Positions 1 to 64,000 of a stretch of 64,000 nt of DNA are shown one piece after another. The position numbers and the translations under genes are program-made. The notes below the pieces were generated by a model that saw only the letters and a list, made by a program, of their open reading frames with translations, was not told the origin of the DNA and did no database searches. Source of the stretch: a virus; the IMG/VR virus record IMGVR_UViG_3300034072_001378, positions 1 through 64,000 of that record. One strand, 5' to 3'. How positions within the stretch are numbered: position 1 is the first letter of the stretch; each line of letters begins with the position of its first letter.

Positions 1-56
1 GGAATCACTATAAAATTAAGACTGTGGAGTCAGTATTAGACTTTTATTTTCAATAA
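1..56 (+). CDS. C-terminal end of a gene cut by the window edge
   Basis: Reading from base 3, an open frame of 17 codons ends at TAA 54-56 (last residues SVLDFYFQ). The start lies outside the window. Another frame also stays open for 12 codons, so the choice rests only on more natural residue content. No function can be given. Confidence 0.3.
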   Translation, partial: NHYKIKTVESVLDFYFQ

Positions 57-86
57 AAGCATTTGTCTAAGAAGCAGTAAAGATAT

Positions 87-108
87 AGAACCTATAGGTT
101 CTTTTATA
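87..108 (+). terminator. Hairpin terminator
   Basis: A perfect 6-bp stem AGAACC-TATA-GGTTCT is followed by TTTATAT. It lies between the gene ending near base 56 and the next start at 126, as expected of an intrinsic terminator. The T-run is short. Confidence 0.5.
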
Positions 109-125
109 TAAACTTATACTTTATT

Positions 126-383
126 ATGCAATTTTATATTTGTTATATAAGTTTATATTTATCTAGTATTATAGGAAATTACGAGTATGGCGCTATAAGC
201 AAGTCAGATAGTACCAAATTGGCTTTAGGATTTAAAACATTAGAAGAAGCTCAATATCATGCTGAAAATATGAATAAAGAATTAGAAAATTTTGATGAAA
301 GTAAATGGAATATGTTATTTTGGAAACAAAAACCTGAAGAATGGGTTGTTATTAACAGACAAAATGAAATTATAAGGGGTTGA
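126..383 (+). CDS. Unrecognised 85-residue protein upstream of gene 46
   Basis: I do not recognise this protein. It has a hydrophobic, tyrosine-rich N-terminus (about residues 1-17) and a soluble C-terminal half containing WNMLFW and WVVINR. It ends one base before the gene 46 start, so the two are probably translationally coupled. The ATG at 126 has no clear ribosome binding site. A shorter start at ATG 270 is possible. Confidence 0.6.
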   Translation: MQFYICYISLYLSSIIGNYEYGAISKSDSTKLALGFKTLEEAQYHAENMNKELENFDESKWNMLFWKQKPEEWVVINRQNEIIRG

Positions 384-2603
384 ATGAATTTAAAGAAAAT
401 TAAAATACAGAATTTTAAAAAGATAGGGTCTGAAGTAACATTTGAAATCAAACCTGGATTAAATCTTATAAGAAGTGAAATTAATGGAACTGGTAAAACA
501 ACATTATTAAGCGCAATAACATTTTTGCTTTGGAATAAAAATGGTGATACTAAGGGAAGTAGCAAATCAACTTTAAGCACCAGCGAACTTATAAATGATA
601 TAAACAAAAAAGAACTTCTTGTTGAAGGTTATTTTGATAATGGTTATATTGTAAGAAGAGGTTTAAAACCAAATATATTTGAAATTCTAGATGAAAATGG
701 GAATAATCTTGCAGATAGAAGTTCAAAAACTATAGATCAAAATTTTTTAGAAACTGAATTATTAGGTTATAATTATGAAACATTTATGAGTACAATTTTC
801 TTAAATTCTAAACCAAATAGTATACCATTCATTTATATGAGTAACACGCAAAGAAAAGAATATATAGAAAAAATTTTAGATTTAAGAGTTATACATCATT
901 TAAATGAAAGTTTAAAAGGTAAAATATCAAATAATAAATCAGAAATTCAAAATTGCACAAAAGCACTTGAATGGAATAAAGAAAATTTAATTTCTTTAAC
1001 TTCTGAATTAGAAAGACAAAAAACTGTTCAGGAAAACCAAAAATTAGAAATTGAACGGTTTTTAATTAATAAAGAAAACCAAATTCAAAATAATTTAAAA
1101 TCTATAAATGATCTAAATCAAAAAATTGCAGAAATTGGAACTAAAAACATTACTCTACAAGATAATTTCAAAAGTGGTGCATTCACAAATAAAATAAATG
1201 AAAATATTAATTCAATTAATTATGAAATAGAACAAATAAATAATAATAATCAATATCAATTAGATGTTCAAGAGTTTGAAAATACTAAATTCTCATTATT
1301 AAAAGAAATTGAAGAGATTAAAAAATCTTTAAAAGGTGATAATGACACATTAGAGTCATTAAAATTAAATTTAAACACACATGAAACAGAATTAAAAGAA
1401 AAAGATGAAGAAGCTTTAAGTAATGCACTGCTTCTAATTAAAAATAAAATACAAGAATTAAAAAATGAATTATTAAGAAAAGAAACAGAAAAGAATATTC
1501 ATTTTAAAAATAAAGATAATTATGTTGTTTGTGGCGAATGCCCAACATTAAGTAAAATAATTGGTTCATTTGATATAGAAGAATATAATGAAAATACTTC
1601 TAAAAATAATTCTCTTATAGAACAATTAAAAGAAAAATACTCAGAAATTGAATCTAGAATTGAAGAATTTAATATTTTAAAAAATAAAATTAACGATATT
1701 AAGAATGAAATTTCAAAATTAAATGCAGAAATTAGTACTAAACAAAATTTAATAACTAAAAAAGAGTCTGATATTAATAATATTGTTTATAAAATAAAAG
1801 AATTTGAATTATCTAAACAACAAAAAATCACAGATAAAGAAAATATAATTATTAATCTTAAAAAGGATATTGAAAATATAAAAGAAAAAATAGATATTGC
1901 TATTGAGAACAACAATAAAGAAATTGCAGATAAAGAAAATCAAATTCAAAATATAAAAATAAATATAGAAAATATAAAATCTCAAAACCCTCCGGCATTA
2001 ATTGAAATAAATGAACAACCAGTAAAAGATTGTGAAAACAAAATTATTGAATTACAGAAAGAATATGATGAATTAAATATACAAAAAGTTGAATTAGAGG
2101 ATTTAAAAGATAGTATTAATAGTAAAAATATTAAGGAACAGGCGTTAAAATCATATATTCCGTTATTTGAAGATAAAGTAAATTTATTAATTAGTAGATT
2201 CACTGAAGATGATATGTTCACAATAAAAGCTAAACTAACAGATGATTTTGATATAGAATTTACTAAAAACGGGAAACCATTAAATATGTTTAGTTTAAGT
2301 GAAGGTCAAAAAGCAAGTATAACATTTGCATTCACATTCGCGTTTCAGTTTTTACTTGATACTAAAAATCAAATAAAAGAAAGTACATTATTTATTGATG
2401 AAATTTTGGATATTGCTTTAAGTTCAGGTAGATTAAATACAATAATTGAATATCTAAAAGAAGTTAGTTCAAATAAAACAGGAAATAAGAGTATTTACAT
2501 AATTTCACATAACCCTAATTTACAACTTGAACTTTTTGATAATATTATTAATGTAAGTATAGAAAATGGATTTAGTAAATATGAATTTAACGGGAGTAAA
2601 TAA
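384..2603 (+). CDS. 46: Recombination nuclease ATPase subunit gp46 (SbcC/Rad50-like)
   Basis: This is the SMC-type ATPase subunit of the phage Mre11/Rad50-like nuclease, which with gp47 resects DNA ends for recombination-dependent replication. Walker A is N34-G-T-G-K-T-T40. A long coiled coil follows, with a zinc hook C-G-E-C near residues 383-386, then the ABC signature L-S-E-G-Q near 636-640, Walker B (LFIDE) near 669-673 and an ISHNP H-loop close to the C-terminus. At 739 residues it is longer than T4 gp46 (560), mainly in the coiled coil. The start follows an AAGGGG ribosome site. Its stop overlaps the gene 47 start by one base. Confidence 0.95.
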   Translation: MNLKKIKIQNFKKIGSEVTFEIKPGLNLIRSEINGTGKTTLLSAITFLLWNKNGDTKGSSKSTLSTSELINDINKKELLVEGYFDNGYIVRRGLKPNIFEILDENGNNLADRSSKTIDQNFLETELLGYNYETFMSTIFLNSKPNSIPFIYMSNTQRKEYIEKILDLRVIHHLNESLKGKISNNKSEIQNCTKALEWNKENLISLTSELERQKTVQENQKLEIERFLINKENQIQNNLKSINDLNQKIAEIGTKNITLQDNFKSGAFTNKINENINSINYEIEQINNNNQYQLDVQEFENTKFSLLKEIEEIKKSLKGDNDTLESLKLNLNTHETELKEKDEEALSNALLLIKNKIQELKNELLRKETEKNIHFKNKDNYVVCGECPTLSKIIGSFDIEEYNENTSKNNSLIEQLKEKYSEIESRIEEFNILKNKINDIKNEISKLNAEISTKQNLITKKESDINNIVYKIKEFELSKQQKITDKENIIINLKKDIENIKEKIDIAIENNNKEIADKENQIQNIKINIENIKSQNPPALIEINEQPVKDCENKIIELQKEYDELNIQKVELEDLKDSINSKNIKEQALKSYIPLFEDKVNLLISRFTEDDMFTIKAKLTDDFDIEFTKNGKPLNMFSLSEGQKASITFAFTFAFQFLLDTKNQIKESTLFIDEILDIALSSGRLNTIIEYLKEVSSNKTGNKSIYIISHNPNLQLELFDNIINVSIENGFSKYEFNGSK

Positions 2604-3709
2604 TGTCAGATAACATAGATAGCACAAATAAAATAGTAATAATTGGAGATGTACACTTTGATGTCGCAAATGGAAATCAAACTGTTCTTGAGAATCAATT
2701 AGATTTCTTTAAAAAGCAAGTATTTCCATATATGAAAGAGCATAATCTAAAAACAATCATCCAATTAGGTGATTTAATGGATAATAGAAATAAAGTTTCT
2801 GTGAATGTTCTACATTATCTTAAAAAAGATTTCTTTGATGTTCTAAAAAATGAAGGAATAACTCTTTACACATTAATAGGTAACCATGATATATATCATA
2901 AAACAACAAGGGAAATTCATAGTTTAGAATTATTTGATGAATTATATGATAATTTTAAAGTAATAAACACAATTCAAATATTGGAAATTAATAATAAAAA
3001 ACTATTAATTGTTCCTTGGGTTCTACCTGATGAGGAACACAATTTTAAAGACTATTTAGATGTTGATTATATATTTGGTCATTTTGAAACAAATGGTGTT
3101 GAAATGGTAAAGAATATAAGTTGTAATACAAACCATGCTTTTAATATGGATTCGTTTAATGGTGTGCAAACATTTAGTGGGCATTTTCACTTAAGAAGAT
3201 ATTACAATGAATCAAATATTTTTTATGTTGGTACTCCAAGTCAAATAAATTGGAGCGATTATAATGAAGCTAAAGGTTTTCACGTTTTAGATATACAAAC
3301 AGGTGATTTAGAATTTATTGAGAATATAATAAGTTCAAAACACATAAAAATAATTTTAAATTCAGAAAATAAAACTATGGAAATTATAGGATTTAAGAAT
3401 AATTTAAAATTTAAAATTGATTCTAAATTAGATTATAGTATTTTTAATAATCATAAAGCAAAAATATATATTGATAAAGATAATGTTTTCAATAAAAATA
3501 TTATTGAAAAATTAGATGTTGAACTACAATCATACCGAATTGAACTTATAGAAAAAGAAAGTGAATTGGAAATAGATAAAATTCAAGAAAATACAACAGA
3601 AGTTAATTTTGATGTTGTTCAAGCAATAAAATCAAGTATTAAAACAGATTATCAAAAACAAGTGTTTAATGATATTTATAATGATGCACTTTTAAATTTA
3701 AAAGATTAA
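2603..3709 (+). CDS. 47: Recombination nuclease subunit gp47 (SbcD/Mre11-like)
   Basis: Metallophosphoesterase nuclease that pairs with gp46. All family metal motifs are visible in order: GDVHFD (15-20), LGDLMDNR, GNHD and GHFH. The length, 368 residues, is close to T4 gp47 (339). The start ATG overlaps the last base of gene 46 (TAATG), the usual coupling of the pair. A middle-type promoter and a new operon begin directly after its stop. Confidence 0.95.
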   Translation: MSDNIDSTNKIVIIGDVHFDVANGNQTVLENQLDFFKKQVFPYMKEHNLKTIIQLGDLMDNRNKVSVNVLHYLKKDFFDVLKNEGITLYTLIGNHDIYHKTTREIHSLELFDELYDNFKVINTIQILEINNKKLLIVPWVLPDEEHNFKDYLDVDYIFGHFETNGVEMVKNISCNTNHAFNMDSFNGVQTFSGHFHLRRYYNESNIFYVGTPSQINWSDYNEAKGFHVLDIQTGDLEFIENIISSKHIKIILNSENKTMEIIGFKNNLKFKIDSKLDYSIFNNHKAKIYIDKDNVFNKNIIEKLDVELQSYRIELIEKESELEIDKIQENTTEVNFDVVQAIKSSIKTDYQKQVFNDIYNDALLNLKD

Positions 3710-3738
3710 TTTAACTTTAATATTCTTTTGTATATAAT
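3710..3738 (+). promoter_or_regulatory. Middle-type promoter
   Basis: TTTAAC, then exactly 17 bases, then an extended -10 box TGTATATAAT. This is one copy of a 29-bp promoter repeated throughout the window, with a CTTTAAT block about 13 bases before the -10. It drives the operon starting at 3766. Confidence 0.8.
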
Positions 3739-3765
3739 TATATTATATAAATTAAGGGATATAAA

Positions 3766-4008
3766 ATGAGAAAAACATATTTAGAAATTGGATTAAACCA
3801 ATTTATGTTAACAACTGAAGTAATCACAAAATTAAATAGAAAGAAAATGCTTGGTAAAGAAATTACTCGCGATTTAATAACTAAAACAGTCGTTGAATTG
3901 AAAAAAGATATTTCTGAAGATTACGGTGAAGAGATAACTTTTGCTGGATTTCATACTATATTAACTCAAGCAGAAGATCATTTTAAAATAATGGGAGATT
4001 TAAAATGA
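3766..4008 (+). CDS. Unrecognised 80-residue protein
   Basis: First gene of an operon behind the promoter at 3710, with an AAGGGATATAAA leader. Mostly charged and helical, not recognised. The stop overlaps the next start (ATGA). Confidence 0.7.
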   Translation: MRKTYLEIGLNQFMLTTEVITKLNRKKMLGKEITRDLITKTVVELKKDISEDYGEEITFAGFHTILTQAEDHFKIMGDLK

Positions 4009-4166
4009 TTGTAACTCATAATAATATTAAACAATGGGTAAATAGTGTTAATTCTTGTAAAGAAATTAAATTTAATTTCATAGCATCACAATCTGATAAA
4101 ATTAAAAAAGGAACTTATGATAAAAGTTTCTTTAGAGGGAAAACTAAAAATAAAGGTAAAAAATGA
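4005..4166 (+). CDS. 53-residue protein sharing a C-terminal tail with the 4647 gene
   Basis: Starts in an ATGA overlap with the previous gene and overlaps the next start by four bases. The last 17 or so residues (KKGTYDKSFFRGKTK) are identical to the end of the protein at 4647-4832 and come from a 50-base direct repeat. The tail is strongly basic. Function unknown. Confidence 0.65.
   Translation: MIVTHNNIKQWVNSVNSCKEIKFNFIASQSDKIKKGTYDKSFFRGKTKNKGKK
4101..4150 (+). repeat. 50-bp direct repeat, copy 1
   Basis: Identical to 4779-4828 over 50 bases. It encodes the basic C-terminal tail of the 4005 gene. The frame is kept in both copies. Confidence 0.9.
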
Positions 4167-4657
4167 AATTTGAAGTAACAGAAGAAATATTTGAATATTT
4201 TAAAGATAAAGCTATAACAGGTAAAGAAATTAAAAAATATATACCAAATTATATGGATTATGCTGAATCAGAAACTATTTTATGTGATGATATTTATAGA
4301 GATGATATATCAAATAAATTAAATACTTTATTATGTGAAGAAAGAAAAATTTTTAAACCTCAATCTTTATGTAATGAAATATATGATATTTTCTGTAATG
4401 CAGATAAATCAGTAGAAACACAAAATTTTAGTATTGTTTTAGATTACGATGGGTTTGATGTTTGGACAGTTAAAGAAAAGGAAATTAGAGAATCAGAATC
4501 TAAAGTTCTAGATAAAATCAGAGTGGAAATTAATGATTTTAAAACAAAAAGAAAAAATCAATTAAAAGTATCACAAGAATTACTAGAAATTGCTAAAAAC
4601 GACACTTTAATGGAAGAACTACTCAAAATAAGAAAAGAACTTAAAAATGAAAAATAA
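4163..4657 (+). CDS. Unrecognised 164-residue protein
   Basis: Sits between the two genes that share a C-terminal tail and overlaps both neighbours. Acidic first half with scattered cysteines (C41, C58, C69, C78), helical lysine/glutamate-rich second half from about residue 110. Not recognised. Confidence 0.75.
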   Translation: MKFEVTEEIFEYFKDKAITGKEIKKYIPNYMDYAESETILCDDIYRDDISNKLNTLLCEERKIFKPQSLCNEIYDIFCNADKSVETQNFSIVLDYDGFDVWTVKEKEIRESESKVLDKIRVEINDFKTKRKNQLKVSQELLEIAKNDTLMEELLKIRKELKNEK

Positions 4658-4832
4658 AGACATAACTAGTACTAAAGTGTGTACATTATATGAGGGTCTT
4701 ACATATGAAGAGTTAAAAGAAGTTATTAAAGAATTTGCTAATTTTAAATCGGTGAATTCTGATATTGAAACAAAAAAGATTAAAAAAGGAACTTATGATA
4801 AAAGTTTCTTTAGAGGGAAAACTAAAAAATGA
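4647..4832 (+). CDS. 61-residue protein with duplicated basic tail
   Basis: Overlaps the 4163 gene by 11 bases and the 4829 gene by four. The last 17 residues repeat the end of the 4005 product. The N-terminal part is unrelated to that protein, so only the tail-coding DNA was duplicated. Function unknown. Confidence 0.65.
   Translation: MKNKDITSTKVCTLYEGLTYEELKEVIKEFANFKSVNSDIETKKIKKGTYDKSFFRGKTKK
4779..4828 (+). repeat. 50-bp direct repeat, copy 2
   Basis: Identical to 4101-4150. It ends at the stop codon region of the 4647 gene. Confidence 0.9.
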
Positions 4833-5122
4833 AAAAATCAAATCTTATAGATAATAAATACTATTTTGTTATAAATAAACATTATAATGTTATGAAATTT
4901 GCTGGAGCTGTATTAAAATACACAAACGTCGATTGTGATAATGTTTATGATAATTTTGAAGATGCTAGAAATAAATTATTGCAAAATTTAAATGAATATG
5001 TTTTAAAAGAAACGGATATCGAAAACAAAAATATTGCTTTATATAACATTAATCAGTTGAAAGAAAAAATTTTAGATCCAGAAAATCTAGCTATTTTTAA
5101 ATTATTTAAGGAGCAAAAATGA
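4829..5122 (+). CDS. Unrecognised 97-residue protein
   Basis: Starts in an ATGA overlap and ends with the ribosome site (AAGGAG) of the next gene inside its last codons. Mixed charged sequence with no motif recognised. Confidence 0.7.
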   Translation: MKKSNLIDNKYYFVINKHYNVMKFAGAVLKYTNVDCDNVYDNFEDARNKLLQNLNEYVLKETDIENKNIALYNINQLKEKILDPENLAIFKLFKEQK

Positions 5123-5573
5123 GATTATATACATTTGGAAATTACTACTTGAGTAGTATTCAACAAGGAATTCAAGCTGGACACGCAGCAGTGGAACTTT
5201 TTAATAAATATGAGAATTCAGAACAATTAAATACTGTAAAAGAATGGGCAAAAATCATAAAACAATGGTTTGTTTAAGTGGTGGTAATAATGCAGCTTTA
5301 AAAGAAATAAGAGATTTATTTAAAAATGAAACAAATTCATATCCGTGGTCTAGTTTCTACGAAGATGAACAATCATTATCTGGAATTTTGACTTCAATTG
5401 CAATAGTATTACCTGATTCAATTTACGATACTGCTTCAAAACTAAGAAGCAAAGAATTACAAATAGTTGATAATAACATTGTAGTAGATAAAGAAGATTT
5501 ATATTATGGTGAATTGACAGATTTTCAAGTAAATTTAATTCAAAAATTAAACTCTTGTGGGTTAGCAAAATGA
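5119..5573 (+). pseudogene. Conserved phage protein, possibly PTH2-like, with a one-base frameshift
   Basis: Two frames together give one continuous protein. Frame 1 (5119-5277) starts MRLYTFGNYYLSSIQQGIQA and runs to VKEWAK. The second frame continues from about 5252 with NHKTMVCLSGGNN and a conserved YPWSSFYEDEQSL block to 5573. The break is at GCAAAAATCAT, where one more A would restore one frame. N-terminal and C-terminal parts both resemble a family common in tailed phages. The G-x-x-A-G-H-A-A-V segment and FYEDEQSL followed by a hydrophobic strand distantly recall peptidyl-tRNA hydrolase 2, but this is weak. The break may be a real indel, a programmed shift or a sequencing error. Confidence 0.65.
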
Positions 5574-5653
5574 TATTTACACAATGTAAGTGCTGTGGAA
5601 AGCAGTTCATTGAACCAAGCTCAGAAGAATTATGTATATTTTGCATAAAATGA
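5570..5653 (+). CDS. 27-residue zinc-binding mini-protein
   Basis: Starts in an ATGA overlap with the previous gene. The sequence has C-x-C-C at residues 6-9 and C-x-x-C at 22-25, with a K-Q-F between, like a minimal zinc ribbon. Too short for a family call. Confidence 0.5.
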   Translation: MIFTQCKCCGKQFIEPSSEELCIFCIK

Positions 5654-5671
5654 ATTTGATAAAGGACAAAT

Positions 5672-6067
5672 ATGAGTAAAATAATTAGAAATATTATTAA
5701 AACACCAGATGGAACAATTTTGGAAAGTAAACATGTTCACGATTATGTTTCACATGTAGATGCAAATGGAGAATTATATATAAATGATGGTGGTAAAGAA
5801 TATATTAGAAGAAGTTCAAATATAGAACCATATGAAGATTTAAGCATTTACGATACTGATATAATTGAAAAAATTAGAGAAAATTTTCTATGGGGAACTT
5901 ATGGAAAAAAAGGAAATGAACCTCTGCATTATAAAACATTAAACGATATGAGTAACTCACATATTGAAAATATTTTAAATGATAATATAAATCCAAAAGG
6001 TACTTTAGATATTTTAAAAAGAGAATTGGTATATAGAAAAGAAAATAATATCTTAATTGAAGATTAA
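5672..6067 (+). CDS. Conserved phage protein of unknown function, 131 residues
   Basis: I recognise the pattern from other tailed phages: an HDYVSHVDANGE block, a YIRRSSN strand, then WGTYGKKG and a final helical segment containing SHIENIL. No biochemical role is known to me. Last gene of the 3710 operon. A middle promoter follows at once. Confidence 0.8.
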   Translation: MSKIIRNIIKTPDGTILESKHVHDYVSHVDANGELYINDGGKEYIRRSSNIEPYEDLSIYDTDIIEKIRENFLWGTYGKKGNEPLHYKTLNDMSNSHIENILNDNINPKGTLDILKRELVYRKENNILIED

Positions 6068-6096
6068 TTTAGCTTTAAGTGCTCTTGATATATAAT
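6068..6096 (+). promoter_or_regulatory. Middle-type promoter
   Basis: TTTAGC, 17 bases, TATAAT preceded by GATA. The TTTAGCTTTAA block resembles a T4 MotA box, and the position relative to the -10 is as in the other copies. Drives the 6124 gene. Confidence 0.75.
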
Positions 6097-6123
6097 ACTA
6101 CTATTAAAACAAAAGGAATAAAA

Positions 6124-6300
6124 ATGAAATCAAATGCTAATGAAGAAAATGACAAAATACAAAGAGCTGGAATATCTGCACTTTATAAAGAAACTAAGGC
6201 TAAAAAGAGTAAGCAAGAGTTGTTAAAAGATGATGAAATTAAACAAAAAACATTGGATTTTATTTTTGGAAAATCAGAAGAAAACCCGTTACAAAAATAA
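6124..6300 (+). CDS. Unrecognised 58-residue protein
   Basis: The ATG at 6124 follows AAAGGAATAAA. An earlier in-frame ATG at 6079 lies inside the promoter and is rejected. Charged and soluble, with a lysine-rich centre. A strong terminator follows. Confidence 0.7.
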   Translation: MKSNANEENDKIQRAGISALYKETKAKKSKQELLKDDEIKQKTLDFIFGKSEENPLQK

Positions 6301-6312
6301 TTAAAAAAATTA

Positions 6313-6347
6313 AAAAGCTAGATACTTAATTGTATCTAGCTTTTTTA
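6313..6347 (+). terminator. Intrinsic terminator, GCTAGATA family
   Basis: Stem AAAGCTAGATAC / GTATCTAGCTTT with loop TTAATT, then a T-run. The same stem core recurs at five other places in the window. Confidence 0.9.
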
Positions 6348-6597
6348 GTATAGAAAGCATTTAAAATTTAAAATTTATTTTGAACTTAAATATGCACATA
6401 TTTTTATATAGAATTATTCAAATTTAAAAGAAAAATTTAACTTAAATGTTTAAGTTAAAAATAAATTTTAAATTTCAAGAGAAGTTAAAGATTTTAAAAT
6501 ATATTTTGAACTTAAATGTAAAATAATTTGCTTTAATTAAGCTTTAAACAAAAATTGTATATAATTATTTAATTTAAAAATACAAAAGGACTAAATT
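6348..6597 (+). promoter_or_regulatory. Gene-free AT-rich control region with four 24-bp elements
   Basis: No ORF with a ribosome site is present here. The region holds four copies of the 24-bp imperfect inverted repeat: 6367-6390, 6423-6446, 6449-6472 (opposite orientation) and 6493-6516, followed by a promoter at 6537. Each copy starts TTTAA and ends TTAAA. The clustering suggests an operator or origin-type binding array. This is an inference. Confidence 0.6.
6537..6565 (+). promoter_or_regulatory. Middle-type promoter
   Basis: TTAAGC, 17 bases, TATAAT with the extended TGTA. A second GCTTTAAT block lies immediately upstream. Drives the 6598 gene. Confidence 0.75.
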
Positions 6598-7062
6598 ATG
6601 AAATACACATCAACACAAATTGCAGAATTTGCTAAAATGGGATATCAAATTGATGAAAATGGGAATCTTACAAAAGAAACAAGAATTCAAAAAATTATGA
6701 GAACAAGTGCAGCTGCTAACACAATTAGAACAATTGAATTGGCAGAAACAACAGTTAAAATAACAAAAGAAATTGATAGAAAATCACCTGTTTCTTCAGT
6801 AAAATTAAATTTCAGAGTTCAAGAAGATTGGTTAGACCCAGAAAGATTAGCAAGAGGATTAGTAACAGCAAAACAAAAGGGTGTTGATTATTCATTACTG
6901 CCAGATGGAACAAAAGTATGTAGATGTTGTCAAGAAAGAACTTCAAAAGATAATTTTTATAAAGCTGCATCAACTAAAGATGGTTTAAGAACTATTTGTA
7001 AATCTTGTAACAATAAACAAAGTAAAACATATATCTCTGATGTTAAGAAAAAGGCTGCATAA
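6598..7062 (+). CDS. Zinc-ribbon protein, 154 residues
   Basis: The C-terminal third carries C-x-C-C and C-x-x-C pairs about 23 residues apart (KVCRCCQERT ... ICKSCNN), like the zinc ribbon in front of phage HNH/endonuclease VII-type proteins, but no nuclease motif follows. The N-terminal part has a short helix-rich segment and no recognised domain. A nucleic-acid-binding role is plausible. Stands alone behind its own promoter. Confidence 0.75.
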   Translation: MKYTSTQIAEFAKMGYQIDENGNLTKETRIQKIMRTSAAANTIRTIELAETTVKITKEIDRKSPVSSVKLNFRVQEDWLDPERLARGLVTAKQKGVDYSLLPDGTKVCRCCQERTSKDNFYKAASTKDGLRTICKSCNNKQSKTYISDVKKKAA

Positions 7063-7064
7063 AA

Positions 7065-7088
7065 TTTAAGTTAAAAAAATCTTTTAAA
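7065..7088 (+). repeat. 24-bp inverted-repeat element
   Basis: Copy of the element that otherwise abuts late promoters, in the TTTAAGTT...TTTTAAA orientation. It lies directly after the stop of the 6598 gene and before the ribosome site of the 7105 gene, with no TATAAATA box next to it. Confidence 0.7.
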
Positions 7089-7104
7089 TTGTTAAAGGAA
7101 TAAA

Positions 7105-7419
7105 ATGAACGCAAAAGAAAAAATTGAGCAATATTTAGACTCAAACGGTTGGAAAAATACACCATCCGAAGCATTAGAATTTAAAAATAGATTAATTAAA
7201 ATGTATTTAGATGAATATAATCACAACATAGAGATGAATAAAAGATTAAAAGATATTAAGTCTCTTAAATACAAATTCACATTTTTTAATTCACATGAAA
7301 ATGAACTAAAATTAAATGAGCTTAAAAATTTAGAAACAGAAGATGAAATATTAGAATTTAGTATAGATTCAGCTAATTCAATTATTTCAAGTTTCTTTAA
7401 ATCTGAAATAAAGGCTTAA
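7105..7419 (+). CDS. Unrecognised 104-residue protein
   Basis: Starts after AAAGGAATAAA. Helical and charged, no motif recognised. Ends one base before the next gene. Confidence 0.7.
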   Translation: MNAKEKIEQYLDSNGWKNTPSEALEFKNRLIKMYLDEYNHNIEMNKRLKDIKSLKYKFTFFNSHENELKLNELKNLETEDEILEFSIDSANSIISSFFKSEIKA

Positions 7420-7420
7420 A

Positions 7421-7858
7421 ATGTATATACTGCCAAATTTTAAATTAAGTCAACATATTATAGAAAATAGAAACACAAGTAAATTATCTAGAATAGAATA
7501 TATTAATGATAGCAATATTAAATATATTATAAAAGAAGCATTTAAAGAAGGATTAACGTCTTTTAGAAATAAGGGTTTATTTGTTATTTCAATTAAATTG
7601 GAAAACAGTAAAAATTATTACAACTTTTTATGTAATCTAAAAGATAATGAATTAGTATTTATAACTTGTGTAGTAAATCAAAAATTTTGGAAATCATTTA
7701 AAAGAGTTCCAAATAGAATAAATTTATTAAAAACTTTTTTACCTAGATTAAATGATGTTCAGAAAACAAAACTTAAAAAAGAACGAATAATGAATAAACT
7801 AGAAAAAGAATTAATTAATGAAGATAAATTATTTTTAAATGCAATGAATTTAAAATGA
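7421..7858 (+). CDS. Unrecognised 145-residue protein
   Basis: Basic protein, lysine-rich towards the C-terminus. No family recognised. Its stop is followed by a middle promoter. Confidence 0.7.
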   Translation: MYILPNFKLSQHIIENRNTSKLSRIEYINDSNIKYIIKEAFKEGLTSFRNKGLFVISIKLENSKNYYNFLCNLKDNELVFITCVVNQKFWKSFKRVPNRINLLKTFLPRLNDVQKTKLKKERIMNKLEKELINEDKLFLNAMNLK

Positions 7859-7863
7859 ATTAA

Positions 7864-7892
7864 TTTATCTTTAATATTCTTTAGTATATAAT
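7864..7892 (+). promoter_or_regulatory. Middle-type promoter
   Basis: TTTATC, 17 bases, TATAAT preceded by TTAGTA. Drives the CCA-enzyme operon. Confidence 0.75.
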
Positions 7893-7914
7893 ATTATTAA
7901 AATAAAGGAATAAA

Positions 7915-8766
7915 ATGACAACAGTATATACAATATTTGAACAATTAAGATTAAAATTCAAAGAATATTATTTTAGAAATGGATTACAAAATAAAAACAT
8001 CAAAAATCCAATCGAAATGACTGAAATTGAATTACTTGCTTTTTGCGAACTTCATAAATTACATGATGAGTATATTTCAATTTCTAATGAAGTAGCAAAA
8101 AATTATTATATTTTAGAAAGTAAACTTGAATTAAATGTAAATAAAATTCCAGAAGATGTAAAATATATTATGAACAAATTATGGAATTTTAGTACAGAAG
8201 TCTATTTAGTTGGAGGATGTGTTAGAGATTTATTACTAGATAAAACACCAAAGGATTTTGATATTGTCACAGATATTTCTTATGATGAAATGACAAAGAT
8301 TTTTTCAGGTTCGGAATTTAAAATTAAAGAAACAGGGAAGCAATTCTTAGTATTTAATCTTAACTATAATGGGAATGATTATGAGATTGCTAACTTTAGA
8401 AAAGATGGTTATTCTAGTGACGGTAGAAGACCAGATGAAGTAAGTATCGGAACAATTCAAGAAGATGCAGCTAGACGAGATTTTACAATTAATAGTATCT
8501 ATTATAATATAAATGGTGTTAAAGCAAACTACCAAAGTATTTTAGATATATTAAATAAAAAAATTAGATTTGTTGGTAATCCAGAAGATAGATTAAAAGA
8601 AGATTATCTAAGAGGCTGGAGATTTTTAAGATTTGCTAATACTTTTAAAAATAAAGGGTTTACAGTTGATGAAAAATCAATGAAAGCAATTAGAAGAAAC
8701 TGGGATAATATTTACAATGCTAGTAACCCAACAAGGGTTATGTTAGAACTTGAAAAAATAATTTAA
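7915..8766 (+). CDS. cca: CCA tRNA nucleotidyltransferase, short form
   Basis: Enzyme of the class II tRNA nucleotidyltransferase / poly(A) polymerase family, which adds CCA to tRNA 3' ends. After an unrelated 90-residue N-terminal extension, the head domain shows V-G-G-C-V-R-D (99-105), the metal pair D-F-D (114-116) and RRDFTIN near 183-189. The neck motif E-D-x-L-R-G-W-R-F follows. The protein ends at 283 residues, so most of the body and tail domains of cellular enzymes are missing. No tRNA gene is seen in the window, so the substrate would be host tRNA or tRNAs elsewhere in the genome. Confidence 0.9.
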   Translation: MTTVYTIFEQLRLKFKEYYFRNGLQNKNIKNPIEMTEIELLAFCELHKLHDEYISISNEVAKNYYILESKLELNVNKIPEDVKYIMNKLWNFSTEVYLVGGCVRDLLLDKTPKDFDIVTDISYDEMTKIFSGSEFKIKETGKQFLVFNLNYNGNDYEIANFRKDGYSSDGRRPDEVSIGTIQEDAARRDFTINSIYYNINGVKANYQSILDILNKKIRFVGNPEDRLKEDYLRGWRFLRFANTFKNKGFTVDEKSMKAIRRNWDNIYNASNPTRVMLELEKII

Positions 8767-8776
8767 AGGATTATTA

Positions 8777-9052
8777 ATGAATTTAAACTTAAAAACAGAT
8801 GTTGAGTTCAATGCAAAGAAAAAAGAAATTTTTGATAGAATTGATGCAATAATAGATTCATCTAAATCAAATTTGACAACAAAAATTAAAAAACAATTAG
8901 AAAATGAATCTGATATGAAAATAGAAAGAGTTCTCGAACTGATTTATGATGATTTAGAAGAAAAAAGAATTAAAATAAAAAATCATTTCTATTCACAATT
9001 AGAAACAATAACCATAAAAGCTTTTAATGAAGCTATTTATAAGATGATTTAG
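8777..9052 (+). CDS. Unrecognised 91-residue protein
   Basis: Follows the CCA enzyme in the same operon. Highly charged and helical throughout, probably coiled coil. No known family recognised. Confidence 0.65.
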   Translation: MNLNLKTDVEFNAKKKEIFDRIDAIIDSSKSNLTTKIKKQLENESDMKIERVLELIYDDLEEKRIKIKNHFYSQLETITIKAFNEAIYKMI

Positions 9053-9053
9053 G

Positions 9054-9167
9054 GTGCTAAAAATAAAAATTATACTGATTGGGATGTTATTAATTGGTTT
9101 TGCTGGTTGTCAAAGCGATACAGCTAAAAATTCACAAAAATATTATGAAAAGATGAGGAATAAATAA
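9054..9167 (+). CDS. Small lipoprotein, 37 residues
   Basis: GTG start next to the previous stop (TTTAGGGTG). Lysines, then a hydrophobic stretch, then a lipobox L-I-G-F-A-G-C ending at residue 19, leaving an 18-residue lipidated peptide. Such tiny phage lipoproteins act in lysis or superinfection exclusion. Which applies here cannot be told. An internal ATG at 9084 would keep the lipobox. Confidence 0.55.
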   Translation: MLKIKIILIGMLLIGFAGCQSDTAKNSQKYYEKMRNK

Positions 9168-9168
9168 A

Positions 9169-9540
9169 ATGCTAAAAATTTTACAGCTAATTTTAGATGA
9201 AAATATAATTTCGTTTAATATTGATTATGATGATAATATAATTATTTATAGAATAAAGACACAAATTTGGGATGATATTTCCAAATATTATCGAATGGTT
9301 GAATGGGATGATGATTTTTCAATTAATATTGATACATTTATTTCAAGATGTAAAAAATATGCTTATAAAAATGGCTATATTGTATTATCTGGATATCATC
9401 AAAATAATATTAATACATTTCAGGCAAAGTGTTTTGGATGGATTTCTGAAACAGTCGACAAAAAATGTAATTTTAATAATATTACGGAATTAGCTGCAGT
9501 TCTTAATGCAATAAATTATATAAGAGATAAACATGTGTGA
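9169..9540 (+). CDS. Unrecognised 123-residue protein
   Basis: Acidic first half, a GYHQNN segment, and a C-terminal helix containing ITELAAVLNAI. Not recognised with certainty. Overlaps the next gene by eight bases. Confidence 0.7.
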   Translation: MLKILQLILDENIISFNIDYDDNIIIYRIKTQIWDDISKYYRMVEWDDDFSINIDTFISRCKKYAYKNGYIVLSGYHQNNINTFQAKCFGWISETVDKKCNFNNITELAAVLNAINYIRDKHV

Positions 9541-9727
9541 AGAATTAGAAGAAAATAAATTTCAGTATTTAAAAGATGAGTGTGAAGATTTAATATCTGA
9601 ACTTCTTTACTACAATAGAAGAGAATGTGATGTTGTTTCAGTTCAAGACATTAAAAAATTATCAAATACCCAAATAGATCAATTATCAGAACATATTAGA
9701 AATTGTGTTTTGGAGAATTTAAAATGA
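9533..9727 (+). CDS. Unrecognised 64-residue acidic protein
   Basis: Overlaps both neighbours, with an ATGA junction to the next. Acidic and helical. No motif. Confidence 0.6.
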   Translation: MCEELEENKFQYLKDECEDLISELLYYNRRECDVVSVQDIKKLSNTQIDQLSEHIRNCVLENLK

Positions 9728-9935
9728 ATTTTTTAAGCAATTATTTTGTTCGCACGTAAATAAGATAGAAATTATCGAAAAAAGAGAAGAAATTTACACA
9801 GAAATACCAAATGATATTTTCGACCCATTTAGAGATTTTACTATAGATGTCGTAAAAGAAACTTGCTATAAATGCGGTAAAGAAAAAATTAAAGAAAAAA
9901 GAAATTATAAAGATTGTAAAAAATACACAATTTAA
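9724..9935 (+). pseudogene. Small cysteine-containing protein broken by a one-base frameshift
   Basis: The ATG at 9724 has good operon context but stops after 11 codons. One more T in the T6 run at about 9728-9733 would open a 70-residue frame to 9935. That frame starts MNFFKQLFCSHVNK, has an acidic centre and ends with C-Y-K-C-G-K and a further cysteine. The restored protein looks like small phage proteins with an N-terminal C-x-H and C-terminal C-x-x-C. Real mutation or homopolymer error cannot be separated here. Confidence 0.5.
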
Positions 9936-9958
9936 AAGAAATACACATACTGCTTTAA

Positions 9959-9987
9959 TTAAGCTTTAATATTCTTTTGTATATAAT
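9959..9987 (+). promoter_or_regulatory. Middle-type promoter
   Basis: TTAAGC, 17 bases, TATAAT, with the typical TTTTGTA before it. Drives the 10015 operon. Confidence 0.8.
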
Positions 9988-10014
9988 AAATTATATAAAT
10001 TAAAAGGATATAAA

Positions 10015-10368
10015 ATGAAAATTAAATTAAGACAATTAAATTTAACTCCTGATGAGTTTGAGGAATTTCTTGATAATCTTTTAGATACAGATGGGTATTT
10101 TTCAAGCATACACATATATAATGAAGAATTATTGGGAGTTCTTAAGGCAGGTGATTATATTGAGAATACAGGGTTTAAAAAATATTGTGCTTCGCATAAA
10201 TTATTAAATTGTTCTTTATCACATGAAGAATTTTTTAATCTTTTAACAGGTAGAACTTACGAACAATTAGATACATTTAACAGAAGATTATTCAAATTAA
10301 ATGAAATTAAAAAATTGTTTATATTGGCAGAAAAATATAACTATACTTTAATAAAGGATGTGAAATGA
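10015..10368 (+). CDS. Unrecognised 117-residue protein
   Basis: First gene behind the 9959 promoter with an AAAGGATATAAA leader. Mostly helical, no family recognised. ATGA overlap with the next gene. Confidence 0.7.
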   Translation: MKIKLRQLNLTPDEFEEFLDNLLDTDGYFSSIHIYNEELLGVLKAGDYIENTGFKKYCASHKLLNCSLSHEEFFNLLTGRTYEQLDTFNRRLFKLNEIKKLFILAEKYNYTLIKDVK

Positions 10369-10739
10369 CTTTAAGATCTAAATATAATTTCCCATTTTTT
10401 GAATTGGAATCATTTGCGATTACATCTAAGCTATTAAATTGGCAAGTAAAGGAAATAAAAGAGTATTTATTAGAAGTTGATGAATATTTAGAAAAAAATA
10501 TTAATAAATATGCTATAAATGAACACAATCTAAATTGTAAAATATCCGAATATCCATCATATATGCGAATGCTTCCAACTATTAAGAAAATAATTATTGA
10601 TTTTCAGAAAGAATTAGAAGACACAATTAAAACAAAAAATAAATTAATTGAAATTCAATATACAATAAAACATTTTATAGAGAAAAATGATTATATAAAT
10701 TTAGAAACTATAATAAAACTACCTTGTTTTAGATATTAA
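10365..10739 (+). CDS. Unrecognised 124-residue protein
   Basis: Helical protein with a long charged central segment, likely coiled coil. No family recognised. Nine bases separate it from the next gene. Confidence 0.7.
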   Translation: MTLRSKYNFPFFELESFAITSKLLNWQVKEIKEYLLEVDEYLEKNINKYAINEHNLNCKISEYPSYMRMLPTIKKIIIDFQKELEDTIKTKNKLIEIQYTIKHFIEKNDYINLETIIKLPCFRY

Positions 10740-10748
10740 GGATATAAA

Positions 10749-11546
10749 ATGAAAATAGCAGATTTTTTAAAATTACCAAAAACAAAAGAACAATATATTG
10801 ATGATTTTACACATAGATTAAATCTATTTGGTGTTTATGATAGTAATTTAACTGATTTAAATGTTTATAATTTAGATATAAGTAAAATTGAAGTTTTTAA
10901 TGTTTTTGACGATTGTTTAGATGGAAGAAGAGGTTTATGGATTTATTATGCTACATATGAAAATGAGCCTTTTGCTTTTTGGTACACAGCGGGTAGGGAG
11001 GGTAATGATTCAAAGAAAGGGTTTGTTATAAATAAAGATGTATTTAAAAATGCTATAGGATATTTAAGAACATTTACTGAAACAGATTTAGATAATGAAG
11101 TAGATATAAATACTGATTTTAGAGAATTAAATAAGATATATGGTTATGATTTAACAAATCTTATTCTAAAACCAAATCACGAATTAAAATTTAAAGTTGA
11201 TGATATTGTTGAAATTTCTAATTTTTCATACATAAATTTAAAAAATGAAACTATCAGAGCTAAAATTATAAGAACTAATAATAAAACAGATTTAGATACT
11301 TATGTTGTTGAATTGTTAGATTATAAAGAAGTACCAACATTTGTTAAGGGAGTGGTGGGTTCTAGAGGAACTATTTTTACTAAATTATTTCCAAAAAATC
11401 AAAAATTAAAAATAAGCGATATTTATTTGAGTAATGATGAATTAACTGCAGAACAAAATGAAGTTATCCAAAAATATATTAATTCAAATAAATCTGTTAA
11501 ATTTCCTATATCTTATAAAGATGAAAATGATATGAAATTACTATAA
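10749..11546 (+). CDS. Unrecognised 265-residue protein
   Basis: Contains a tryptophan/tyrosine-rich core (GLWIYYATY, FAFWYTAGREG) near residues 62-83 and a beta-rich C-terminal half. No domain recognised. Start after AAGGATATAAA. Confidence 0.75.
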   Translation: MKIADFLKLPKTKEQYIDDFTHRLNLFGVYDSNLTDLNVYNLDISKIEVFNVFDDCLDGRRGLWIYYATYENEPFAFWYTAGREGNDSKKGFVINKDVFKNAIGYLRTFTETDLDNEVDINTDFRELNKIYGYDLTNLILKPNHELKFKVDDIVEISNFSYINLKNETIRAKIIRTNNKTDLDTYVVELLDYKEVPTFVKGVVGSRGTIFTKLFPKNQKLKISDIYLSNDELTAEQNEVIQKYINSNKSVKFPISYKDENDMKLL

Positions 11547-11556
11547 AGGAGTTAGA

Positions 11557-11802
11557 ATGAAATTCAAAACATGTGGTTCTTGTGAAGATGTAAAAATTTA
11601 TAAGAGTAAATTTCCGGATTTTGCAATAGCTTATTGTGGGCGAACTGGAAATCATAAAACCGGTGTAGTTGTACCTCATAATAGTGATGGTGATTCAAAA
11701 ACAATTACATATACTAGAGTACCTAATTTTTGTACAAATGAAAATGCCGAAAAATCAGAAACACAAGCAAACAAAAAAGATTGGATAACGATCAAAATTT
11801 AA
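11557..11802 (+). CDS. 81-residue cysteine-containing protein
   Basis: C-x-x-C at residues 6-9 plus further cysteines (YCGRTG, FCTNE) suggest bound zinc. No family recognised. Good ribosome site (AAAGGAG). Confidence 0.65.
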   Translation: MKFKTCGSCEDVKIYKSKFPDFAIAYCGRTGNHKTGVVVPHNSDGDSKTITYTRVPNFCTNENAEKSETQANKKDWITIKI

Positions 11803-11811
11803 AGGATGACA

Positions 11812-12213
11812 ATGAAATATAAAATACCAAAAAATGCAGAAATTATTAGCATAAAGGAAGATTCTATTATTGATACATCTAATGGGTATAAACAAGACTA
11901 TGAAGGTTTAATTATAGAAACAGATAAGAGGAATATAAAACTTGTTATAACTAACGGTCAAAACTGTTGTGAGAATTGGGGAAATTTATTTTTTGAAACA
12001 CCTGATAATATTTCTATATTTATTGGTGCAACAATTTTAGAAGTTCAAGATATAGATATCAAAAGAGATATTGATATTGATAATGAAACCCAGCTTAGAA
12101 TTAAAACAGATAAAGGTATTATTCAATATGCAATTTATAATGAGCACAACGGTTACTATTCGCATGGTACTATAAAACAAGTTTTTGATGATATTAAACA
12201 TGATTTATTGTAG
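11812..12213 (+). CDS. Unrecognised 133-residue protein
   Basis: Start chosen at ATG 11812, seven bases after AAAGG. An ATG at 11806 overlaps that site. Beta-rich, with a QNCCENWGN segment and IEVQD-type strands. Similar small proteins occur in many phages, but I know no function. Confidence 0.7.
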   Translation: MKYKIPKNAEIISIKEDSIIDTSNGYKQDYEGLIIETDKRNIKLVITNGQNCCENWGNLFFETPDNISIFIGATILEVQDIDIKRDIDIDNETQLRIKTDKGIIQYAIYNEHNGYYSHGTIKQVFDDIKHDLL

Positions 12214-12221
12214 GAAATAAT

Positions 12222-12437
12222 ATGTTAAATATTGAAGAAATTAAAGATTTGCCTGAGTACAGAAAATATTTATCTGCGAAACATGATTTTGCAGATGTGT
12301 GCAAGGGTGGAAAAGATTATAGTGCTTGTTCATTTATGGATATTTCAATTAGATCAGATAGATTTGATGAAGCAAAAAATGAATTAGTTAAAACGCTTGG
12401 TAAAATAGTATTAGAAAATTTAGAAAAAGGAGAATAA
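12222..12437 (+). CDS. Unrecognised 71-residue protein
   Basis: Two cysteines in the centre (VCKGG, SACSF), helical ends. Close to both neighbours, so same operon. Confidence 0.65.
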   Translation: MLNIEEIKDLPEYRKYLSAKHDFADVCKGGKDYSACSFMDISIRSDRFDEAKNELVKTLGKIVLENLEKGE

Positions 12438-12438
12438 A

Positions 12439-12840
12439 ATGCAAAATACGGAAACAAAACAATTTACATTAAATGAAACAGTTAAGGGGTTAGCAGAAGC
12501 TATTTGGGAAAATAAAGATTCATGTGACATAATTGATGCATATGGGATTGAAAACTTGGCTGATTTAGAATCAACATTAACATGCGAAGTTGGCGATGAA
12601 TTAAAATATTGTGATTTTAAAACATTCAAGAACTATGAAGCAGAAGTAGTAGATTCAGGTGGTGCAGAAGGTGATGGAGCAGAAATGTTCTGTGTATTTA
12701 AGGTGACAAGATTATCAGATAATGAGGAAAATTTCATTGCATTTTTTGGTAGATATAGTTCTTGGGATAGTTCATATTATGATGATTACCACTTAGTAGA
12801 ACCAGAAGAATATGTAGCAATTAAATGGAATAAAAAATGA
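12439..12840 (+). CDS. Unrecognised 133-residue protein
   Basis: Acidic protein with a glycine/glutamate loop (DSGGAEGDGAE) and a FFGRYSSWDSSYYDDY block that looks like a surface or binding loop. Family not recognised. ATGA overlap with the next gene. Confidence 0.7.
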   Translation: MQNTETKQFTLNETVKGLAEAIWENKDSCDIIDAYGIENLADLESTLTCEVGDELKYCDFKTFKNYEAEVVDSGGAEGDGAEMFCVFKVTRLSDNEENFIAFFGRYSSWDSSYYDDYHLVEPEEYVAIKWNKK

Positions 12841-13118
12841 CAATTGTTGCTACCGTAATTGGTTATATAATTATTGGTATTTTTGCACTTATAATTGTAA
12901 CTGCTCTTTGGCAATGGTTGTTATATGGTGAAATAGGTAACTCTATTTCACAAAGTATAAAAGGAAATAAAATTTACATAAATGGGAAATTTATTAAAGA
13001 AACTTTTGGGGGAAATATTTCAATGATAAATGGTTCTGTTTATGAAAATGGGAAATGCATTTATAAACATAAAAGAAAATTTAGATGGCAAAAGGATACT
13101 GATGAAAAAACAAAATAA
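12837..13118 (+). CDS. Single-pass membrane protein, 93 residues
   Basis: Residues 4-30 are a continuous hydrophobic segment (IGYIIIGIFALIIVTALW), followed by a basic soluble tail. Likely an inner-membrane protein of unknown role. Confidence 0.65.
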   Translation: MTIVATVIGYIIIGIFALIIVTALWQWLLYGEIGNSISQSIKGNKIYINGKFIKETFGGNISMINGSVYENGKCIYKHKRKFRWQKDTDEKTK

Positions 13119-13299
13119 ATACATTATAACTATTACATCAGAAGATAAAAAAGTACCAAAAGGGTTTAAATTAAAAGAAGGTAAATTTTATAGGGAATTT
13201 GTTGGAACAGCTGATACAGAAAGAGATATGGATTTTATAAGAAGATATTTTTCAAAAATGTTTACTAATATTCAACATTTTGAGATTACTTTAATTTAG
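13102..13299 (+). CDS. Unrecognised 65-residue protein
   Basis: Start taken at ATG 13102 (overlap of 17 bases with the membrane protein). A longer in-frame start at 13030 lies deep inside that gene and lacks a ribosome site. Basic, no motif. Confidence 0.55.
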   Translation: MKKQNKYIITITSEDKKVPKGFKLKEGKFYREFVGTADTERDMDFIRRYFSKMFTNIQHFEITLI

Positions 13300-13323
13300 C
13301 TTTAATTATTTTTAATATATAAT
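13295..13323 (+). promoter_or_regulatory. Middle-type promoter
   Basis: TTTAGC, 17 bases, TATAAT. It overlaps the stop of the previous gene and drives the secreted protein at 13343. Confidence 0.75.
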
Positions 13324-13342
13324 AAAACAAAAAGGAAATAAA

Positions 13343-13876
13343 ATGAAACTTAAAAAATTATTAGTAATTGGGACTTTAGTTCTTGGGATTGGTGCAAATA
13401 CTGCTAATGCATATATTGAAAATTATGGTGAGCCGGGTTATGCTGAGAAACACCCAAAATTAGGTGGAATCACTTTAAATGAAAATTATGATGAACAATG
13501 TGAAATTTTTAAGCAAAAATTAGATGCACATTATATTGGAAAAAGTTCATATTATAAGTTCACAAAAAATTCAAAAGAATGTGGTTATGCAAATGATTAT
13601 TTAGTACCAGATGAAAATAATAATGTTAAAAAAATTAGTATAACATATAAGATTTTGGGTTTTGATTTCTTAAGTGACCCGGTTATTGTTGCAAAAGCTT
13701 ATGTAAATTCTGTTGCATCGGTTTTTAAAGACCTAGAAGTAAGAACAAGTTTTTCTCGTTCAAATGGTAGAATGGAAGAAAATAGAACTGTTCACGGTAT
13801 AAATTCAGAAAATCAATCTATTAATTTTTTATTTTCTTTAGTTCAATTTGAACAATTACCAAAAGGTAAATTTTAA
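13343..13876 (+). CDS. Secreted protein with Sec signal peptide, 177 residues
   Basis: Residues 1-24 form a Sec signal: K-L-K-K, a hydrophobic core, and an A-N-A cleavage site before YIENYG. The mature part has two cysteines that could form a disulfide. Periplasmic location is expected. Role unknown, superinfection or envelope modification being options. Start after AAAGGAAATAAA. Confidence 0.75.
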   Translation: MKLKKLLVIGTLVLGIGANTANAYIENYGEPGYAEKHPKLGGITLNENYDEQCEIFKQKLDAHYIGKSSYYKFTKNSKECGYANDYLVPDENNNVKKISITYKILGFDFLSDPVIVAKAYVNSVASVFKDLEVRTSFSRSNGRMEENRTVHGINSENQSINFLFSLVQFEQLPKGKF

Positions 13877-14241
13877 TGCAACCTAGTATTTTGCAAGAAT
13901 TAAATGAAATGATTTCTGATATAGAAAAGGAATTGAACTCTTTAGATAAAAGAACAAAAAAGTTAATAGCAAATAATGTTTATTCTTTAGGTTCAAATTA
14001 TTTAAAAACGGTAGATGCATCTAAACAAAATAAATTTTACGCATTTGTTATAAAAAAGTCATTCTTTTTTAATAAAATTTCATTTGAATTAATGAGTTCA
14101 GACGAGTTACCAATTTTAGTTAATTCAAAGTATGATGATTATAAAATTTATAAAAATAAAGAATTATTAAATATTTTTGATGAAGAATCTTTAGTCAAAA
14201 TAAAATATTTCTTATTATCTTTTGGTGTAATGGAGAATTAA
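13876..14241 (+). CDS. Unrecognised 121-residue protein
   Basis: Start overlaps the previous stop (TAATG). Helical N-terminus with a charged coiled-coil-like segment. No family recognised. Confidence 0.65.
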   Translation: MQPSILQELNEMISDIEKELNSLDKRTKKLIANNVYSLGSNYLKTVDASKQNKFYAFVIKKSFFFNKISFELMSSDELPILVNSKYDDYKIYKNKELLNIFDEESLVKIKYFLLSFGVMEN

Positions 14242-14242
14242 A

Positions 14243-14539
14243 ATGAATAAATATTTATGCCCAAAATGCGGATCAAGTGATTTGAGACAAAAAGCCCAAT
14301 ATGTTTATAAGTGCTGTAGTTGTAATTATACAAATGATGAATTATATTTTAAAGTACTAAATCCACAAAATTTAAAATTCAAATTATCTGTTGGTTATAT
14401 GTATTTAACAAGAAAAGGTGATATTGTTAAAATTAATGGATTTGATGAATATTTTCTTGGTTCTAATGGCGCAACATATAATTACAGAGGTCATGATATA
14501 AGAGATAATTCTGATAATGATTTAGTTCAAGAATACTAG
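14243..14539 (+). CDS. Zinc-ribbon protein, 98 residues
   Basis: N-terminal ribbon C-P-K-C (6-9) and C-C-S-C near 24-27. The C-terminal part is beta-rich with a KGDIVKINGFDEY strand pair. Possibly a nucleic-acid or protein adaptor. Confidence 0.65.
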   Translation: MNKYLCPKCGSSDLRQKAQYVYKCCSCNYTNDELYFKVLNPQNLKFKLSVGYMYLTRKGDIVKINGFDEYFLGSNGATYNYRGHDIRDNSDNDLVQEY

Positions 14540-14547
14540 GAAATAAA

Positions 14548-14622
14548 ATGAAAAGATTATTTAAAAAATCAGATATAAAAAGATACATTGATGATATTCT
14601 AAAAGAGAAAAATCATGTTTAG
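14548..14622 (+). CDS. 24-residue mini-protein
   Basis: Good ribosome site (AGGAAATAAA) and eight-base overlap with the next start. Basic amphipathic helix. Translation is plausible, function unknown. Confidence 0.4.
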   Translation: MKRLFKKSDIKRYIDDILKEKNHV

Positions 14623-15013
14623 CTCGGGTGATTTAGTTGTTGATTATGATAAATACCCGGATTTTATAGGTATTGTTTATTATATTAATAATGATGAGTT
14701 ATATTCAGTAAAAGTTAAATTTTATAAAAATATTAGTACAGCTCAAAAAAATACTGAAGTTGGTTTTATTGATGCTGATACATATACTATAACAGGCAAA
14801 AGATTAAATGAATATCCTGATGTGCATTTAGAACATCTTAAAATCGAAAATCTGGATATTCATCAAAAAATAGAAGAATCACAAAATACTAAAATTAGTA
14901 TTGAAGATGTTTCAACTTATGGTGTTATCATAACATTAGAAAATGGATTTAGTTTCTATAGAGATAATACAGGAACATTATTAGAAATTAAGCCAGATAG
15001 AATAAAATTATAA
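14615..15013 (+). CDS. Unrecognised 132-residue protein
   Basis: Beta-rich start (SSGDLVVDYDKYPDFIGIV) like a small SH3-type barrel and a C-terminal strand pair. No family recognised. Confidence 0.65.
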   Translation: MFSSGDLVVDYDKYPDFIGIVYYINNDELYSVKVKFYKNISTAQKNTEVGFIDADTYTITGKRLNEYPDVHLEHLKIENLDIHQKIEESQNTKISIEDVSTYGVIITLENGFSFYRDNTGTLLEIKPDRIKL

Positions 15014-15022
15014 AGGAATAAA

Positions 15023-15352
15023 ATGCAACCAGAAACTTTAGTGCTTATTAGTTTTATTCTATTTATTATTTTTGTTATTATACAACAATATATTTCATAC
15101 AAAAGAAAATCAAAAATAATAGATTCTGAATATAATAAATTAAAACAAAAATATAAAAATGTTTATAGATTAGCAGTACACGAGTATAATAAATATACTT
15201 ATTTTCAAGAATTTCAGGGTGGGAATGGGTGGAGAAATTTACAATTATATGTAAATTTTGATGGCACATCTGAAAAAGAATTCTTTATAGAATGTGTTAA
15301 AGATGCCGAAAATAAAAAGAAAAATTTTGGTAAATATACCGAGTTGGAATAG
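15023..15352 (+). CDS. Membrane-anchored protein, 109 residues
   Basis: N-terminal transmembrane helix (about residues 5-24, LVLISFILFIIFVII) followed by a basic soluble domain. Role unknown. Confidence 0.65.
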   Translation: MQPETLVLISFILFIIFVIIQQYISYKRKSKIIDSEYNKLKQKYKNVYRLAVHEYNKYTYFQEFQGGNGWRNLQLYVNFDGTSEKEFFIECVKDAENKKKNFGKYTELE

Positions 15353-15361
15353 GAAATAATT

Positions 15362-15619
15362 ATGAAAAAGTATGAATATATAGATAATAATGATTTTTAT
15401 TATCTATTAAGTACTATGAAAGCAACAGTTGCGAATACTTTAACATCTTGTAATCCATATTATTTATGGGAATTATTTGAAGTATCAGGTAAACAAGTTA
15501 GATTAATTGACTATATGTATCATGAAGAAGAGCCCACAGAAAATGAGAAGGAATTTGTTTACTATAATGGAAAATTATATGAAGAAATCAAAAGAAGACA
15601 AAAATTAAATAAGGATTAA
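15362..15619 (+). CDS. Unrecognised 85-residue protein
   Basis: Short soluble protein with a DYMYHEEEPTENEKEF centre. Same operon as its neighbours. No recognised motif. Confidence 0.65.
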   Translation: MKKYEYIDNNDFYYLLSTMKATVANTLTSCNPYYLWELFEVSGKQVRLIDYMYHEEEPTENEKEFVYYNGKLYEEIKRRQKLNKD

Positions 15620-15620
15620 A

Positions 15621-15950
15621 ATGAACTTAAAAACAGAAACTTTGGAATTACTAAAAGATAATAATAAAACTTTAGATGATATAAAAGAGTACTATATTAA
15701 TTACACAGAACATAGAGATGAAAATGGAAAATTCTATTATAACTATAAACATACAGAATTTTATGGAGATGGTAATTCTTTTGATATTTCAAAATTAGAT
15801 TTTGAATACGATGATAGTTACGGTACACAAGAAGTTCACGGATTTATTTCATTTACGGATGATACCTGGTTAGAAAGAGAAGAATATGATGGTTCAGAAT
15901 GGTGGGATTTTAAAGAATGCCCAAAAATAGAATGGTACACAAAGGAATAA
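15621..15950 (+). CDS. Unrecognised 109-residue acidic protein
   Basis: Tryptophan- and aspartate-rich C-terminal half (DDTWLEREEY, SEWWDFKE). Not recognised. One base separates it from the previous gene. Confidence 0.65.
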   Translation: MNLKTETLELLKDNNKTLDDIKEYYINYTEHRDENGKFYYNYKHTEFYGDGNSFDISKLDFEYDDSYGTQEVHGFISFTDDTWLEREEYDGSEWWDFKECPKIEWYTKE

Positions 15951-15953
15951 AAT

Positions 15954-16106
15954 ATGATTTATTTACATTCAATTTTATTTGTTGTGATGGTAATATTAGT
16001 TATTGAATCAATTAATAAAAATAATATTAGGTCTGCTGCAGTTAATTCATTTTTTGCAGGAATTAATTTTACTTTTGTTCTTGTGTATTTAGCAGGTAAA
16101 TTATGA
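15954..16106 (+). CDS. Two-helix membrane protein, 50 residues
   Basis: Two hydrophobic segments (residues 4-20 and 31-48) joined by a short polar turn. Overlaps the next start by four bases. Possibly a small inner-membrane protein. Confidence 0.55.
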   Translation: MIYLHSILFVVMVILVIESINKNNIRSAAVNSFFAGINFTFVLVYLAGKL

Positions 16107-16891
16107 AATATTTAATATATGGTAGTACTGCTATAAAATATTTCTTTTCAGATTATCCAAATAACCCAAAAGATTTAGACATTATTCTCTCTGAAGATTC
16201 AAAAATAGATTTAAAAACAGATAAAATTCTTGAGCAATATTATTTACCTGAATTCCAATATATTTTCGATAATAATAAAGATGATAAATATGTAGATCCT
16301 GATTTTCTTTATACTATTAAGATGTCTCATTTATCTTGGGATATTAATTGGGATAAACATATGAAAGGTGCTATTTTTCTAAAAGAAAATGGAGCTAAAT
16401 TAGATATGTTTTTATATAAAGAATTAATAAATGCTTGGAGTAGAATTCATGGAAAGAAAGCAGTAAAAATGAATGTTAAAAATGAAGACTTCTTTAAAGC
16501 AAATATTAAAAGAAAATTTGATCACGAATTTTTACATGAACAATTTGCATTTTATGAAAGACCTCTTAATGAAAGAATAAGAAAAGATTTAGATTCACCT
16601 TTATGTTCAGAAGTTCTTTGGAATTTATTATCAGAAGAAGATAAGTTTAAATGTGCATTTGAGGAATTAATGGTATTAACTGCAGAGAGATTTATTTTTG
16701 TTGAAGATAAAGTACCGGTTAAATATGCAAAAATTAAAATGCTCAAAAATATGATTACAAGTACAACTTCAGGTTGGTTTAATTTATATTTGAAACAAAA
16801 CTTTAAAAAATTTGTAGATACTGATTTTCCTAATTATTTTTATGTAAAAATTAAAGATTTGGATATTGATAACTACATTATGAAAATTTAA
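16103..16891 (+). CDS. Nucleotidyltransferase-fold protein, 262 residues
   Basis: N-terminal Y-G-S-T-A motif (6-10) followed after 14 residues by D-L-D (24-26), the G-S ... D-x-D signature of the polymerase-beta-like nucleotidyltransferase fold. A helical C-terminal domain with DHEFLHEQF and ERPLNERIRKDLDSP blocks follows. I know this type as a recurring phage protein without a proven substrate. It could modify RNA or protein. Operon partner of small unknown genes. Confidence 0.7.
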   Translation: MKYLIYGSTAIKYFFSDYPNNPKDLDIILSEDSKIDLKTDKILEQYYLPEFQYIFDNNKDDKYVDPDFLYTIKMSHLSWDINWDKHMKGAIFLKENGAKLDMFLYKELINAWSRIHGKKAVKMNVKNEDFFKANIKRKFDHEFLHEQFAFYERPLNERIRKDLDSPLCSEVLWNLLSEEDKFKCAFEELMVLTAERFIFVEDKVPVKYAKIKMLKNMITSTTSGWFNLYLKQNFKKFVDTDFPNYFYVKIKDLDIDNYIMKI

Positions 16892-16901
16892 AGGAATATA
16901 T

Positions 16902-17243
16902 ATGAAAAACAAATTAAAGGTAATAATTAAAAAAATTTTAAATGAATCAGAAATAAATGAAATAACAGGTATATATGATTCAGAAATATACTGGTCTTTA
17001 GAATATAAAAATATTATTAGAAAAATTAATAAATATGAATTTATGTTTTTATGTAAAGAATTTATGAAAGAACAGAATTTATGTGTTTGGAGCGGGAATG
17101 GTTACAATAAATCTATTGGTTATGAATGTTCCATTACTCATTTTATGTTTGGAGATGTAGTCACATTTAAAGCAGATACTGAATTTGAAGCTATTATAGA
17201 TGCAACATATGCTGTTATAACAAAAACCGTAGATTTTAATTAA
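16902..17243 (+). CDS. Unrecognised 113-residue protein
   Basis: Follows the nucleotidyltransferase-fold gene by ten bases. Contains a CVWSGNGYNKS loop. Pattern fits a small phage accessory protein. No recognised family. Confidence 0.65.
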   Translation: MKNKLKVIIKKILNESEINEITGIYDSEIYWSLEYKNIIRKINKYEFMFLCKEFMKEQNLCVWSGNGYNKSIGYECSITHFMFGDVVTFKADTEFEAIIDATYAVITKTVDFN

Positions 17244-17268
17244 ACTTTAATATTCTTTTGTATATAAT
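17240..17268 (+). promoter_or_regulatory. Middle-type promoter
   Basis: TTAAAC, 17 bases, TATAAT with TTTTGTA before it. Overlaps the previous stop. Confidence 0.8.
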
Positions 17269-17295
17269 TATAATATATAAATTAAAGGATATTAA

Positions 17296-17502
17296 ATGAA
17301 AGTACATGATATTAAAGAAAATATTTTAGAACTCAATTCAGAAGAATTATGTTTATTGGGTAATCACATTGATTCAAGTAGTATGTTAGACTATTTGCAT
17401 GGTAATGCATCACATGAAGATATTGAAGTAAAGTATATTTTAGAAGTTAAATTTATTAATTTTAGTAAATATGGTAAAATGTACTATATTAAATATATTT
17501 AG
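17296..17502 (+). CDS. Unrecognised 68-residue protein
   Basis: Starts after AAAGGATATTAA. Small soluble protein with no motif. Confidence 0.65.
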   Translation: MKVHDIKENILELNSEELCLLGNHIDSSSMLDYLHGNASHEDIEVKYILEVKFINFSKYGKMYYIKYI

Positions 17503-17511
17503 GTATTAAAA

Positions 17512-18249
17512 ATGGAAGAATTTATTGAATATTTAACTACTAATTTAAGTGGATTTAGAATCAATATCGGAAAATATAAAATAGATATGAAAGGTAATGA
17601 TATTATATTAACAACGTATACTCAAGATGAATTAAGAGATTATAAAGAAAGAGATATAAAAAGAGCGGAATATATATCTAAACATATTGGTAGAAATGTA
17701 GATTATATTGGAAGAGGTTCGTCAGGGTTCTGGAGTACACCAGTAATCTATAAAATATCTATAACAGAAACAGTTAATAATATTCCGTTGCGAAATTATA
17801 AAATATTAAGTAATGACCAAGTTGAACAAGGTGATTTCTATGAAGAAGAATATATTATTATAGAAATAATAAATCAATTGAGAAGCGGAAATGACATTAA
17901 ATATTTCACACTAAGAGATAAAATACTATATTACAATGAAACACCTGTGCTAATTGTAAATTGCCTAAAAGAAACAACATATTATACTTCGAGAAGTGGA
18001 GAAGAATTGGGTTATCCAGGATATGAATATAACTTTCACATCATCAATGAAGAATTATACAAAGGATATTTATATTCACCTGTTTCTATGATTCAGAAAA
18101 GTTTTAATGATACTTATAAAAATTTAGAATTAATATATGGTTCTGTTTCAAGTGAAAATTTTAATTGGATAGTAAAAAACACAAAAACAGGTGAAAAGAA
18201 ACATTTTAAATCTTGGTTTTATGAAAAAGATAATTATGATAAAAGATAA
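17512..18249 (+). CDS. Unrecognised 245-residue protein
   Basis: Mixed alpha/beta protein with a central YIGRGSSGFWS loop near 62-72. No domain recognised. Second gene of the 17240 operon. Confidence 0.7.
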   Translation: MEEFIEYLTTNLSGFRINIGKYKIDMKGNDIILTTYTQDELRDYKERDIKRAEYISKHIGRNVDYIGRGSSGFWSTPVIYKISITETVNNIPLRNYKILSNDQVEQGDFYEEEYIIIEIINQLRSGNDIKYFTLRDKILYYNETPVLIVNCLKETTYYTSRSGEELGYPGYEYNFHIINEELYKGYLYSPVSMIQKSFNDTYKNLELIYGSVSSENFNWIVKNTKTGEKKHFKSWFYEKDNYDKR

Positions 18250-18307
18250 ATTAGCTATTTTATTAATGCAGATTGGAGCAAAACTTTATTTTAATAATAT
18301 AAAATAG
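18236..18307 (+). CDS. Possible 23-residue mini-ORF
   Basis: Starts inside the end of the 17512 gene and contains a short hydrophobic helix. No strong ribosome site. The rest of the gap to 18393 is AT-rich with nothing else visible. Confidence 0.25.
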   Translation: MIKDKLAILLMQIGAKLYFNNIK

Positions 18308-18393
18308 ATTTTTATTCAATAAACAAAAAGTCTAAATTTTAAGCATATTTTAAAATAAAAATTGTTATAACATATAAAGTAAGGGGAGAGAAT

Positions 18394-19308
18394 ATGAGAA
18401 GAAATCAAAAAACAAAATTTTTTAATAACTTTTTTGTTTTTAATAAAAAAAGAGAAGTGAGTGATGAGTATATTGGTTCGGGGCAAAATATAAGTTCCGA
18501 TACAGGGACAGTTGTTTTTAAAAAAGAGGTTGTTTCTGAAACAGAGTTATATTCAATGTTTAATTCTTTAAAATATAATATAATAGAGAGATATAAACAT
18601 TTAAATAATACTACTTCTGTTTATTCTTCATTTTCTTCTTTAGTTGATGATTTTGAACAAATTTTTTTAAAATTACAAACAAATGATGTGATTTCTGATA
18701 AACACATAAACTATTCAAAATCTGAAAAAATTAAATCAATTCAAGAAAAAACAACAGCTTCTACACAAAAAACAAAATCTAAAGATGTAGGTGCTAAAGC
18801 TGGAAAATCTTGTAAATCATCTGAAGTTATTTTTGAAGTAAAACCAAATAATTTATCTGGTATAAATTTCATAGATAAAAATATTAAAGATTACCAGTTT
18901 GACTTTGTTAAAATTTCGGGTGAAAAAGAAAATGCAAGTTTAGTTTATAGGAAAGAATGGGAAGGGGAGTGTTTATCGTTAGAATACACTAACAATGAGT
19001 ATATATTAAAAAGTTTCTACAATATAGTAGAAATATCTAAAGATAAAGACAAATTATTAAGAAATTTTTATAAAAATTTAAAAACAATGAATACTTTTGA
19101 TAAAGTTGAAAATATTAGTGGAAGAACACAAACAGTAAAATGCTATGATAGGAGAGCTATCAAATTTAATGATATATATACTTGGTTTTCATTTTATGAA
19201 GGTTCTCCTATTTCAACTTGTTGTAGTTGTGGTGTGTCAAGTGAAACCTATGACTTTGACGGACATGATAATGAACTTTGTTGTTACTGTGGAAATGTAA
19301 AATACTAA
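18394..19308 (+). CDS. 304-residue protein with C-terminal zinc ribbon, possible recent insert
   Basis: Strong ribosome site (AAGGGGAGAG). Residues 100-145 are a serine/threonine/lysine-rich linker. The C-terminus has C-C-x-C ... C-C-x-C (TCCSCGV and LCCYCGN), a zinc ribbon. The gene sits alone between an unusual 144-base AT-rich leader and an A17 tract, lacks the standard middle promoter, and its composition is less uniform than its neighbours. This suggests a later acquisition. Function unknown. Confidence 0.75.
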   Translation: MRRNQKTKFFNNFFVFNKKREVSDEYIGSGQNISSDTGTVVFKKEVVSETELYSMFNSLKYNIIERYKHLNNTTSVYSSFSSLVDDFEQIFLKLQTNDVISDKHINYSKSEKIKSIQEKTTASTQKTKSKDVGAKAGKSCKSSEVIFEVKPNNLSGINFIDKNIKDYQFDFVKISGEKENASLVYRKEWEGECLSLEYTNNEYILKSFYNIVEISKDKDKLLRNFYKNLKTMNTFDKVENISGRTQTVKCYDRRAIKFNDIYTWFSFYEGSPISTCCSCGVSSETYDFDGHDNELCCYCGNVKY

Positions 19309-19323
19309 AAAAAAAAAAAAAAA
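19307..19323 (+). repeat. A17 homopolymer after the zinc-ribbon gene
   Basis: Seventeen consecutive A bases beginning inside the stop codon of the 18394 gene. This is the longest homopolymer noticed in the window. Confidence 0.9.
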
Positions 19324-19341
19324 TAGAAAACAGAGGTTAAT

Positions 19342-20106
19342 ATGAAAATTAAACAACTAGGAAACGGTGGAGCATTTGATTATGATAAAACAAATAGTTC
19401 ATTTTTAATAGATATAGGAACCGAAGAAAAACGTTCTTTAATTCTTTTTGATTGTGGCTATAATGTTTTTTCTAAATTAAGAGAATTAGAAAAAGAAGAT
19501 AAAGATATTATTAAAGATATCGATTTAATTTGGATTTCTCATTTAGATGATGACCATATTGGTAGTTTAAAAACTTTAATTTATTATCGGTATTACATTC
19601 TTGGTAAAGAAACTATTATAATTAGAAACTCATTAGAATCAGAATTGAAAAATTTTTTATCTGATATGAATCAGACAATGAAATTTGGAAAATTTATTGA
19701 AACGAATATATTATATATTGTTGATAAATCATTTATTAATATTAAAAATAAAACTTTTGTTTTAAATCAAATAGAAACATTTCACCATTTAGATTGTTAT
19801 GGTTTATGTGTTAAAGAAATAAATAATGAAACAAATGAATATACTTCAATTTTATATATTTCTGGTGATACAAAGGTTTGTTCAGGCACAATAGAAGCAC
19901 TAAATGACATTGTTCAGAGTATTGGAACATTAAAAAATTATAAGATATATCACGATTATTCAAATTGGAATTCATATGAAAATAATGTTCATACTTGTGA
20001 ATATGATTTTAATAAGTACTATTTACAAAATGACACATTTAAAGATTTAGAAATAACAAAATATCATAATAATGCCGAATTTGATGAAAATTGGGTAGAA
20101 ATTTAA
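19342..20106 (+). CDS. Metallo-beta-lactamase-fold hydrolase
   Basis: 254 residues. Metal motif H67-L-D-D-D-H72, the H-x-D-x-D-H variant seen in ComEC-like members of the superfamily, followed by HH at 148-149 and S-G-D-T (174-177) as later ligands. The opening L-G-N-G-G-A-F-D also fits the fold. Phage proteins of this fold and size include Apyc1, which cleaves cyclic nucleotide alarm signals. The anti-CBASS protein Acb2 is encoded 11 kb away, so an anti-defence role is a reasonable guess, not shown by the sequence. Preceded by an AGAGG ribosome site. Confidence 0.8.
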   Translation: MKIKQLGNGGAFDYDKTNSSFLIDIGTEEKRSLILFDCGYNVFSKLRELEKEDKDIIKDIDLIWISHLDDDHIGSLKTLIYYRYYILGKETIIIRNSLESELKNFLSDMNQTMKFGKFIETNILYIVDKSFINIKNKTFVLNQIETFHHLDCYGLCVKEINNETNEYTSILYISGDTKVCSGTIEALNDIVQSIGTLKNYKIYHDYSNWNSYENNVHTCEYDFNKYYLQNDTFKDLEITKYHNNAEFDENWVEI

Positions 20107-20135
20107 TTTTGCTTTAATATTCTTTAGTATATAAT
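20107..20135 (+). promoter_or_regulatory. Middle-type promoter with best MotA-box match
   Basis: TTTTGCTTTAA block, then TATAAT after 13 further bases. TTTGCTTTA matches the T4 MotA box consensus directly. Drives the 20156 gene. Confidence 0.8.
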
Positions 20136-20155
20136 AATATAAAAAAGGAATAATT

Positions 20156-20584
20156 GTGAAAACAAAAATTAAATTAGATAAGTACAACACTGCACTATTA
20201 ATGTGTATTAAGGGACATAAAATAAAATTTAAAAATGAATATGATATAAATTATGAATTTAAAAATGATGAAAAAGTATTAAATTCTTGTAGATCATTAG
20301 CTTATACATATTTAGATGGTAGATTATTACCATTGGAAAGTTTTAGAATAGAATATATCAATAAAGCTTTACTTGATATTTTTGAAGTTGTGTGCCCTCA
20401 CAAATTTAAAGAATTAATTCATGAAATCGTATACATCAAAACTGCTTATAAAAATAGAAGCAATAAAGAAATTTTATTTTTGCAATTATATGGCTATTTA
20501 CAAGCTTTAACTATGTTTGATGAAAATGGTGAAGATATTTTTGAATTAGATTATGAATTATTAAAGGAAACAAATGCTAAGTAA
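20156..20584 (+). CDS. Unrecognised 142-residue protein (GTG start)
   Basis: GTG at 20156 lies seven bases after AAAAAAGGA and no ATG alternative fits. Mostly helical. Not recognised. Overlaps the next gene by 11 bases. Confidence 0.65.
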   Translation: MKTKIKLDKYNTALLMCIKGHKIKFKNEYDINYEFKNDEKVLNSCRSLAYTYLDGRLLPLESFRIEYINKALLDIFEVVCPHKFKELIHEIVYIKTAYKNRSNKEILFLQLYGYLQALTMFDENGEDIFELDYELLKETNAK

Positions 20585-20930
20585 TGGATTTTTATTACAT
20601 ATTGAAAGATTATCTAGAATTTTAAATTCAAAATTACCACAATATTCAAGAATATCTTGTGTTTTTAAAGAGTTTAACAACTTTGGTGTTAATCAAGTAG
20701 ATTTATACGCGAAATATGGTTTTTCAAATTATGAAATTTCGATTTGGATTGGAGATTCAGAATATTTTGAATATGATGATAGAGATAAAGTACCCTTTCA
20801 TTTTGATGTTAGAGTTGAATCAGAATCGGAAAGAGGTATATGTTGTGAATACGAATTTGAACACACTCAAAATTTTGAAGAAACAATTGATAAAGCAATA
20901 CAATGGATTGAAAATGAATTAAAGGATTAA
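20574..20930 (+). CDS. Unrecognised 118-residue protein
   Basis: Acidic middle (WIGDSEYFEYDDRDK) and a helical C-terminus ending AIQWIENELKD. No family recognised. Confidence 0.65.
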   Translation: MLSNGFLLHIERLSRILNSKLPQYSRISCVFKEFNNFGVNQVDLYAKYGFSNYEISIWIGDSEYFEYDDRDKVPFHFDVRVESESERGICCEYEFEHTQNFEETIDKAIQWIENELKD

Positions 20931-20931
20931 A

Positions 20932-21054
20932 ATGAAATCAATTAAAGAATTACTTAATATTGAAGATTCTGAAGATGCGCTAATACTAGTTTTACCAATT
21001 ATATTTTCTTTATGCGTTATTTTGGCAACAACAGTATTAATATTAACAAAATAA
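20932..21054 (+). CDS. Single-pass membrane mini-protein, 40 residues
   Basis: Polar first 15 residues then one hydrophobic helix to the C-terminus (LVLPIIFSLCVILATT). Ribosome site AAAGGATTAAA. Tail-anchored in the inner membrane if expressed. Confidence 0.5.
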   Translation: MKSIKELLNIEDSEDALILVLPIIFSLCVILATTVLILTK

Positions 21055-21063
21055 GGAATTAAA

Positions 21064-21471
21064 ATGAATGTGAAAGATATACTATGGTTAGATATTTTTA
21101 ATAGATTAAAATTGTTACCAAAAGAATTCGAAAGCGAATTAAAAGAAAAAATTAAAGCACTAGTTCAACTTGAAAGAAAAGATGTAAAAAATAAACAATT
21201 GGTATTAGTTACAGCGCGTAATGTGAGAGCTGGAGACTTAATATTCGATTTTCAGAAAAAGACGGTTCAAAAAATTCATTATGCTGAATATAGAAGAAAA
21301 TGCCAATTTGGTATTGATAAAGATAATAATGAAATGTTATTTTCATATTCTGAAGATGAACCTTGTGATTATTTTGATGAATTTGATGAAGTAATGATAT
21401 TATTGGATATAGCAGAAGTTGATTCTATTAATAATAGAGATTTACTAGAACTATATGATGAAGACTATTAA
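21064..21471 (+). CDS. Unrecognised 135-residue protein
   Basis: Charged helical N-terminal half and an ARNVRAGDLIFD strand pair near residue 51, like an SH3 or KOW-type barrel start. Acidic C-terminus. No clear family. A 64-base gap with no convincing gene follows. Confidence 0.65.
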   Translation: MNVKDILWLDIFNRLKLLPKEFESELKEKIKALVQLERKDVKNKQLVLVTARNVRAGDLIFDFQKKTVQKIHYAEYRRKCQFGIDKDNNEMLFSYSEDEPCDYFDEFDEVMILLDIAEVDSINNRDLLELYDEDY

Positions 21472-21535
21472 TGCTAAGTAAAATAACTTTAAAAAAGATG
21501 TTGAATTACTAAAAATAAAGATTAAAAGGGTTAAA

Positions 21536-21874
21536 ATGAAATTGCTTATAATATTTAATAAAGATATAGAAATATCTCCTGAAAAAATATGTATTCATAC
21601 CGGGCATAGTTCGAGACATATTTCAGTTAAATTAACCAATAATCCGCTAAATTGGCAATTTTATAATTTGTGGAAGAGAAATGACTATAAAACAGTTCTT
21701 TTAAAAGACAAAATTACTGATTCTTTAAAAACAAAAATTAATAATCATATAAATTACGAAATTTATGATGCTGGTTTAGATGGTGTTTTTGAAAAAGGGA
21801 TAGTTCTTGGTTATGCTGTATTAGTTCCAAAAGATGACGAAACATTTAAAAGATTAAGAACTTTAAAATTTTAA
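21536..21874 (+). CDS. Peptidyl-tRNA hydrolase 2-like protein
   Basis: 112 residues, the size of PTH2. The K-I-C-I-H-T-G-H-S-S segment aligns with the family's G-K-x-x-x-Q-x-x-H-A helix. A W-K-R-N-D-Y-K-T-V-L-L-K segment follows, and Y-D-A-G-L-D ... A-V-L-V-P-K-D matches the D-A-G-x-T ... G-P end. The usual catalytic lysine/aspartate pattern is only partly kept. Role in the phage unknown. Confidence 0.55.
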   Translation: MKLLIIFNKDIEISPEKICIHTGHSSRHISVKLTNNPLNWQFYNLWKRNDYKTVLLKDKITDSLKTKINNHINYEIYDAGLDGVFEKGIVLGYAVLVPKDDETFKRLRTLKF

Positions 21875-21903
21875 TTTAGCTTTAATATTCTTTTGTATAT
21901 AAT
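21875..21903 (+). promoter_or_regulatory. Middle-type promoter
   Basis: TTTAGC, 17 bases, TATAAT, directly after the PTH2-like gene. Confidence 0.8.
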
Positions 21904-21931
21904 TATAATATATAAAATTAAAGGATATAAA

Positions 21932-22282
21932 ATGCAAAAACAAAAATATACAGCAGGTGACTGGGTTAAAGATAGAAGATATCCTAATCACGATTGGATT
22001 CAATTAGGTGAAGCAGTAGAAACAACAATGGGTGCTATTGTTTATGATATTGGTGGTGATAGATGTTTTTGGCAAAGTGATATTGGCGAAAAATGGGAGC
22101 CTAAAGTAAATGAATGGTGTTGGATGTTTTTTGTTGGATTTGTAAAAATTATAGAGTTATCAAAGGAGAATGATGAATTTTCTTATGTTACTGTTAATTC
22201 TAATGAAGTTAAAACAAGCGTATTAAGTTTTAAAACACTTCAACCATTTATTGGAAAATTACCAACTTTTATTGGAGAATAA
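21932..22282 (+). CDS. Unrecognised 116-residue protein
   Basis: Start at ATG 21932 after AAAGGATATAAA. An earlier in-frame ATG lies in the promoter. Tryptophan-rich (WVKD, CFWQSD, EWCWMFFVGFVK). Similar small phage proteins exist without known function. Confidence 0.7.
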   Translation: MQKQKYTAGDWVKDRRYPNHDWIQLGEAVETTMGAIVYDIGGDRCFWQSDIGEKWEPKVNEWCWMFFVGFVKIIELSKENDEFSYVTVNSNEVKTSVLSFKTLQPFIGKLPTFIGE

Positions 22283-22284
22283 TT

Positions 22285-22560
22285 ATGTATGATATTAATA
22301 AATTACTAAAAATAGAACCAAAAGATATTGATGAAATTATTAAAAATTGGTTCAAGTACAAAAATTATTTAATTTGGGAAGTAACTTATTATTATGATAG
22401 GTCTGCTGAAGATGCATTAGCTGAATTAAATATTTTAAAGAAATGTTTAGTACAAAATAAAGATAAAATTAAAAATCCAACAGATGACAATTATAAAGAT
22501 TTCAATATCTTTAATGAGATAGATATAGCAATTGAGTATTTAAAACAATTGAGTATTTAA
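22285..22560 (+). CDS. Unrecognised 91-residue protein
   Basis: Helical, aromatic-rich. Its last codons consist of a 17-base tandem duplication (22529-22562). Confidence 0.65.
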   Translation: MYDINKLLKIEPKDIDEIIKNWFKYKNYLIWEVTYYYDRSAEDALAELNILKKCLVQNKDKIKNPTDDNYKDFNIFNEIDIAIEYLKQLSI

Positions 22561-22562
22561 AA
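22529..22562 (+). repeat. 17-bp tandem duplication
   Basis: CAATTGAGTATTTAAAA occurs twice in direct succession. The second copy supplies the stop codon of the 22285 gene. Confidence 0.9.
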
Positions 22563-22566
22563 CAAT

Positions 22567-23064
22567 ATGAGAAAACAAATGAAATACAAAGAAATACTAC
22601 AAAAATATAGAAATGAATTAGATGAAGAAAGTATTAAGCACTTGGAAAATTCATCAAATTTAAAATTAACATGGGAAGACTTAAAATTCTGGTATAATAA
22701 TTTGTATATTTTTGATTTATGGTATAATCTGAAAAATGGAATTAAAAATCTTTGGAAGTACAGAAATATTATTTGGAAAGATAGATGGTATGATTATTCT
22801 TATATTATAGAACTACTAAAATTCAAATTAAAAGATAATATCAAAAATTGGGATAATGCACATTATATTGGTTCAGATTTTACTAAAAAGAGAATGATGG
22901 TTCTATATAATAGATTAGAAGAATTTGATATGAATTTAGAAAATTTACAAGAGTTATATTATACTAAAAAGATTTCAAAATTGAAATATAGCGAATTAAA
23001 AAGAGAATTAATTATGAAAACCTGGTATTCTTTAGGTCGAAATATACAAAAATTTTGGGATTAA
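22567..23064 (+). CDS. Tryptophan-rich 165-residue protein
   Basis: Contains repeated W-x-Y/W-x-R patterns (FDLWYNLKNGIKNLWKYRN, WKDRWYDYSY). I recognise this style from T4-like phages but know no function. No clear ribosome site. ATG 22579 is an alternative start. Confidence 0.65.
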   Translation: MRKQMKYKEILQKYRNELDEESIKHLENSSNLKLTWEDLKFWYNNLYIFDLWYNLKNGIKNLWKYRNIIWKDRWYDYSYIIELLKFKLKDNIKNWDNAHYIGSDFTKKRMMVLYNRLEEFDMNLENLQELYYTKKISKLKYSELKRELIMKTWYSLGRNIQKFWD

Positions 23065-23093
23065 TTAAACTTTAATATTAGTTTGTATATAAT
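23065..23093 (+). promoter_or_regulatory. Middle-type promoter
   Basis: TTAAAC, 17 bases, TATAAT with GTTTGTA before it, directly after the previous stop. Confidence 0.8.
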
Positions 23094-23120
23094 AAATTTA
23101 TATAAATTAAAGGATATTAA

Positions 23121-23303
23121 ATGATTCATAAAGCAAAGATTACAAAAATATTATCAGCACCATTAACTAAACACAAAATGTGGTTTATTGATGTAGAATG
23201 TGAATTTAATGGTAAAACATTTAAGAGAACTTTTGTTGAAAATACTAAACTTGAAGTGATTCAGAAAAGTAAGGTTGGTAATTTTTACTGTTTTGATTTT
23301 TAG
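23121..23303 (+). CDS. Unrecognised 60-residue protein
   Basis: Beta-rich small basic protein with a good ribosome site (AAAGGATATTAA). No motif. Confidence 0.65.
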   Translation: MIHKAKITKILSAPLTKHKMWFIDVECEFNGKTFKRTFVENTKLEVIQKSKVGNFYCFDF

Positions 23304-23322
23304 TTGTAAAAGGAAAAATAAA

Positions 23323-23496
23323 ATGGGAACTATTTTACGAAATAATTTAGTAAATCCATATTCACAACCAATAGTTAAACAATCATATTGTGATAAACAG
23401 TTTGTTGTAGTTAAAGAAATAAAAATTATCAAATATTCTTTAATTGCTGTTAAATATATTGATAGTTTTAAAATGAATAGGTTAAAGGAAAAATAA
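23323..23496 (+). CDS. Unrecognised 57-residue protein
   Basis: Start chosen at ATG 23323 after AAAAGGAAAAATAAA. Upstream in-frame codons overlap the previous gene. Basic, no motif. Confidence 0.6.
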   Translation: MGTILRNNLVNPYSQPIVKQSYCDKQFVVVKEIKIIKYSLIAVKYIDSFKMNRLKEK

Positions 23497-23497
23497 A

Positions 23498-23863
23498 ATG
23501 GAAATTTTGCATAGAGCACAAAGTATTTATTCAGGTGAATATTTTGTAAGTACAGATATTAAATTTGAACAAGATTTAATGTATTTAAGAGTTAATGGTA
23601 AATGGAGAGAATGCGACAAATCAACGAGAGCAATTCATTTTGAAAATATGATTGATAGCCAAGGAAATAAAATATTTGCTGCCGTAAATAAAGATTTTAA
23701 AAATGGTGATAGATTAATAGAAAATGGAAGATATGAAGATGCTTTTAATGTTGTTTACGAACCATATTTTGATTCAAATAGCTTCAGCATAAAAGATTTA
23801 CCTTTAAGTTCTGATATGACATATAAATTAAATAGATATAAAATAATCGGAGTTCAAAAATGA
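23498..23863 (+). CDS. Unrecognised 121-residue protein
   Basis: Contains a RVNGKWRECDKST segment followed by an F-E-N-M-I-D turn, faintly like YopX-type phage proteins, but not enough for an assignment. ATGA overlap with the next gene. Confidence 0.65.
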   Translation: MEILHRAQSIYSGEYFVSTDIKFEQDLMYLRVNGKWRECDKSTRAIHFENMIDSQGNKIFAAVNKDFKNGDRLIENGRYEDAFNVVYEPYFDSNSFSIKDLPLSSDMTYKLNRYKIIGVQK

Positions 23864-24102
23864 GTTTTCATTCAAGTATTGGAAAAACTATACAAGAATG
23901 TGAAAATATATTTAAAGTTGGCGTTCAAAAATTTCCAACAAAATATATTTTATCTCTTTATAGAAGAAGCAATGATCACATGATTTTATTTATGTATAAT
24001 GGATATAATACAAATAATGAATTTGAAAAATTGTCAAAATTTAATACAGAATTAAAGAAAATCTTGAATACAAGAGAACACATTAAAAGGAAAAATAAAT
24101 GA
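23860..24102 (+). CDS. Unrecognised 80-residue basic protein
   Basis: Overlaps both neighbours by four bases, so translationally coupled to the metallophosphatase gene. No motif. Confidence 0.65.
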   Translation: MSFHSSIGKTIQECENIFKVGVQKFPTKYILSLYRRSNDHMILFMYNGYNTNNEFEKLSKFNTELKKILNTREHIKRKNK

Positions 24103-24629
24103 ATTACTTTAGCAGTGATTTTCATCTTGGGCACAAAGTGATTACTAAGTACCGACCGCAATTTAAAACAATTAAAGAGCACGATAATGCTATTTTTGCG
24201 GAAGCAGAAAAATTAACAAAAAGAGATATTTTGTTTATCCTTGGGGATTTTTTATTTGATTGTGATAATTTTGAAAATTATTTAATTAGAATTTCAAAAT
24301 TAAAGTGCAGAATTAAATTGGTTATGGGTAATCATGATTCTTTAAAATTGTATACGCAACAGATTGCAAAAAATATTGAAATTCAATTACCTTTATTTTC
24401 GTACAAAAATTTTTGGGTTAGTCATTGCCCGGTACATCCCGATGAACTAAGAGGTAGAATTGCTAACATTCACGGACACCTGCACAACGCAACATTGGAT
24501 GACAATAGATATTATGATGTTGGTTTAGACAAAAATAATTTCAAATTTATTAACTGGGAAGAAATAAAGGAAGTCTTTAAAAATAGAGGGTTAGACATAA
24601 ATAAAAAGAATAATTTTTTAGAAATGTAA
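24099..24629 (+). CDS. Calcineurin-like metallophosphoesterase
   Basis: 176 residues, with the complete set of metal motifs: D-F-H-L-G-H (7-12), G-D-F (near 49), G-N-H-D (near 76), S-H-C-P and H-G-H-L-H. Small single-domain phosphoesterase as found in many phages and bacteria. Substrate not predictable from the sequence. Distinct from gp47. Confidence 0.9.
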   Translation: MNYFSSDFHLGHKVITKYRPQFKTIKEHDNAIFAEAEKLTKRDILFILGDFLFDCDNFENYLIRISKLKCRIKLVMGNHDSLKLYTQQIAKNIEIQLPLFSYKNFWVSHCPVHPDELRGRIANIHGHLHNATLDDNRYYDVGLDKNNFKFINWEEIKEVFKNRGLDINKKNNFLEM

Positions 24630-24636
24630 ATTTTAA

Positions 24637-24665
24637 TTTAACTTTAATATTATTTAGTATATAAT
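24637..24665 (+). promoter_or_regulatory. Middle-type promoter
   Basis: TTTAAC, 17 bases, TATAAT preceded by TTAGTA. Confidence 0.8.
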
Positions 24666-24693
24666 TAAATACACAAAACTAAAAGGATTTAAA

Positions 24694-25029
24694 ATGAAAC
24701 TTTTACTAATGCTAGTATTTACTATATCATTAAATGCAGCAACACAATACAAATCACCGGCATATGAAGTAAGTGCAGAACTATATTGTTCATCAATTGA
24801 TGGCACTAATATTATCACAAAACAAAAAGGTGATATACTTTTATCTGATTATGCTTCATATTATTGTTCATATAATAAAGATTCTATGAATGAGATTATG
24901 TCAAAAGTTTCCGATGAATATAAAAGTCCATTAGAAACATTATTAGTAGTTCTTGGAATTATTATATTAAGTATTGCTTTAACACCTGTATTATTACTGG
25001 GTATTATTACTTTATTTAGAAAGATTTAA
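24694..25029 (+). CDS. Exported protein with C-terminal membrane helix
   Basis: Signal peptide over residues 1-16 (LLLMLVFTISLNAA), a periplasmic part with C32 and C53, and a transmembrane helix near 83-106. Topology would place about 65 residues in the periplasm. Role unknown, exclusion or envelope function possible. Confidence 0.65.
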   Translation: MKLLLMLVFTISLNAATQYKSPAYEVSAELYCSSIDGTNIITKQKGDILLSDYASYYCSYNKDSMNEIMSKVSDEYKSPLETLLVVLGIIILSIALTPVLLLGIITLFRKI

Positions 25030-25031
25030 AA

Positions 25032-25256
25032 ATGAAAACTATTATGTTATACGATGGCCAAATGGCAAATAAAATAACTGAAACTGCAAAACAGATAATA
25101 AAAGAACAAGAAAAATTTATGATTGCTTTATGTAATCCCGGTGAAGAAATTTTAGAATTTGTTCATTCATATGATGTAAAATACCCTATTTTACAAGAAG
25201 TGTCACAACACAAACAAAAGGGTTGGTACCGAAAATTTGAGAAAAGAAAATGGTAA
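25032..25256 (+). CDS. Unrecognised 74-residue protein
   Basis: Soluble, basic C-terminus. Overlaps the NYN gene by seven bases. Confidence 0.65.
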   Translation: MKTIMLYDGQMANKITETAKQIIKEQEKFMIALCNPGEEILEFVHSYDVKYPILQEVSQHKQKGWYRKFEKRKW

Positions 25257-26383
25257 AAGAACAAATACAAATAACAAAAGAAATTAAACACGATTTATTT
25301 CAATTGTTTGTACAAAATATAATATGTTTTGATTTTAGTAATTATTTAATTTACACAAATATCACCAAGAAGAACGTAAACAAAAATATTGGATTAAACT
25401 TAGATTATCGTAATAATTCAATAAAGTACTATTCAACAGAAAGATCAAAGTACCAAAACAAAGAGTTATCTAAAACATATGTTAAACAAATATTAGCAGT
25501 ACTATTTTTAGTTAATAAAGAAAGTACTTTAAAGATTTTAGATTTATATAATTTAAAAGAAAATGATCTTTCTAGATTAACTTCATTTGAAGAATATTTA
25601 GAAAAATCTGATTTTGCGCCATTTGTAGAAAAAGCAAAAACATTAAATCAATATAGAAAAATAAAAACAAAAGAAATTGTTAAAGAAACGCATAAAAGTA
25701 TCAAAAATAAAGATAAAATCAAATACGAAATACATAATAGGGTTAAAGAAAAAACTAAGCACATAAACTCAAAAGATAAAAGAACAAAAAGAGAAGAAAT
25801 ATTTAATTTCAGTTCTGGTTTTAATGCTATTGCCGATTTATTTGGAGTTCAAAAAGAGTTTACGGACAATATAGAAAGTGTTACAAATTTAGATTGTGCA
25901 TATTTTAAACCAAAGATTAAAAATCAGAAATCTTTAAAAAATGAAAAACAAAAAGAAATACACTCTTTGGTTCTTTGGGATATAGAGAATATAAATTTTT
26001 ATGATGATTTTTCTATTATAAGCAGATTTGTAAAAGATCAAAACCAAATAAAAATAGTTTCTTTTTCTAGTGGTTATAAGGATTGTCACTCAAATATTGA
26101 TTTTGAATTAAATAAATTAAAGAAAAGAAATTGGATTATTAAAGAAGTTAAAAATTCTGAAAATTCAGCAGACAAAGAATTATTAAATTCATATTTTAAA
26201 TATAATCAAAAGATTAAAGAACTAATAATTATTAGTTCTGATTCAGATTTTGAACCAATTTTGACTGATGCAAAATATAAAAATATAAATGTAACACTTA
26301 TATATAGAGAAATGAATCAAAAGAATAGATGGTTTTTAAAAGCAGATAAAATCATCGAATTAAATAAATTAAAAGGAGAATAA
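25250..26383 (+). CDS. NYN-domain (PIN-like) ribonuclease
   Basis: 377 residues. The C-terminal 140 residues form a NYN domain: W-D-I-E-N-I-N near 243-249, SADKELLNSYFKY, and I-S-S-D-S-D-F-E-P, the acidic clusters that bind metal in LabA/MARF1-type nucleases. The N-terminal 230 residues are lysine-rich and unrecognised, perhaps RNA binding. A role in host or phage RNA turnover is an inference. Confidence 0.8.
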   Translation: MVKEQIQITKEIKHDLFQLFVQNIICFDFSNYLIYTNITKKNVNKNIGLNLDYRNNSIKYYSTERSKYQNKELSKTYVKQILAVLFLVNKESTLKILDLYNLKENDLSRLTSFEEYLEKSDFAPFVEKAKTLNQYRKIKTKEIVKETHKSIKNKDKIKYEIHNRVKEKTKHINSKDKRTKREEIFNFSSGFNAIADLFGVQKEFTDNIESVTNLDCAYFKPKIKNQKSLKNEKQKEIHSLVLWDIENINFYDDFSIISRFVKDQNQIKIVSFSSGYKDCHSNIDFELNKLKKRNWIIKEVKNSENSADKELLNSYFKYNQKIKELIIISSDSDFEPILTDAKYKNINVTLIYREMNQKNRWFLKADKIIELNKLKGE

Positions 26384-26593
26384 ATGCTATATTATGTAAT
26401 AACAAACAAAGAGGAAAATTTATTTTATAGCGCAGATTTAGATATTATTTCTAAAAAATATCCTGCACTATATATGTCAAAAATTGAGGCACAAGCAGCT
26501 TTAAATTTTATTGATTTAGAAATTAAAGAAGAACATAATCTAAAAGTTGTGCCTGCTAGATTAATTATACAAACTGGAACATCAAATGCCTAG
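26384..26593 (+). CDS. Unrecognised 69-residue protein
   Basis: Begins directly after the NYN stop. Ribosome site AAAGGAGAATAA lies at the end of that gene. No motif. Confidence 0.65.
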   Translation: MLYYVITNKEENLFYSADLDIISKKYPALYMSKIEAQAALNFIDLEIKEEHNLKVVPARLIIQTGTSNA

Positions 26594-26858
26594 GAATAAT
26601 AAAAAATACTTATGGCAAATTCCAAATAATGAATATACTAGAGAATTTTTAAAGAAAGAAGGATATTTGCCTTCTTTCGAGAATATTTATATTGTTTCAC
26701 ATGAAGAATTTGTTTATAACTTTTATAAATTTCTCATTGTAGATGATAGAACAAAAACATATACATTAAGCACCTATAATGAAACAATTGAAATTTTTGA
26801 TATAGATGAAAATGAATTAATCAATATTACAAACAAAATAAAGGGTAAACATGAATGA
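26586..26858 (+). CDS. Unrecognised 90-residue protein
   Basis: Overlaps both neighbours by eight bases. Mixed alpha/beta, not recognised. Confidence 0.65.
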   Translation: MPRNNKKYLWQIPNNEYTREFLKKEGYLPSFENIYIVSHEEFVYNFYKFLIVDDRTKTYTLSTYNETIEIFDIDENELINITNKIKGKHE

Positions 26859-27048
26859 AAGCGAAAGAATAAGAGTAAGAATTGAAATGGATTCAATTTT
26901 GAGTTCATTAAATAATTCCGAACAAAAGGAAGTAAAACAAATATTAGAACAAATTATGTCATTATGTGAAAAAGAATCATTGAGTAAAGAAATTATTGCT
27001 TTAACAGTTTTATTGTATAAACAAAATATTTTAAAAACAGAAATTTAA
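26851..27048 (+). CDS. Unrecognised 65-residue helical protein
   Basis: Acidic helical protein. Last gene before the 27049 promoter. Confidence 0.6.
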   Translation: MNESERIRVRIEMDSILSSLNNSEQKEVKQILEQIMSLCEKESLSKEIIALTVLLYKQNILKTEI

Positions 27049-27077
27049 TTTGGCTTTAATAATAGTTAGTATATAAT
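27049..27077 (+). promoter_or_regulatory. Middle-type promoter
   Basis: TTTGGC, 17 bases, TATAAT preceded by TTAGTA. GGCTTTAA lies at the MotA-box position. Confidence 0.8.
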
Positions 27078-27105
27078 TAACATTATAAAATAAAAAGGAA
27101 TTAAA

Positions 27106-28176
27106 ATGAGTGAAACAGTAGCAGAATTAGTATTGGTAGAAACAGAAGTTATAGAAATGGATGAAAATCAAAATTTAGTTAATATTCAAGATTTACTAAA
27201 TTCATATAATGAATTTCAAAAAGATGGATTGGGTGAAACTTCAATAAGTAGTAAATTCACATTAAATGGTTTAGATGAAATTAATGAATTGGTAATTGAA
27301 GCAGCAATAAAAATAGATAAATTCACAAGTAATGGTGATAAAAAAGGATTCTTTTCTAATATTTCATCTAAAGCAGTAAAAACATTTGATCCAAAAGATG
27401 CTTGGTTAGGTAAATGGTTTAAAAAAGCATCAGAAAATGCTAAAGTTAATGATTTAGGTAATCAAACTCCTGATGAAATTATGAAAAATGTTAAAGATGT
27501 TATTGAGAAAAAGAAAGATGAAGTTTCTAAATTAGTAATTGATTTATTTAAAGAAAAGAAAATCTATTTAGAAAGAATAGAAACATATAAAAAGATAGCT
27601 TCAAAAGCCGAACACATTTATAATAATACAAGTGCAGACACAGAAGAAAATTTTAATGCTCAAATTCTTTTAACTAAATTAAAAGGGGCTATTATGGAAC
27701 TGCAAAATGATATAGAAACAGATATTAACCCATTAATCACAAATGCAAAAATGGTTGTAAATGATCTTACTTCAAAAATGCCAACTGTTATATCAAAACT
27801 AAAAGGTAAATTAAATATTAAAACAATTCAACAGCAGTTATCTGATTTAACTAATAGTGCTCAAATTCTAACTGAATTATCTGATGTAGTTGATGAAAAG
27901 GTTACCGCAAGTATTCAAACAACTACATTACAAACATTGGATATGCTTAAAAATACAGGTGTTAATGTTGGTGCTTTAAAAAATAAAATTAATCGAGATG
28001 AAGAATTTAAAATGCAATTACTAAAGAAAATTGAATCAGTTAGAGAATCTAAACAAAAAGAATTTAAAGAAATAACTGCACTTTCACAAAATGTTCTTGA
28101 GAATAAAAAAACAAGTACACAATTATTTTTAGATAATTATAGTTCAAATACAAGTTCTGGATTAGGAGATGAATAA
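27106..28176 (+). CDS. TelA-like (toxic anion resistance family) protein
   Basis: 356 residues, almost entirely helical. After a 130-residue acidic N-terminus, the helical core has the length and heptad pattern of TelA/KlaA proteins, ending in a segment with ESVRESKQKEFKEI. Such proteins occur in phages next to other stress-type genes with unknown biochemical action. The three following genes overlap or abut and contain further long coiled coils, so they may form a complex. The family assignment rests on overall pattern only. Confidence 0.5.
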   Translation: MSETVAELVLVETEVIEMDENQNLVNIQDLLNSYNEFQKDGLGETSISSKFTLNGLDEINELVIEAAIKIDKFTSNGDKKGFFSNISSKAVKTFDPKDAWLGKWFKKASENAKVNDLGNQTPDEIMKNVKDVIEKKKDEVSKLVIDLFKEKKIYLERIETYKKIASKAEHIYNNTSADTEENFNAQILLTKLKGAIMELQNDIETDINPLITNAKMVVNDLTSKMPTVISKLKGKLNIKTIQQQLSDLTNSAQILTELSDVVDEKVTASIQTTTLQTLDMLKNTGVNVGALKNKINRDEEFKMQLLKKIESVRESKQKEFKEITALSQNVLENKKTSTQLFLDNYSSNTSSGLGDE

Positions 28177-28417
28177 AACTTTTATTGACACCGGTTATTT
28201 AATAATACCATATAGTAAAATAAATTCAATACGTTATTCTGAACGATATATGGATGGTTTTCACGACAATATAGAAAGAAGAGCAAGATTAATTATTTAT
28301 GTTGATTCGCAGACTTTTAATATAAATGCAAATTCATACGAAGATGAATCAAATATAAAAGAAATTTATAATAATTATAAAGAATATTTATTAAACAAAG
28401 AAGGAATAAAAATATGA
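28169..28417 (+). CDS. Unrecognised 82-residue protein
   Basis: Beta-rich, with alternating strands in the first 60 residues that recall a PH-like or small barrel fold. Overlaps both neighbours, coupled to the TelA-like gene. Confidence 0.65.
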   Translation: MNKTFIDTGYLIIPYSKINSIRYSERYMDGFHDNIERRARLIIYVDSQTFNINANSYEDESNIKEIYNNYKEYLLNKEGIKI

Positions 28418-28950
28418 AAAAAGAACTAACATTTGATGATATTGCATATGTATCTGAAACTGGGCACATAATTTATTTTGATTATGTACACGGTTATACT
28501 GAAAATTCTATTCTTTATGCTGGGCAATATATCTCTGATATTTCACCTGAAAAATTAAAAATTATTAAAGAAAAGAAAAATAATTATGAATTATTAAAAT
28601 TAAATACTTCAAAATCTGAATTACAGAATTTAATTTCTGAACAAGCAAAAGAAATAATTAATAATGTATTTTTAAGTGAAATTAAAAAAGAATTAGAAAA
28701 TTATAAATCTGAAGCAAGAAGTCTATCTGAAAGTATAAAAAATACTGTAAGTGCTCTTAATACTTTAATTATGGATTCTAGAACCGTTAGTGATAAATCA
28801 TATAGTATTGAAAAAGAACTAAATAAATTAAAAGATTCTAATTTTATTGAATCAATTGAAAATACATTATTATCTAATAATCAAAGAGTAGATACAGCTG
28901 TTCAGAGTTTTAATAAAATTAATTCAAAATTAGAAGAACTTTTTAAGTAA
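28414..28950 (+). CDS. Coiled-coil protein, 178 residues
   Basis: Small beta-rich N-terminus (1-55) and long coiled coil from about residue 70 to the end. ATGA overlap with the previous gene. Possible partner of the TelA-like protein. Confidence 0.65.
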   Translation: MKKELTFDDIAYVSETGHIIYFDYVHGYTENSILYAGQYISDISPEKLKIIKEKKNNYELLKLNTSKSELQNLISEQAKEIINNVFLSEIKKELENYKSEARSLSESIKNTVSALNTLIMDSRTVSDKSYSIEKELNKLKDSNFIESIENTLLSNNQRVDTAVQSFNKINSKLEELFK

Positions 28951-28956
28951 TCTATT

Positions 28957-29670
28957 ATGTTTAATATAATAAAAAACAAAATTAAAGATTCTAAATTAAA
29001 AACACTTTATTTAGAGCACTTACATAATTATAAAAAATTAAAGCAAATAGAAGAAAATATTAAAAAAGAAGAACTTAAAGATAAAAGTATTAAAGAACTT
29101 AAAATGCTTTCAAATAAAAATGCGATATTGGATACTTTGGATTCATTTAATCTTTTAAAAGATAATATGTCTTTAGAAATAAATTCTGAAAGTGATTTTT
29201 ATAAATTTAATAAAATTAATATTGCCAATGGTATTGTTTTTGATTTAAGAATAGTACCAGATGAATTAAAAAATAAAATATCTCAAAATCAAATAATTTT
29301 AGATTCATATATTTTTGATTTTAAAAGAGAATATTATACACCAGAAAATTTTGAAAATATATTATATAATGTATATAATGATAAAATAAATATGTCTGAT
29401 GCAAAAAATTATTTAAAAAAGGCATTAATTAAAAAACAACAAGAAAAAGATACAGAGTTAAAAAATTCAATTTTAAGAGAATTACAATTACCAAATGAGT
29501 GCTTAAGTATTCTTTGCTGTATGCTATATGTTTTTTGCGAACATAATAATTTTAATAATATGGTTAAACCGATTATTTTCAAAATCTCAAAAAATACACA
29601 TTTTGTATCAGATTTAAGAATAATTCAGAAAATTGCATATAAATATTGTGTAAATATTATATTAATTTAA
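28957..29670 (+). CDS. Unrecognised 237-residue protein
   Basis: N-terminal helical lysine-rich segment, then a mixed domain, then a cysteine-containing region (LSILCCMLYVFCEH) near 184-197. No family recognised. No clear Shine-Dalgarno sequence. Confidence 0.65.
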   Translation: MFNIIKNKIKDSKLKTLYLEHLHNYKKLKQIEENIKKEELKDKSIKELKMLSNKNAILDTLDSFNLLKDNMSLEINSESDFYKFNKINIANGIVFDLRIVPDELKNKISQNQIILDSYIFDFKREYYTPENFENILYNVYNDKINMSDAKNYLKKALIKKQQEKDTELKNSILRELQLPNECLSILCCMLYVFCEHNNFNNMVKPIIFKISKNTHFVSDLRIIQKIAYKYCVNIILI

Positions 29671-29680
29671 GGAAAATACT

Positions 29681-29857
29681 ATGCAATCAGAAATTCAAGA
29701 TTTGTTAAAAATGTACTTAAAAAGAATAAATAATCTAAAGGTGAATGAAAATGATAAAAGTGAGTCAAAATTATATACTATAATTACACTTAGGGCAGTC
29801 ATAGAAGATTTAGAAAAAATTTTAGAAAATTCAAAGGGAAGAAATGAAAATAAATAG
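29681..29857 (+). CDS. Unrecognised 58-residue helical protein
   Basis: ATG after AAGGAAAATACT. A single amphipathic helical protein overlapping the next gene by 14 bases. Supported by operon position and reading frame only. Confidence 0.5.
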   Translation: MQSEIQDLLKMYLKRINNLKVNENDKSESKLYTIITLRAVIEDLEKILENSKGRNENK

Positions 29858-30110
29858 TATAGAAACATCAAGGAAACATGAAAATTTAGAATTATCTGAA
29901 TTAAAAATAACAATTGATTTTAATGCTTCTAATTCAGAAGATTTGCCTGATGGTGATGCACTGTATTATTTAATTTGCGCGTTAGAAAAATGCTCGGGAA
30001 AATCTTTTAAAGATTTAGATTTTATTCAAAGAATGGAAGTTTCTAATAGATTGGATGCAGCATATCACAAAATTTCTGAATTAAAAAGGGAATTAGATAA
30101 ATATGAATGA
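29844..30110 (+). CDS. Unrecognised 88-residue protein
   Basis: Start after AAAGGGAAGAA. Acidic loop SEDLPDGDA in the centre, helical C-terminus. Overlaps the next gene by eight bases. Confidence 0.65.
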   Translation: MKINSIETSRKHENLELSELKITIDFNASNSEDLPDGDALYYLICALEKCSGKSFKDLDFIQRMEVSNRLDAAYHKISELKRELDKYE

Positions 30111-30288
30111 TTTAGATAAGAAAAAATATTTAATTGAACCAAAAATAGAAATACTTAGATTAAGTATAAAAATGAACTTAAAATCATATGAAAAAAATCC
30201 AGAAAACACAAATCTGAAAAAACAAATAGAAAAAGATAAAATTGAATTGGAAAAATACAAGAAAAAATATCCGGAGTTATTTGTTTAA
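30103..30288 (+). CDS. Unrecognised 61-residue basic protein
   Basis: Lysine-rich helical protein, probably coiled coil. No motif. Confidence 0.6.
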   Translation: MNDLDKKKYLIEPKIEILRLSIKMNLKSYEKNPENTNLKKQIEKDKIELEKYKKKYPELFV

Positions 30289-30306
30289 TTTTAAAAAGGA
30301 GAAAAT

Positions 30307-30687
30307 ATGGCTAGACCAAGAAAGAAAAGTGAATTACACGAAAATACAGAAGTGAAAGATTCATCTTATGCTGTTTTATTGTTAATTCAGAAAGATAGTA
30401 AAATTGAATTAAAAGCAAGAACAGGAACATTAGAAGCATATGATACCAAAGCAGGTAAAATTCTAAAAATTAAATTCCCTAAATCATCTTTAATTTATAA
30501 AATGCTAGAAGGTCGACTAATGATTAAAGATAATTATTTAAAAGATAGATTAATAGCAGTTGAAATTGATTCTAAGGGTAATGCAGTTCCATTAGAAGGT
30601 AAAAAACTAGTAGCATTTGAAAAGAAATGCAAAATTCAAAATTATCATTGGGTTTATTTGTTTAAAGAAAGTTTTGGTATAAAATGA
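30307..30687 (+). CDS. 126-residue protein with basic ARPRKK start
   Basis: N-terminal ARPRKK resembles an AT-hook-like DNA contact. The rest is a beta-rich domain. ATGA overlap with the next gene and a strong AAAGGAGAAAAT leader. A DNA-binding role is possible but unproven. Confidence 0.65.
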   Translation: MARPRKKSELHENTEVKDSSYAVLLLIQKDSKIELKARTGTLEAYDTKAGKILKIKFPKSSLIYKMLEGRLMIKDNYLKDRLIAVEIDSKGNAVPLEGKKLVAFEKKCKIQNYHWVYLFKESFGIK

Positions 30688-30896
30688 GTATTTTAATTGA
30701 TGATTTAATAAGAAAAGAAACAGGACACACTGTTGATACTTATATAAGCGCTTGTACATATAGATCAAATACAAAAGATCAAAAATATTATTTGGCAAAA
30801 CCAAGCACAAAAAGTAAAAAATTCAGAAGATTATTAGATGCTTTTAGAGTTCTTATTGGTAAATCTTTTGCCGTGCATTATAATGAAGATAAATAG
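30684..30896 (+). CDS. Unrecognised 70-residue basic protein
   Basis: Basic, compact, ends nine bases before acb2. No motif recognised. Confidence 0.6.
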   Translation: MSILIDDLIRKETGHTVDTYISACTYRSNTKDQKYYLAKPSTKSKKFRRLLDAFRVLIGKSFAVHYNEDK

Positions 30897-30904
30897 GAGA
30901 TTAA

Positions 30905-31129
30905 ATGGAAAATCAACACAGAAAAATCAAAGGTTATAGAGAACTTTCACAAGAAGAGATTGATCTTATGAATGAAATTAAAACCAAAGGCGCCGAACTT
31001 GGTGAATTGGTTCAAAAATTAGAAGATTCAGAAGAAACAGATAAAAGATGGGTAGCATTAGGTAAGACTGATTTACAGAAAGGTTTGATGTCTTTAACTA
31101 GAAGTATTGCTAAACCGGAGTTCTTTTAA
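30905..31129 (+). CDS. acb2: Anti-CBASS cyclic-nucleotide sponge Acb2
   Basis: 74 residues. The start ENQHRKIKGYRELSQEEID and the end RWVALGKTDLQKGLMSLTR / I-A-K-P-E-F-F match the Acb2 hairpin family, including T4 Vs.4. Family members form hexamers that bind cyclic di- and trinucleotides made by CBASS (and Thoeris-type) immunity, keeping effectors inactive in the infected cell. Complete by family length and with a GGAG ribosome site. Last gene before a weak promoter. Confidence 0.9.
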   Translation: MENQHRKIKGYRELSQEEIDLMNEIKTKGAELGELVQKLEDSEETDKRWVALGKTDLQKGLMSLTRSIAKPEFF

Positions 31130-31158
31130 TTTTCTTTTAATTGTTGTTTGTATATAAT
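31130..31158 (+). promoter_or_regulatory. Middle-type promoter, weaker match
   Basis: TATAAT at 31153-31158 with the extended TTTGTA, but the upstream block is TTTTCTTTTAA rather than TTTAGCTTTAA. Confidence 0.6.
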
Positions 31159-31184
31159 GCATTAATTAAAATAAAGAGGATCAA

Positions 31185-31328
31185 ATGAAAAATAAAAAAC
31201 AAGAAGTAAAAAGTAGAGATTTTAATATTGTTTTATGTGCTAAAGGCGAAATAAATTTAGGTACTAAATCAGTAAAAGATAAATCTAAATATACAAGAAA
31301 AGAAAAACACAAAAAATCTTTTCTTTAA
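31185..31328 (+). CDS. 47-residue basic protein
   Basis: ATG after AAAGAGGATCAA. Ends in a cluster of lysine and arginine (KSKYTRKEKHKK). Small basic proteins with this K-S-K-Y-x-R-K ending are frequent in T4-like phages. Function unknown. Confidence 0.6.
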   Translation: MKNKKQEVKSRDFNIVLCAKGEINLGTKSVKDKSKYTRKEKHKKSFL

Positions 31329-31347
31329 TAATTTATAAAGGATAAAA

Positions 31348-31461
31348 ATGGGATTTTTAGCATTTTTGGCATTAATAGTTGCTATTTTAGCATTATTTTT
31401 GTTGATAAGAAATACATTTAAAAAGGAATCAAAAGATAAAAATTCAGGAATAAAATTATGA
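31348..31461 (+). CDS. 37-residue single-pass membrane protein
   Basis: Residues 3-20 are one hydrophobic helix, with a lysine-rich cytoplasmic tail. AAAGGATAAAA leader. Overlaps the next start by four bases. Confidence 0.55.
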   Translation: MGFLAFLALIVAILALFLLIRNTFKKESKDKNSGIKL

Positions 31462-31685
31462 ATTTTATGTGCAATGAAGATTTAATATATAGTAGATTTC
31501 CAGAAGAATTGAAATACAAATTAAATGAATTACAACATGAAATGTTGAGCACAAATAATATAATGTATAAATTTGAGTTAAATAAATATATTGCGTTTGC
31601 AAAATTACTAAAAACATTTTTTGTTTTAAAGGGTTATAATGTTGATGAAGATGAAAACTCTATTTATATAATGATAATAGATTAA
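31458..31685 (+). CDS. Unrecognised 75-residue protein
   Basis: Coupled to the membrane mini-protein by ATGA overlap. Helical. Last gene of the middle block before the first late promoter. Confidence 0.6.
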   Translation: MNFMCNEDLIYSRFPEELKYKLNELQHEMLSTNNIMYKFELNKYIAFAKLLKTFFVLKGYNVDEDENSIYIMIID

Positions 31686-31714
31686 AAATTAATTGTACAT
31701 ATTATATAATTCTT

Positions 31715-31722
31715 TATAAATA
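31715..31722 (+). promoter_or_regulatory. Late promoter (TATAAATA)
   Basis: Exact T4-type late promoter box, 22 bases before the gene 31 start. No 24-bp element beside it. Confidence 0.75.
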
Positions 31723-31744
31723 AATTAAAAATGAAAGGATATAA

Positions 31745-32047
31745 ATGACACAAAGAATTTACACAAATCACACTGAATTTCAACCTACAGAGGGCTTAGT
31801 TCTAGCAAAACCAACTTCATTAAAGAAAGAAGAAGAATCTTCATCTGGTATTGTTTATGCTATTAGGAAAGAATCGGTTGTTGAAAGACCAACATATGGT
31901 GAAGTTTTAGCAGTTGGTGATGATTGCAAAAATGCTAAAGTTGGTGAAACAATTTTTTGGGATATGCAAGGTGGATTAGATTTAGAATTCGATGATGGTG
32001 AATTTATCTTAATTAGAGATAAAACAATTATTGGTACAAAGAAGTGA
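31745..32047 (+). CDS. 31: GroES-like co-chaperonin for capsid folding (gp31 role)
   Basis: 100 residues with the Cpn10 pattern: an E-G-L-V-L-A-K-P opening strand, the mobile-loop region K-E-E-E-S-S-S-G-I-V-Y, Y-G-E-V-L-A-V-G-D and a closing I-I-G-T-K-K. T4 gp31 replaces GroES with host GroEL so that the major capsid protein can fold. This one resembles cellular Cpn10 more closely than T4 gp31 does. Late promoter in front, consistent with capsid duty. Confidence 0.8.
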   Translation: MTQRIYTNHTEFQPTEGLVLAKPTSLKKEEESSSGIVYAIRKESVVERPTYGEVLAVGDDCKNAKVGETIFWDMQGGLDLEFDDGEFILIRDKTIIGTKK

Positions 32048-32724
32048 AAACTTTTAGGGAATATTTAATTGAAGCAGAAATAAAAGATTTTTATACTGAA
32101 TTAAATCAAATTGAAAGTTTTTATTATAAAGAATCTATGGGTATTATAAACAAATACCCATTAGTTCTGCCGATTCATGAAGCAATTATCTACCCTGAAA
32201 ACATAAAAATAAATTCATCTTTAGATGATGAAGATTCTTTAAATAAGGAATTTAAAAAATTAAATGTTATTTTTCATTTAGAAAATTACTCTAGAAATAA
32301 TGATTTAAATGCTCATTATAGACAAACAGATGATGAAATTCATGTTTATTATAGTTTAAAAAATTCAAAATTAGAAATAGAAGCAATGATTGGTCATGAA
32401 ATGATTCATAGAGAACAACATAAAAAATCAAATGGAAATTATTTTGAAAGAGCTAAAAAATTAACAGCAGAATTAAATGCTTTAGCAGACAAGTTCAATA
32501 AAACTCAAGATGTTAATGTATATAAAGAATATAATGCAAAGAAAAAATTTAAAGATTTTGATGATCATTATGAGCAAATGGCTTATGTTTATCAAATTGT
32601 TAAAGAAAATCCAACTTTAACACCAAATCAGTTAGTTAAATATTTTCAAACATTTGGATTTGAAATTAACTACAGATTGAAAAAATATATTGGTATGTAT
32701 TATATTATAAAGGATAAATTATAG
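32044..32724 (+). CDS. HExxH metallopeptidase-like protein with capsid-targeting leader
   Basis: 226 residues, GTG start overlapping the gene 31 stop. The first ten residues MKTFREYLIE closely match the T4 internal-protein capsid-targeting sequence, with an L-I-E site for prohead protease after residue 10. The body has H118-E-M-I-H122, a zincin motif, and a tail ending KKYIGMYYIIKDKL. The protein at 38164-38859 on the other strand is a paralogue with the same motif and the same tail. Inferred: packaged in the head, trimmed by gp21, injected, and perhaps proteolytic in the host. Confidence 0.8.
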   Translation: MKTFREYLIEAEIKDFYTELNQIESFYYKESMGIINKYPLVLPIHEAIIYPENIKINSSLDDEDSLNKEFKKLNVIFHLENYSRNNDLNAHYRQTDDEIHVYYSLKNSKLEIEAMIGHEMIHREQHKKSNGNYFERAKKLTAELNALADKFNKTQDVNVYKEYNAKKKFKDFDDHYEQMAYVYQIVKENPTLTPNQLVKYFQTFGFEINYRLKKYIGMYYIIKDKL

Positions 32725-32863
32725 ATAACTTAAATCCATCGGACTTCGTTTTGGACGTTAAGCCAGGGATAATTTTAAAATATTAGGCATTTGGCAAACA
32801 ACCGTAAAATTAGAGTGAAAGTAGGTGGTCTTTCACTTAAATTCTAAATAAAAAGGAAATAAA
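32725..32863 (+). ncRNA. Structured gene-free segment, possible leader RNA
   Basis: 139 bases without an ORF but with higher GC than its surroundings. Visible helices: CTTAA/TTAAG (32729-32733 with 32758-32762) closing a TCC/GGA pair, a GCC...GGC pair around 32762-32787, and a perfect 8-bp hairpin AGTGAAAG-TAGGTGGT-CTTTCACT (32814-32837). No T-run follows, so it is not a plain terminator. It precedes a 40-residue ORF. No known RNA family recognised. Confidence 0.4.
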
Positions 32864-32986
32864 ATGAATACAGGTATAGAAATTTTAGAAAAATTAAATA
32901 CAGATTATTTTTGGAGAGAACAATTTCAAGCAATTGCTATAGTACTGCACCACTGCACTATTGGTCTTCAATCATTTGTGGGATAA
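32864..32986 (+). CDS. 40-residue protein upstream of small terminase
   Basis: AAAAGGAAATAAA leader and ATG. Three bases separate its stop from the next start. Contains VLHHCTIGLQSFVG at the end. Function unknown. Confidence 0.5.
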   Translation: MNTGIEILEKLNTDYFWREQFQAIAIVLHHCTIGLQSFVG

Positions 32987-32989
32987 AAT

Positions 32990-33598
32990 ATGGATTTTAA
33001 TGATAAGGCAAACGCACTAGCAAATAAGATGAACGAACTTACGGCAAAATTTAATCTCGGAGAAGAAATGATACTTGCCGGAGATGATATTATAGAAGAT
33101 GTCAAAAAGAAAACAGATATTATTGATCTTTCTTCTAAAGAACCAAAAATTAAGGATACAATTGAAGTAGAATTAGAAACACCTGAAACAGAATTTAATA
33201 ATACATTAGTTCTTGAACTTGTTAATTTAAAGGCAATGGTTGAAGATTTTGAATACATAAGAGAAACGTTAAAAGAAACAACGGATAATGGTAGAAGAGT
33301 TTTAAATAAAGTTACTATTGATTTGTTAGATTCAGATGAAGATCAAAGAGCATCTTTAATTCTTTCTTTTGCAGAATTAAATTCTGCAGTTGGTAAAAAT
33401 ATGTCTCTTTATATGGATTCTTATAAACAAATATCAAATGTTTTAGTAAATTTAGATAAAATTATAAAGAATACATCTAAAAAGAATGATAAAGGACCTT
33501 CAGTTGTGAATAATACTCAAGTTAATATTAGTTCAACAGAACAAATAAGTACAGCAGAATTATTAAATAAAATGCGATTGGCAAAAACGGAAAGCTAG
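32990..33598 (+). CDS. 16: Small terminase subunit (gp16-like)
   Basis: 202 residues. A variable N-terminus is followed by long helices, a D-F-E-Y-I-R-E-T-L-K segment, a NSAVGKNMSLYMDSYKQI helix, and the end V-N-N-T-Q-V-N-I ... S-T-A-E-L-L-N-K-M. This follows the T4 gp16 layout, in which a central coiled coil is followed by an NIQNATVF-type strand and an ELMDE helix. It would form a ring that recognises DNA and stimulates the large terminase, which is not in this window. The stop codon TAG lies inside the stem of the following terminator. Confidence 0.75.
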   Translation: MDFNDKANALANKMNELTAKFNLGEEMILAGDDIIEDVKKKTDIIDLSSKEPKIKDTIEVELETPETEFNNTLVLELVNLKAMVEDFEYIRETLKETTDNGRRVLNKVTIDLLDSDEDQRASLILSFAELNSAVGKNMSLYMDSYKQISNVLVNLDKIIKNTSKKNDKGPSVVNNTQVNISSTEQISTAELLNKMRLAKTES

Positions 33599-33617
33599 AT
33601 AGAAATATCTAGCTTTC
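33591..33617 (+). terminator. Intrinsic terminator, GCTAGATA family
   Basis: AAAGCTAGATA-GAAA-TATCTAGCTTT followed by CTTAGTTT. It overlaps the gene 16 stop codon. Confidence 0.85.
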
Positions 33618-33634
33618 TTAGTTTAGAAAACTTA

Positions 33635-33789
33635 TTTAAGTTCAAAAAATTCTTTAAAATTGCAAATAGTCTTATAACTAAACACGTCTATTGCTTTTAA
33701 ATTTTAAAGAATTTTTTGAACTTAAATAAACTTATATTCTATATAGAAATATTCAAATTTAAAGAATTTTTTGAACTTAAATATAAATA
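33635..33789 (+). promoter_or_regulatory. Late promoter region with three 24-bp elements
   Basis: Three exact copies of the 24-bp element: 33635-33658 in one orientation, 33703-33726 and 33758-33781 in the other. The last is joined directly to the late box TATAAATA (33782-33789). The first copy is the exact reverse complement of the other two. Drives the 33810 gene. Confidence 0.8.
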
Positions 33790-33809
33790 ATAATAAAATA
33801 GGAGTTATA

Positions 33810-34109
33810 ATGTACAAAGCAATTAAAAAATTCGAATTAAATGGGCAAACATATCAAATTGGTGATGATTTTCCAGTCGAACTATTTGAAGATAGATTAC
33901 TAAGAGGTAAAAAAATTGGAATTAAATCTATTGGTGCGCCTCAAAAAACTAAAGAAGTTGAATTAATTACGGAAGATGTTAAAGTAAAAACAGATGAAGT
34001 TAAAAAATCTAAGAAAAATAAAAAAGAAGAGATTTTAACTGATGATAGTTCAAATGTTGAAGTTACTGTTCAAGAAGAGCTAGTAGAAGATTCTACTGAA
34101 AATATTTAA
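33810..34109 (+). CDS. 99-residue protein with SH3-like start and charged tail
   Basis: Start at ATG 33810 after ATAGGAGTTATA. An earlier in-frame ATG lies inside the promoter. Residues 1-35 look like a small barrel (KKFELNGQTYQIGDDFP), and the rest is lysine/glutamate-rich. Similar proteins in virion operons are minor structural parts. Function not known. Confidence 0.65.
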   Translation: MYKAIKKFELNGQTYQIGDDFPVELFEDRLLRGKKIGIKSIGAPQKTKEVELITEDVKVKTDEVKKSKKNKKEEILTDDSSNVEVTVQEELVEDSTENI

Positions 34110-34119
34110 GGAGAATTAA

Positions 34120-34452
34120 ATGATAACATTTAGAGAATGGTTAGCAGAAAAAGAGTTAAATGAAAGCATTATTTCAGTTATTGCTGATACAGCTAAGCAA
34201 TTTGGATATAATAAAGATGATATACATTACGCTAATAACCAAACTAAAAAATTTGAAAAAGTTAGCATTTTTGATAATGATGTATCAAAATTAGAAAAAT
34301 TAGGAAAAATTATAAAAAAATCTACAGATGATAAATTAGTTTATTGGATTATAGATACAGAAAATGCTTTTGGTGAAGAAAGTAAAGCACTATATGTATC
34401 TAATATAAAAAACACATTAATTGATAAGAAAAGAATTATAAAAGAACTTTAA
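34120..34452 (+). CDS. Putative internal head protein with capsid-targeting leader
   Basis: 110 residues. Starts MITFREWLAE-KELNE, a T4-like capsid-targeting sequence with L-A-E (8-10) and L-N-E (13-15) as possible gp21 cleavage sites. The leader DNA including the ribosome site is nearly identical to that of the 40951 gene (two mismatches in 57 bases), while the bodies are unrelated. Body: small alpha/beta domain without recognised motif. Expected to be packaged with the DNA. Confidence 0.75.
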   Translation: MITFREWLAEKELNESIISVIADTAKQFGYNKDDIHYANNQTKKFEKVSIFDNDVSKLEKLGKIIKKSTDDKLVYWIIDTENAFGEESKALYVSNIKNTLIDKKRIIKEL

Positions 34453-34480
34453 AGCTAGATAGAAATATCTAGCTTTTTTA
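34451..34480 (+). terminator. Intrinsic terminator, GCTAGATA family
   Basis: AAAGCTAGATA-GAAA-TATCTAGCTTTTTTA, directly at the stop of the 34120 gene. Confidence 0.9.
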
Positions 34481-34494
34481 GTATAGAAAACAAA

Positions 34495-34531
34495 TTTAAG
34501 TTCAAAAATTTCTTTAAAATGTTTATAAATA
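34495..34531 (+). promoter_or_regulatory. Late promoter with 24-bp element
   Basis: Element at 34495-34518 (one mismatch to the 33635 copy), then AATGTT-type spacer and TATAAATA at 34524-34531. Drives the neck gene. Confidence 0.8.
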
Positions 34532-34550
34532 ATATTAAAAAGGAAATTAA

Positions 34551-35279
34551 ATGGCTAGAATAACATCTAAATCAATGCTAATTGATTATATTAAAAGCAC
34601 TTTAGGTGCCCCGATAATAAAAGTTGATGTAACTGATACGCAAATTGAAAATATTATTGATAATGCGGTTCAGAAGTTCACTGAATATGCGTATGGAACT
34701 CTTGAAGCAGCAGTTGTTATACAATTAAATGGAAAGGGTGAATATGCAATGCCTGATACTATGACAAATTTATTAAAATTATCTAAAGGCGGTACAAGTA
34801 ATCTTACAAATTTTAATGCTAATTTTGGATCAGGTTATGTACCAAATATTTGGTCTCAACAATATTTCTCTGGAAGTTTAACAGGTGATATTATACCAGC
34901 TATTATAGGAATAAGTACAACAACAGCAATGCTAGAAAAATATTTTGGTGATGATATTGTTTATAATTTTAATCCACATAGAAAAGTTTTACAAGTACTT
35001 GAAGCATTTGAAGGTCCTGCAGTTCTTTATTACCAATATGAATATCTTGCTGATGAACAAAATGATTTAATTTATAATCATGAATGGATAAAAGAATATA
35101 CAGTAGCTCAAACAAGATACCAATGGGGAAATAACACAGGTAAAATTGATAGGGAAATTGTTGGTGGAGGTAAAATTAACTACTCTGATATGAAATCAGA
35201 AGCTACGGCGGAGATTGAAAGATTAAATAGTGAATTACTAACGCGTTGGGCAGACCCAGCCCCAGTTTCCATAATGTAG
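34551..35279 (+). CDS. 13: Neck protein gp13
   Basis: 242 residues. D-V-T-D-T-Q-I-E-N-I-I-D-N-A near residues 25-38, a Y-N-F-N-P-H-R-K-V-L-Q-V-L segment, and the tail W-I-K-E-Y-T-V-A-Q-T-R-Y-Q-W-G-N-N with a G-G-G-K-I-N-Y turn are the hallmarks of T4-type neck protein gp13. It joins the portal vertex after DNA packaging together with gp14. Slightly shorter than T4 gp13 (309). A middle promoter follows its stop. Confidence 0.85.
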   Translation: MARITSKSMLIDYIKSTLGAPIIKVDVTDTQIENIIDNAVQKFTEYAYGTLEAAVVIQLNGKGEYAMPDTMTNLLKLSKGGTSNLTNFNANFGSGYVPNIWSQQYFSGSLTGDIIPAIIGISTTTAMLEKYFGDDIVYNFNPHRKVLQVLEAFEGPAVLYYQYEYLADEQNDLIYNHEWIKEYTVAQTRYQWGNNTGKIDREIVGGGKINYSDMKSEATAEIERLNSELLTRWADPAPVSIM

Positions 35280-35284
35280 ATTAA

Positions 35285-35313
35285 TTTAGCTTTAATATTA
35301 TTTAGTATATAAT
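35285..35313 (+). promoter_or_regulatory. Middle-type promoter inside the late block
   Basis: TTTAGC, 17 bases, TATAAT preceded by TTAGTA. It serves the two genes 35341 and 35495, which therefore should be expressed earlier than their virion neighbours. Confidence 0.8.
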
Positions 35314-35340
35314 ATATTATTAAAAATAAAAGGATATAAA

Positions 35341-35484
35341 ATGCAATATATGATAATAGATGAAAATGGGTATGGAGATCAAATCTTTTATGGAACATAT
35401 GAAGAATGCGAAAATCAAGTTGAAATATTGTGTTCTGAAACAGGTGAAAGTTCTGATTATTATAATATTGTTAAAAACAAATAA
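35341..35484 (+). CDS. 47-residue acidic protein
   Basis: AAAGGATATAAA leader. Small acidic protein ending NIVKNK, ten bases before the nuclease gene. Possibly an inhibitor or regulator of it, purely from position. Confidence 0.55.
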   Translation: MQYMIIDENGYGDQIFYGTYEECENQVEILCSETGESSDYYNIVKNK

Positions 35485-35494
35485 GGAATAAATT

Positions 35495-36127
35495 TTGAAA
35501 AATATAATTTTAATACTTTTGTGTATAAACACATTTGTATTTTCCAATGAAATAACTGAAAGTTCTATACATCAAAAATATTTTAAAGAATGTAATATGT
35601 ATTTAAACAATAATACATTTAAAAGTTGTTATAATTTTAAAGCAAAAGGGGTAACAGCTTCTTTTGCTTTTGTGTATGGTGAAGATGTTGATACTTTAAA
35701 CATAAAACAAAGACCTAATTTCTATGAAGATACTAGAATACCTGAACAGTACAGAGTAAAAAATATTGATTATATGTACATAAATATGGATAAAGGACAC
35801 ATTCAATCTGATGCTAGTAATGATTATTCCGAAGCTTCATTGAAAGAAACTTATGCCCTTTCCAATGTTGTTCCAATGTACCCAAGAACAAATAGAATAA
35901 GTTATCTGCACATTGAAAAAAGAGAAAGAGAATTAGCAAAAGAATTTGGTACTATAAAAGCACTAACATTAGTAAACTATACAACGTCTAAGATTAATGA
36001 TATGTTTATACCAAAGGATTTTATAAAAGTATTTTTCACTCAAGGCTATAGTGAATGCTATAAAATACCAAATGACAATAATTCATACAAAATAGAACAA
36101 ATGAAAATTAGTTGTTCTGAAATTTAA
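35495..36127 (+). CDS. dns: Secreted DNA/RNA non-specific endonuclease (Dns-like)
   Basis: 210 residues, TTG start after AAGGAATAAA. Signal peptide over residues 1-17 (IILILLCINTFVFS). The mature part has the beta-beta-alpha-metal core: D-K-G-H (99-102, catalytic H102), then ETYALSNVVPMYPRTN with the metal-binding N in the second half, as in NucA/Dns enzymes. Close in layout to the Dns of Campylobacter prophages, which degrades incoming DNA and blocks natural transformation. Expressed from a middle promoter, it may degrade DNA in the periplasm, guarding against transformation or other phages. The role is inferred. Confidence 0.8.
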   Translation: MKNIILILLCINTFVFSNEITESSIHQKYFKECNMYLNNNTFKSCYNFKAKGVTASFAFVYGEDVDTLNIKQRPNFYEDTRIPEQYRVKNIDYMYINMDKGHIQSDASNDYSEASLKETYALSNVVPMYPRTNRISYLHIEKRERELAKEFGTIKALTLVNYTTSKINDMFIPKDFIKVFFTQGYSECYKIPNDNNSYKIEQMKISCSEI

Positions 36128-36132
36128 TTTTT

Positions 36133-36160
36133 AAAAGCTAGATATTTTATCTAGCTTTTT
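36133..36160 (+). terminator. Intrinsic terminator, GCTAGATA family
   Basis: AAAAGCTAGATA-TTT-TATCTAGCTTTTT after the nuclease gene. Confidence 0.9.
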
Positions 36161-36176
36161 AGTTTAGAAGACAAAA

Positions 36177-36243
36177 TTTAAAATATTTTTTATCTTAAAT
36201 TTTGTCTTTAAGTTAAATTTTTCTTTTAAATTGTTTATAAATA
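36177..36243 (+). promoter_or_regulatory. Late promoter with two element copies
   Basis: A 23-base variant of the element at 36177-36199, a 24-base copy in opposite orientation at 36207-36230, then TATAAATA at 36236-36243. Drives gene 14. Confidence 0.75.
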
Positions 36244-36265
36244 ATATTAAAAAGGAATTTTTAAA

Positions 36266-36964
36266 ATGTATAATTTTAATATAAATGACAATCCCGAATA
36301 TGATTTAAATGCTTCATTAATTGATGAAACTATAAATCTTTATGGTATTCCAGTAAAATTTTTAGTAACAACAAAATTAAATTCAGATGATAATATTTTT
36401 GGTGATTATAGTTCAATAAAAACAGACAACTCAAAAATATTTGAAATATATGCAATGCCTGAAAACACTGAATCTTGGGATAGTGCTGGATATAATTTTT
36501 CTGAATTTGGTATGTTAAATTTGGATGCTGTTGCTGTTTTTGTTTCTAAAAATACAGTAGAAAATATTATGGAATTGGATTTTAAACAAATGTACAACAA
36601 TTTAGTAGTTATGCCAAATAATAAAGTAATGGAAGTAACCGATGTACAATTTGAAGTTCCTGGTGTAAATAATTTATTTACATTTAAGAATGCAAAGTCT
36701 GTTTATAAATTAACATTAAAACCTTATGCATTAAAATTAACTGATGAAATTAATAGACAAGATATTTCAATTGAAGATGGTGAAGATTATAGCACATTAG
36801 ATAATTATTTTGATGAATTACTTGATAGAAAAACTGCTGTTGATACCGAAATGGAAATAAATCCTAGTGTAGATACTATTATTAAAAGTGATCCTATAGA
36901 TATTGTTCAAAAGAAACCATTTATTAATAAAACAGAAGATAGTATTTTTGGCGAATTTAGTTAA
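36266..36964 (+). CDS. 14: Neck protein gp14
   Basis: 232 residues. F-S-E-F-G-M-L-N-L-D-A-V-A-V-F-V-S near 79-95, N-N-L-V-V-M-P-N-N-K-V-M-E-V-T, and a final strand pair K-S-V-Y-K-L-T-L-K-P-Y match T4-type gp14, the neck completion partner of gp13. Tail of about 60 acidic residues. Monocistronic between its own late promoter and terminator. Confidence 0.8.
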   Translation: MYNFNINDNPEYDLNASLIDETINLYGIPVKFLVTTKLNSDDNIFGDYSSIKTDNSKIFEIYAMPENTESWDSAGYNFSEFGMLNLDAVAVFVSKNTVENIMELDFKQMYNNLVVMPNNKVMEVTDVQFEVPGVNNLFTFKNAKSVYKLTLKPYALKLTDEINRQDISIEDGEDYSTLDNYFDELLDRKTAVDTEMEINPSVDTIIKSDPIDIVQKKPFINKTEDSIFGEFS

Positions 36965-36990
36965 AGCTAGATATTTTATCTAGCTTTTTT
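36963..36990 (+). terminator. Intrinsic terminator, GCTAGATA family
   Basis: AAAGCTAGATA-TTT-TATCTAGCTTTTTTAG overlapping the end of gene 14. Confidence 0.9.
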
Positions 36991-37005
36991 AGTTTAGAAA
37001 ACTTA

Positions 37006-37042
37006 TTTAAGTTCAAAAATTTCTTTAAAATGTTTATAAATA
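37006..37042 (+). promoter_or_regulatory. Late promoter with 24-bp element
   Basis: Element 37006-37029 and TATAAATA 37035-37042. The whole terminator-promoter block is nearly identical to that at 34451-34531. Confidence 0.8.
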
Positions 37043-37063
37043 ATATTAAAAGGAAATTTTAAA

Positions 37064-37642
37064 ATGAAAAATACATTTTTAGATTATGTCAGTAGTATTA
37101 ATGAATCTTCTTCAACAATCGTTTATCACGGTGATGATTTCAACACAACTAAATTAGAACCTAAATGGATGCTGCACAAAGATAGTAACAACCAAGAAGG
37201 CGTTGGAATATATTTTTCAATTAGACCTGAAACAGCAAAATCTTATGGGAAGAATATAGTTGCTGCTGAAATAAATCATAAAAATTTTATTGATAGTAGA
37301 TCAGAACTAGGGAAAATAAATTCAAAGAAAATTGTAAATCTAATGAAGTATTTACACAGTTTAGATAATGAACCTCTTTGGTATCTTTTAACTGATTATG
37401 GGTTTGAAGTTTATGAACCTGAAGATGTTGAAGATTGGCATTTTTTAGAATTGCACAAGAAAATGAAAACAGAACATATCAGAAATTTTCAAATCGAATT
37501 GGTTCAAAAATTTAATACTGAAGATTTTGTTAAAGCATGGAATAAGTTTGTAAAAATAGATGGTACATTTCAAAAACAACCAAATGGAGATGTGTGGTAT
37601 GCTATTATAAATACAGATATAAAAGTTAGTAAATATAATTAA
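37064..37642 (+). CDS. ADP-ribosyltransferase-like protein, probably packaged
   Basis: 192 residues. Y21-H-G starts a pattern seen in ADP-ribosyltransferase folds: Y-H-G-D-D-F, then G46-V-G-I-Y-F-S, then T-A-K-S-Y-G at 57-62. The short leader MKNTFLDYVSSINE has an I-N-E site at 12-14 for prohead protease and resembles the leaders of neighbouring proteins. T4 packages the ADP-ribosyltransferase Alt, which modifies host RNA polymerase right after injection. This much smaller protein could be a functional counterpart. The fold call rests on motifs only and a catalytic glutamate is not certain. Confidence 0.55.
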   Translation: MKNTFLDYVSSINESSSTIVYHGDDFNTTKLEPKWMLHKDSNNQEGVGIYFSIRPETAKSYGKNIVAAEINHKNFIDSRSELGKINSKKIVNLMKYLHSLDNEPLWYLLTDYGFEVYEPEDVEDWHFLELHKKMKTEHIRNFQIELVQKFNTEDFVKAWNKFVKIDGTFQKQPNGDVWYAIINTDIKVSKYN

Positions 37643-37643
37643 C

Positions 37644-38135
37644 TTACTTCAATTCTTTTTCTGTAAGAATTATGAATTTCATTCCTTTTTCTTTACAGAA
37701 CTCTTCACAAGCTTTCCACTTTGCTGAATTCACAAGCCATGTTTGGTAAGCTTTCTGATAATTTAAAATAGCCTTTTGAGTTTTCTTAGAAGGCTTTTTT
37801 GGTTCTACAGTTTCACCGCTACTTTTTATTTCTACTAAAAATTTTTGATTATTTTCAAATTCAATAAACATATCAACAAAATATCTATGGATCTTTCCTG
37901 TGGTAGGTTTTAGATATCTAACTGCAAAAGGTTCAAGGCTCCACTTTTTAATGAATTTATTCATATCGCAGTACTTTATTGCTTTTAATTCCAAACCTGA
38001 CTTATAATTTATTTCTAAATTTTCACCATTTCTTCTTACAGATTTCATAACAGAATTACTTTCATTTGTTTGCATAATGAATTTTTTAGTATTTAGTACA
38101 GTGTACCAACCTTGTTTAGCTGAATTATAAGCCAT
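37644..38135 (-). CDS. 4: Head completion nuclease gp4 (TnsA-like)
   Basis: 163 residues on the - strand, starting MAYNSAKQGWY like T4 gp4. TnsA-type nuclease residues: E49 (S-G-L-E-L), D88 (Y-F-V-D-M) and E102-I-K104. The end (WKACEEFCKEKGMKFIIL) also matches T4 gp4/50, which makes heads competent for tail joining. Transcribed opposite to its virion neighbours, together with the 38164 gene. Confidence 0.85.
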   Translation of the reverse strand: MAYNSAKQGWYTVLNTKKFIMQTNESNSVMKSVRRNGENLEINYKSGLELKAIKYCDMNKFIKKWSLEPFAVRYLKPTTGKIHRYFVDMFIEFENNQKFLVEIKSSGETVEPKKPSKKTQKAILNYQKAYQTWLVNSAKWKACEEFCKEKGMKFIILTEKELK

Positions 38136-38163
38136 TATTTACTCCTAAAGTTCAAAAAATCTT

Positions 38164-38859
38164 TTAAATTTTATTCTTAATTAACCAATACATTCCAATA
38201 TATTTTCTTAATTTGTTATCAACAATAAAACCATTTCTTTCTAATTTTTCAATTATATCTGATATTTTACCAGATGTATTATTTTTAACTTCTGAATAAG
38301 CATAAGCCATTTTCTCATAAACTGTATTATACAAATAATCATTATATATCTTTATATTTTTAAGTCTTAATTTATTCCATTCTTGCATAGATTCTTTTGT
38401 GTTTGTATTAAACAATTCTATTAATTTTTTCTCATTTGTATTTATTTGATTTACTATTTTTTCAGTTTGTTCAAAATAAGCATTTGAGTGTTTATGTTGA
38501 ATTTTGTGTACCATTTCATGACCAATCATTGCTTCTATTTCGGGTAACTTATCATTTTTAGAATAATATACTGTTATTTGATCATTTTTCTTATCATAAT
38601 GTCCACTCAATTTACTTTTATTGTCATATATGAATTTTATATTAATTTTTTTAAATTGTTTATTTAATTCATCTTCATCATATGTTTGTATTTTTATTTT
38701 TTCTGGTTCAATAACTGCTTCACACAAAAACATATTAAAATGCATAATATTATCATTGTGTGCATTTATTCTTGCTATCTCATTTTCAACTTCTATTAAT
38801 TGAATAAAATATTTTCCGTTTTCTTCTTTTATTTTTAACCATTCTTTAAATGACATCAC
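38164..38859 (-). CDS. HExxH metallopeptidase-like protein, second copy
   Basis: 231 residues, paralogue of the 32044 protein. H114-E-M-V-H118 and the ending R-K-Y-I-G-M-Y-W-L-I-K-N-K are shared. Leader MMSFKEWLKI resembles the capsid-targeting leaders, but the L-x-E site is displaced (L21-I-E23). - strand, own late box upstream. Possibly packaged like its paralogue. Confidence 0.75.
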   Translation of the reverse strand: MMSFKEWLKIKEENGKYFIQLIEVENEIARINAHNDNIMHFNMFLCEAVIEPEKIKIQTYDEDELNKQFKKINIKFIYDNKSKLSGHYDKKNDQITVYYSKNDKLPEIEAMIGHEMVHKIQHKHSNAYFEQTEKIVNQINTNEKKLIELFNTNTKESMQEWNKLRLKNIKIYNDYLYNTVYEKMAYAYSEVKNNTSGKISDIIEKLERNGFIVDNKLRKYIGMYWLIKNKI

Positions 38860-38877
38860 TTTTATTCCTTTTTTAAA

Positions 38878-38925
38878 TATTTATATTAAAAATTTTTTAA
38901 ATTCAAATAGTTTAGAATATAAATA
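38878..38925. promoter_or_regulatory. Divergent late promoters
   Basis: TATTTATA at 38878-38885 is a TATAAATA box for the - strand pair. TATAAATA at 38918-38925 serves the portal gene on the + strand. A degenerate element-like AT stretch lies between. Confidence 0.75.
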
Positions 38926-38943
38926 ATTAAAAAAGGAATAAAA

Positions 38944-40419
38944 ATGGCAAATTTTTTAACAGAAGTTCTAAAGCCTTTTCTTAAAAATGATAAGAAACCA
39001 GAGCTTTCTAGCCAAGTTGAACCACAAAATATAATAAATGACCTTGGTTCAGATTATTATCATACATCAGGGAGTTTCTTTGATAGTACATCAAATTATT
39101 TAGGTAAATCAGAGCAAATTGATAATACATTCAGACAAGCAGAAAAGATTAAAAAATATCGTTCACTAGCAACAATACCAGATGTAAATGATGGTTTAGA
39201 TGAAATAACAAATGAAATTATTTTTTCTTTAGGTAAAGAACCACCAGTAAAAATTGATATAAATCAAGATAATAAACAACTTAAGGAAGCGATTGAAGAA
39301 AAATTTAAAGATATTCTTAAAAAGATGAATATTCGAAGAAATTTTTTTAGCATTGTAAAAAAATCATATATTGATGGTCAATTAAAAATTCACTTAGGAT
39401 ATAATGAAAAAACAAGAACAATTGATTCCATTAAAATGATCGACCCTTGTATGTTAGTATATAACCCAGAAACAGAATTATATAGATATGTACAAGATAA
39501 TTCTCAAATGTTCAGACAACAGGAAGAAATAACTTATTCAAGAGAAGAAATAGTTCATAGTGATTTTGGTTTATATGAAAATGGTATTATTTTAAGTTAT
39601 CTTGAATATGCTATAAAACCAGCAAATATGTTAAAAACATTAGAAGATTTACTTATTCCTATGAGATTTTCAAGAAGCATCTCAAGAAGAGTTTTCAATG
39701 TCGATATTGGGGACCTTCCGAATAAAAGAGGTCTTGAGGTTATGAATGAATATCAAATGAAATTCAAATATAAAAAATTCTATAATACGGAAACTGGAGA
39801 AGTAACAAATCAACAACATATCACAAGTATGGTTGAAGATTATTGGTTTGCTAATAGAAGTGGTGGTAAAGGAACAACAGTTGAAACTATTGATGAAACT
39901 GGAAATCTTGGAGAACTTGGGGATATTTTATATTTTTATAAGAAATTATATAAAAGTATGAAAATACCAATGTCTAGAATTTCAATGGATCCAGATTCAG
40001 ATGGAACATTTAATTATGAAAGCACTGAAACATCAAAAGAGGATTTAAAATTCTTTATGTTCATTAGTAGATGCAGAATTGTGTATTCTGAGGCTTTAAA
40101 AGAAATTTTAAAAAGAGAATGTATTTATTCTAAAATTATTAAAGATGAAAAAGAATGGGAGAGTATAGAAGATGATATCGATGTTTATTTTACAAATGAT
40201 AATACGTTTATAGATAAAATGAATCTTGATAATTTCATTAAAAGGGTTGAAATATTTACTGGTTTACAAGAACAACAGGGAAAATTATTTCCAGTCGAAA
40301 AAGTTCTTAAAGATATATTTAAAATGGATGATGAAGAAATTAAAGATAATTTTGAAGCTATTGAAAAAGAAAGATCAAATAAACTATATGCTAAATTTTA
40401 TGAAACACAAGATGAATAA
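38944..40419 (+). CDS. 20: Portal protein gp20
   Basis: 491 residues (T4: 524). The opening helix region E-Q-I-D-N-T-F-R-Q-A-E-K-I followed by Y-R-S-L-A-T-I-P-D-V-N-D-G-L-D-E-I is diagnostic for T4-type portals, as are S-I-K-M-I-D-P near 160 and M-S-R-I-S-M-D-P-D-S-D-G-T-F-N-Y. It forms the dodecameric ring through which DNA is packaged and on which the prohead is built. Start after AAAGGAATAAAA. Confidence 0.95.
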   Translation: MANFLTEVLKPFLKNDKKPELSSQVEPQNIINDLGSDYYHTSGSFFDSTSNYLGKSEQIDNTFRQAEKIKKYRSLATIPDVNDGLDEITNEIIFSLGKEPPVKIDINQDNKQLKEAIEEKFKDILKKMNIRRNFFSIVKKSYIDGQLKIHLGYNEKTRTIDSIKMIDPCMLVYNPETELYRYVQDNSQMFRQQEEITYSREEIVHSDFGLYENGIILSYLEYAIKPANMLKTLEDLLIPMRFSRSISRRVFNVDIGDLPNKRGLEVMNEYQMKFKYKKFYNTETGEVTNQQHITSMVEDYWFANRSGGKGTTVETIDETGNLGELGDILYFYKKLYKSMKIPMSRISMDPDSDGTFNYESTETSKEDLKFFMFISRCRIVYSEALKEILKRECIYSKIIKDEKEWESIEDDIDVYFTNDNTFIDKMNLDNFIKRVEIFTGLQEQQGKLFPVEKVLKDIFKMDDEEIKDNFEAIEKERSNKLYAKFYETQDE

Positions 40420-40421
40420 CA

Positions 40422-40928
40422 ATGGGAGCATTTAGAGATTATTTAGAAAGTTTAGGTAAGTTAGAATACCTAAACGAAATTCACAGAACTGGCTCAAGTT
40501 CTTCTAGAGATGAATATTCAGGTGAAATGCATTTCAATAGATTAAAAGATAAGCTTAAATTAATAAGATCAAATAATGATTATAATTTGTTTAAATTCAA
40601 AGATTATTTATTCTTAGTTAAAGATAATGAATATGTTGCTTATTTAGATGGAATAACTGATTATTTACTTTCTAAAAAAGCATTCTATATTTCTGTTATG
40701 CATTCTAAAGAAAGAGGTGCTATGGAGATTATTTACTCTTTGATGAAATCAGCTGGTTATAAATATATTGTATCAGATATTCTTAATTCAGATGATGCAA
40801 TTAAACATTTGGAAAAATCAATGAAGAAATATAAATACTTTGGAATTGATTATAAAGATGAAATTGTAAAAGTTTCAGATGAAGAGCTATTAAATAACCC
40901 AGATTATAGAATAGTTTTTGAATTATAA
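40422..40928 (+). CDS. GNAT-like acetyltransferase with capsid-targeting leader
   Basis: 168 residues directly behind the portal gene. Leader MGAFRDYLESLGKLEYLNE has an L-N-E site at 17-19. The body matches the GNAT layout: strand A-F-Y-I-S-V-M-H, then the acetyl-CoA loop S-K-E-R-G-A-M with a following helix, then Y-I-V-S-D and S-D-D-A-I-K-H-L-E-K-S. Likely packaged and acting on a host protein after injection. Both steps are inferences. Confidence 0.65.
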   Translation: MGAFRDYLESLGKLEYLNEIHRTGSSSSRDEYSGEMHFNRLKDKLKLIRSNNDYNLFKFKDYLFLVKDNEYVAYLDGITDYLLSKKAFYISVMHSKERGAMEIIYSLMKSAGYKYIVSDILNSDDAIKHLEKSMKKYKYFGIDYKDEIVKVSDEELLNNPDYRIVFEL

Positions 40929-40931
40929 ATA
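40924..40931 (+). promoter_or_regulatory. Late promoter (TATAAATA)
   Basis: Box overlaps the stop codon of the 40422 gene, 19 bases before the 40951 start. Confidence 0.65.
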
Positions 40932-40950
40932 ATATAAAAAGGAGAATTAA

Positions 40951-41340
40951 ATGCAAACATTTAGAGAATGGTTAGCAGAAAAAGAGTTAAATGAAGCAAA
41001 AGACCAAGATATTATAAAATTAGATAATATGGGTGATTTTATAATCGATAGTTCCAGAGGAGCTGAACATTATAATACTAAATTACAAATATATAAGAAA
41101 GTTTTTGGAAAGACTAAAGTTGAAGAAGGTCATTGGTTTAAAATAATACGTTATAAAGGATCAGATGGAAAATTTCGTAAAGAAGATTGTGTTATTAGAG
41201 ACTGGCTTGATGAAGACGCGGTAATCGTAAACAGTAAAGAAAGAAGTATTAGACCAACGTTGTATGTAAGAAATAAAGGCGCATACGAAAATGGAGAATT
41301 CCCTCAAAAATATAAAGAATTCGAATTCCCAAGAAAATAA
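40951..41340 (+). CDS. Putative internal head protein with capsid-targeting leader
   Basis: 129 residues starting MQTFREWLAE-KELNEA, with L-A-E and L-N-E gp21 sites. Leader DNA nearly identical to the 34120 gene. Body: beta-rich with W-F-K-I-I-R-Y-K-G and D-W-L-D-E-D-A-V-I-V-N, basic overall, no recognised family. The frame continues past the TAA for another 30 codons (see 41341). Confidence 0.75.
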   Translation: MQTFREWLAEKELNEAKDQDIIKLDNMGDFIIDSSRGAEHYNTKLQIYKKVFGKTKVEEGHWFKIIRYKGSDGKFRKEDCVIRDWLDEDAVIVNSKERSIRPTLYVRNKGAYENGEFPQKYKEFEFPRK

Positions 41341-41433
41341 TTAGATTTAAATGAAGCTTCTAAATTAGATGTAAATTTTTTAAAAGAAAATACTTGGTAT
41401 AAACCTAAAAAAACATATAAAATATTATTATAA
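41341..41433 (+). other. In-frame open extension after the 40951 stop
   Basis: Thirty sense codons follow the TAA in the same frame (LDLNEASKLDVN ... TWYKPKKTYKILL) and end at TAA 41431-41433. Composition is protein-like. It may be a remnant of a longer protein, a readthrough extension or chance. Confidence 0.3.
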
Positions 41434-41467
41434 TACCTTTGTCATAACGGTTAGATCTAAATAATTA

Positions 41468-41507
41468 ATCTTCAGACCGAAATGTCTATAAACTACTAAT
41501 TGAAGAT
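41468..41507 (+). ncRNA. Hairpin RNA motif, copy A
   Basis: Outer stem ATCTTCA/TGAAGAT, inner stem GAC/GTC, loop CGAAAT, then TATAAACTA before the outer stem closes. Confidence 0.5.
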
Positions 41508-41532
41508 ATACATTATATCATTTAAATTCTGA

Positions 41533-41574
41533 TTTAAGATATCAACTCCGAAATGAGTATAAACTAATCTTAAA
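41533..41574 (+). ncRNA. Hairpin RNA motif, copy B
   Basis: Outer stem TTTAAGAT/ATCTTAAA, inner stem CTC/GAG, loop CGAAAT, then TATAAACTA. Stems differ from copy A but still pair, while the loop and 3' linker are identical. Confidence 0.5.
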
Positions 41575-41744
41575 AAAATTTAGCTAAACTTTTTTGAAAA
41601 AGAACTAAAGCAGTACTAAATAGGTTCGTCCATTTAGTTTAATTAAGATTTCCAACTTAATTATAAATTGCAATGTTTTTCTGAGTGCAAAAGAACAAAG
41701 TTCTATGCATAAACAGAAAGTAAAGCTTAAAAAGGAGAATTAAA

Positions 41745-43172
41745 ATGGCAGAAATGTTGTCACCAGGCGTATATATCACGGAAATTGACGCAAGTCAAAT
41801 CGTACCAACAGTTTCAAATTCAGTTGCAGTGTTCAGTGGGAATTTCCATCAGGGTCCTGTTAATAAGTATCAAATTATAACATCAGTAGATGAATTAATT
41901 ACATATTATGGAAAACCTTCTAACACAAATTATAATGATTGGTATCAGGTTTACAATTACCTACAATATTCTAATAAATTGCTAATATCAAGAGCTGCTA
42001 ATACAGGTGGAACAAATACACCAATAAGTGGTGTTGTAACTTCAGAGGAAATCTTAGAAAACACAACAGATACATTTATTGTTGCAGAAACAACTGAAAT
42101 AAAAGCAAATGATCTTATTAGTTTAGGCGACGATAACCTTAATTTTTACTTTGTAAAATCAGTTACTACTGATTCATTGGCAGGAGAAACAACAATCGTT
42201 CTAGATAGACAAATCGAAACAGATTTTATTGCAGGAACAACAGTTAATTCTTATAAAGCACATATGAATGGTGTTGCAGAAGCTTTAAAAGAATCTTCAA
42301 CAGCAGTTATAACAGATGATATGTACTACGGTAAATATTTAGTTATTGAAAATTCAGATGATTATGAAATGAAAGAAACATCGTTAGCATTTGTTAACAA
42401 CGATTCTAAAATCAAAATTATCGCAAAAAATCCAGGTAAATGGTCAGAAAAATTAGAAATTGCAATTGCAAAACCTAGTGATTTTGGTGCAAGTAAAAAA
42501 GTATTTGATGGTATCTCTTTAGATGACCTTTATGAATACAGACCAACTGGTACTCAAGTAGGTATTGTTATAAGATATGAGGAAGAAATTAAAGAAATCT
42601 TTACAGTTGATTTTGATATGAACGCAAAAGATATTAATAACAAAAGTACTTATATTGAAACAGTTATTAATGGTTCAAGTTCTTACATTTATATTAAAGA
42701 TAATGTAGATGTTACAGAAGATATTAAATCATATATCTTTGATGAAGAAGGAACAATTGAATTAGTACTTGGAAGAGACTCAGATATTCAAGCTGATGAT
42801 TTATTAACAGCTTACGAAGTTTGGTCAAATAAAGAAGAAATTGAAATTGATATAATTATCGCGAATGAGTTAGATAGCGGTGTAAGTGCGAAAAACCTTG
42901 CAGAAGCTAGAAAAGACTGTATAGCGTTTGTTGGAGCTGGGTATTCTGACACTGTTGGTAAAAAAAGTTCAGATGCGGTTGCTAAACTTATTGAATGGAG
43001 AACTACTGGTTCTTTAAATTTTAATAGTATGTTTGTTGCAGCATTCGCGAACTATAAGTACCAATATGATAGATACTCGGACAAGAACAGATGGGTAAAC
43101 ATCGCTGGCGATTGTGCCGGATTAAGGTCGGCAACAAATACAGACAGAGCTTCGTGGTGGGCAAGTGCAGGT
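41745..43172 (+). CDS. 18: Tail sheath exon 1
   Basis: 476 codons ending A-S-A-G. The last base is the T that forms the U.G pair of intron 1. Without splicing the frame ends at TAG 43173-43175. Confidence 0.93.
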
Positions 43173-46100
43173 TAGAGATTTTCTAGGCCTGTTTATAAAA
43201 TTAGAAATTTTATAATGGAATTCTTTTAATTGCTGGAACATCCTTAGAGTTGAATTATAAGTTTGAAATTTATTTTAAATTTTAAACCCATGAACAAGAT
43301 TCAAATTGGACAATCAGCAGCTAAGACATATATTAAATATGTAAAGTTCAGAGACTATCCCAAAATGGGAGTACACTTATAGTTATAAAATTAAGTGGAA
43401 AAGGAGAACATCTTAAAAATTAAATGTTTAAGATGAAGATATAGTCCAATCTATATAGAAATATGTAGTTGTTTATAAACAACATATAAAGTAACGACTT
43501 ATATGAAATATAATGCTAGAAAGAGGACAAGTTAAAAATGTAATTAAACTTGCTTTCAATCCTGTACAGGCCATGAGAGATTAAAAAAAATTATATAAAT
43601 AAATTATATTTAATATAAGAAAGTCTCGGTAAAAAAGTAATTTTTTACAAAAATAAATTTATCTAATTGCTGGAACATCCTTAGAGTTGAATTATAAGTT
43701 TTAATTTAAAAATTAGAACCCATGAACAAGATTCAAATTGGACAATCAGCAGCTAAGAATTATTACATTTTTATATTAAAATTCGGAACTTTAATATAAG
43801 GAAAAATATATGAAACAAAAAATTAAACAATTAATAGAAAATTTTATACAAAATACCAACAATATTGCTACTTTAAATAGTAGAACATTATTTGTTCGAG
43901 AAAATATGGAAGAAATTAAGAAATTAACTGATTTCTTACCAGAAAATTCTAAAGTAAATGAAAGATTATATTTAATATATAATGAAATTTTTACTTTAGA
44001 AGAAATAAAATGTCCAATGTGTAATAACAATAAAAAATTTTATACATTTACAAGTGGATATAATCTTTGTTGTTCTCGATCTTGCGCGACTAAATATCAA
44101 CAAAACTTTTTAATTTCTAAAGAACAAAAAGAAATAATTTACAAAAAACGAACAGAAAATAACCGTAAAAAACCAAAAGAAGTTTTAAGGGCTGAAGCAG
44201 ACAAAAGAATAAAAACAACAATTGAAAGATATGGTGAGAATGCATTCTCACTTATAAGTAAAAAAGGTCATCAAACTAAATTAAAAAATGGTAATTATGT
44301 TGCGCCTTGGACAATTTTAAAAAATAATAACCCAATAAAATGGAAAGAAATGCATTTTAAAGCAGCTGAAACTATGAAAAATGACATAGATGAAAATGGT
44401 AATAATCATTATGATAGAGTTCATATAAAGAAATTAACAGTGTTAGATGAGAATGGATTAAATAAATCAAAGAGTACATCTAAAACACTTAAGTAATATA
44501 GACGAGAACGGGAATAATTATTACGAAAGAAGAAATTTAAAGAACTATGAAACAGGTGTTTGGACTAAACCAGAAGACAAAACATTATTAGAACAATATA
44601 AAATAAAGGTTTAAAAGTTCATGTATAAATTTAAGGAAGAAATTAAACAATTAAAAAATTTTGAATTAAGAGGTAGAACATCCGAAAATGGTTATCACTT
44701 GGATCATAAATTTTCCATTAAAGAAGGGTTTAACCAAAAGATTGATCCCGAAATAATTGGTCATATTTGTAATTTAGAAATGATTCCTGGTGAAATAAAT
44801 CAATCAAAAATAGAAAATGCAGTATAGAATTAAACTCATTAATAAATGATATAAATAATTACAACACCGAAAAGTGTATAAACTAAAATGTAATAATTAA
44901 AGTTCAACGACTATCACATAATGTGAGTACTGGGCAAGTGCCCGGGAAATGGTAGACACCCTTTGTTCCGAAATATTAAAGGGTGAAGATATAGTCTAAT
45001 CTATATAGAAATATATAGCAGTGAAAACGATTTAAGTTTAACGAGCTTAAATGAATATAAATGTTCTTATACAAAAACGGGTTAAATCCAATTGTAAGCT
45101 TTCCTGCTCAGGGTACTGTGGTATGGGGGCAAAAGGTGCTTTTAGATAAAGCAAGTTCTTTTGACCGTATAAATGTGCGAGGTCTTTTTAATACTTTAGA
45201 AAGATCATTAGCAAAAATGGCTAAAATATTTGGCCCTTTCAGAAGAGATTCTGAAATGAAAAACCTTTTAATTGCTGGGAACTCTAAGTCTTATTGAAAA
45301 TAAGATATGACAATCAGCAGCCAAGGTTCAAATAGAAATTAATTTGAACAAGGTTCAACGACTATCCAGAGATGGAGTACACTCAAGTGAGTGGAAATGG
45401 AGGTTACCTATAAAGGTAAAGATATAGTCTGAACTGTTTAGAAATAAACAGCTAATTTTAAAAATTTTATATTTTAAAATAGATTTAAGTTTAACGAGCT
45501 TAAATAAACATATTTGAAGTATCAAGTAATGGAGTTTAACGACAACTTCACAAGAAACAGGATTATAAGCATGATTAAGCCGTTCTTGTCTTCGGTACAG
45601 GCTGGAAGAGGTATAGCCGACTTCTTGGTGATTAATCAATAGTCACCTTTTATTGGAAACAATAAAATAAAAAAGTTCTTTAATTGCTGGGAACTCTAAG
45701 TCTTATTGAAAATAAGATATGACAATCAGCAGCCAAGGTTCAATATTTTATATTTGAACAAGGTTCAACGACTATCCAGAGATGGAGTACACTCAAGTGA
45801 GTGGAAATGGGAACTAACCTTTGTCTCAAACTTTTAATTTAAAAGAAAGGTTAAAGATATAGTCTAGACTATATAGAAATATATAGCAGTGAAAACGGTT
45901 ATAGATTAACGACCTATAATGAATAAATCGATGTGATGAATCTAATAATACTCCAGATGTAATCTCGAGAAATCAATTAGTAGTAGATGAAATTTGTCTA
46001 CTATAAAGAACTCTAATTGCTGGAACATCCTTAGAGTCTAAATATAGATTCAAGTTTAAAAGAAATATTTTGTTTATAAACAAATAATATGCTTTTTAAA

Positions 46101-46433
46101 TTTGAATTGATGAACAAGTTTAGAATTGGACAATCAGCAGCCAAGGTTCAAATGAAAAATATTGAACAAGGTTCAACGACTATCCCATAACGGGAGTACA
46201 CTCAAGTGAGTGGAAATGGGTTCTATTTTATCTACTCTAACAAATGATAAAATAAAGATATAGTCTAGTCTTTATGGAAACATAAAGCAGTTTAATTAAA
46301 ACGCATTTAATAGTAACATATTAAATGGAATATAACGGTTTTCATAAAACCAAATTATGTTGCAGAATTTGTTCATCTTAAATTTACTAACGCAGGGACA
46401 AATAGTTTTGCGTCAGTAATTGGTGGGGCATAA
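41745..46433 (+). CDS. 18: Tail sheath protein gp18, gene split into six exons
   Basis: Exons: 41745-43172, 43516-43581, 45064-45222, 45517-45632, 45931-45988, 46338-46433. Joined they give 1923 bases, 640 residues (T4 gp18: 659). The N-terminus L-S-P-G-V-Y-I-T-E-I and N-Y-N-D-W-Y-Q-V-Y-N-Y-L-Q-Y, and the rejoined C-terminal third (A-G-L-E-R-G-Q, M-R-D-F-L-Y-K-N-G, F-D-R-I-N-V-R, M-A-K-Y-Q-V-M-E-F-N-D, L-V-I-C-D-E-S-N-N-T-P, V-D-V-F-I-K-P), follow T4 gp18 residue by residue. Every junction keeps frame. The protein forms the contractile sheath around the tube. All introns lie in the conserved final third. A second, uninterrupted sheath-like gene lies at 47836. Confidence 0.93.
43173..43515 (+). 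ncRNA. Group I intron 1 of the sheath gene
   Basis: 343 bases. P1: exon CAGGT pairs with GCCTG at 43187-43191, with a U.G pair at the splice site. Core elements: AATTGCTGGAAC (P), AATCAGCAGC (Q), GTTCAGAGACTATCC (R), AAGATATAGTC (S), with GACTA/TAGTC forming P7. Ends in G. No endonuclease gene. Subtype like the T4 IA2 introns. Confidence 0.92.
43516..43581 (+). CDS. 18: Tail sheath exon 2
   Basis: Exactly 22 codons, LERGQVKNVIKLAF then NPVQAMRD, matching the T4 gp18 N-R-G-Q-I-K-N-V-V-K-L-A-W-N-P segment. Confidence 0.92.
43810..44827 (+). pseudogene. HNH homing endonuclease, inactivated
   Basis: Intact to 44496: zinc pair C68-x-x-C71 and C88-x-x-x-C92, then N-N-P-I-K-W-K type repeats. At 44490 one extra A shifts the frame. 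The same protein continues from 44492 (SNIDENGNNYYE ... WTKPEDKTLLEQ), is stopped by TAA at 44612-44614 where a codon for tyrosine would fit, and resumes to 44827 with the H-N-H region Y-H-L-D-H-K-F-S-I-K-E-G-F ... N-L-E-M-I-P. Two independent lesions, so the enzyme should be non-functional unless the bases are sequencing errors. ATG after AAGGAAAAATAT. Confidence 0.85.
44858..44894 (+). ncRNA. Hairpin RNA motif, copy C
   Basis: Outer stem ATTACA/TGTAAT, inner stem CAC/GTG, loop CGAAAA, then TATAAACTA. It lies in intron 2 just upstream of the R element. Same architecture as copies A and B with different stem sequences. Confidence 0.5.
45064..45222 (+). CDS. 18: Tail sheath exon 3
   Basis: 53 codons from FLYKNGLNPIVSFP to LAKMA. 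Contains the conserved F-D-R-I-N-V-R. A start-like ATG at 45061 belongs to the intron, not to the protein. Confidence 0.92.
45223..45516 (+). ncRNA. Group I intron 3 of the sheath gene
   Basis: 294 bases. P1: GGCT with GGCC at 45232-45235, U.G at the splice site. Core P at 45270 (AATTGCTGGGAACTC), Q AATCAGCAGCCAAGG, R GTTCAACGACTATCC, S AAGATATAGTC. Nearly identical to intron 4 in P through R. Confidence 0.92.
45267..45331 (+). repeat. 65-bp intron repeat, copy 1
   Basis: The P-to-Q segment is identical to 45679-45743 in intron 4. The following R segment is also shared. Confidence 0.9.
45517..45632 (+). CDS. 18: Tail sheath exon 4
   Basis: 116 bases, KYQVMEFNDNFTRN to DFLV plus two bases of the split isoleucine codon. 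Confidence 0.92.
45633..45930 (+). ncRNA. Group I intron 4 of the sheath gene
   Basis: 298 bases. P1: GGTGAT with GTCACC at 45642-45647, six pairs ending U.G. All four core elements present, close copy of intron 3. Inserted within a codon (phase 2). Confidence 0.92.
45679..45743 (+). repeat. 65-bp intron repeat, copy 2
   Basis: Identical to 45267-45331. The two direct repeats flank exon 4. Confidence 0.9.
45931..45988 (+). CDS. 18: Tail sheath exon 5
   Basis: 58 bases encoding the rest of the isoleucine codon and CDESNNTPDVISRNQLVVD. Confidence 0.92.
45989..46337 (+). ncRNA. Group I intron 5 of the sheath gene
   Basis: 349 bases. P1: GTAGAT with GTCTAC at 45996-46001, six pairs ending U.G, which fixes the 5' site. 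Core P at about 46017 (AATTGCTGGAACATCC, like introns 1 and 2), Q AATCAGCAGCCAAGG, R GTTCAACGACTATCC, S AAGATATAGTC. No endonuclease gene. Confidence 0.92.
46338..46433 (+). CDS. 18: Tail sheath exon 6
   Basis: 31 codons and stop, VFIKPNYVAEFVHLKF to ASVIGGA, the T4 gp18 C-terminal strands. Confidence 0.92.
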   Translation, partial: VFIKPNYVAEFVHLKFTNAGTNSFASVIGGA

Positions 46434-46439
46434 GAATTT

Positions 46440-46469
46440 AATTAAATAGAAATTAATTTCTATTTAATT
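46440..46469 (+). terminator. Long perfect hairpin after the sheath gene
   Basis: A 13-bp perfect stem (AATTAAATAGAAA / TTTCTATTTAATT) with TTAA loop just after the stop. No long T-run, so it may protect the 3' end or assist the terminator 20 bases on. Confidence 0.55.
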
Positions 46470-46489
46470 TCACAAATTTGGTAAAATTT

Positions 46490-46525
46490 AAAAGCTATGT
46501 AGAGAAAATCTGCATAGCTTTTTTA
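46490..46525 (+). terminator. Intrinsic terminator
   Basis: AAAGCTATG-T-AGA stem paired with TCT-G-CATAGCTTT, loop GAAAA, then TTTTAG. Related to, but not the same as, the GCTAGATA family. Confidence 0.85.
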
Positions 46526-46552
46526 GTTTTCTAAAACATGAATTAGAGTTAA

Positions 46553-46581
46553 TTAAACTTTAATAATCTTTAGTATATAAT
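46553..46581 (+). promoter_or_regulatory. Middle-type promoter inside the late block
   Basis: TTAAAC, 17 bases, TATAAT preceded by TTAGTA. Drives the membrane protein at 46600. Confidence 0.8.
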
Positions 46582-46599
46582 AAAATAAAAAGGATAAAA

Positions 46600-46827
46600 A
46601 TGGATACAATAATTGGATGGTTTAAAAGTATAGTAGGGTTTGTTTTTGGAACATTATTTTTGAGTTTTATAAGTGGATACTTAATCGGAAATTATTATGC
46701 AACAAAAGCAGCAATACAAGATAAAAATTTAATTACACCACACAATATAATTTCAATGACGTTATTAAGGGCTTATGAAGTTCCTGGAGCAGAAAAATAT
46801 ACATATAAAAATTATGATAAAAAATAA
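46600..46827 (+). CDS. Membrane protein, 75 residues
   Basis: One or two hydrophobic helices at residues 8-33 (GFVFGTLFLSFISGYLIG), soluble C-terminus. A middle gene placed between tail genes, like the 35341-36127 pair. Possibly an exclusion or envelope protein. Confidence 0.65.
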   Translation: MDTIIGWFKSIVGFVFGTLFLSFISGYLIGNYYATKAAIQDKNLITPHNIISMTLLRAYEVPGAEKYTYKNYDKK

Positions 46828-46872
46828 TTTGAACATTAATAAAAATATATAGAAAAAGTAAGTACTAAAGTT

Positions 46873-46902
46873 TAAAGCTAGATAGAAATATCTAGCTTTT
46901 TT
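46873..46902 (+). terminator. Intrinsic terminator, GCTAGATA family
   Basis: AAAGCTAGATA-GAAA-TATCTAGCTTTTTTAG. Confidence 0.9.
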
Positions 46903-46917
46903 AGTTTAGAAGACAAA

Positions 46918-47022
46918 TTTAAGTTCAAAAAATCTTTTAAATTTGCAATAGTCTTATAACTAAAAATATCTATATGCTTTTTAAGTTAAATTTTTCTTTT
47001 AAATTTATTGAAAGTATAAATA
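46918..47022 (+). promoter_or_regulatory. Late promoter with two 24-bp elements
   Basis: Elements at 46918-46941 and 46980-47003 in the same orientation, then TATAAATA at 47015-47022. Drives the tail operon 47042-52420. Confidence 0.8.
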
Positions 47023-47041
47023 ATTTAAAAAGGAAATTAGA

Positions 47042-47830
47042 ATGGCTAATGTAGTACAAACAATGATACACAATGCTTTGGGTGATGGTGCTAGAAGTAC
47101 AAAATTTGAATGTTATATAGGGTTAGATACTTTTGGAGCTGGATCAAAAACAATTAGTACAATGGTTAAAACTGCTTCATATCCAAGTAAATCACATGAT
47201 GTAATAGATTTTAAGTTCAAAGGTAGAAATATTCCTTTAAGAGGGCAAGTAAAATATGAACAAACTTGGACTTGTAATTTCTATATGGATGAATCTCATA
47301 CATTAAAAAAAGCGTTTGAAGATGCTATTGAAGCTTTAGATGAAGTTCACACATATGATGATCCAAATGGAACGGTTGCTAGACAACAGGGTAGAAATTC
47401 ATCTAGATATACAAATACAATAACAATAGTTCAATTAGATTTTGATGGTTCTCAATCTACCGCAATTTATACATTGTATAATGCATTTCCTAAAAATATA
47501 ACTCAAATAGATATAGATTATTCAGAAGTTGGGAAAATTTTAGAATTCTCGGTTGAGTTTGCTTATTCTCATTTTGATATGCAAGTAGTAAAAGCACCTG
47601 ATGGTTCTTTTATAGATGGAATAAAAGGCAGATTTTTAGGTGCTGTTGAAGGATTAATACAAAAAGGTAAGGATGCCGCGGCTGCCGCAATTGGGGATTT
47701 AATAAGTTCAGCAAAAGATTATGTAATGGCTAATGGCGCTGGTGATATTTTTGGAGCTATTGGTTCAGGAATAGATTCTGCATTACTTTCATTGGAACAA
47801 ATTGATTTTAATCCAAGTTCTATGTGGTAA
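47042..47830 (+). CDS. Tail-tube-like protein (gp19 family), long version
   Basis: 262 residues. The first 180 follow the T4 gp19 fold: S-T-K-F-E-C-Y-I, A-S-Y-P-S-K, W-T-C-N-F-Y-M-D-E-S-H-T-L-K-K-A-F, L-Y-N-A-F-P-K-N-I. An 80-residue alanine/glycine-rich extension follows. T4 gp19 has 163 residues, so this is a tube relative with an added domain, perhaps a tube initiator or minor tube ring. Two further relatives are at 51671 and 53055. Confidence 0.8.
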   Translation: MANVVQTMIHNALGDGARSTKFECYIGLDTFGAGSKTISTMVKTASYPSKSHDVIDFKFKGRNIPLRGQVKYEQTWTCNFYMDESHTLKKAFEDAIEALDEVHTYDDPNGTVARQQGRNSSRYTNTITIVQLDFDGSQSTAIYTLYNAFPKNITQIDIDYSEVGKILEFSVEFAYSHFDMQVVKAPDGSFIDGIKGRFLGAVEGLIQKGKDAAAAAIGDLISSAKDYVMANGAGDIFGAIGSGIDSALLSLEQIDFNPSSMW

Positions 47831-47835
47831 TTATT

Positions 47836-49341
47836 ATGACAGAAAGCACAAGCATTAAAACAATAGAATCTCCAGGAATTTTAATTTCTGAATCAAATTT
47901 TATACCTAATAATTATATAAACCCATCATTAAATGTTGCTGCATTTGTTGGAGAATTTGAGAAAGGGCCTATAAACGAACCAATTTTAATAACTTCGGCA
48001 CTACAATTTAAGTTAATTTTTGGAAGAGCAACAGAAATAAACTATAATGACTGGTATCAAGTTTATAACTATTTACAATACGGAACTCCTAGAATATTTG
48101 TGTGTAGAAGTGCAGGCACAACACAAATAAAAGCAAATAATAATGGTAATATTGCAAATACTCCTGGTTCTTGGGGAAATATTTTAACAGTTGAAATATA
48201 TTATAAAACAAATTTAACAAATACTATTAGAGATATCTTTGGTTTACTTGATATAGAACAAGAAAATAACTTTAAAAATTATTTTGTAATTATTAGAAGA
48301 AAAGATATAATTGTTGAACAATATAATATTGACACTCCCGAAGAACTAAATTCTAATTATTTAGAAAGTATAAATTTGGAAGAAGGAATATTTAAACTTG
48401 AAAATGGTTATACCGATTCACCAAAAGAAGAAGATATTTCAGAAAGTTTAGAATTATTTTCTAAAGAAAATTATGATATTGATATTTTGATTGCTTCTGA
48501 ATATTTTAATAATGAAAACATAAAATTAGCAGAAAGTAGAAAAGATTGTGTTGTTTTTATGGGTGTACCTAGAAGATTTATTTATTTTTTAGTTATTAAT
48601 GGATTAATATTAACAACAGAAGATGGAACAAAAATTGCTTCAAAAATTAAAAATTTAAAATTAACTATAACTGATTCAGATATTAAAGATATAAAACAAT
48701 ATATTTCTAAAATGCAAAAAAGTTCATATGCTTTTTGTGTTTTTGGTTTTAAAGTACAGTTTGATGAGTTTACTGGAAAAAATAGAGTAATAAATACAAT
48801 AGGCGATATAGCAGGTTTAAAATCTTCTGCAGCTTTAATAAATCCTTGGAGCATTGGAGCAGGTATTGAAAGAGGAACTTTAAAGAATTTTGAGAGATTC
48901 ACAATGCTATTAAAGAAATCAGATAAAGAAGATTTATATAAGATGGGAGTTAATACATTAGAAAATAATGTTCTTATGTCTCAAAAACTTTTTGTTGATG
49001 AAACATTTAGTACACAAAAATTACATCAAAGAAATATCTATAATTATTTAAAAAGAGCATCAGAGAAAATAATTAATAGATATATATTTAATCCAAATGA
49101 AAGGGCATTAAGACAACAGTTAGCATTTGAACTAAAAAAATTATTAGAAGATGTTAAAGCTAGTAGAGGTATTGAAGCAGGCAAGGTTGTTGTTACGGTT
49201 GATTCTGCAAATATAGAAGTGAATAATATAAATATAAATATTTACATAAAAATGGTTAATATTTCTGAAATTGTGAAAGTGAACTTTATAAATGCAGGCA
49301 CAAGAAATCTTTCAGAAATAGTACAAACTAAGGAGATATAA
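47836..49341 (+). CDS. Second tail-sheath-like protein
   Basis: 501 residues, uninterrupted paralogue of gp18. Shared blocks: S-P-G-I-L-I-S-E, N-Y-N-D-W-Y-Q-V-Y-N-Y-L-Q-Y-G, the P-G-S-W-G-N loop and a C-terminal third with G-I-E-R-G-T-L-K. About 140 residues shorter, missing part of the protruding domains. Start taken at ATG 47836. A GTG at 47824 is possible but lies in the previous gene. It may form a specialised end ring of the sheath. Inference only. Confidence 0.8.
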   Translation: MTESTSIKTIESPGILISESNFIPNNYINPSLNVAAFVGEFEKGPINEPILITSALQFKLIFGRATEINYNDWYQVYNYLQYGTPRIFVCRSAGTTQIKANNNGNIANTPGSWGNILTVEIYYKTNLTNTIRDIFGLLDIEQENNFKNYFVIIRRKDIIVEQYNIDTPEELNSNYLESINLEEGIFKLENGYTDSPKEEDISESLELFSKENYDIDILIASEYFNNENIKLAESRKDCVVFMGVPRRFIYFLVINGLILTTEDGTKIASKIKNLKLTITDSDIKDIKQYISKMQKSSYAFCVFGFKVQFDEFTGKNRVINTIGDIAGLKSSAALINPWSIGAGIERGTLKNFERFTMLLKKSDKEDLYKMGVNTLENNVLMSQKLFVDETFSTQKLHQRNIYNYLKRASEKIINRYIFNPNERALRQQLAFELKKLLEDVKASRGIEAGKVVVTVDSANIEVNNININIYIKMVNISEIVKVNFINAGTRNLSEIVQTKEI

Positions 49342-51653
49342 TGGCAGATTATATAACAATAAGTGAATTAGCTTCAATATTAGGTCAGAATATAACAGGT
49401 GAAGAAGATTTTATTGTAACAAAAAACAATACTTCTTATAAAATAACATTAAGTGAATTAGATAATTATCTAAGAATACAAGAAGTTGATAAATTATCAA
49501 AAAATGAAAATCTAGCTGATTTAGAAAATAAAGAAACAGCAAGAAATAATTTAGATGTTTATTCTAAAGATGAATCAAATGATATTTTAAATAATGCAAT
49601 AATTGATTATGTCGTACCTTTAGGTGATAGTACTTCGGGTGATTATGTTAAAAATATTTTATCTGGAACTGGAATAAATATATTAAATGGTACTGGAGAA
49701 GGTTCAATCCCAGAAATTTCTATTTCGGACATTGGAACGGCTGGAACTTATACAAAAGTTATAACCAATAATAAGGGTCAAGTTATTGGAAATGAATTTT
49801 TAATTCCCTCGGATATACCTGATTTGGACGCAAGTAAAATAACATCGGGTATTATTTCAGCGGAAAGATTGCCTTCATTTGTTGACGATGTTTTAGAATT
49901 TCAAAATTATATAGATTTACCAACATTTGGAGAATCTGGAAAAATTTATGTTGTTATTTCTGATGAAAATATGAATAATCAAACGAGTACATATAGATGG
50001 ACGGGAAGTGTTTTTGCGTTAGTTAGTAATAATTTAACTGCTTTAGATATAAAAAATTTATATGAATCTAATAATAATACCAATGCATTTACAGATACAT
50101 TATTATCAAAACTAAATGGTGTTCAAAATGGAGCACAAGTAAATACCGTGACTAGTGTTTCTGGTAGAGTAGGTAATGTTATTTTAACTAAAAGTGATGT
50201 TGGATTAAATAATGTTCAAAATATTGATACAACAAATGCTTCAAATATATCTTCTGGAACTTTAAATTCCGATAGATTACCTGATTCAGGTGTTATTGAA
50301 GGGTCATATGGTTCAGAAACTCAGGTTCCAATAATTAATGTTGATTCTACTGGTAGAATAACAAATATTGAAAATGAAATTATATTTATTCCTAGTGGTG
50401 ATATATCCGTTACTGGTGGTGATATAACATTAAGTGGGACAACTGGAGTAGAAATAACAAATGCTACTTTAGTTGATACTGGGGTTACAACAGGAACTTA
50501 TAGATCAGTGACAGTTGATTCTAAAGGGAGAATAACTGAAGGTACTAACCCAACAACAATAGCAGAATATGAAATTTCTGATGCTTATACAAAAACAGAA
50601 GTACAAGAAACATTGCCAGCAGTTGGTTTTGATATTACAAATTTAATACCGCCAACAAGAATTGGACAAATGAAATGGAATCAAACAGAAGGCACAATAG
50701 ACCTTGCATTAGAAAATGATGTTACACTACAAATAGGACAAGAAAATAATAGAAAAGTAAGAAATGATACAGCAAGCACAATTACAAATGGTACTCTTGT
50801 TATGTCTACTGGTAGTATTGGTAATAGCGGAAGAATAACTGTTGCACCATTTACCGGTTTAATTGGTCAAGCCAAATATATTTATGGAATTGTTACACAT
50901 GATATAGCCCCTGATACGGATGGATTTGTTACAATTGATGGTAAAGTTAGAGATATTAATACAACTGGTTCAACTGTTGGTGAAATTTGGGAAGATGGCG
51001 ATGTTCTTTATGCAAAACCAAATGATAGTGGGCATTTAACAAAAATAGTACCCACTGTTGGAGAATTAAAAGTAAGTGTTGCACAAGTTGTTCATGCACA
51101 CACAAATGGTACATTGGAAATAAGAATTTCATCTGTTGTTGATGAAAATGAATATGAGCCAAGAAATAGCAATATTCAAACCCATATTAGCGCAACAAAT
51201 AATCCACACAATGTGACTAAGGAACAAATAGATTTAGGTAATGTTGATAATACTGCAGATGTAGATAAAAATGTTCTTAGTGCAACAAAGTTATCAACCG
51301 CTAGAAAAATAAATGATGTTGATTTTGATGGGTCTTCAGATATAGAGATAAATTCTAGATTAGGAACATCGATAGCATCAGCAAGTACTACAAATATTGG
51401 CACAACTAATACAAAAGAAACTGTTCATATAACGGGAACAGAAACTATAAATAGTTTTGGAATATCATCTACCGGGACGATAAGAAATTTAATTTTTGAT
51501 GATATATTAACTATAAATAGCTCAAGTAATATTATATTCCCGTCAGACACAAATATAACAACTGAAATAGGAAATATCTTCACATTTCTGTGTGAAGATG
51601 GTCCAAATGCTATTTGGAGATGTATAAGCACAACACCAAGTAGAATTTGGTAA
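49341..51653 (+). CDS. Tail fibre or baseplate fibre protein
   Basis: 770 residues. Repetitive beta-rich sequence with typical fibre motifs: V-S-G-R-V-G-N-V-I-L-T-K-S-D-V-G-L-N-N-V-Q, N-N-P-H-N-V-T-K-E-Q-I-D-L-G-N-V-D-N-T-A-D-V-D-K and A-T-K-L-S-T-A-R-K-I-N. A short N-terminal region (1-60) would attach it to the tail. The C-terminus is a small knob ending in R-I-W. Start overlaps the previous stop by one base. Exact position on the virion unknown. Confidence 0.8.
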   Translation: MADYITISELASILGQNITGEEDFIVTKNNTSYKITLSELDNYLRIQEVDKLSKNENLADLENKETARNNLDVYSKDESNDILNNAIIDYVVPLGDSTSGDYVKNILSGTGINILNGTGEGSIPEISISDIGTAGTYTKVITNNKGQVIGNEFLIPSDIPDLDASKITSGIISAERLPSFVDDVLEFQNYIDLPTFGESGKIYVVISDENMNNQTSTYRWTGSVFALVSNNLTALDIKNLYESNNNTNAFTDTLLSKLNGVQNGAQVNTVTSVSGRVGNVILTKSDVGLNNVQNIDTTNASNISSGTLNSDRLPDSGVIEGSYGSETQVPIINVDSTGRITNIENEIIFIPSGDISVTGGDITLSGTTGVEITNATLVDTGVTTGTYRSVTVDSKGRITEGTNPTTIAEYEISDAYTKTEVQETLPAVGFDITNLIPPTRIGQMKWNQTEGTIDLALENDVTLQIGQENNRKVRNDTASTITNGTLVMSTGSIGNSGRITVAPFTGLIGQAKYIYGIVTHDIAPDTDGFVTIDGKVRDINTTGSTVGEIWEDGDVLYAKPNDSGHLTKIVPTVGELKVSVAQVVHAHTNGTLEIRISSVVDENEYEPRNSNIQTHISATNNPHNVTKEQIDLGNVDNTADVDKNVLSATKLSTARKINDVDFDGSSDIEINSRLGTSIASASTTNIGTTNTKETVHITGTETINSFGISSTGTIRNLIFDDILTINSSSNIIFPSDTNITTEIGNIFTFLCEDGPNAIWRCISTTPSRIW

Positions 51654-51670
51654 TTTAAAAGGAGAAAAAT

Positions 51671-52420
51671 ATGGGTTATGGATTTAATATAACAGAACTT
51701 AAAAAAAATCTAGGACCAGGACTCGGATTACGTAAAAACCGGTTCCTAGTTGAAATTCCGATTCCGGGAATAGAAGGTAAAACATTAAATATTCTTTGTA
51801 GAAGTGCTGGGTTGCCAGAAAGAAATATAAGTACTACACAATATTGGCACAAAGGAAGAGTTTATAATGTTAGAGGCGAAACAGATTATGTGGGACAATA
51901 TGAAATTTCAATTGTTGATGATTCTGATATGAAAATTAGAAACGTTTTTGATACTTGGTTAGAACAAGTTGATAATTCAAAACCAGCAAATCAGGGGATT
52001 TTAGGTGCTTCATTTGAAAAAGCAATGCCAGGTTTTTTAGGCGAATTGGGTAATACAATTAAAACAGCAAATCAAATTAAAAATATAATAAAAAATCCTA
52101 ATCAAATTAAAGATTGGTTCATTGGAGCTTTAGCTGGAACAAATGGTGAAGCACCGGCATATCAAACTGATATAAATATTTGGCAATTAGGTAATGCTGA
52201 TAATAAAGTATATGGTTATAAACTTCAAAATGCTTTTCCTAAAAGCATTGGTATTGTTACTCTTGATGATGGTGAAGAAAATACATTATCTGAATTTTCT
52301 GTTGTATTTTCATTTAGTGAATTTGTACCTTTATTAAAAACAAAAGAGGCTTTTACAGACGCAATTCTTGGTGATACAGGCTCGGATATTTTAAATGGTG
52401 TTGAAGCACTATTTGATTAG
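51671..52420 (+). CDS. Tail-tube-like protein (gp19 family), second version
   Basis: 249 residues. L-R-K-N-R-F-L-V-E-I-P-I-P and L-C-R-S-A-G-L-P-E-R-N-I near the N-terminus, a central insertion of about 45 residues, then N-A-F-P-K-S-I-G-I-V-T-L-D-D and a final V-V-F-S-F-S-E-F strand as in gp19. Could be a tube cap or baseplate-proximal tube ring in the manner of T4 gp48/gp54, which share the fold. Confidence 0.75.
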   Translation: MGYGFNITELKKNLGPGLGLRKNRFLVEIPIPGIEGKTLNILCRSAGLPERNISTTQYWHKGRVYNVRGETDYVGQYEISIVDDSDMKIRNVFDTWLEQVDNSKPANQGILGASFEKAMPGFLGELGNTIKTANQIKNIIKNPNQIKDWFIGALAGTNGEAPAYQTDINIWQLGNADNKVYGYKLQNAFPKSIGIVTLDDGEENTLSEFSVVFSFSEFVPLLKTKEAFTDAILGDTGSDILNGVEALFD

Positions 52421-52423
52421 AAA

Positions 52424-52455
52424 TTTAAAATAAATTTTGAACTTAAATATAAATA
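52424..52455 (+). promoter_or_regulatory. Late promoter with 24-bp element
   Basis: Element 52424-52447 in the TTTAAA...AACTTAAA orientation, joined directly to TATAAATA 52448-52455. Confidence 0.8.
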
Positions 52456-52474
52456 ATTAAAAAGGAGAAGATTA

Positions 52475-52810
52475 ATGGGAAAATTTAGAGAATGGCTTAG
52501 AGAAGCTGAAGAAAAAACAACAGAGTATCAAAAATTCTTTGCTAAGAAATTAGAAAAATACGGAGTTAAAAGTCCTTCAGAATTATCAGACGAAGATAAA
52601 AAGAAATTCTATGATGAAGTTGATGCAGAATGGGAAGGAGAAGATGAAAAACCTGAAGACGGCGAAAAAGAAGAAACATCTGAAATTTCAGAAGCTAAAC
52701 AAATGGTTGATAAAAAACAATTAGAGTGGTTTATTGGGTTAACTAATAAAGCTAAAAATTTAGATGAACTAATTGAAGATTTAGAATTAATGAAAGGATT
52801 GGTAAAATGA
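52475..52810 (+). CDS. Putative internal head protein with capsid-targeting leader
   Basis: 111 residues. Leader MGKFREWLRE with L-R-E (8-10), followed by a conserved-looking helix pair F-F-A-K-K-L-E-K-Y-G-V-K-S-P-S-E-L-S-D-E-D-K-K-K-F that occurs in several T4-like virion proteins, a very acidic linker and a C-terminal helical segment. ATGA overlap with the next gene. Confidence 0.7.
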   Translation: MGKFREWLREAEEKTTEYQKFFAKKLEKYGVKSPSELSDEDKKKFYDEVDAEWEGEDEKPEDGEKEETSEISEAKQMVDKKQLEWFIGLTNKAKNLDELIEDLELMKGLVK

Positions 52811-53013
52811 TAAAGTTTAGAGAATGGTTAGAAACAAAAGATAAAGAAAATTTAGATATTAATGAATCTTCTAATAAAATTATCGAAGAATTATTAAAAG
52901 ATGTTGATTCTTTATATGAGAAATTTAATAAAGCAGAACAGAAGATAAAAATATTCTCACAATCAAAATTAACTGAAATAAAAGTTAAAATAATGGATTT
53001 GTTAGAAAAATAA
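52807..53013 (+). CDS. Small protein with capsid-targeting-like leader
   Basis: 68 residues starting MIKFREWLET. No exact L-x-E after the leader (L-E-T), so cleavage is uncertain. The rest is a single charged helix. Coupled to the 52475 gene. Confidence 0.6.
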   Translation: MIKFREWLETKDKENLDINESSNKIIEELLKDVDSLYEKFNKAEQKIKIFSQSKLTEIKVKIMDLLEK

Positions 53014-53025
53014 TATTTTTAATAA

Positions 53026-53033
53026 TATAAATA
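53026..53033 (+). promoter_or_regulatory. Late promoter (TATAAATA)
   Basis: Exact box 21 bases upstream of the tail tube start, without the 24-bp element. Confidence 0.75.
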
Positions 53034-53054
53034 ATAATAAAATAGGAGATAAAT

Positions 53055-53633
53055 ATGTCTTTAGCACAATTAAAAAATGCGCTTGGCGCAGTTGCAAGAC
53101 CGAATAAATATAGAATTAACTTTTCTATTCCTGCTGCAGTACCTGTTAAATCTGATTTGGCAAATGCAGATGTTCTTTGTAAAGCGGCATCTTTTCCAAG
53201 TATGACAATTGGACAAATTGAAGTATGGAATCAAGGAAGAAAATTAATAATTCCTGGTGATACAAGTTTTACAAACACTTGGGAATTAACATTCTATCAA
53301 ACAGAGGACCACGCATTAAGAAAAGATTTAATATCTTGGATGGTTGCGGCAGACCACTTTCAAACAAATACGCATAGTGGTAATCCAAATAGTATTTTGG
53401 GTGAATTATCTGTTGAACAATTGGATTCTGCTGGTAATGCAACAGCAAGATATACATTTCACAATGTATTTGTATCAGAGGTTGGTGAAGTAACTTTAGG
53501 AGATGATACTCAAGATACACCCCAAGAATACACCGTACAATTTTCATTTAGTGATTGGATTCTAGGCACTGGTGAAATTCAAAATCCAGCTTCAGGAAAT
53601 AAAGCTACTTTAAATGAAATAGCAACTAGATAA
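53055..53633 (+). CDS. 19: Major tail tube protein gp19
   Basis: 192 residues, nearest in size to T4 gp19 (163). R-P-N-K-Y-R-I-N-F, C-K-A-A-S-F-P-S-M-T-I-G-Q-I, F-T-N-T-W-E-L-T-F-Y and the final Y-T-V-Q-F-S-F-S-D-W are typical. It builds the inner tube inside the sheath. Own late promoter and terminator, as expected for an abundant protein. Confidence 0.88.
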   Translation: MSLAQLKNALGAVARPNKYRINFSIPAAVPVKSDLANADVLCKAASFPSMTIGQIEVWNQGRKLIIPGDTSFTNTWELTFYQTEDHALRKDLISWMVAADHFQTNTHSGNPNSILGELSVEQLDSAGNATARYTFHNVFVSEVGEVTLGDDTQDTPQEYTVQFSFSDWILGTGEIQNPASGNKATLNEIATR

Positions 53634-53642
53634 TTTTTAATA

Positions 53643-53665
53643 GGAGACTAATTGAATTAGTCTCC
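53643..53665 (+). terminator. Hairpin after tail tube gene
   Basis: Perfect 10-bp stem GGAGACTAAT-TGA-ATTAGTCTCC followed by ATTTAAG. Weak T-run. Confidence 0.7.
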
Positions 53666-53690
53666 ATTTAAGAATTTTGAAAGGATTTAA

Positions 53691-54869
53691 ATGAAAAAGA
53701 AAAAATATCATTATGTTTATAGAATAACAAATAAAATTGAAAAGAAGCATTATATAGGTGTTAGAAGTTGTAATATTGACCCATATTTAGATTTAGGTAA
53801 AGAATATAAAGGAACTAGTTTAGATTCAGATTTTGTTAAAGATCAGAATGAAAATCCCCAAAATTATATATATCAAATTTTGGATTTTTTTGAGAATAGA
53901 AAAGATGCAATAAAAAGAGAAATGTACTTACACGAAATTTATAAAGTTAATTTAAATGAATCTTTTTATAATATTCGCAAACAAGGTAGTACTAAATGGG
54001 ATAACACAGGAAATAAAAAAATTGCCAAAAAAATTAGTATCGCGAATAAAGGTAGAATTGTAATTAATAATGGCGAAGTTAAAAAACATATAAAACCCGA
54101 AGAATTTGAAAGATATTTGCAAGATGGATGGATAAAGGGTGGTGTATCTCCATCACCTGAAGTAATACTGAAAATGAGTATATCTAATTCAGATACAATA
54201 TATATGAATAATAATATAATTGAGATAAGATTAGAACAAAATGAGATTGACGAATATCGTATTCTTGGTTTTACTGAAGGTAGATTACCAATGAAAGATA
54301 TACAAAAATTTCAATTATTTTTATCTCACACAGGTAAAACTTTATCAGAAGAACATAAAGAAAACATCGGCATTGGTGGTAAAGGTATTAAAAAATCAGA
54401 ACAAATGAAAATGAAATTATCTGAAACCAGAACAGGAATGATTTATATAAATAATGGAGAAAAAGAGAAGATAATACAACCATACGATTTACAAACTTAT
54501 ATTTATGATGGTTGGGAAGAAGGTAAATTACCAATGCCGGATAGTCATAAACAAGCAATTAGTGATGCTTCATTTGGCAAACCCGGTACAACAACTGGGA
54601 AAATATCGGTTGTTAAGAATAATATCGTAAAGTATATTTCACAATCTGAATTAGATGATTATTTATCGGATGGATGGGTACAAGGTGGTAAAAAGTTTTC
54701 ACAAGAAACTAAAGAAAAGTTAAAAGGTAGAAAGGGGTCAACTGCTGGAAGAATAGGTATAAATAATAATATAAAGAACAAATATATTAATGCTGATGAA
54801 TTAGATAAATATTTAAAAGAAGGTTGGGTAAAAGGATTAAAATCCAAAAAGAAGGTAACCAATGGCTAA
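53691..54869 (+). CDS. GIY-YIG homing endonuclease (Seg-like), free-standing
   Basis: 392 residues. GIY-YIG domain at the N-terminus: Y8-V-Y10 ... Y21-I-G23-V-R25, with a later glutamate (KREMYLHE). It is followed by four DNA-contact repeats of the NUMOD type, each with I-x-N-N-G/N ... Y-L-x-D/E-G-W-x-x-G near residues 124-150, 250-275, 305-330 and 355-385. No intron core surrounds it, so it is a free-standing homing gene like T4 segA-E, inserted between tail tube and head genes. It overlaps the next gene by eight bases. Confidence 0.88.
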   Translation: MKKKKYHYVYRITNKIEKKHYIGVRSCNIDPYLDLGKEYKGTSLDSDFVKDQNENPQNYIYQILDFFENRKDAIKREMYLHEIYKVNLNESFYNIRKQGSTKWDNTGNKKIAKKISIANKGRIVINNGEVKKHIKPEEFERYLQDGWIKGGVSPSPEVILKMSISNSDTIYMNNNIIEIRLEQNEIDEYRILGFTEGRLPMKDIQKFQLFLSHTGKTLSEEHKENIGIGGKGIKKSEQMKMKLSETRTGMIYINNGEKEKIIQPYDLQTYIYDGWEEGKLPMPDSHKQAISDASFGKPGTTTGKISVVKNNIVKYISQSELDDYLSDGWVQGGKKFSQETKEKLKGRKGSTAGRIGINNNIKNKYINADELDKYLKEGWVKGLKSKKKVTNG

Positions 54870-55422
54870 AATTAAAGAAAAAGAATTTACTGTTAAAGAT
54901 AGTATAAATATTGTTAAAAATATGTTCAAGGATAAATCTAGACAGAAAAAATTAAGTTCTTTAGTTCCTGGAGATTTATTCTTTGGTGTATATGATGCAA
55001 AAAACAAAGAAGCTGTTTTTGATAAAAGACCTTTTGTTATTATATTGAGAAAATCAAAATCATATATTTTGGGGGTCAATTTTAACTGGGCACCTTTGCC
55101 GCTTAGAGTAGTACTTGTTAAAAAAATTCTTCAAATGAATACAAAAAATATAAAAAATAATAAACCTCTAGAATTTTCATATAAAGATTTAAAGCCCTTT
55201 ATGAAAAAAATTGGCTTTGCCCCAATTATTAGATTATATATAACTAAAAGAATGAGTAATAATGTTGTTCAGGTTCCACCCGAACATTTAATGACTGCCG
55301 CAAGATTACAAACTGCTGTATTTACAAATGGTAAAAAAGCAGAAGAACTTTATAAAAGAGCTATAGCAGGCAATAAAGCATATAGAAGTGGCCGAAGAAG
55401 AGTAGGTACAAAATATCAATAA
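54862..55422 (+). CDS. Conserved virion-module protein, 186 residues
   Basis: P-G-D-L-F-F-G-V-Y-D-A-K, D-K-R-P-F-V-I-I-L and Y-I-L-G-V-N-F-N-W-A-P form a pattern I know from T4-like phages (fragments like F-x-G-x-N-x-x-Y-L-P in relatives). The C-terminus is basic (SGRRRVGTKYQ). No certain function. Confidence 0.7.
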   Translation: MAKIKEKEFTVKDSINIVKNMFKDKSRQKKLSSLVPGDLFFGVYDAKNKEAVFDKRPFVIILRKSKSYILGVNFNWAPLPLRVVLVKKILQMNTKNIKNNKPLEFSYKDLKPFMKKIGFAPIIRLYITKRMSNNVVQVPPEHLMTAARLQTAVFTNGKKAEELYKRAIAGNKAYRSGRRRVGTKYQ

Positions 55423-55430
55423 TCTAAAAT

Positions 55431-55494
55431 TATAAATAATATTAATAAGAATAATTTTATTCTTAAGATATTAATTATACTTAATGTATAAATA
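55431..55494 (+). promoter_or_regulatory. Two late promoter boxes flanking a hairpin
   Basis: TATAAATA at 55431-55438 and 55487-55494, with a hairpin AAGAATAA-TT-TTATTCTT between them. Drives the prohead core gene. Confidence 0.75.
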
Positions 55495-55519
55495 ATTAAA
55501 ATAACATGAAAGGATAAAA

Positions 55520-55723
55520 ATGGAAGATACACAAGTAAATGTTCTTGATTATGTAGCTGATAAAAAATATTCAGATTTTTCTGCAGCCGTAAAAAAAGAA
55601 TTATTATATAAATTGGGAAATTCAAATGAAATAAAATCATTTGCTTCTGAGTATGATAAAATTCAACAAATGAAAAGTTTATTTTCACAAATTAGTAATG
55701 TTGGTTCTAATTCTGTAGAATAA
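55520..55723 (+). CDS. Small prohead core protein (gp67/gp68-like position)
   Basis: 67 residues. V-L-D-Y-V-A-D-K-K-Y-S-D-F and a helix resemble small prohead-core proteins. It lies directly in front of the protease gene, as 67 and 68 do in T4. Assignment is mainly by position. Confidence 0.5.
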   Translation: MEDTQVNVLDYVADKKYSDFSAAVKKELLYKLGNSNEIKSFASEYDKIQQMKSLFSQISNVGSNSVE

Positions 55724-55731
55724 TATAAATA
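55724..55731 (+). promoter_or_regulatory. Late promoter (TATAAATA)
   Basis: Exact box directly after the previous stop, 25 bases before gene 21. Confidence 0.75.
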
Positions 55732-55756
55732 ATTATAAAATAGAGAGGTTAAAGAT

Positions 55757-56596
55757 ATGAAATATCTAATAGATGAAGCATTAATTGTTGAATCTGTTGT
55801 TCAGGATGAGATTAATGAAGCAACGGGTAAAAAAGAAAAGAATTATTATATTGAAGGAATATTTAGTACACCTGGACAAAAGAATAGAAATGGTAGAATT
55901 TATCCATTATCTATTTGGGAAAGAGAAGTTGCTAAATATCAAGAAGAAATTAAAAATAATTCTATGAATACTTTAGGTGAATGGGAGCATCCAGCGAGAG
56001 TTTCTGTTGATCCATTGGAAGCAGTTATGAAAATTGTTGAATTAAAAATTGATAATGGGTTAGTTGTTGGAAAAGCAAAAATTTTAAATAATAATTCTCC
56101 TAAAACAAATCAATTAAAAGCACTTATTGATGAAGGGTATAAAATTGGTGTTTCTTCAAGAGGTACTGGTTCTGTTAAAGGTGATATGGTTGAAAATTTT
56201 AATCTTACTACATATGATGCTGTAAGCTCACCTTCAGATTATAATGCAAACTTAACAGGTTTATGTGAATCTTTAGAATCAAGTGTAATTTTAGAAACTT
56301 CAAAAGAATCTGAAATTATTGAAGAACCAATTGTAGAAGCTAAAAAAGAAATTTCGCTTAGAGAAAAAGAACTTTTGCAAAAAGAATTTAAAAATAAATT
56401 CAATGAATTTTTAAGCAATTTAAAATCAAAAGATTTAAATGAATCTTTGAATGAAGGATTAAAAGTTAATAGTAAAATGTCAGTATTAAATGCTATAAAA
56501 ATTGTTCACGATAAATTAACAGATGAAAAACAAAAAGATATGTTAAATGCTTCTTTAGAATTTTTATCTAAAGAATTTGATATATCATTAAAATAA
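55757..56596 (+). CDS. 21: Prohead core protease gp21
   Basis: 279 residues (T4: 212). T4-type prohead serine protease: G-E-W-E-H78-P carries the catalytic histidine and G-V-S-S-R-G-T-G-S-V (131-140) the serine, with D-A-V-S-S-P-S-D-Y following. It cuts scaffold, capsid and packaged proteins at L/I-x-E. Own I-V-E near the N-terminus (L9-I-V-E12) could be a self-cleavage site. The C-terminal 100 residues are a helical extension. Confidence 0.92.
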   Translation: MKYLIDEALIVESVVQDEINEATGKKEKNYYIEGIFSTPGQKNRNGRIYPLSIWEREVAKYQEEIKNNSMNTLGEWEHPARVSVDPLEAVMKIVELKIDNGLVVGKAKILNNNSPKTNQLKALIDEGYKIGVSSRGTGSVKGDMVENFNLTTYDAVSSPSDYNANLTGLCESLESSVILETSKESEIIEEPIVEAKKEISLREKELLQKEFKNKFNEFLSNLKSKDLNESLNEGLKVNSKMSVLNAIKIVHDKLTDEKQKDMLNASLEFLSKEFDISLK

Positions 56597-56604
56597 AAAA
56601 AAAA

Positions 56605-56612
56605 TATAAATA
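56605..56612 (+). promoter_or_regulatory. Late promoter (TATAAATA)
   Basis: Exact box after an A-rich stretch. The leader to gene 22 is 90 bases long and contains GGGATTTAGGTTATCC, which can form a short hairpin. Confidence 0.75.
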
Positions 56613-56709
56613 ATATAAATTAAACACATATAGGTTTTAATATAAAGGGATTTAGGTTATCCTTTAATGAAATAGTTTGAAATAAAATCTATAAAAAAGG
56701 AGAAAAAGA

Positions 56710-57504
56710 ATGTTAGAAAAACTTTTAGAGTCTTTAGACAAAGAAGTGTATTCTGCTGAAATGCTAGAAGATATTCAGAATCAATTCAATGAAGCTGTAT
56801 TAGCTAAATCTGAAGAATTATCTGAAAAATTCATTGCTGAAGCATTAGAAACTAAAACTGCGGAAATTGAAGCAAAAGCTGAAGAATTTATTTCTGAAAA
56901 ATTAGCTGAAATGACAGAATCATTTGATGCTAAAGAGAAGGAATTAGAAGAAAAATCAAAAACTGAATTAGCTGAAAAATTAGCAGAAATTAATGAGAAT
57001 TTGAATTTATTCTTAGATAAAGTTATTGAGGAATTTGTAGTTGAATCGAAAGAAAAATTAAATGAATCTTTAAAATCAGCAAAAGCAGATATGATTATTG
57101 AGGCATATGATGCAATGATCGCGGCTGGATCTTTAGATGTTGCTAAAATTGTTGAAGCAAAAGATAGTTCAGCAGTTGAAAGAAAATTATCTGAATCGGT
57201 TGAAAAATATGATGCTTTAATGCTTGAGCATTTAGAGCTTAAAAAAGAAAAAGAACAATTAATTAAAACTGGAATTATCATGGAAATGAAAGAAGGTTTA
57301 AGTTTAGTTGAATCTAAAAAATTCGAAAAATTAGCTGAAATGGTTCCTTTTTCACAAGATGAAAAATTCATGGAAAGATTAACAGTTATTAAAGAATCTG
57401 TTTCTGGTGTTTCTGAAAAAGAAATTATTACTGAGAGTACAAAAGAAATTGAAGTAAAAGTTGATAAAAAACCTTCTACAGCAGATTTTTCGCACTTAGT
57501 ATAA
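56710..57504 (+). CDS. 22: Prohead scaffold protein gp22
   Basis: 264 residues (T4: 269). Glutamate/lysine/alanine-rich long helices, many L/I-x-E sites (for example LAE, IAE, INE) as expected for a core that is digested by gp21, and an F-S-H-L-V C-terminus. Lies between protease and major capsid gene as in T4. Confidence 0.88.
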   Translation: MLEKLLESLDKEVYSAEMLEDIQNQFNEAVLAKSEELSEKFIAEALETKTAEIEAKAEEFISEKLAEMTESFDAKEKELEEKSKTELAEKLAEINENLNLFLDKVIEEFVVESKEKLNESLKSAKADMIIEAYDAMIAAGSLDVAKIVEAKDSSAVERKLSESVEKYDALMLEHLELKKEKEQLIKTGIIMEMKEGLSLVESKKFEKLAEMVPFSQDEKFMERLTVIKESVSGVSEKEIITESTKEIEVKVDKKPSTADFSHLV

Positions 57505-57508
57505 AAAA

Positions 57509-57516
57509 TATAAATA
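57509..57516 (+). promoter_or_regulatory. Late promoter (TATAAATA)
   Basis: Exact box five bases after the gene 22 stop, serving the major capsid gene. Confidence 0.8.
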
Positions 57517-57548
57517 ATAATATAAATTAAAACAAGGAGATTTAAACA

Positions 57549-58874
57549 ATGAATGAAAACATTCAAAAATTATTAGAAAGCACTAAATATGCTCCATTAA
57601 ATGGTTCAGATAAAAATGCTATGAATTTACTTTTAGAAAATGCTCAAAGAGATTTAGATGCATTAATTAACGAAGGTACATTAGCAGGTGATGTTGCACA
57701 GTTTACGCCAATTTTAATGCCAATGGTAAGAAGAGTTTACCCAACTTTAATTGCTAATGAATTATTAGGTATCCAACCAATGACTATGCCAACTGGGTTT
57801 ATTTATGCATTAACTAACCAATATATTGGTACAAATAATAACAATGCTACACCAAATTCAAATGCTATTATTGTTGAATTAGATGGTCCTACAACTGTTG
57901 TTGAAGGTGCTACAGTATTTACTGATGCTAAAGTATTATATGTTGAAGGAAACAAAGTTCTTATTAATTTAGGTGCTACTCCAGTTGCAGTAGGTGATGC
58001 TATTGAAGTTGGTGTTTTAGTTACTGGAAAATATACAAATGAAGCTTCTTTTAGAAAAATCTTAAAAGGTTACACAGGTACTTACTCTACAGCAGCTGGT
58101 GAACAATTAGGTAAAGACATGAGAGAAATTGGATTTAGTATTTCTAAAAAATCAGTAGAAGCTAAAACAAGAAAATTAAAAGGTCGATATTCTGTTGAAA
58201 TGTACCAAGATTTAAAAGCACAACACGGTTTATTAGCAGATGAAGAAATTATGTCATTAATGTCATATGAAATTCAAGCTGAAATTGATAGAGAAGTTGT
58301 TGATTTTGTTAATGCTAATAGTACAATTTTAGCTGATACTGCTTTCACTGCTGATTCAACAGATGGGACAGGAAGATGGGAAATTGAAAAATACAGAAGA
58401 GAAGTTATTAGAATTTCTAAAGAAGCTGCTCAAATCGGTATTGATACAAAAAGAGGTCAAGGTAATACATTATTAGTTTCTCCAAAAGTTGCTACAATGT
58501 TAGAACAAGTTGGAAAATTCAAAGTTGCAGAAGTTAACGGACCTGATGGTGTTAAATCTCCTATTTCTGGTGGAGTTGCTGGTATTTTTGATGGAAGATT
58601 TAAGGTAATTGTAGACCAATATGCTACTTCAGATTATGCAACTGTATTATATAAAGGAGCAGATCGAAGAGATGCAATGGGCTTCTTTGCTCCATATGTA
58701 CCTTTATCATTCCAAAAGGTAACAAACACTGATTCTGGTCAACCAGCAATCATAGCGGCTACTAGATATGCTTTAGATACAATCCCAGGAGTTGAATCTT
58801 CAATCTCTAATGATAGAGCTAAAACATACTCAAGATCGTTTGGAATTGATTTTGCCAATACAATTCTTAACTAA
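57549..58874 (+). CDS. 23: Major capsid protein gp23
   Basis: 441 residues (T4: 521). T4-type capsid blocks: P-M-V-R-R-V-Y-P-T-L-I-A-N-E-L-L-G-I-Q-P, A-L-T-N-Q-Y, Y-S-V-E-M-Y-Q-D-L-K-A-Q-H-G-L and D-F-V-N-A-N-S. Likely gp21 cut after I40-N-E42, removing a 42-residue propeptide (65 in T4). Strong AAGGAGATTT ribosome site. No separate vertex gene 24 follows. Confidence 0.95.
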   Translation: MNENIQKLLESTKYAPLNGSDKNAMNLLLENAQRDLDALINEGTLAGDVAQFTPILMPMVRRVYPTLIANELLGIQPMTMPTGFIYALTNQYIGTNNNNATPNSNAIIVELDGPTTVVEGATVFTDAKVLYVEGNKVLINLGATPVAVGDAIEVGVLVTGKYTNEASFRKILKGYTGTYSTAAGEQLGKDMREIGFSISKKSVEAKTRKLKGRYSVEMYQDLKAQHGLLADEEIMSLMSYEIQAEIDREVVDFVNANSTILADTAFTADSTDGTGRWEIEKYRREVIRISKEAAQIGIDTKRGQGNTLLVSPKVATMLEQVGKFKVAEVNGPDGVKSPISGGVAGIFDGRFKVIVDQYATSDYATVLYKGADRRDAMGFFAPYVPLSFQKVTNTDSGQPAIIAATRYALDTIPGVESSISNDRAKTYSRSFGIDFANTILN

Positions 58875-58875
58875 T

Positions 58876-58905
58876 TTTAAACTAGGAAATATTTCCTAGT
58901 TTAAA
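58876..58905. terminator. Bidirectional terminator, perfect 30-bp palindrome
   Basis: TTTAAACTAGGAAAT followed by its exact complement. It lies between gene 23 and the convergent - strand cluster, so it can end transcription from both sides. Confidence 0.85.
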
Positions 58906-58999
58906 TTACTTTCAAAACTTCTTAAAATCACAAAATCTGTTAAATCTAAAGATTTATAAATTTTATTTTGTATATATTCAGAAAGCAAATACACTTCAT
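58896..58999 (-). pseudogene. Small - strand ORF with a one-base frameshift
   Basis: ATG at 58999 after AAAGGTACCAAA, but its own frame lacks protein character. One more A after ATGAA would open V-Y-L-L-S-E-Y-I-Q-N-K-I ... R-S-F-E-S-N-L-N, ending at TAG inside the terminator palindrome. Low certainty. Confidence 0.35.
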
Positions 59000-59011
59000 T
59001 TTGGTACCTTT

Positions 59012-59182
59012 CTATTTAAAAATAATTTCAATAAATTCAGGAGATGTTTCAGGTAAATAAATATTCCATTCACTATAACTTATAACACCATCATAATAAA
59101 GAAGAAAATCTATTTCAGTCTCATCTTTAGCACCTTGTTCTCTCATTTCTTTAGTTAAGTTTTCTAATTCGATTAAATTCAT
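59012..59182 (-). CDS. Unrecognised 56-residue acidic protein
   Basis: Starts in an ATGA-type overlap with the upstream 59179 gene and follows GGATATAAA. Contains FLLYYDGVISYSEWNIYLPET. No family recognised. Confidence 0.6.
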   Translation of the reverse strand: MNLIELENLTKEMREQGAKDETEIDFLLYYDGVISYSEWNIYLPETSPEFIEIIFK

Positions 59183-59370
59183 TTTATATCCTCATATTTC
59201 ACATCTTGTGCTTCATATGATTTACATTCTACATTGTGCCCATCTTGATTATTAATAGTAAAAGCTCCACTAAATGTATTAAAAAATACAACTTTATACC
59301 ATTCACCTTTTTTTAAATTACTTCTTTCATCGCCATTAAACTTAATCCATTTTGGTTTTTGTTGTTCCAT
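59179..59370 (-). CDS. Unrecognised 63-residue protein
   Basis: First gene of a - strand operon with an AAAGGATATAAA leader. Beta-rich small domain (KKGEWYKVVFFN). No family recognised. Confidence 0.65.
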   Translation of the reverse strand: MEQQKPKWIKFNGDERSNLKKGEWYKVVFFNTFSGAFTINNQDGHNVECKSYEAQDVKYEDIK

Positions 59371-59396
59371 TTTATATCCTTTAATTTATATAATTT

Positions 59397-59425
59397 ATTA
59401 TATACAAAAGAATATTAAAGTTATA
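59397..59425 (-). promoter_or_regulatory. Middle-type promoter (- strand)
   Basis: Reverse complement reads TATAAC, 17 bases, TATAAT with TTTTGTA. Drives the 59370 to 58896 operon. Confidence 0.8.
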
Positions 59426-59432
59426 TTAAAAA

Positions 59433-59825
59433 TTAATTTGATAGAACTCTATTTTTCAGATTGTTCATTGCAATTTTTCTTTCATTATTTTCTAATGACC
59501 ATTTATCAGAATCAATAAATTTAATAAATGTGTTTTTACCTCTATCATTTATTTTTGCATTATATTCACACATAATATGCGCTAGTGCTTGAATATATAC
59601 ACTTTGAATAAACCCAGGATTTAAATGCTCATTGTAATTATAATTTTTTAAAGATTCATATAATAAATCTTGATTATTTTCTAATAAAACTCTAATTGTA
59701 TTATCATCTTGAATGAGTTTACCAAAATCATCATACCTAATATTTAAAATATCAAAAATAAAATCTTGCAAATCCATACCATCATCACCATCTAGTGGCC
59801 CATACTCAAACCATCCCATTTTCAC
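59433..59825 (-). CDS. Unrecognised 130-residue protein
   Basis: N-terminal MGWFEYGPLDGDDGMD loop rich in aspartate, then helical. Its start overlaps the stop of the upstream 59822 gene by four bases. No clear match, but the start resembles small proteins of other T4-like phages. Confidence 0.65.
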   Translation of the reverse strand: MKMGWFEYGPLDGDDGMDLQDFIFDILNIRYDDFGKLIQDDNTIRVLLENNQDLLYESLKNYNYNEHLNPGFIQSVYIQALAHIMCEYNAKINDRGKNTFIKFIDSDKWSLENNERKIAMNNLKNRVLSN

Positions 59826-60016
59826 CCCTTTATAAAAATATAAGATATTTTACCAGTTGTTGAAAATTTCATATTATCGAACATGTTATATTCAAATTCA
59901 CTTTCAAGCCCACCAGCACCACCAAGCATTTTATCTGTAAAAATCATAATATATGGTAGTGTTATTATAAACCATGTCCATTCTAATGTTTCTTGTAATA
60001 TTTCTTTTAATTTCAT
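59822..60016 (-). CDS. 64-residue protein with hydrophobic segment
   Basis: Hydrophobic stretch WFIITLPYIMIF near residues 15-26 may be a short membrane helix. Overlaps both neighbours by four bases. Confidence 0.6.
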   Translation of the reverse strand: MKLKEILQETLEWTWFIITLPYIMIFTDKMLGGAGGLESEFEYNMFDNMKFSTTGKISYIFIKG

Positions 60017-60225
60017 TTAATAAACCCTTGTATTTTTGCTTTTTCTTCTGTATCTAATTCACAATTATAAATATCTATTCTAATATTTTCTGCAATATTT
60101 TCTTTTGTTTGTGTTCCAACAAAAGATTCATCCTCATTTTCATAAAATTCCCATTGTTCTAAAATATACTTTTTAAGATATGGAAATTCTTCAATTAATT
60201 GTTGTTTATATGATTTTCTTGCCAT
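60013..60225 (-). CDS. Unrecognised 70-residue protein
   Basis: Acidic, helical. Coupled with the 59822 gene by overlap. Confidence 0.6.
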   Translation of the reverse strand: MARKSYKQQLIEEFPYLKKYILEQWEFYENEDESFVGTQTKENIAENIRIDIYNCELDTEEKAKIQGFIK

Positions 60226-60226
60226 T

Positions 60227-60604
60227 TTAATTTTCCCTTATTAATTTATTAAATTTTATTTCTGCCAAATCTCTTGCTCCCGCAATAAAACTATCAATTT
60301 TTTCATTATTAATAAAAATATCCCAAGAATAAATATCATCCCACAATTTAATCTTTTTTAATTGTGTTATATTCCCATTTTTTGATACTTCGCATAAATC
60401 TATACCATTGTATTGTTTATATTCTAATATTGCGTTATTTAATTGATGTTCTAAATCTTCGTCTATATGAACATTATAAGAATTAAATATTTCTGCAATA
60501 TTTTTTGATTCAAATATTGATTTTAATGTTATATTTATTAATTCATCGTCTTGTTCACAGTATAAGTATACTATATTTTTATAATGATTTGCATAAACTC
60601 TCAT
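60227..60604 (-). CDS. Unrecognised 125-residue protein
   Basis: First gene behind the 60631 promoter. The C-terminal ARDLAEIKFNKLI segment and strand-rich centre are typical of small phage proteins. No function known. Confidence 0.65.
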   Translation of the reverse strand: MRVYANHYKNIVYLYCEQDDELINITLKSIFESKNIAEIFNSYNVHIDEDLEHQLNNAILEYKQYNGIDLCEVSKNGNITQLKKIKLWDDIYSWDIFINNEKIDSFIAGARDLAEIKFNKLIREN

Positions 60605-60630
60605 TTTATATCCTTTAATTTATATAATTT

Positions 60631-60659
60631 ATTATATACAAAAGAATATTAAAGCTAAA
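60631..60659 (-). promoter_or_regulatory. Middle-type promoter (- strand)
   Basis: Reverse complement reads TTTAGC, 17 bases, TATAAT with TTTTGTA. It overlaps the stop of the 60655 gene. Confidence 0.8.
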
Positions 60660-61404
60660 TTAAATATCCAAATTCATTAAATAAATGTGCTCTAATAAAA
60701 TATTTTTTACTATCTATTTCTCTATATATAAAGTCTATATATTTTTTAGTTATATTTCCTATTTCTGTTTCAATTTCAAGTAATCTTACTGCGTCAATTT
60801 GTTTATCTTCTAAAGATTCTCTTAAATTATTCATTTTATATTCATAAGCACTTAAATTAGTTGATGATAAATCACATTCTCCTGCTTTAATATTCTTTAA
60901 AAATCTTAAATCTAAATTAAAAATATGTTCATTATTCATAATTGCTTCTGCAAAATATAAACCTCTTATAAAATGACTTGCTGTTTTAGGATTATATCTT
61001 TTTCTAATTGTTTTTAAATCTCTTTTTGCCATTCCTAAATATGATTTTATGATTTTAGTGTTATAATAATTTAAAGCATCTCTTAGATTAGGAAATTTTT
61101 TCTTGAATTCATTTGATTGAAGAACTTCATAATTAATTGTACTATCACCAGTAATAATATTCAAACAAAATTGTTCAAGTGATGTAAAAATATAATTAAT
61201 ATTATTATTTTCATCATTATATTGAAGTTGATGATGTGAATTTAATGTTCCTCTATTAAATACAGAATCAATATAAATAATTAATATATCTTTATCAGAA
61301 TTTTCATTTTGTAAATTATACATATATGAACCAACTTCAATTTCAAATATCTTATTTTGCATTAATTCATTAAATAATTTTTTATTTTTAAAGTGTATAT
61401 TCAT
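60655..61404 (-). CDS. Nucleotidyltransferase-fold protein, 249 residues
   Basis: V-G-S-Y-M-Y near 25-30, followed after a loop by D-K-D-I-L-I-I-Y, the G-S ... D-x-D nucleotidyltransferase signature. Helical C-terminal part with FIRGLYFAEAI. Resembles the predicted nucleotidyltransferases common in phages. A separate family from the CCA enzyme and the 16103 protein. Substrate unknown. Confidence 0.7.
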   Translation of the reverse strand: MNIHFKNKKLFNELMQNKIFEIEVGSYMYNLQNENSDKDILIIYIDSVFNRGTLNSHHQLQYNDENNNINYIFTSLEQFCLNIITGDSTINYEVLQSNEFKKKFPNLRDALNYYNTKIIKSYLGMAKRDLKTIRKRYNPKTASHFIRGLYFAEAIMNNEHIFNLDLRFLKNIKAGECDLSSTNLSAYEYKMNNLRESLEDKQIDAVRLLEIETEIGNITKKYIDFIYREIDSKKYFIRAHLFNEFGYLI

Positions 61405-61550
61405 TTTGATTTCTTAAGTTCTTTTAATTCTTTTATTGCTTCGGTTATTAATTTTTTATCAATAATAACTTCTTCGGTAGTTGAAGAATACTTAACAAAA
61501 TTAAAGTTTTCTTTCTTTAGCTCAGTTAAAATATATAATGCTTTTTTCAT
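61401..61550 (-). CDS. Unrecognised 49-residue basic protein
   Basis: AAAGGAATAAAA leader. Overlaps the nucleotidyltransferase start by four bases. Helical and lysine-rich. Possible small partner of it. Confidence 0.6.
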   Translation of the reverse strand: MKKALYILTELKKENFNFVKYSSTTEEVIIDKKLITEAIKELKELKKSK

Positions 61551-61560
61551 TTTTATTCCT

Positions 61561-62067
61561 TTAAAATTTTATATTTTTATATGATTTATTTGCTAAAATT
61601 GTATCTTTATGAAATTTCATTCCTAATTTTTTACACATATTTTTAGCAAAATTATCTGCGTCTTTTTCAAGAATTTTATCTTCGTGAATTTCTACACCTT
61701 TATCTTTTATATATGAATTTCTATAAAAATCTTTCATATGTGTTTGCTGATACCAATGTCTCATTTCGTGAAATAAATAATATGGTACTTGTAACTCGTG
61801 TTTTTTATACATAAGTATAAAACAAGTTTCAATATCAGGCATCTCATATACACATGTGCCTCCTGCATTTTTAAAAAATTCTTTTGTTTTCTTAAATGTG
61901 TGATAATATTCATATTTTCTAAAATAGTACCAAGTTAAAATTAAACCAATAAAATTATAAGGTAATATAATCAAGGGTTTATCATACGTTCTATAGATAT
62001 CTGGCATTTGTGAAATAAAATAATTTATTGTCTTATTTCTAGTTAATGTAAAATTTATTATTTTCAT
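61561..62067 (-). CDS. HExxH metallopeptidase-like protein (third zincin)
   Basis: 168 residues. H100-E-M-R-H104-W-Y-Q-Q, with E-K-D-A-D-N-F-A about 40 residues later as possible third ligand helix. No capsid-targeting leader and a middle-type operon, so unlike the two HExxH proteins of the virion block. Function unknown. Confidence 0.7.
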   Translation of the reverse strand: MKIINFTLTRNKTINYFISQMPDIYRTYDKPLIILPYNFIGLILTWYYFRKYEYYHTFKKTKEFFKNAGGTCVYEMPDIETCFILMYKKHELQVPYYLFHEMRHWYQQTHMKDFYRNSYIKDKGVEIHEDKILEKDADNFAKNMCKKLGMKFHKDTILANKSYKNIKF

Positions 62068-62200
62068 TTTTTCTAATCTTTAATATTTTATATTCATTTG
62101 ATTTTAAATGCTTTAGTAAATTAACCGCATTTTGTGTTTTTGTTACAAATATATTAATTTCGTTATCTTTCTGTGTATAAATTGTATGTGTATTTAGCAT
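62039..62200 (-). CDS. Unrecognised 53-residue basic protein
   Basis: ATG after AAGGAAATAAA, overlaps the downstream HExxH gene by 29 bases. Mixed helix, no motif. Confidence 0.55.
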   Translation of the reverse strand: MLNTHTIYTQKDNEINIFVTKTQNAVNLLKHLKSNEYKILKIRKNENNKFYIN

Positions 62201-62209
62201 TTTATTTCC

Positions 62210-62554
62210 TTAAATTTCTAATTTTTCTTCGATTATAAATTCCCTTGATTCACAGAATTGTGATATAAAATCAAATAAATTAAATTTCGAAAGATTAAAA
62301 TATTTAGATTTTATTTCACTATAATTATTTTCTAATTCATTAATTTCTTCTTCTGATCTTCTACATAATTCCCTCGGATAATATTTAGCATCCAATTTAG
62401 CATATAGCTTTTTCATATCTAAGAAGAAACTTTCTATCTCTTCTTCTAAAGCAGGTATTAAATTTTCTAATTTTTCTTTATCTTTTGAAACGCAAACTGT
62501 AGATGTTGAAGAACCGTCATATCCATTATCTTCTAGTATTGTTAAAATTTTCAT
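62210..62554 (-). CDS. Unrecognised 114-residue protein
   Basis: Begins with MKILTILEDNGYDGSSTSTVCVSKDKE, a pattern like a small regulatory-type domain, then a long glutamate-rich helix pair. First gene behind the 62580 promoter. Confidence 0.65.
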   Translation of the reverse strand: MKILTILEDNGYDGSSTSTVCVSKDKEKLENLIPALEEEIESFFLDMKKLYAKLDAKYYPRELCRRSEEEINELENNYSEIKSKYFNLSKFNLFDFISQFCESREFIIEEKLEI

Positions 62555-62579
62555 TTTATTTCCTTTTATTTTAATAAAT

Positions 62580-62608
62580 AATTATATACTAAAGAATATT
62601 AAAGTTAA
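62580..62608 (-). promoter_or_regulatory. Middle-type promoter (- strand)
   Basis: Reverse complement reads TTTAAC, 17 bases, TATAAT preceded by TTAGTA. Confidence 0.8.
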
Positions 62609-62853
62609 ATTAAATTACTAAAATAGTTCTTATTTTCATTAAATATTTCTATTATTTGATCTTTTGTTAAAGTATATTCAGTAAATGTATTTATTCTATA
62701 ATTTGCAATATGAATTAATGTGTTGGATTTTATTTTAAAATTATTGCACTCTAATATATCTAGAAAAATTAAGCATATTGTTTTCTTCATTATTTCTAAA
62801 TTTGAATTAATTAAATTATTTTTATTTTCTTTTAGTATTATATATTTTTGCAT
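62605..62853 (-). CDS. Unrecognised 82-residue protein
   Basis: Start taken at ATG 62853 directly after the upstream stop. A longer fr­ame to 62913 would run inside that gene. No ribosome site, so likely coupled. No motif. Confidence 0.55.
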   Translation of the reverse strand: MQKYIILKENKNNLINSNLEIMKKTICLIFLDILECNNFKIKSNTLIHIANYRINTFTEYTLTKDQIIEIFNENKNYFSNLI

Positions 62854-62854
62854 A

Positions 62855-63433
62855 TTAATACCAATGTTTATATTTAAGAACATTATTAATAGTATTTTGA
62901 TTATATTCTTCATTTAAAATTGTTTTAATTGCTTTAACTATATTATATTTTGATTTTAAACTTCTAGCTCTTGGTAATTTCATAATCAATTTTTCAAAAT
63001 GATGACTATAAGGCAAATATCTATGAATATTTTTAATACAACTTGGGATAGCTATAATTGAATCAAATTCATATCTTTTTTCATAATCAATATAATTGTA
63101 TTGTCTCGCATGAAGATTTTGAATCTCTTCATTTAAAATTACATCTGATTCATCTTCGAGAATTATGTATTTTGAATCTTTTAAATAATCACCGTTATAA
63201 TCTGCTCGGTAGAAATATTCTTTATAAAGATTATATTTTGTGTATTCTATATTTGAAATATTAAATTCTCTTTTTAAAATTTTTGTTAAAAGATCATTTT
63301 GTTTATCTGATAAAGTTTGTTTTATTTCAAATTGATTTTTTAAAGATTCAAAAATTTTCTTTTCTGATTCATTTAAAGAACTCAATTCACTTAATGCTAT
63401 ATTGTATTTTTCGATTAAATTTGTGTTATTCAT
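62855..63433 (-). CDS. Unrecognised 192-residue protein
   Basis: Helical acidic N-terminal half and a C-terminal half with HRYLPYSHHFEKLIMKLPRAR. AAAGGAATTAAG leader behind the 63458 promoter. No family recognised. Confidence 0.65.
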   Translation of the reverse strand: MNNTNLIEKYNIALSELSSLNESEKKIFESLKNQFEIKQTLSDKQNDLLTKILKREFNISNIEYTKYNLYKEYFYRADYNGDYLKDSKYIILEDESDVILNEEIQNLHARQYNYIDYEKRYEFDSIIAIPSCIKNIHRYLPYSHHFEKLIMKLPRARSLKSKYNIVKAIKTILNEEYNQNTINNVLKYKHWY

Positions 63434-63457
63434 CTTAATTCCTTTTTAAATTAAATA

Positions 63458-63486
63458 ATTATATACTAAAAATATTTAAAGTTTTA
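63458..63486 (-). promoter_or_regulatory. Middle-type promoter (- strand)
   Basis: Reverse complement reads TAAAAC, 17 bases, TATAAT preceded by TTAGTA. Confidence 0.75.
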
Positions 63487-63499
63487 TTAAAATTTGAAT

Positions 63500-63532
63500 T
63501 TTAAAGAATTTTTTGAACTTAAAATATAAATA
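63500..63532 (+). promoter_or_regulatory. Late promoter with 24-bp element
   Basis: Exact element copy at 63500-63523 (same as 33703 and 33758), one base, then TATAAATA at 63525-63532. Drives the EF-hand membrane protein. Confidence 0.8.
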
Positions 63533-63562
63533 TTATAAAATAATCATAATGAGGTAACAATT

Positions 63563-63868
63563 ATGGGAAAGGATATAAAATTAATGCTAGATGAAAATCA
63601 AGATGGTATAATTTCACAAGATGAACTCACAATAGCAAAAGAGCTTCAAGATTTAAAAGATAAAATGAAAAAAAGTGAAGATCAAAGTAAAATGGCTTGG
63701 ATATCTTTAATAGCAATATTAGTTTTTACTGCATTTTTATTTAGTCCTTATGTTGATGTTACTAGAGTTGATGCAATAAGTGAATTTATTGGTATGTTTT
63801 ATATAACATTGGCTGGAGTTGTTGCGGCATATATGGGAACACAAGCTTGGGCTATGAGAAAATCATAA
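63563..63868 (+). CDS. EF-hand membrane protein, holin-like layout
   Basis: 101 residues. A complete calcium-binding loop D10-x-N12-x-D14-G-I-I-x-x-x-E21, a charged helix, then two membrane helices (about 46-62 and 74-95). Late expression and this topology fit a holin or a virion-associated membrane protein. I recall similar EF-hand membrane proteins in other T4-like phages. Role not proven. Confidence 0.7.
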   Translation: MGKDIKLMLDENQDGIISQDELTIAKELQDLKDKMKKSEDQSKMAWISLIAILVFTAFLFSPYVDVTRVDAISEFIGMFYITLAGVVAAYMGTQAWAMRKS

Positions 63869-63879
63869 AGGAAAAATAA

Positions 63880-64000
63880 ATGAAACTAAAAGACGCTATA
63901 ATAAAAGCATATGATACACATTGGAGTATGATAAATACTTTCACAGTTCAATTTGATTTTCCGTTTAGATTTAATAATTTATTAAAAACAAAATTCGATG
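63880..64000 (+). CDS. N-terminal part of a gene cut by the window end
   Basis: 40 codons are present, MKLKDAIIKAYDTHWSM then NTFTVQFDFPFRFNNLL. Ribosome site AAAGGAAAAATAA. Late operon with the EF-hand gene. It may be a tail or baseplate component (the strand pattern is gp19-like), but too little is visible. Confidence 0.6.
   Translation, partial: MKLKDAIIKAYDTHWSMINTFTVQFDFPFRFNNLLKTKFD

Follow-up and report, generated by a model that had tools for sequence, protein, structure and literature searches.

Five group I introns with mosaic cores in the gp18-type tail sheath gene of a T4-like phage

A gp18-type tail sheath gene in the 64,000-nucleotide stretch analysed here (the window; positions 1 to 64,000 of IMG/VR virus record IMGVR_UViG_3300034072_001378, which comprises 127,065 bases) is interrupted by five group I introns, an identification supported by covariance-model matches, by the colinear order of the exons, by pairing at the splice sites and by another contig with the same array. 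The introns, their boundaries, the sites that they share with other phages and the mosaic of their cores are read directly from sequence, and it is very probable that all five are removed by splicing. When 343, 1482, 294, 298 and 349 nt are taken out of 41745-46433, a coding sequence of 1923 nt remains that specifies 640 residues without internal stops; the intron lengths and positions proposed in a preliminary description of this DNA were thereby reproduced exactly. The gene is preceded by the portal gene (38944-40419) and followed by the tail tube gene (47042-47830), an order resembling that of Vibrio phage Va1. The features of the locus and the interrupted sheath genes of other contigs are listed in Table 1.

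Table 1. Features of the interrupted sheath locus (window coordinates) and sheath genes interrupted in other contigs (amino acid positions)
Feature	Position	Strand	Details
Exon 1	41745-43172	+	aa 1-476; 62.6% identical to Va1 sheath 1-485
Intron 1	43173-43515	+	343 nt, no ORF; IGS 43187-43192; starts with in-frame TAG
Exon 2	43516-43581	+	aa 477-498, 66 nt; 77% identical to Va1 486-507
Intron 2	43582-45063	+	1482 nt; endonuclease ORF in P6 loop; IGS 43623-43627
Decayed homing endonuclease gene	43810-44824	+	34% identical to F379 ORF in same-site intron
Exon 3	45064-45222	+	aa 499-551, 159 nt; 73% to Va1 (tblastn)
Intron 3	45223-45516	+	294 nt; IGS 45232-45235
Exon 4	45517-45632	+	116 nt, codon phase 2 at end; 95% identical to Va1
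Intron 4	45633-45930	+	298 nt; IGS 45642-45647
Exon 5	45931-45988	+	58 nt; 84% identical to Va1 600-618
Intron 5	45989-46337	+	349 nt, chimeric core; IGS 45996-46003
Exon 6	46338-46433	+	last 31 residues and stop codon; 75% identical to Va1 617-648
Second sheath-like gene	47824-49341	+	505 aa, uninterrupted; phrog_23 tail sheath E=3.4e-39
L059	aa 590, 609		GIY-YIG ORF in first
G005/L139	aa 551		HNH-like ORF
G002/L174	aa 367, 512, 558		
G003/L184	aa about 10, 367, 531, 609		
G004/L178	aa about 503, 540, 558		
G006/L183	aa 531		
G007/L176	aa 540		
G008/L175	aa 540 (contig end)		

The six exons are colinear with the intact, intron-free Va1 sheath of 648 residues, at 62-95% identity (tblastn, Va1 query), and the spliced protein as a whole is 70% identical to it. 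Exon 1 is nearest to Va1-type Vibrio phages (61-63% identity) and next to Campylobacter phages (38-40%). After intron removal, homology to the T4 gp18 tail sheath and its conserved C-terminal domain were both found: the spliced product matches PF17482 (45.1 bits) and PF04984 (37.4 bits), each above cut-off, and exon 1 by itself is without these Pfam sheath domains. Every insertion contains an early in-frame stop, which comes at once in introns 1 and 2; translation of the unspliced message would therefore end after 476 residues and leave out the C-terminal domain. Upstream of the gene, about 400 nt without a recognised gene (41341-41744) separate an ORF ending at 41340 from the sheath start. 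The motif GAAANGNNTATAAACTA is found in three plus-strand copies (41479-41495, 41550-41566 and 44869-44885; 0.01 expected), two of them in the sheath gene's untranslated leader, inside this stretch, and one in intron 2 just past the endonuclease remnant; it is possibly late-promoter-like.

With the Rfam group I model RF00028 (gathering cut-off 50 bits), all five insertions were matched, four of them above the cut-off: intron 1 with 72.5 bits (43163-43468), intron 3 with 108.1 bits (45213-45451), intron 4 with 97.4 bits (45623-45886) and intron 5 with 61.0 bits (45951-46287). Intron 2, which is split by its ORF, scored 44.8 bits, below gathering, at E=3.7e-9 (44850-45018). Exact boundaries were placed by protein alignment together with the U that precedes and the G that ends each intron, and the terminal G described earlier is present in all five. 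Helices P4, P6, P7, P8 and P9 were recognised in every intron and in three introns from outside the array. P6, P8 and P9 are kept through different paired sequences across the introns, and P7 in contig L059 shows the paired change GACUA/UAGUC to GACCA/UGGUC. The claimed P1 helix with U.G at the splice site stood for all five introns, while its pair counts, given as 5, 5, 4, 6 and 6, were revised to 6, 5, 4, 6 and 8-9. The five guide sequences differ from one another, and pairing with the intron's own exon is maximal or equal-best in each case; for intron 1, one other exon pairs equally well when the offset is changed. In addition, P10 pairing of the intron sequence 5' of the guide with the own 3' exon amounts to 8, 8, 6, 4 and 5 pairs in introns 1-5, the own exon being best in all five; the P10 of introns 1-3 each beats about 95-98% of random sites, and the weak P10 of intron 4 (4 bp) is equalled by 28% of them. 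Outside the window, positions 83509-83637 of the genome (L019:19509-19637) match RF03022, a phage diversity-generating retroelement RNA, with 43 bits (cut-off 50) and E=4e-4.

Inteins are reported in conserved genes of other phages (PMC3322345, PMC7886860), which gives some footing to a reading of the insertions as inteins or group II introns. The early in-frame stop in every insertion, however, means that none can be an intein, and Rfam returned group I matches only, with no group II intron covariance match in the 64 kb at E up to 0.1; this reading was rejected as having next to no probability. An origin of the insertions in assembly error was likewise ruled out by a twin, a separate 12-kb contig (L004) with the same array, identical over 11,836 bases except for one base outside the sheath gene. 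In the mechanism proposed for the five group I introns, all carried by a late gene for a gp18-type contractile tail sheath, each intron would fold and then be attacked by an external guanosine at the 5' splice site that its own U.G pair marks, and the exons would be joined at each intron's terminal G. Five independent splicing reactions would lead to a single 1923-nt message and the full-length sheath. Exons 2 and 3 each, and exons 4 and 5 combined, have lengths divisible by three, so that transcripts skipping them would keep the reading frame. From their anatomy, and by analogy with experimentally tested phage introns of the same class, we infer that the introns splice, also in infected cells. 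For instance, splicing is reported for eight of nine tested genes in Bastillevirinae (PMC11878797), and of 76 introns predicted in Jug phages, 37 are reported to have metatranscriptome support (PMC12363816).

The five insertions had all been described as non-coding, which does not hold for the second, since it contains a broken HNH-type homing endonuclease gene. The N-terminal part of this gene (43810-44493) is zinc-finger-like and is followed by a frameshift (at about 44490); the C-terminal part is HNH-like, carries an in-frame TAA at 44612-44614 and matches phrog_5104, a family of unknown function (E=1.6e-20). Both lesions recur in the twin contig. Similarity of the intron 2 ORF was limited to phrog_5104 and the ORF of the same-site intron of F379, and the ORF 34% identical to the N-terminal part is found in Campylobacter phages F379, CP21 and CJLB-13. 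No intact HNH domain lies in a single reading frame of the intron 2 ORF, which gave no Pfam HNH match, and IMG/VR searches with this endonuclease and with that of L059 found relatives in their own contigs only. Elsewhere in the window, a 392-aa ORF (53691-54869) shows a sub-threshold GIY-YIG match (18.3 bits, 53706-53936) that is unrelated to the L059 intron endonuclease. This ORF is possibly a freestanding homing endonuclease; it was set aside as a freestanding partner of the array because the match is only sub-threshold, and the search for freestanding endonucleases gave no PF13392 match.

The earlier suggestion that sheath production depends on five splicing events is qualified by an intact 505-residue paralogue directly after the tail tube gene, 1.4 kb downstream of the intron-bearing gene. 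This paralogue is a possible alternative sheath and could supply the virion; for Campylobacter phage IBB_35, three annotated sheath genes are reported, all detected in virions (PMC3322345). If the interrupted gene were a pseudogene in decay, its introns would now splice poorly and the downstream 505-aa sheath would have taken over, a reading in line with the intactness of the second gene, with the lack of an intact endonuclease in all five introns and with the cost that five splicing steps would impose. The exons speak against it, since exons 2-6 (495 nt spread over 2.9 kb) contain neither a stop nor a frameshift and are 85% identical to Va1. The third-position bias seen in the downstream exons is mostly a record of the period preceding the insertions. 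When exons 5 and 6 were compared across three phages, each with an intron at that junction, differences were found mainly at third codon positions, a pattern that fits ongoing selection on the joined protein. Furthermore, the core helices are intact in all five introns, and a primary sheath together with a second, divergent copy is also present in other contigs, for example L005. Decay of the gene is accordingly considered quite improbable, and the sheath encoded by the five-intron gene would still be in use.

In other phages, too, the sheath gene has repeatedly been a target of introns. Interrupted sheath genes were found in eight other contigs and in several Campylobacter phages, at about a dozen sites; the contigs were obtained by an IMG/VR scan with the exon 3 peptide and tblastn, an earlier IMG/VR scan having given L059, and RF00028 detected at least one group I intron in each of the eight records except G008. 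The gene was uninterrupted in this region in 154 of 170 sheath loci with a match, and among annotated phages the C-terminal query matches for the most part at a single location in 2587 of 2626 records (60 of 60 sampled were unsplit), so that sheath introns are rare overall, yet concentrated in the sheath gene of some phages. At the site of intron 2, after aa 498, the sheath is interrupted at exactly the same position in Campylobacter phages F379, CP21, CJLB-13 and CC_R7; a related endonuclease lies inside the insertion of the first three and is absent from that of CC_R7 (626 nt). The site of intron 3 (aa 551) is occupied in G005 (L139/L279) by an intron with an HNH-like ORF, that of intron 4 (aa 590) in L059 by a GIY-YIG-bearing intron, and that of intron 5 (aa 609) by introns in L059 and G003. 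For the site of intron 1 (aa 476), occupation is tentatively assigned in G005, where the coding frame begins at aa 477 beside non-coding sequence that is truncated at the end of the contig and in which no group I core was seen; apart from this candidate, no occupied site 476 emerged when aa 434-498 served as query.

Two further observations were made on these genes. The endonuclease at site 512 of G002 and the sheath gene are encoded on opposite strands (endonuclease L174 1888-2847, minus), which is unusual, and the endonuclease at site 476 of G005 is perhaps likewise on the opposite strand (L279 1-527). In F379 (L104; MT932329.1 106038-114685) and L106 (PQ092953.1), the Firehammervirus-type sheath is annotated as separate genes around aa 498, and its N-terminal part is also on a separate ORF. 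The insertion at aa 498 in these two records looks like an unannotated group I intron, and the annotation of the sheath as split genes is probably wrong in several Campylobacter phages.

The origin of the array was approached through the relationships among its introns. RF00028 found no match elsewhere in the 127-kb record, all five matches being in the sheath gene. Core DNA is 93% identical between introns 3 and 4 (149 nt) and 87% identical between introns 1 and 2 (120 nt), a closeness that no intron in 50,697 phage records equals; outside the array, intron 3 is matched at best with 70-76% identity over about 120 nt. A 23-mer of introns 3, 4 and 5 and a 25-mer of introns 1 and 2 are found, among IMG/VR contigs, elsewhere only in the twin. 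The confinement of the introns to one gene and the closeness of sister cores favour the main rival to homing followed by core exchange, namely local spread, in which a single founder would have spread within the gene, for example by reverse splicing into nearby RNA and recombination. The guide sequences, however, differ in all five introns, and same-site introns elsewhere carry their own endonucleases, of different families. Moreover, in a comparison of the 5' segment (P1 to P3) with 18 other introns, in which few same-site introns are represented (one or two for each site), the nearest relative of each of the four testable introns, 2-5, is the same-site intron of another phage, and this holds when the guide sequence is deleted. 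The chance of four such results in four is about 4e-5 by simple counting, which ignores relatedness and segment length. Local spread is on this evidence regarded as unlikely.

Other parts of the introns follow a different pattern. In P4-P5 of introns 1-4, the nearest relative is a sister intron (0.90, 1.00). Informative sites group introns 1, 2 and 5 against 3 and 4 through P4-P5, and introns 1 and 2 against 3, 4 and 5 through P6-P7, with groupings of 2 with 4 and of 2 with 3 near P9. A PHI-type permutation test among the five introns gave p = 0.0005 (the floor of 2000 permutations), a recombination signal that RNA structure covariation at neighbouring sites can inflate. Homing into separate sites, with cores exchanged afterwards inside the gene, is judged the probable course. 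The introns would have entered separate conserved sites by homing, through endonucleases of several families that were subsequently lost or broken in the array, and neighbouring introns would have recombined, swapping catalytic cores and retaining site-specific 5' ends; the order of these events is one that we infer. More broadly, in these T4-like phages the sheath gene may be an intron 'archipelago', in which about a dozen sites are repeatedly invaded by different endonuclease lineages and co-resident introns exchange cores while keeping site-specific 5' ends; the array would then undergo concerted evolution, as a small multigene family does, and could persist without endonucleases of its own; the chances of this wider picture appear evenly balanced.

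Individually, the window introns are ordinary phage group I introns. The earlier remark that five in one structural gene is unusual agrees with the open-licence literature, in which published phage genes were found with at most three introns, and within which no reported phage gene seems to have as many introns as this sheath gene; no report of introns in a T4-like sheath gene was found in the available text of open-licence papers. Since a heavily made virion protein is interrupted, splicing must keep pace with late expression, and the same array offers a test of whether sheath output is gated by splicing. In addition, the shared sites and swapped cores constitute a natural system for testing concerted evolution of co-resident group I introns.

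Several known systems are comparable. Three introns and an intein are reported in nrdE of Brochothrix phage A9 (PMC3653736), two or three introns in the DNA polymerase (pol) and terL genes of Bastillevirinae (PMC11878797), and three in Twort orf142 (title of Landthaler and Shub 1999, cited in PMC11878797). Each of these is likewise a conserved phage gene with more than one group I intron, and some of the introns carry endonucleases, whereas the present array has five introns with mosaic cores, and the gene that holds them encodes a virion structural protein of a T4-like phage. In Zeta crAss-like phages, the capsid gene is reported in five fragments with four interruptions (PMC7886860); it is likewise structural, with three of its four insertions described as carrying group I-type endonuclease domains and a dense intron load, but the gene and phage are unrelated, and here five introns lie in one gene with none elsewhere in the record. 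The group I introns of phiKZ and kayviruses show core DNA similarity of about 74-79% to the window introns and are located in other host genes. Closest in position are the Campylobacter Firehammervirus phages F379, CP21, CJLB-13 and CC_R7, which share the site after aa 498, a homologous endonuclease and a similar 5' end; their sheath gene, in contrast, has a single intron, at that site only, with the endonuclease in three phages and missing from the short intron of CC_R7.
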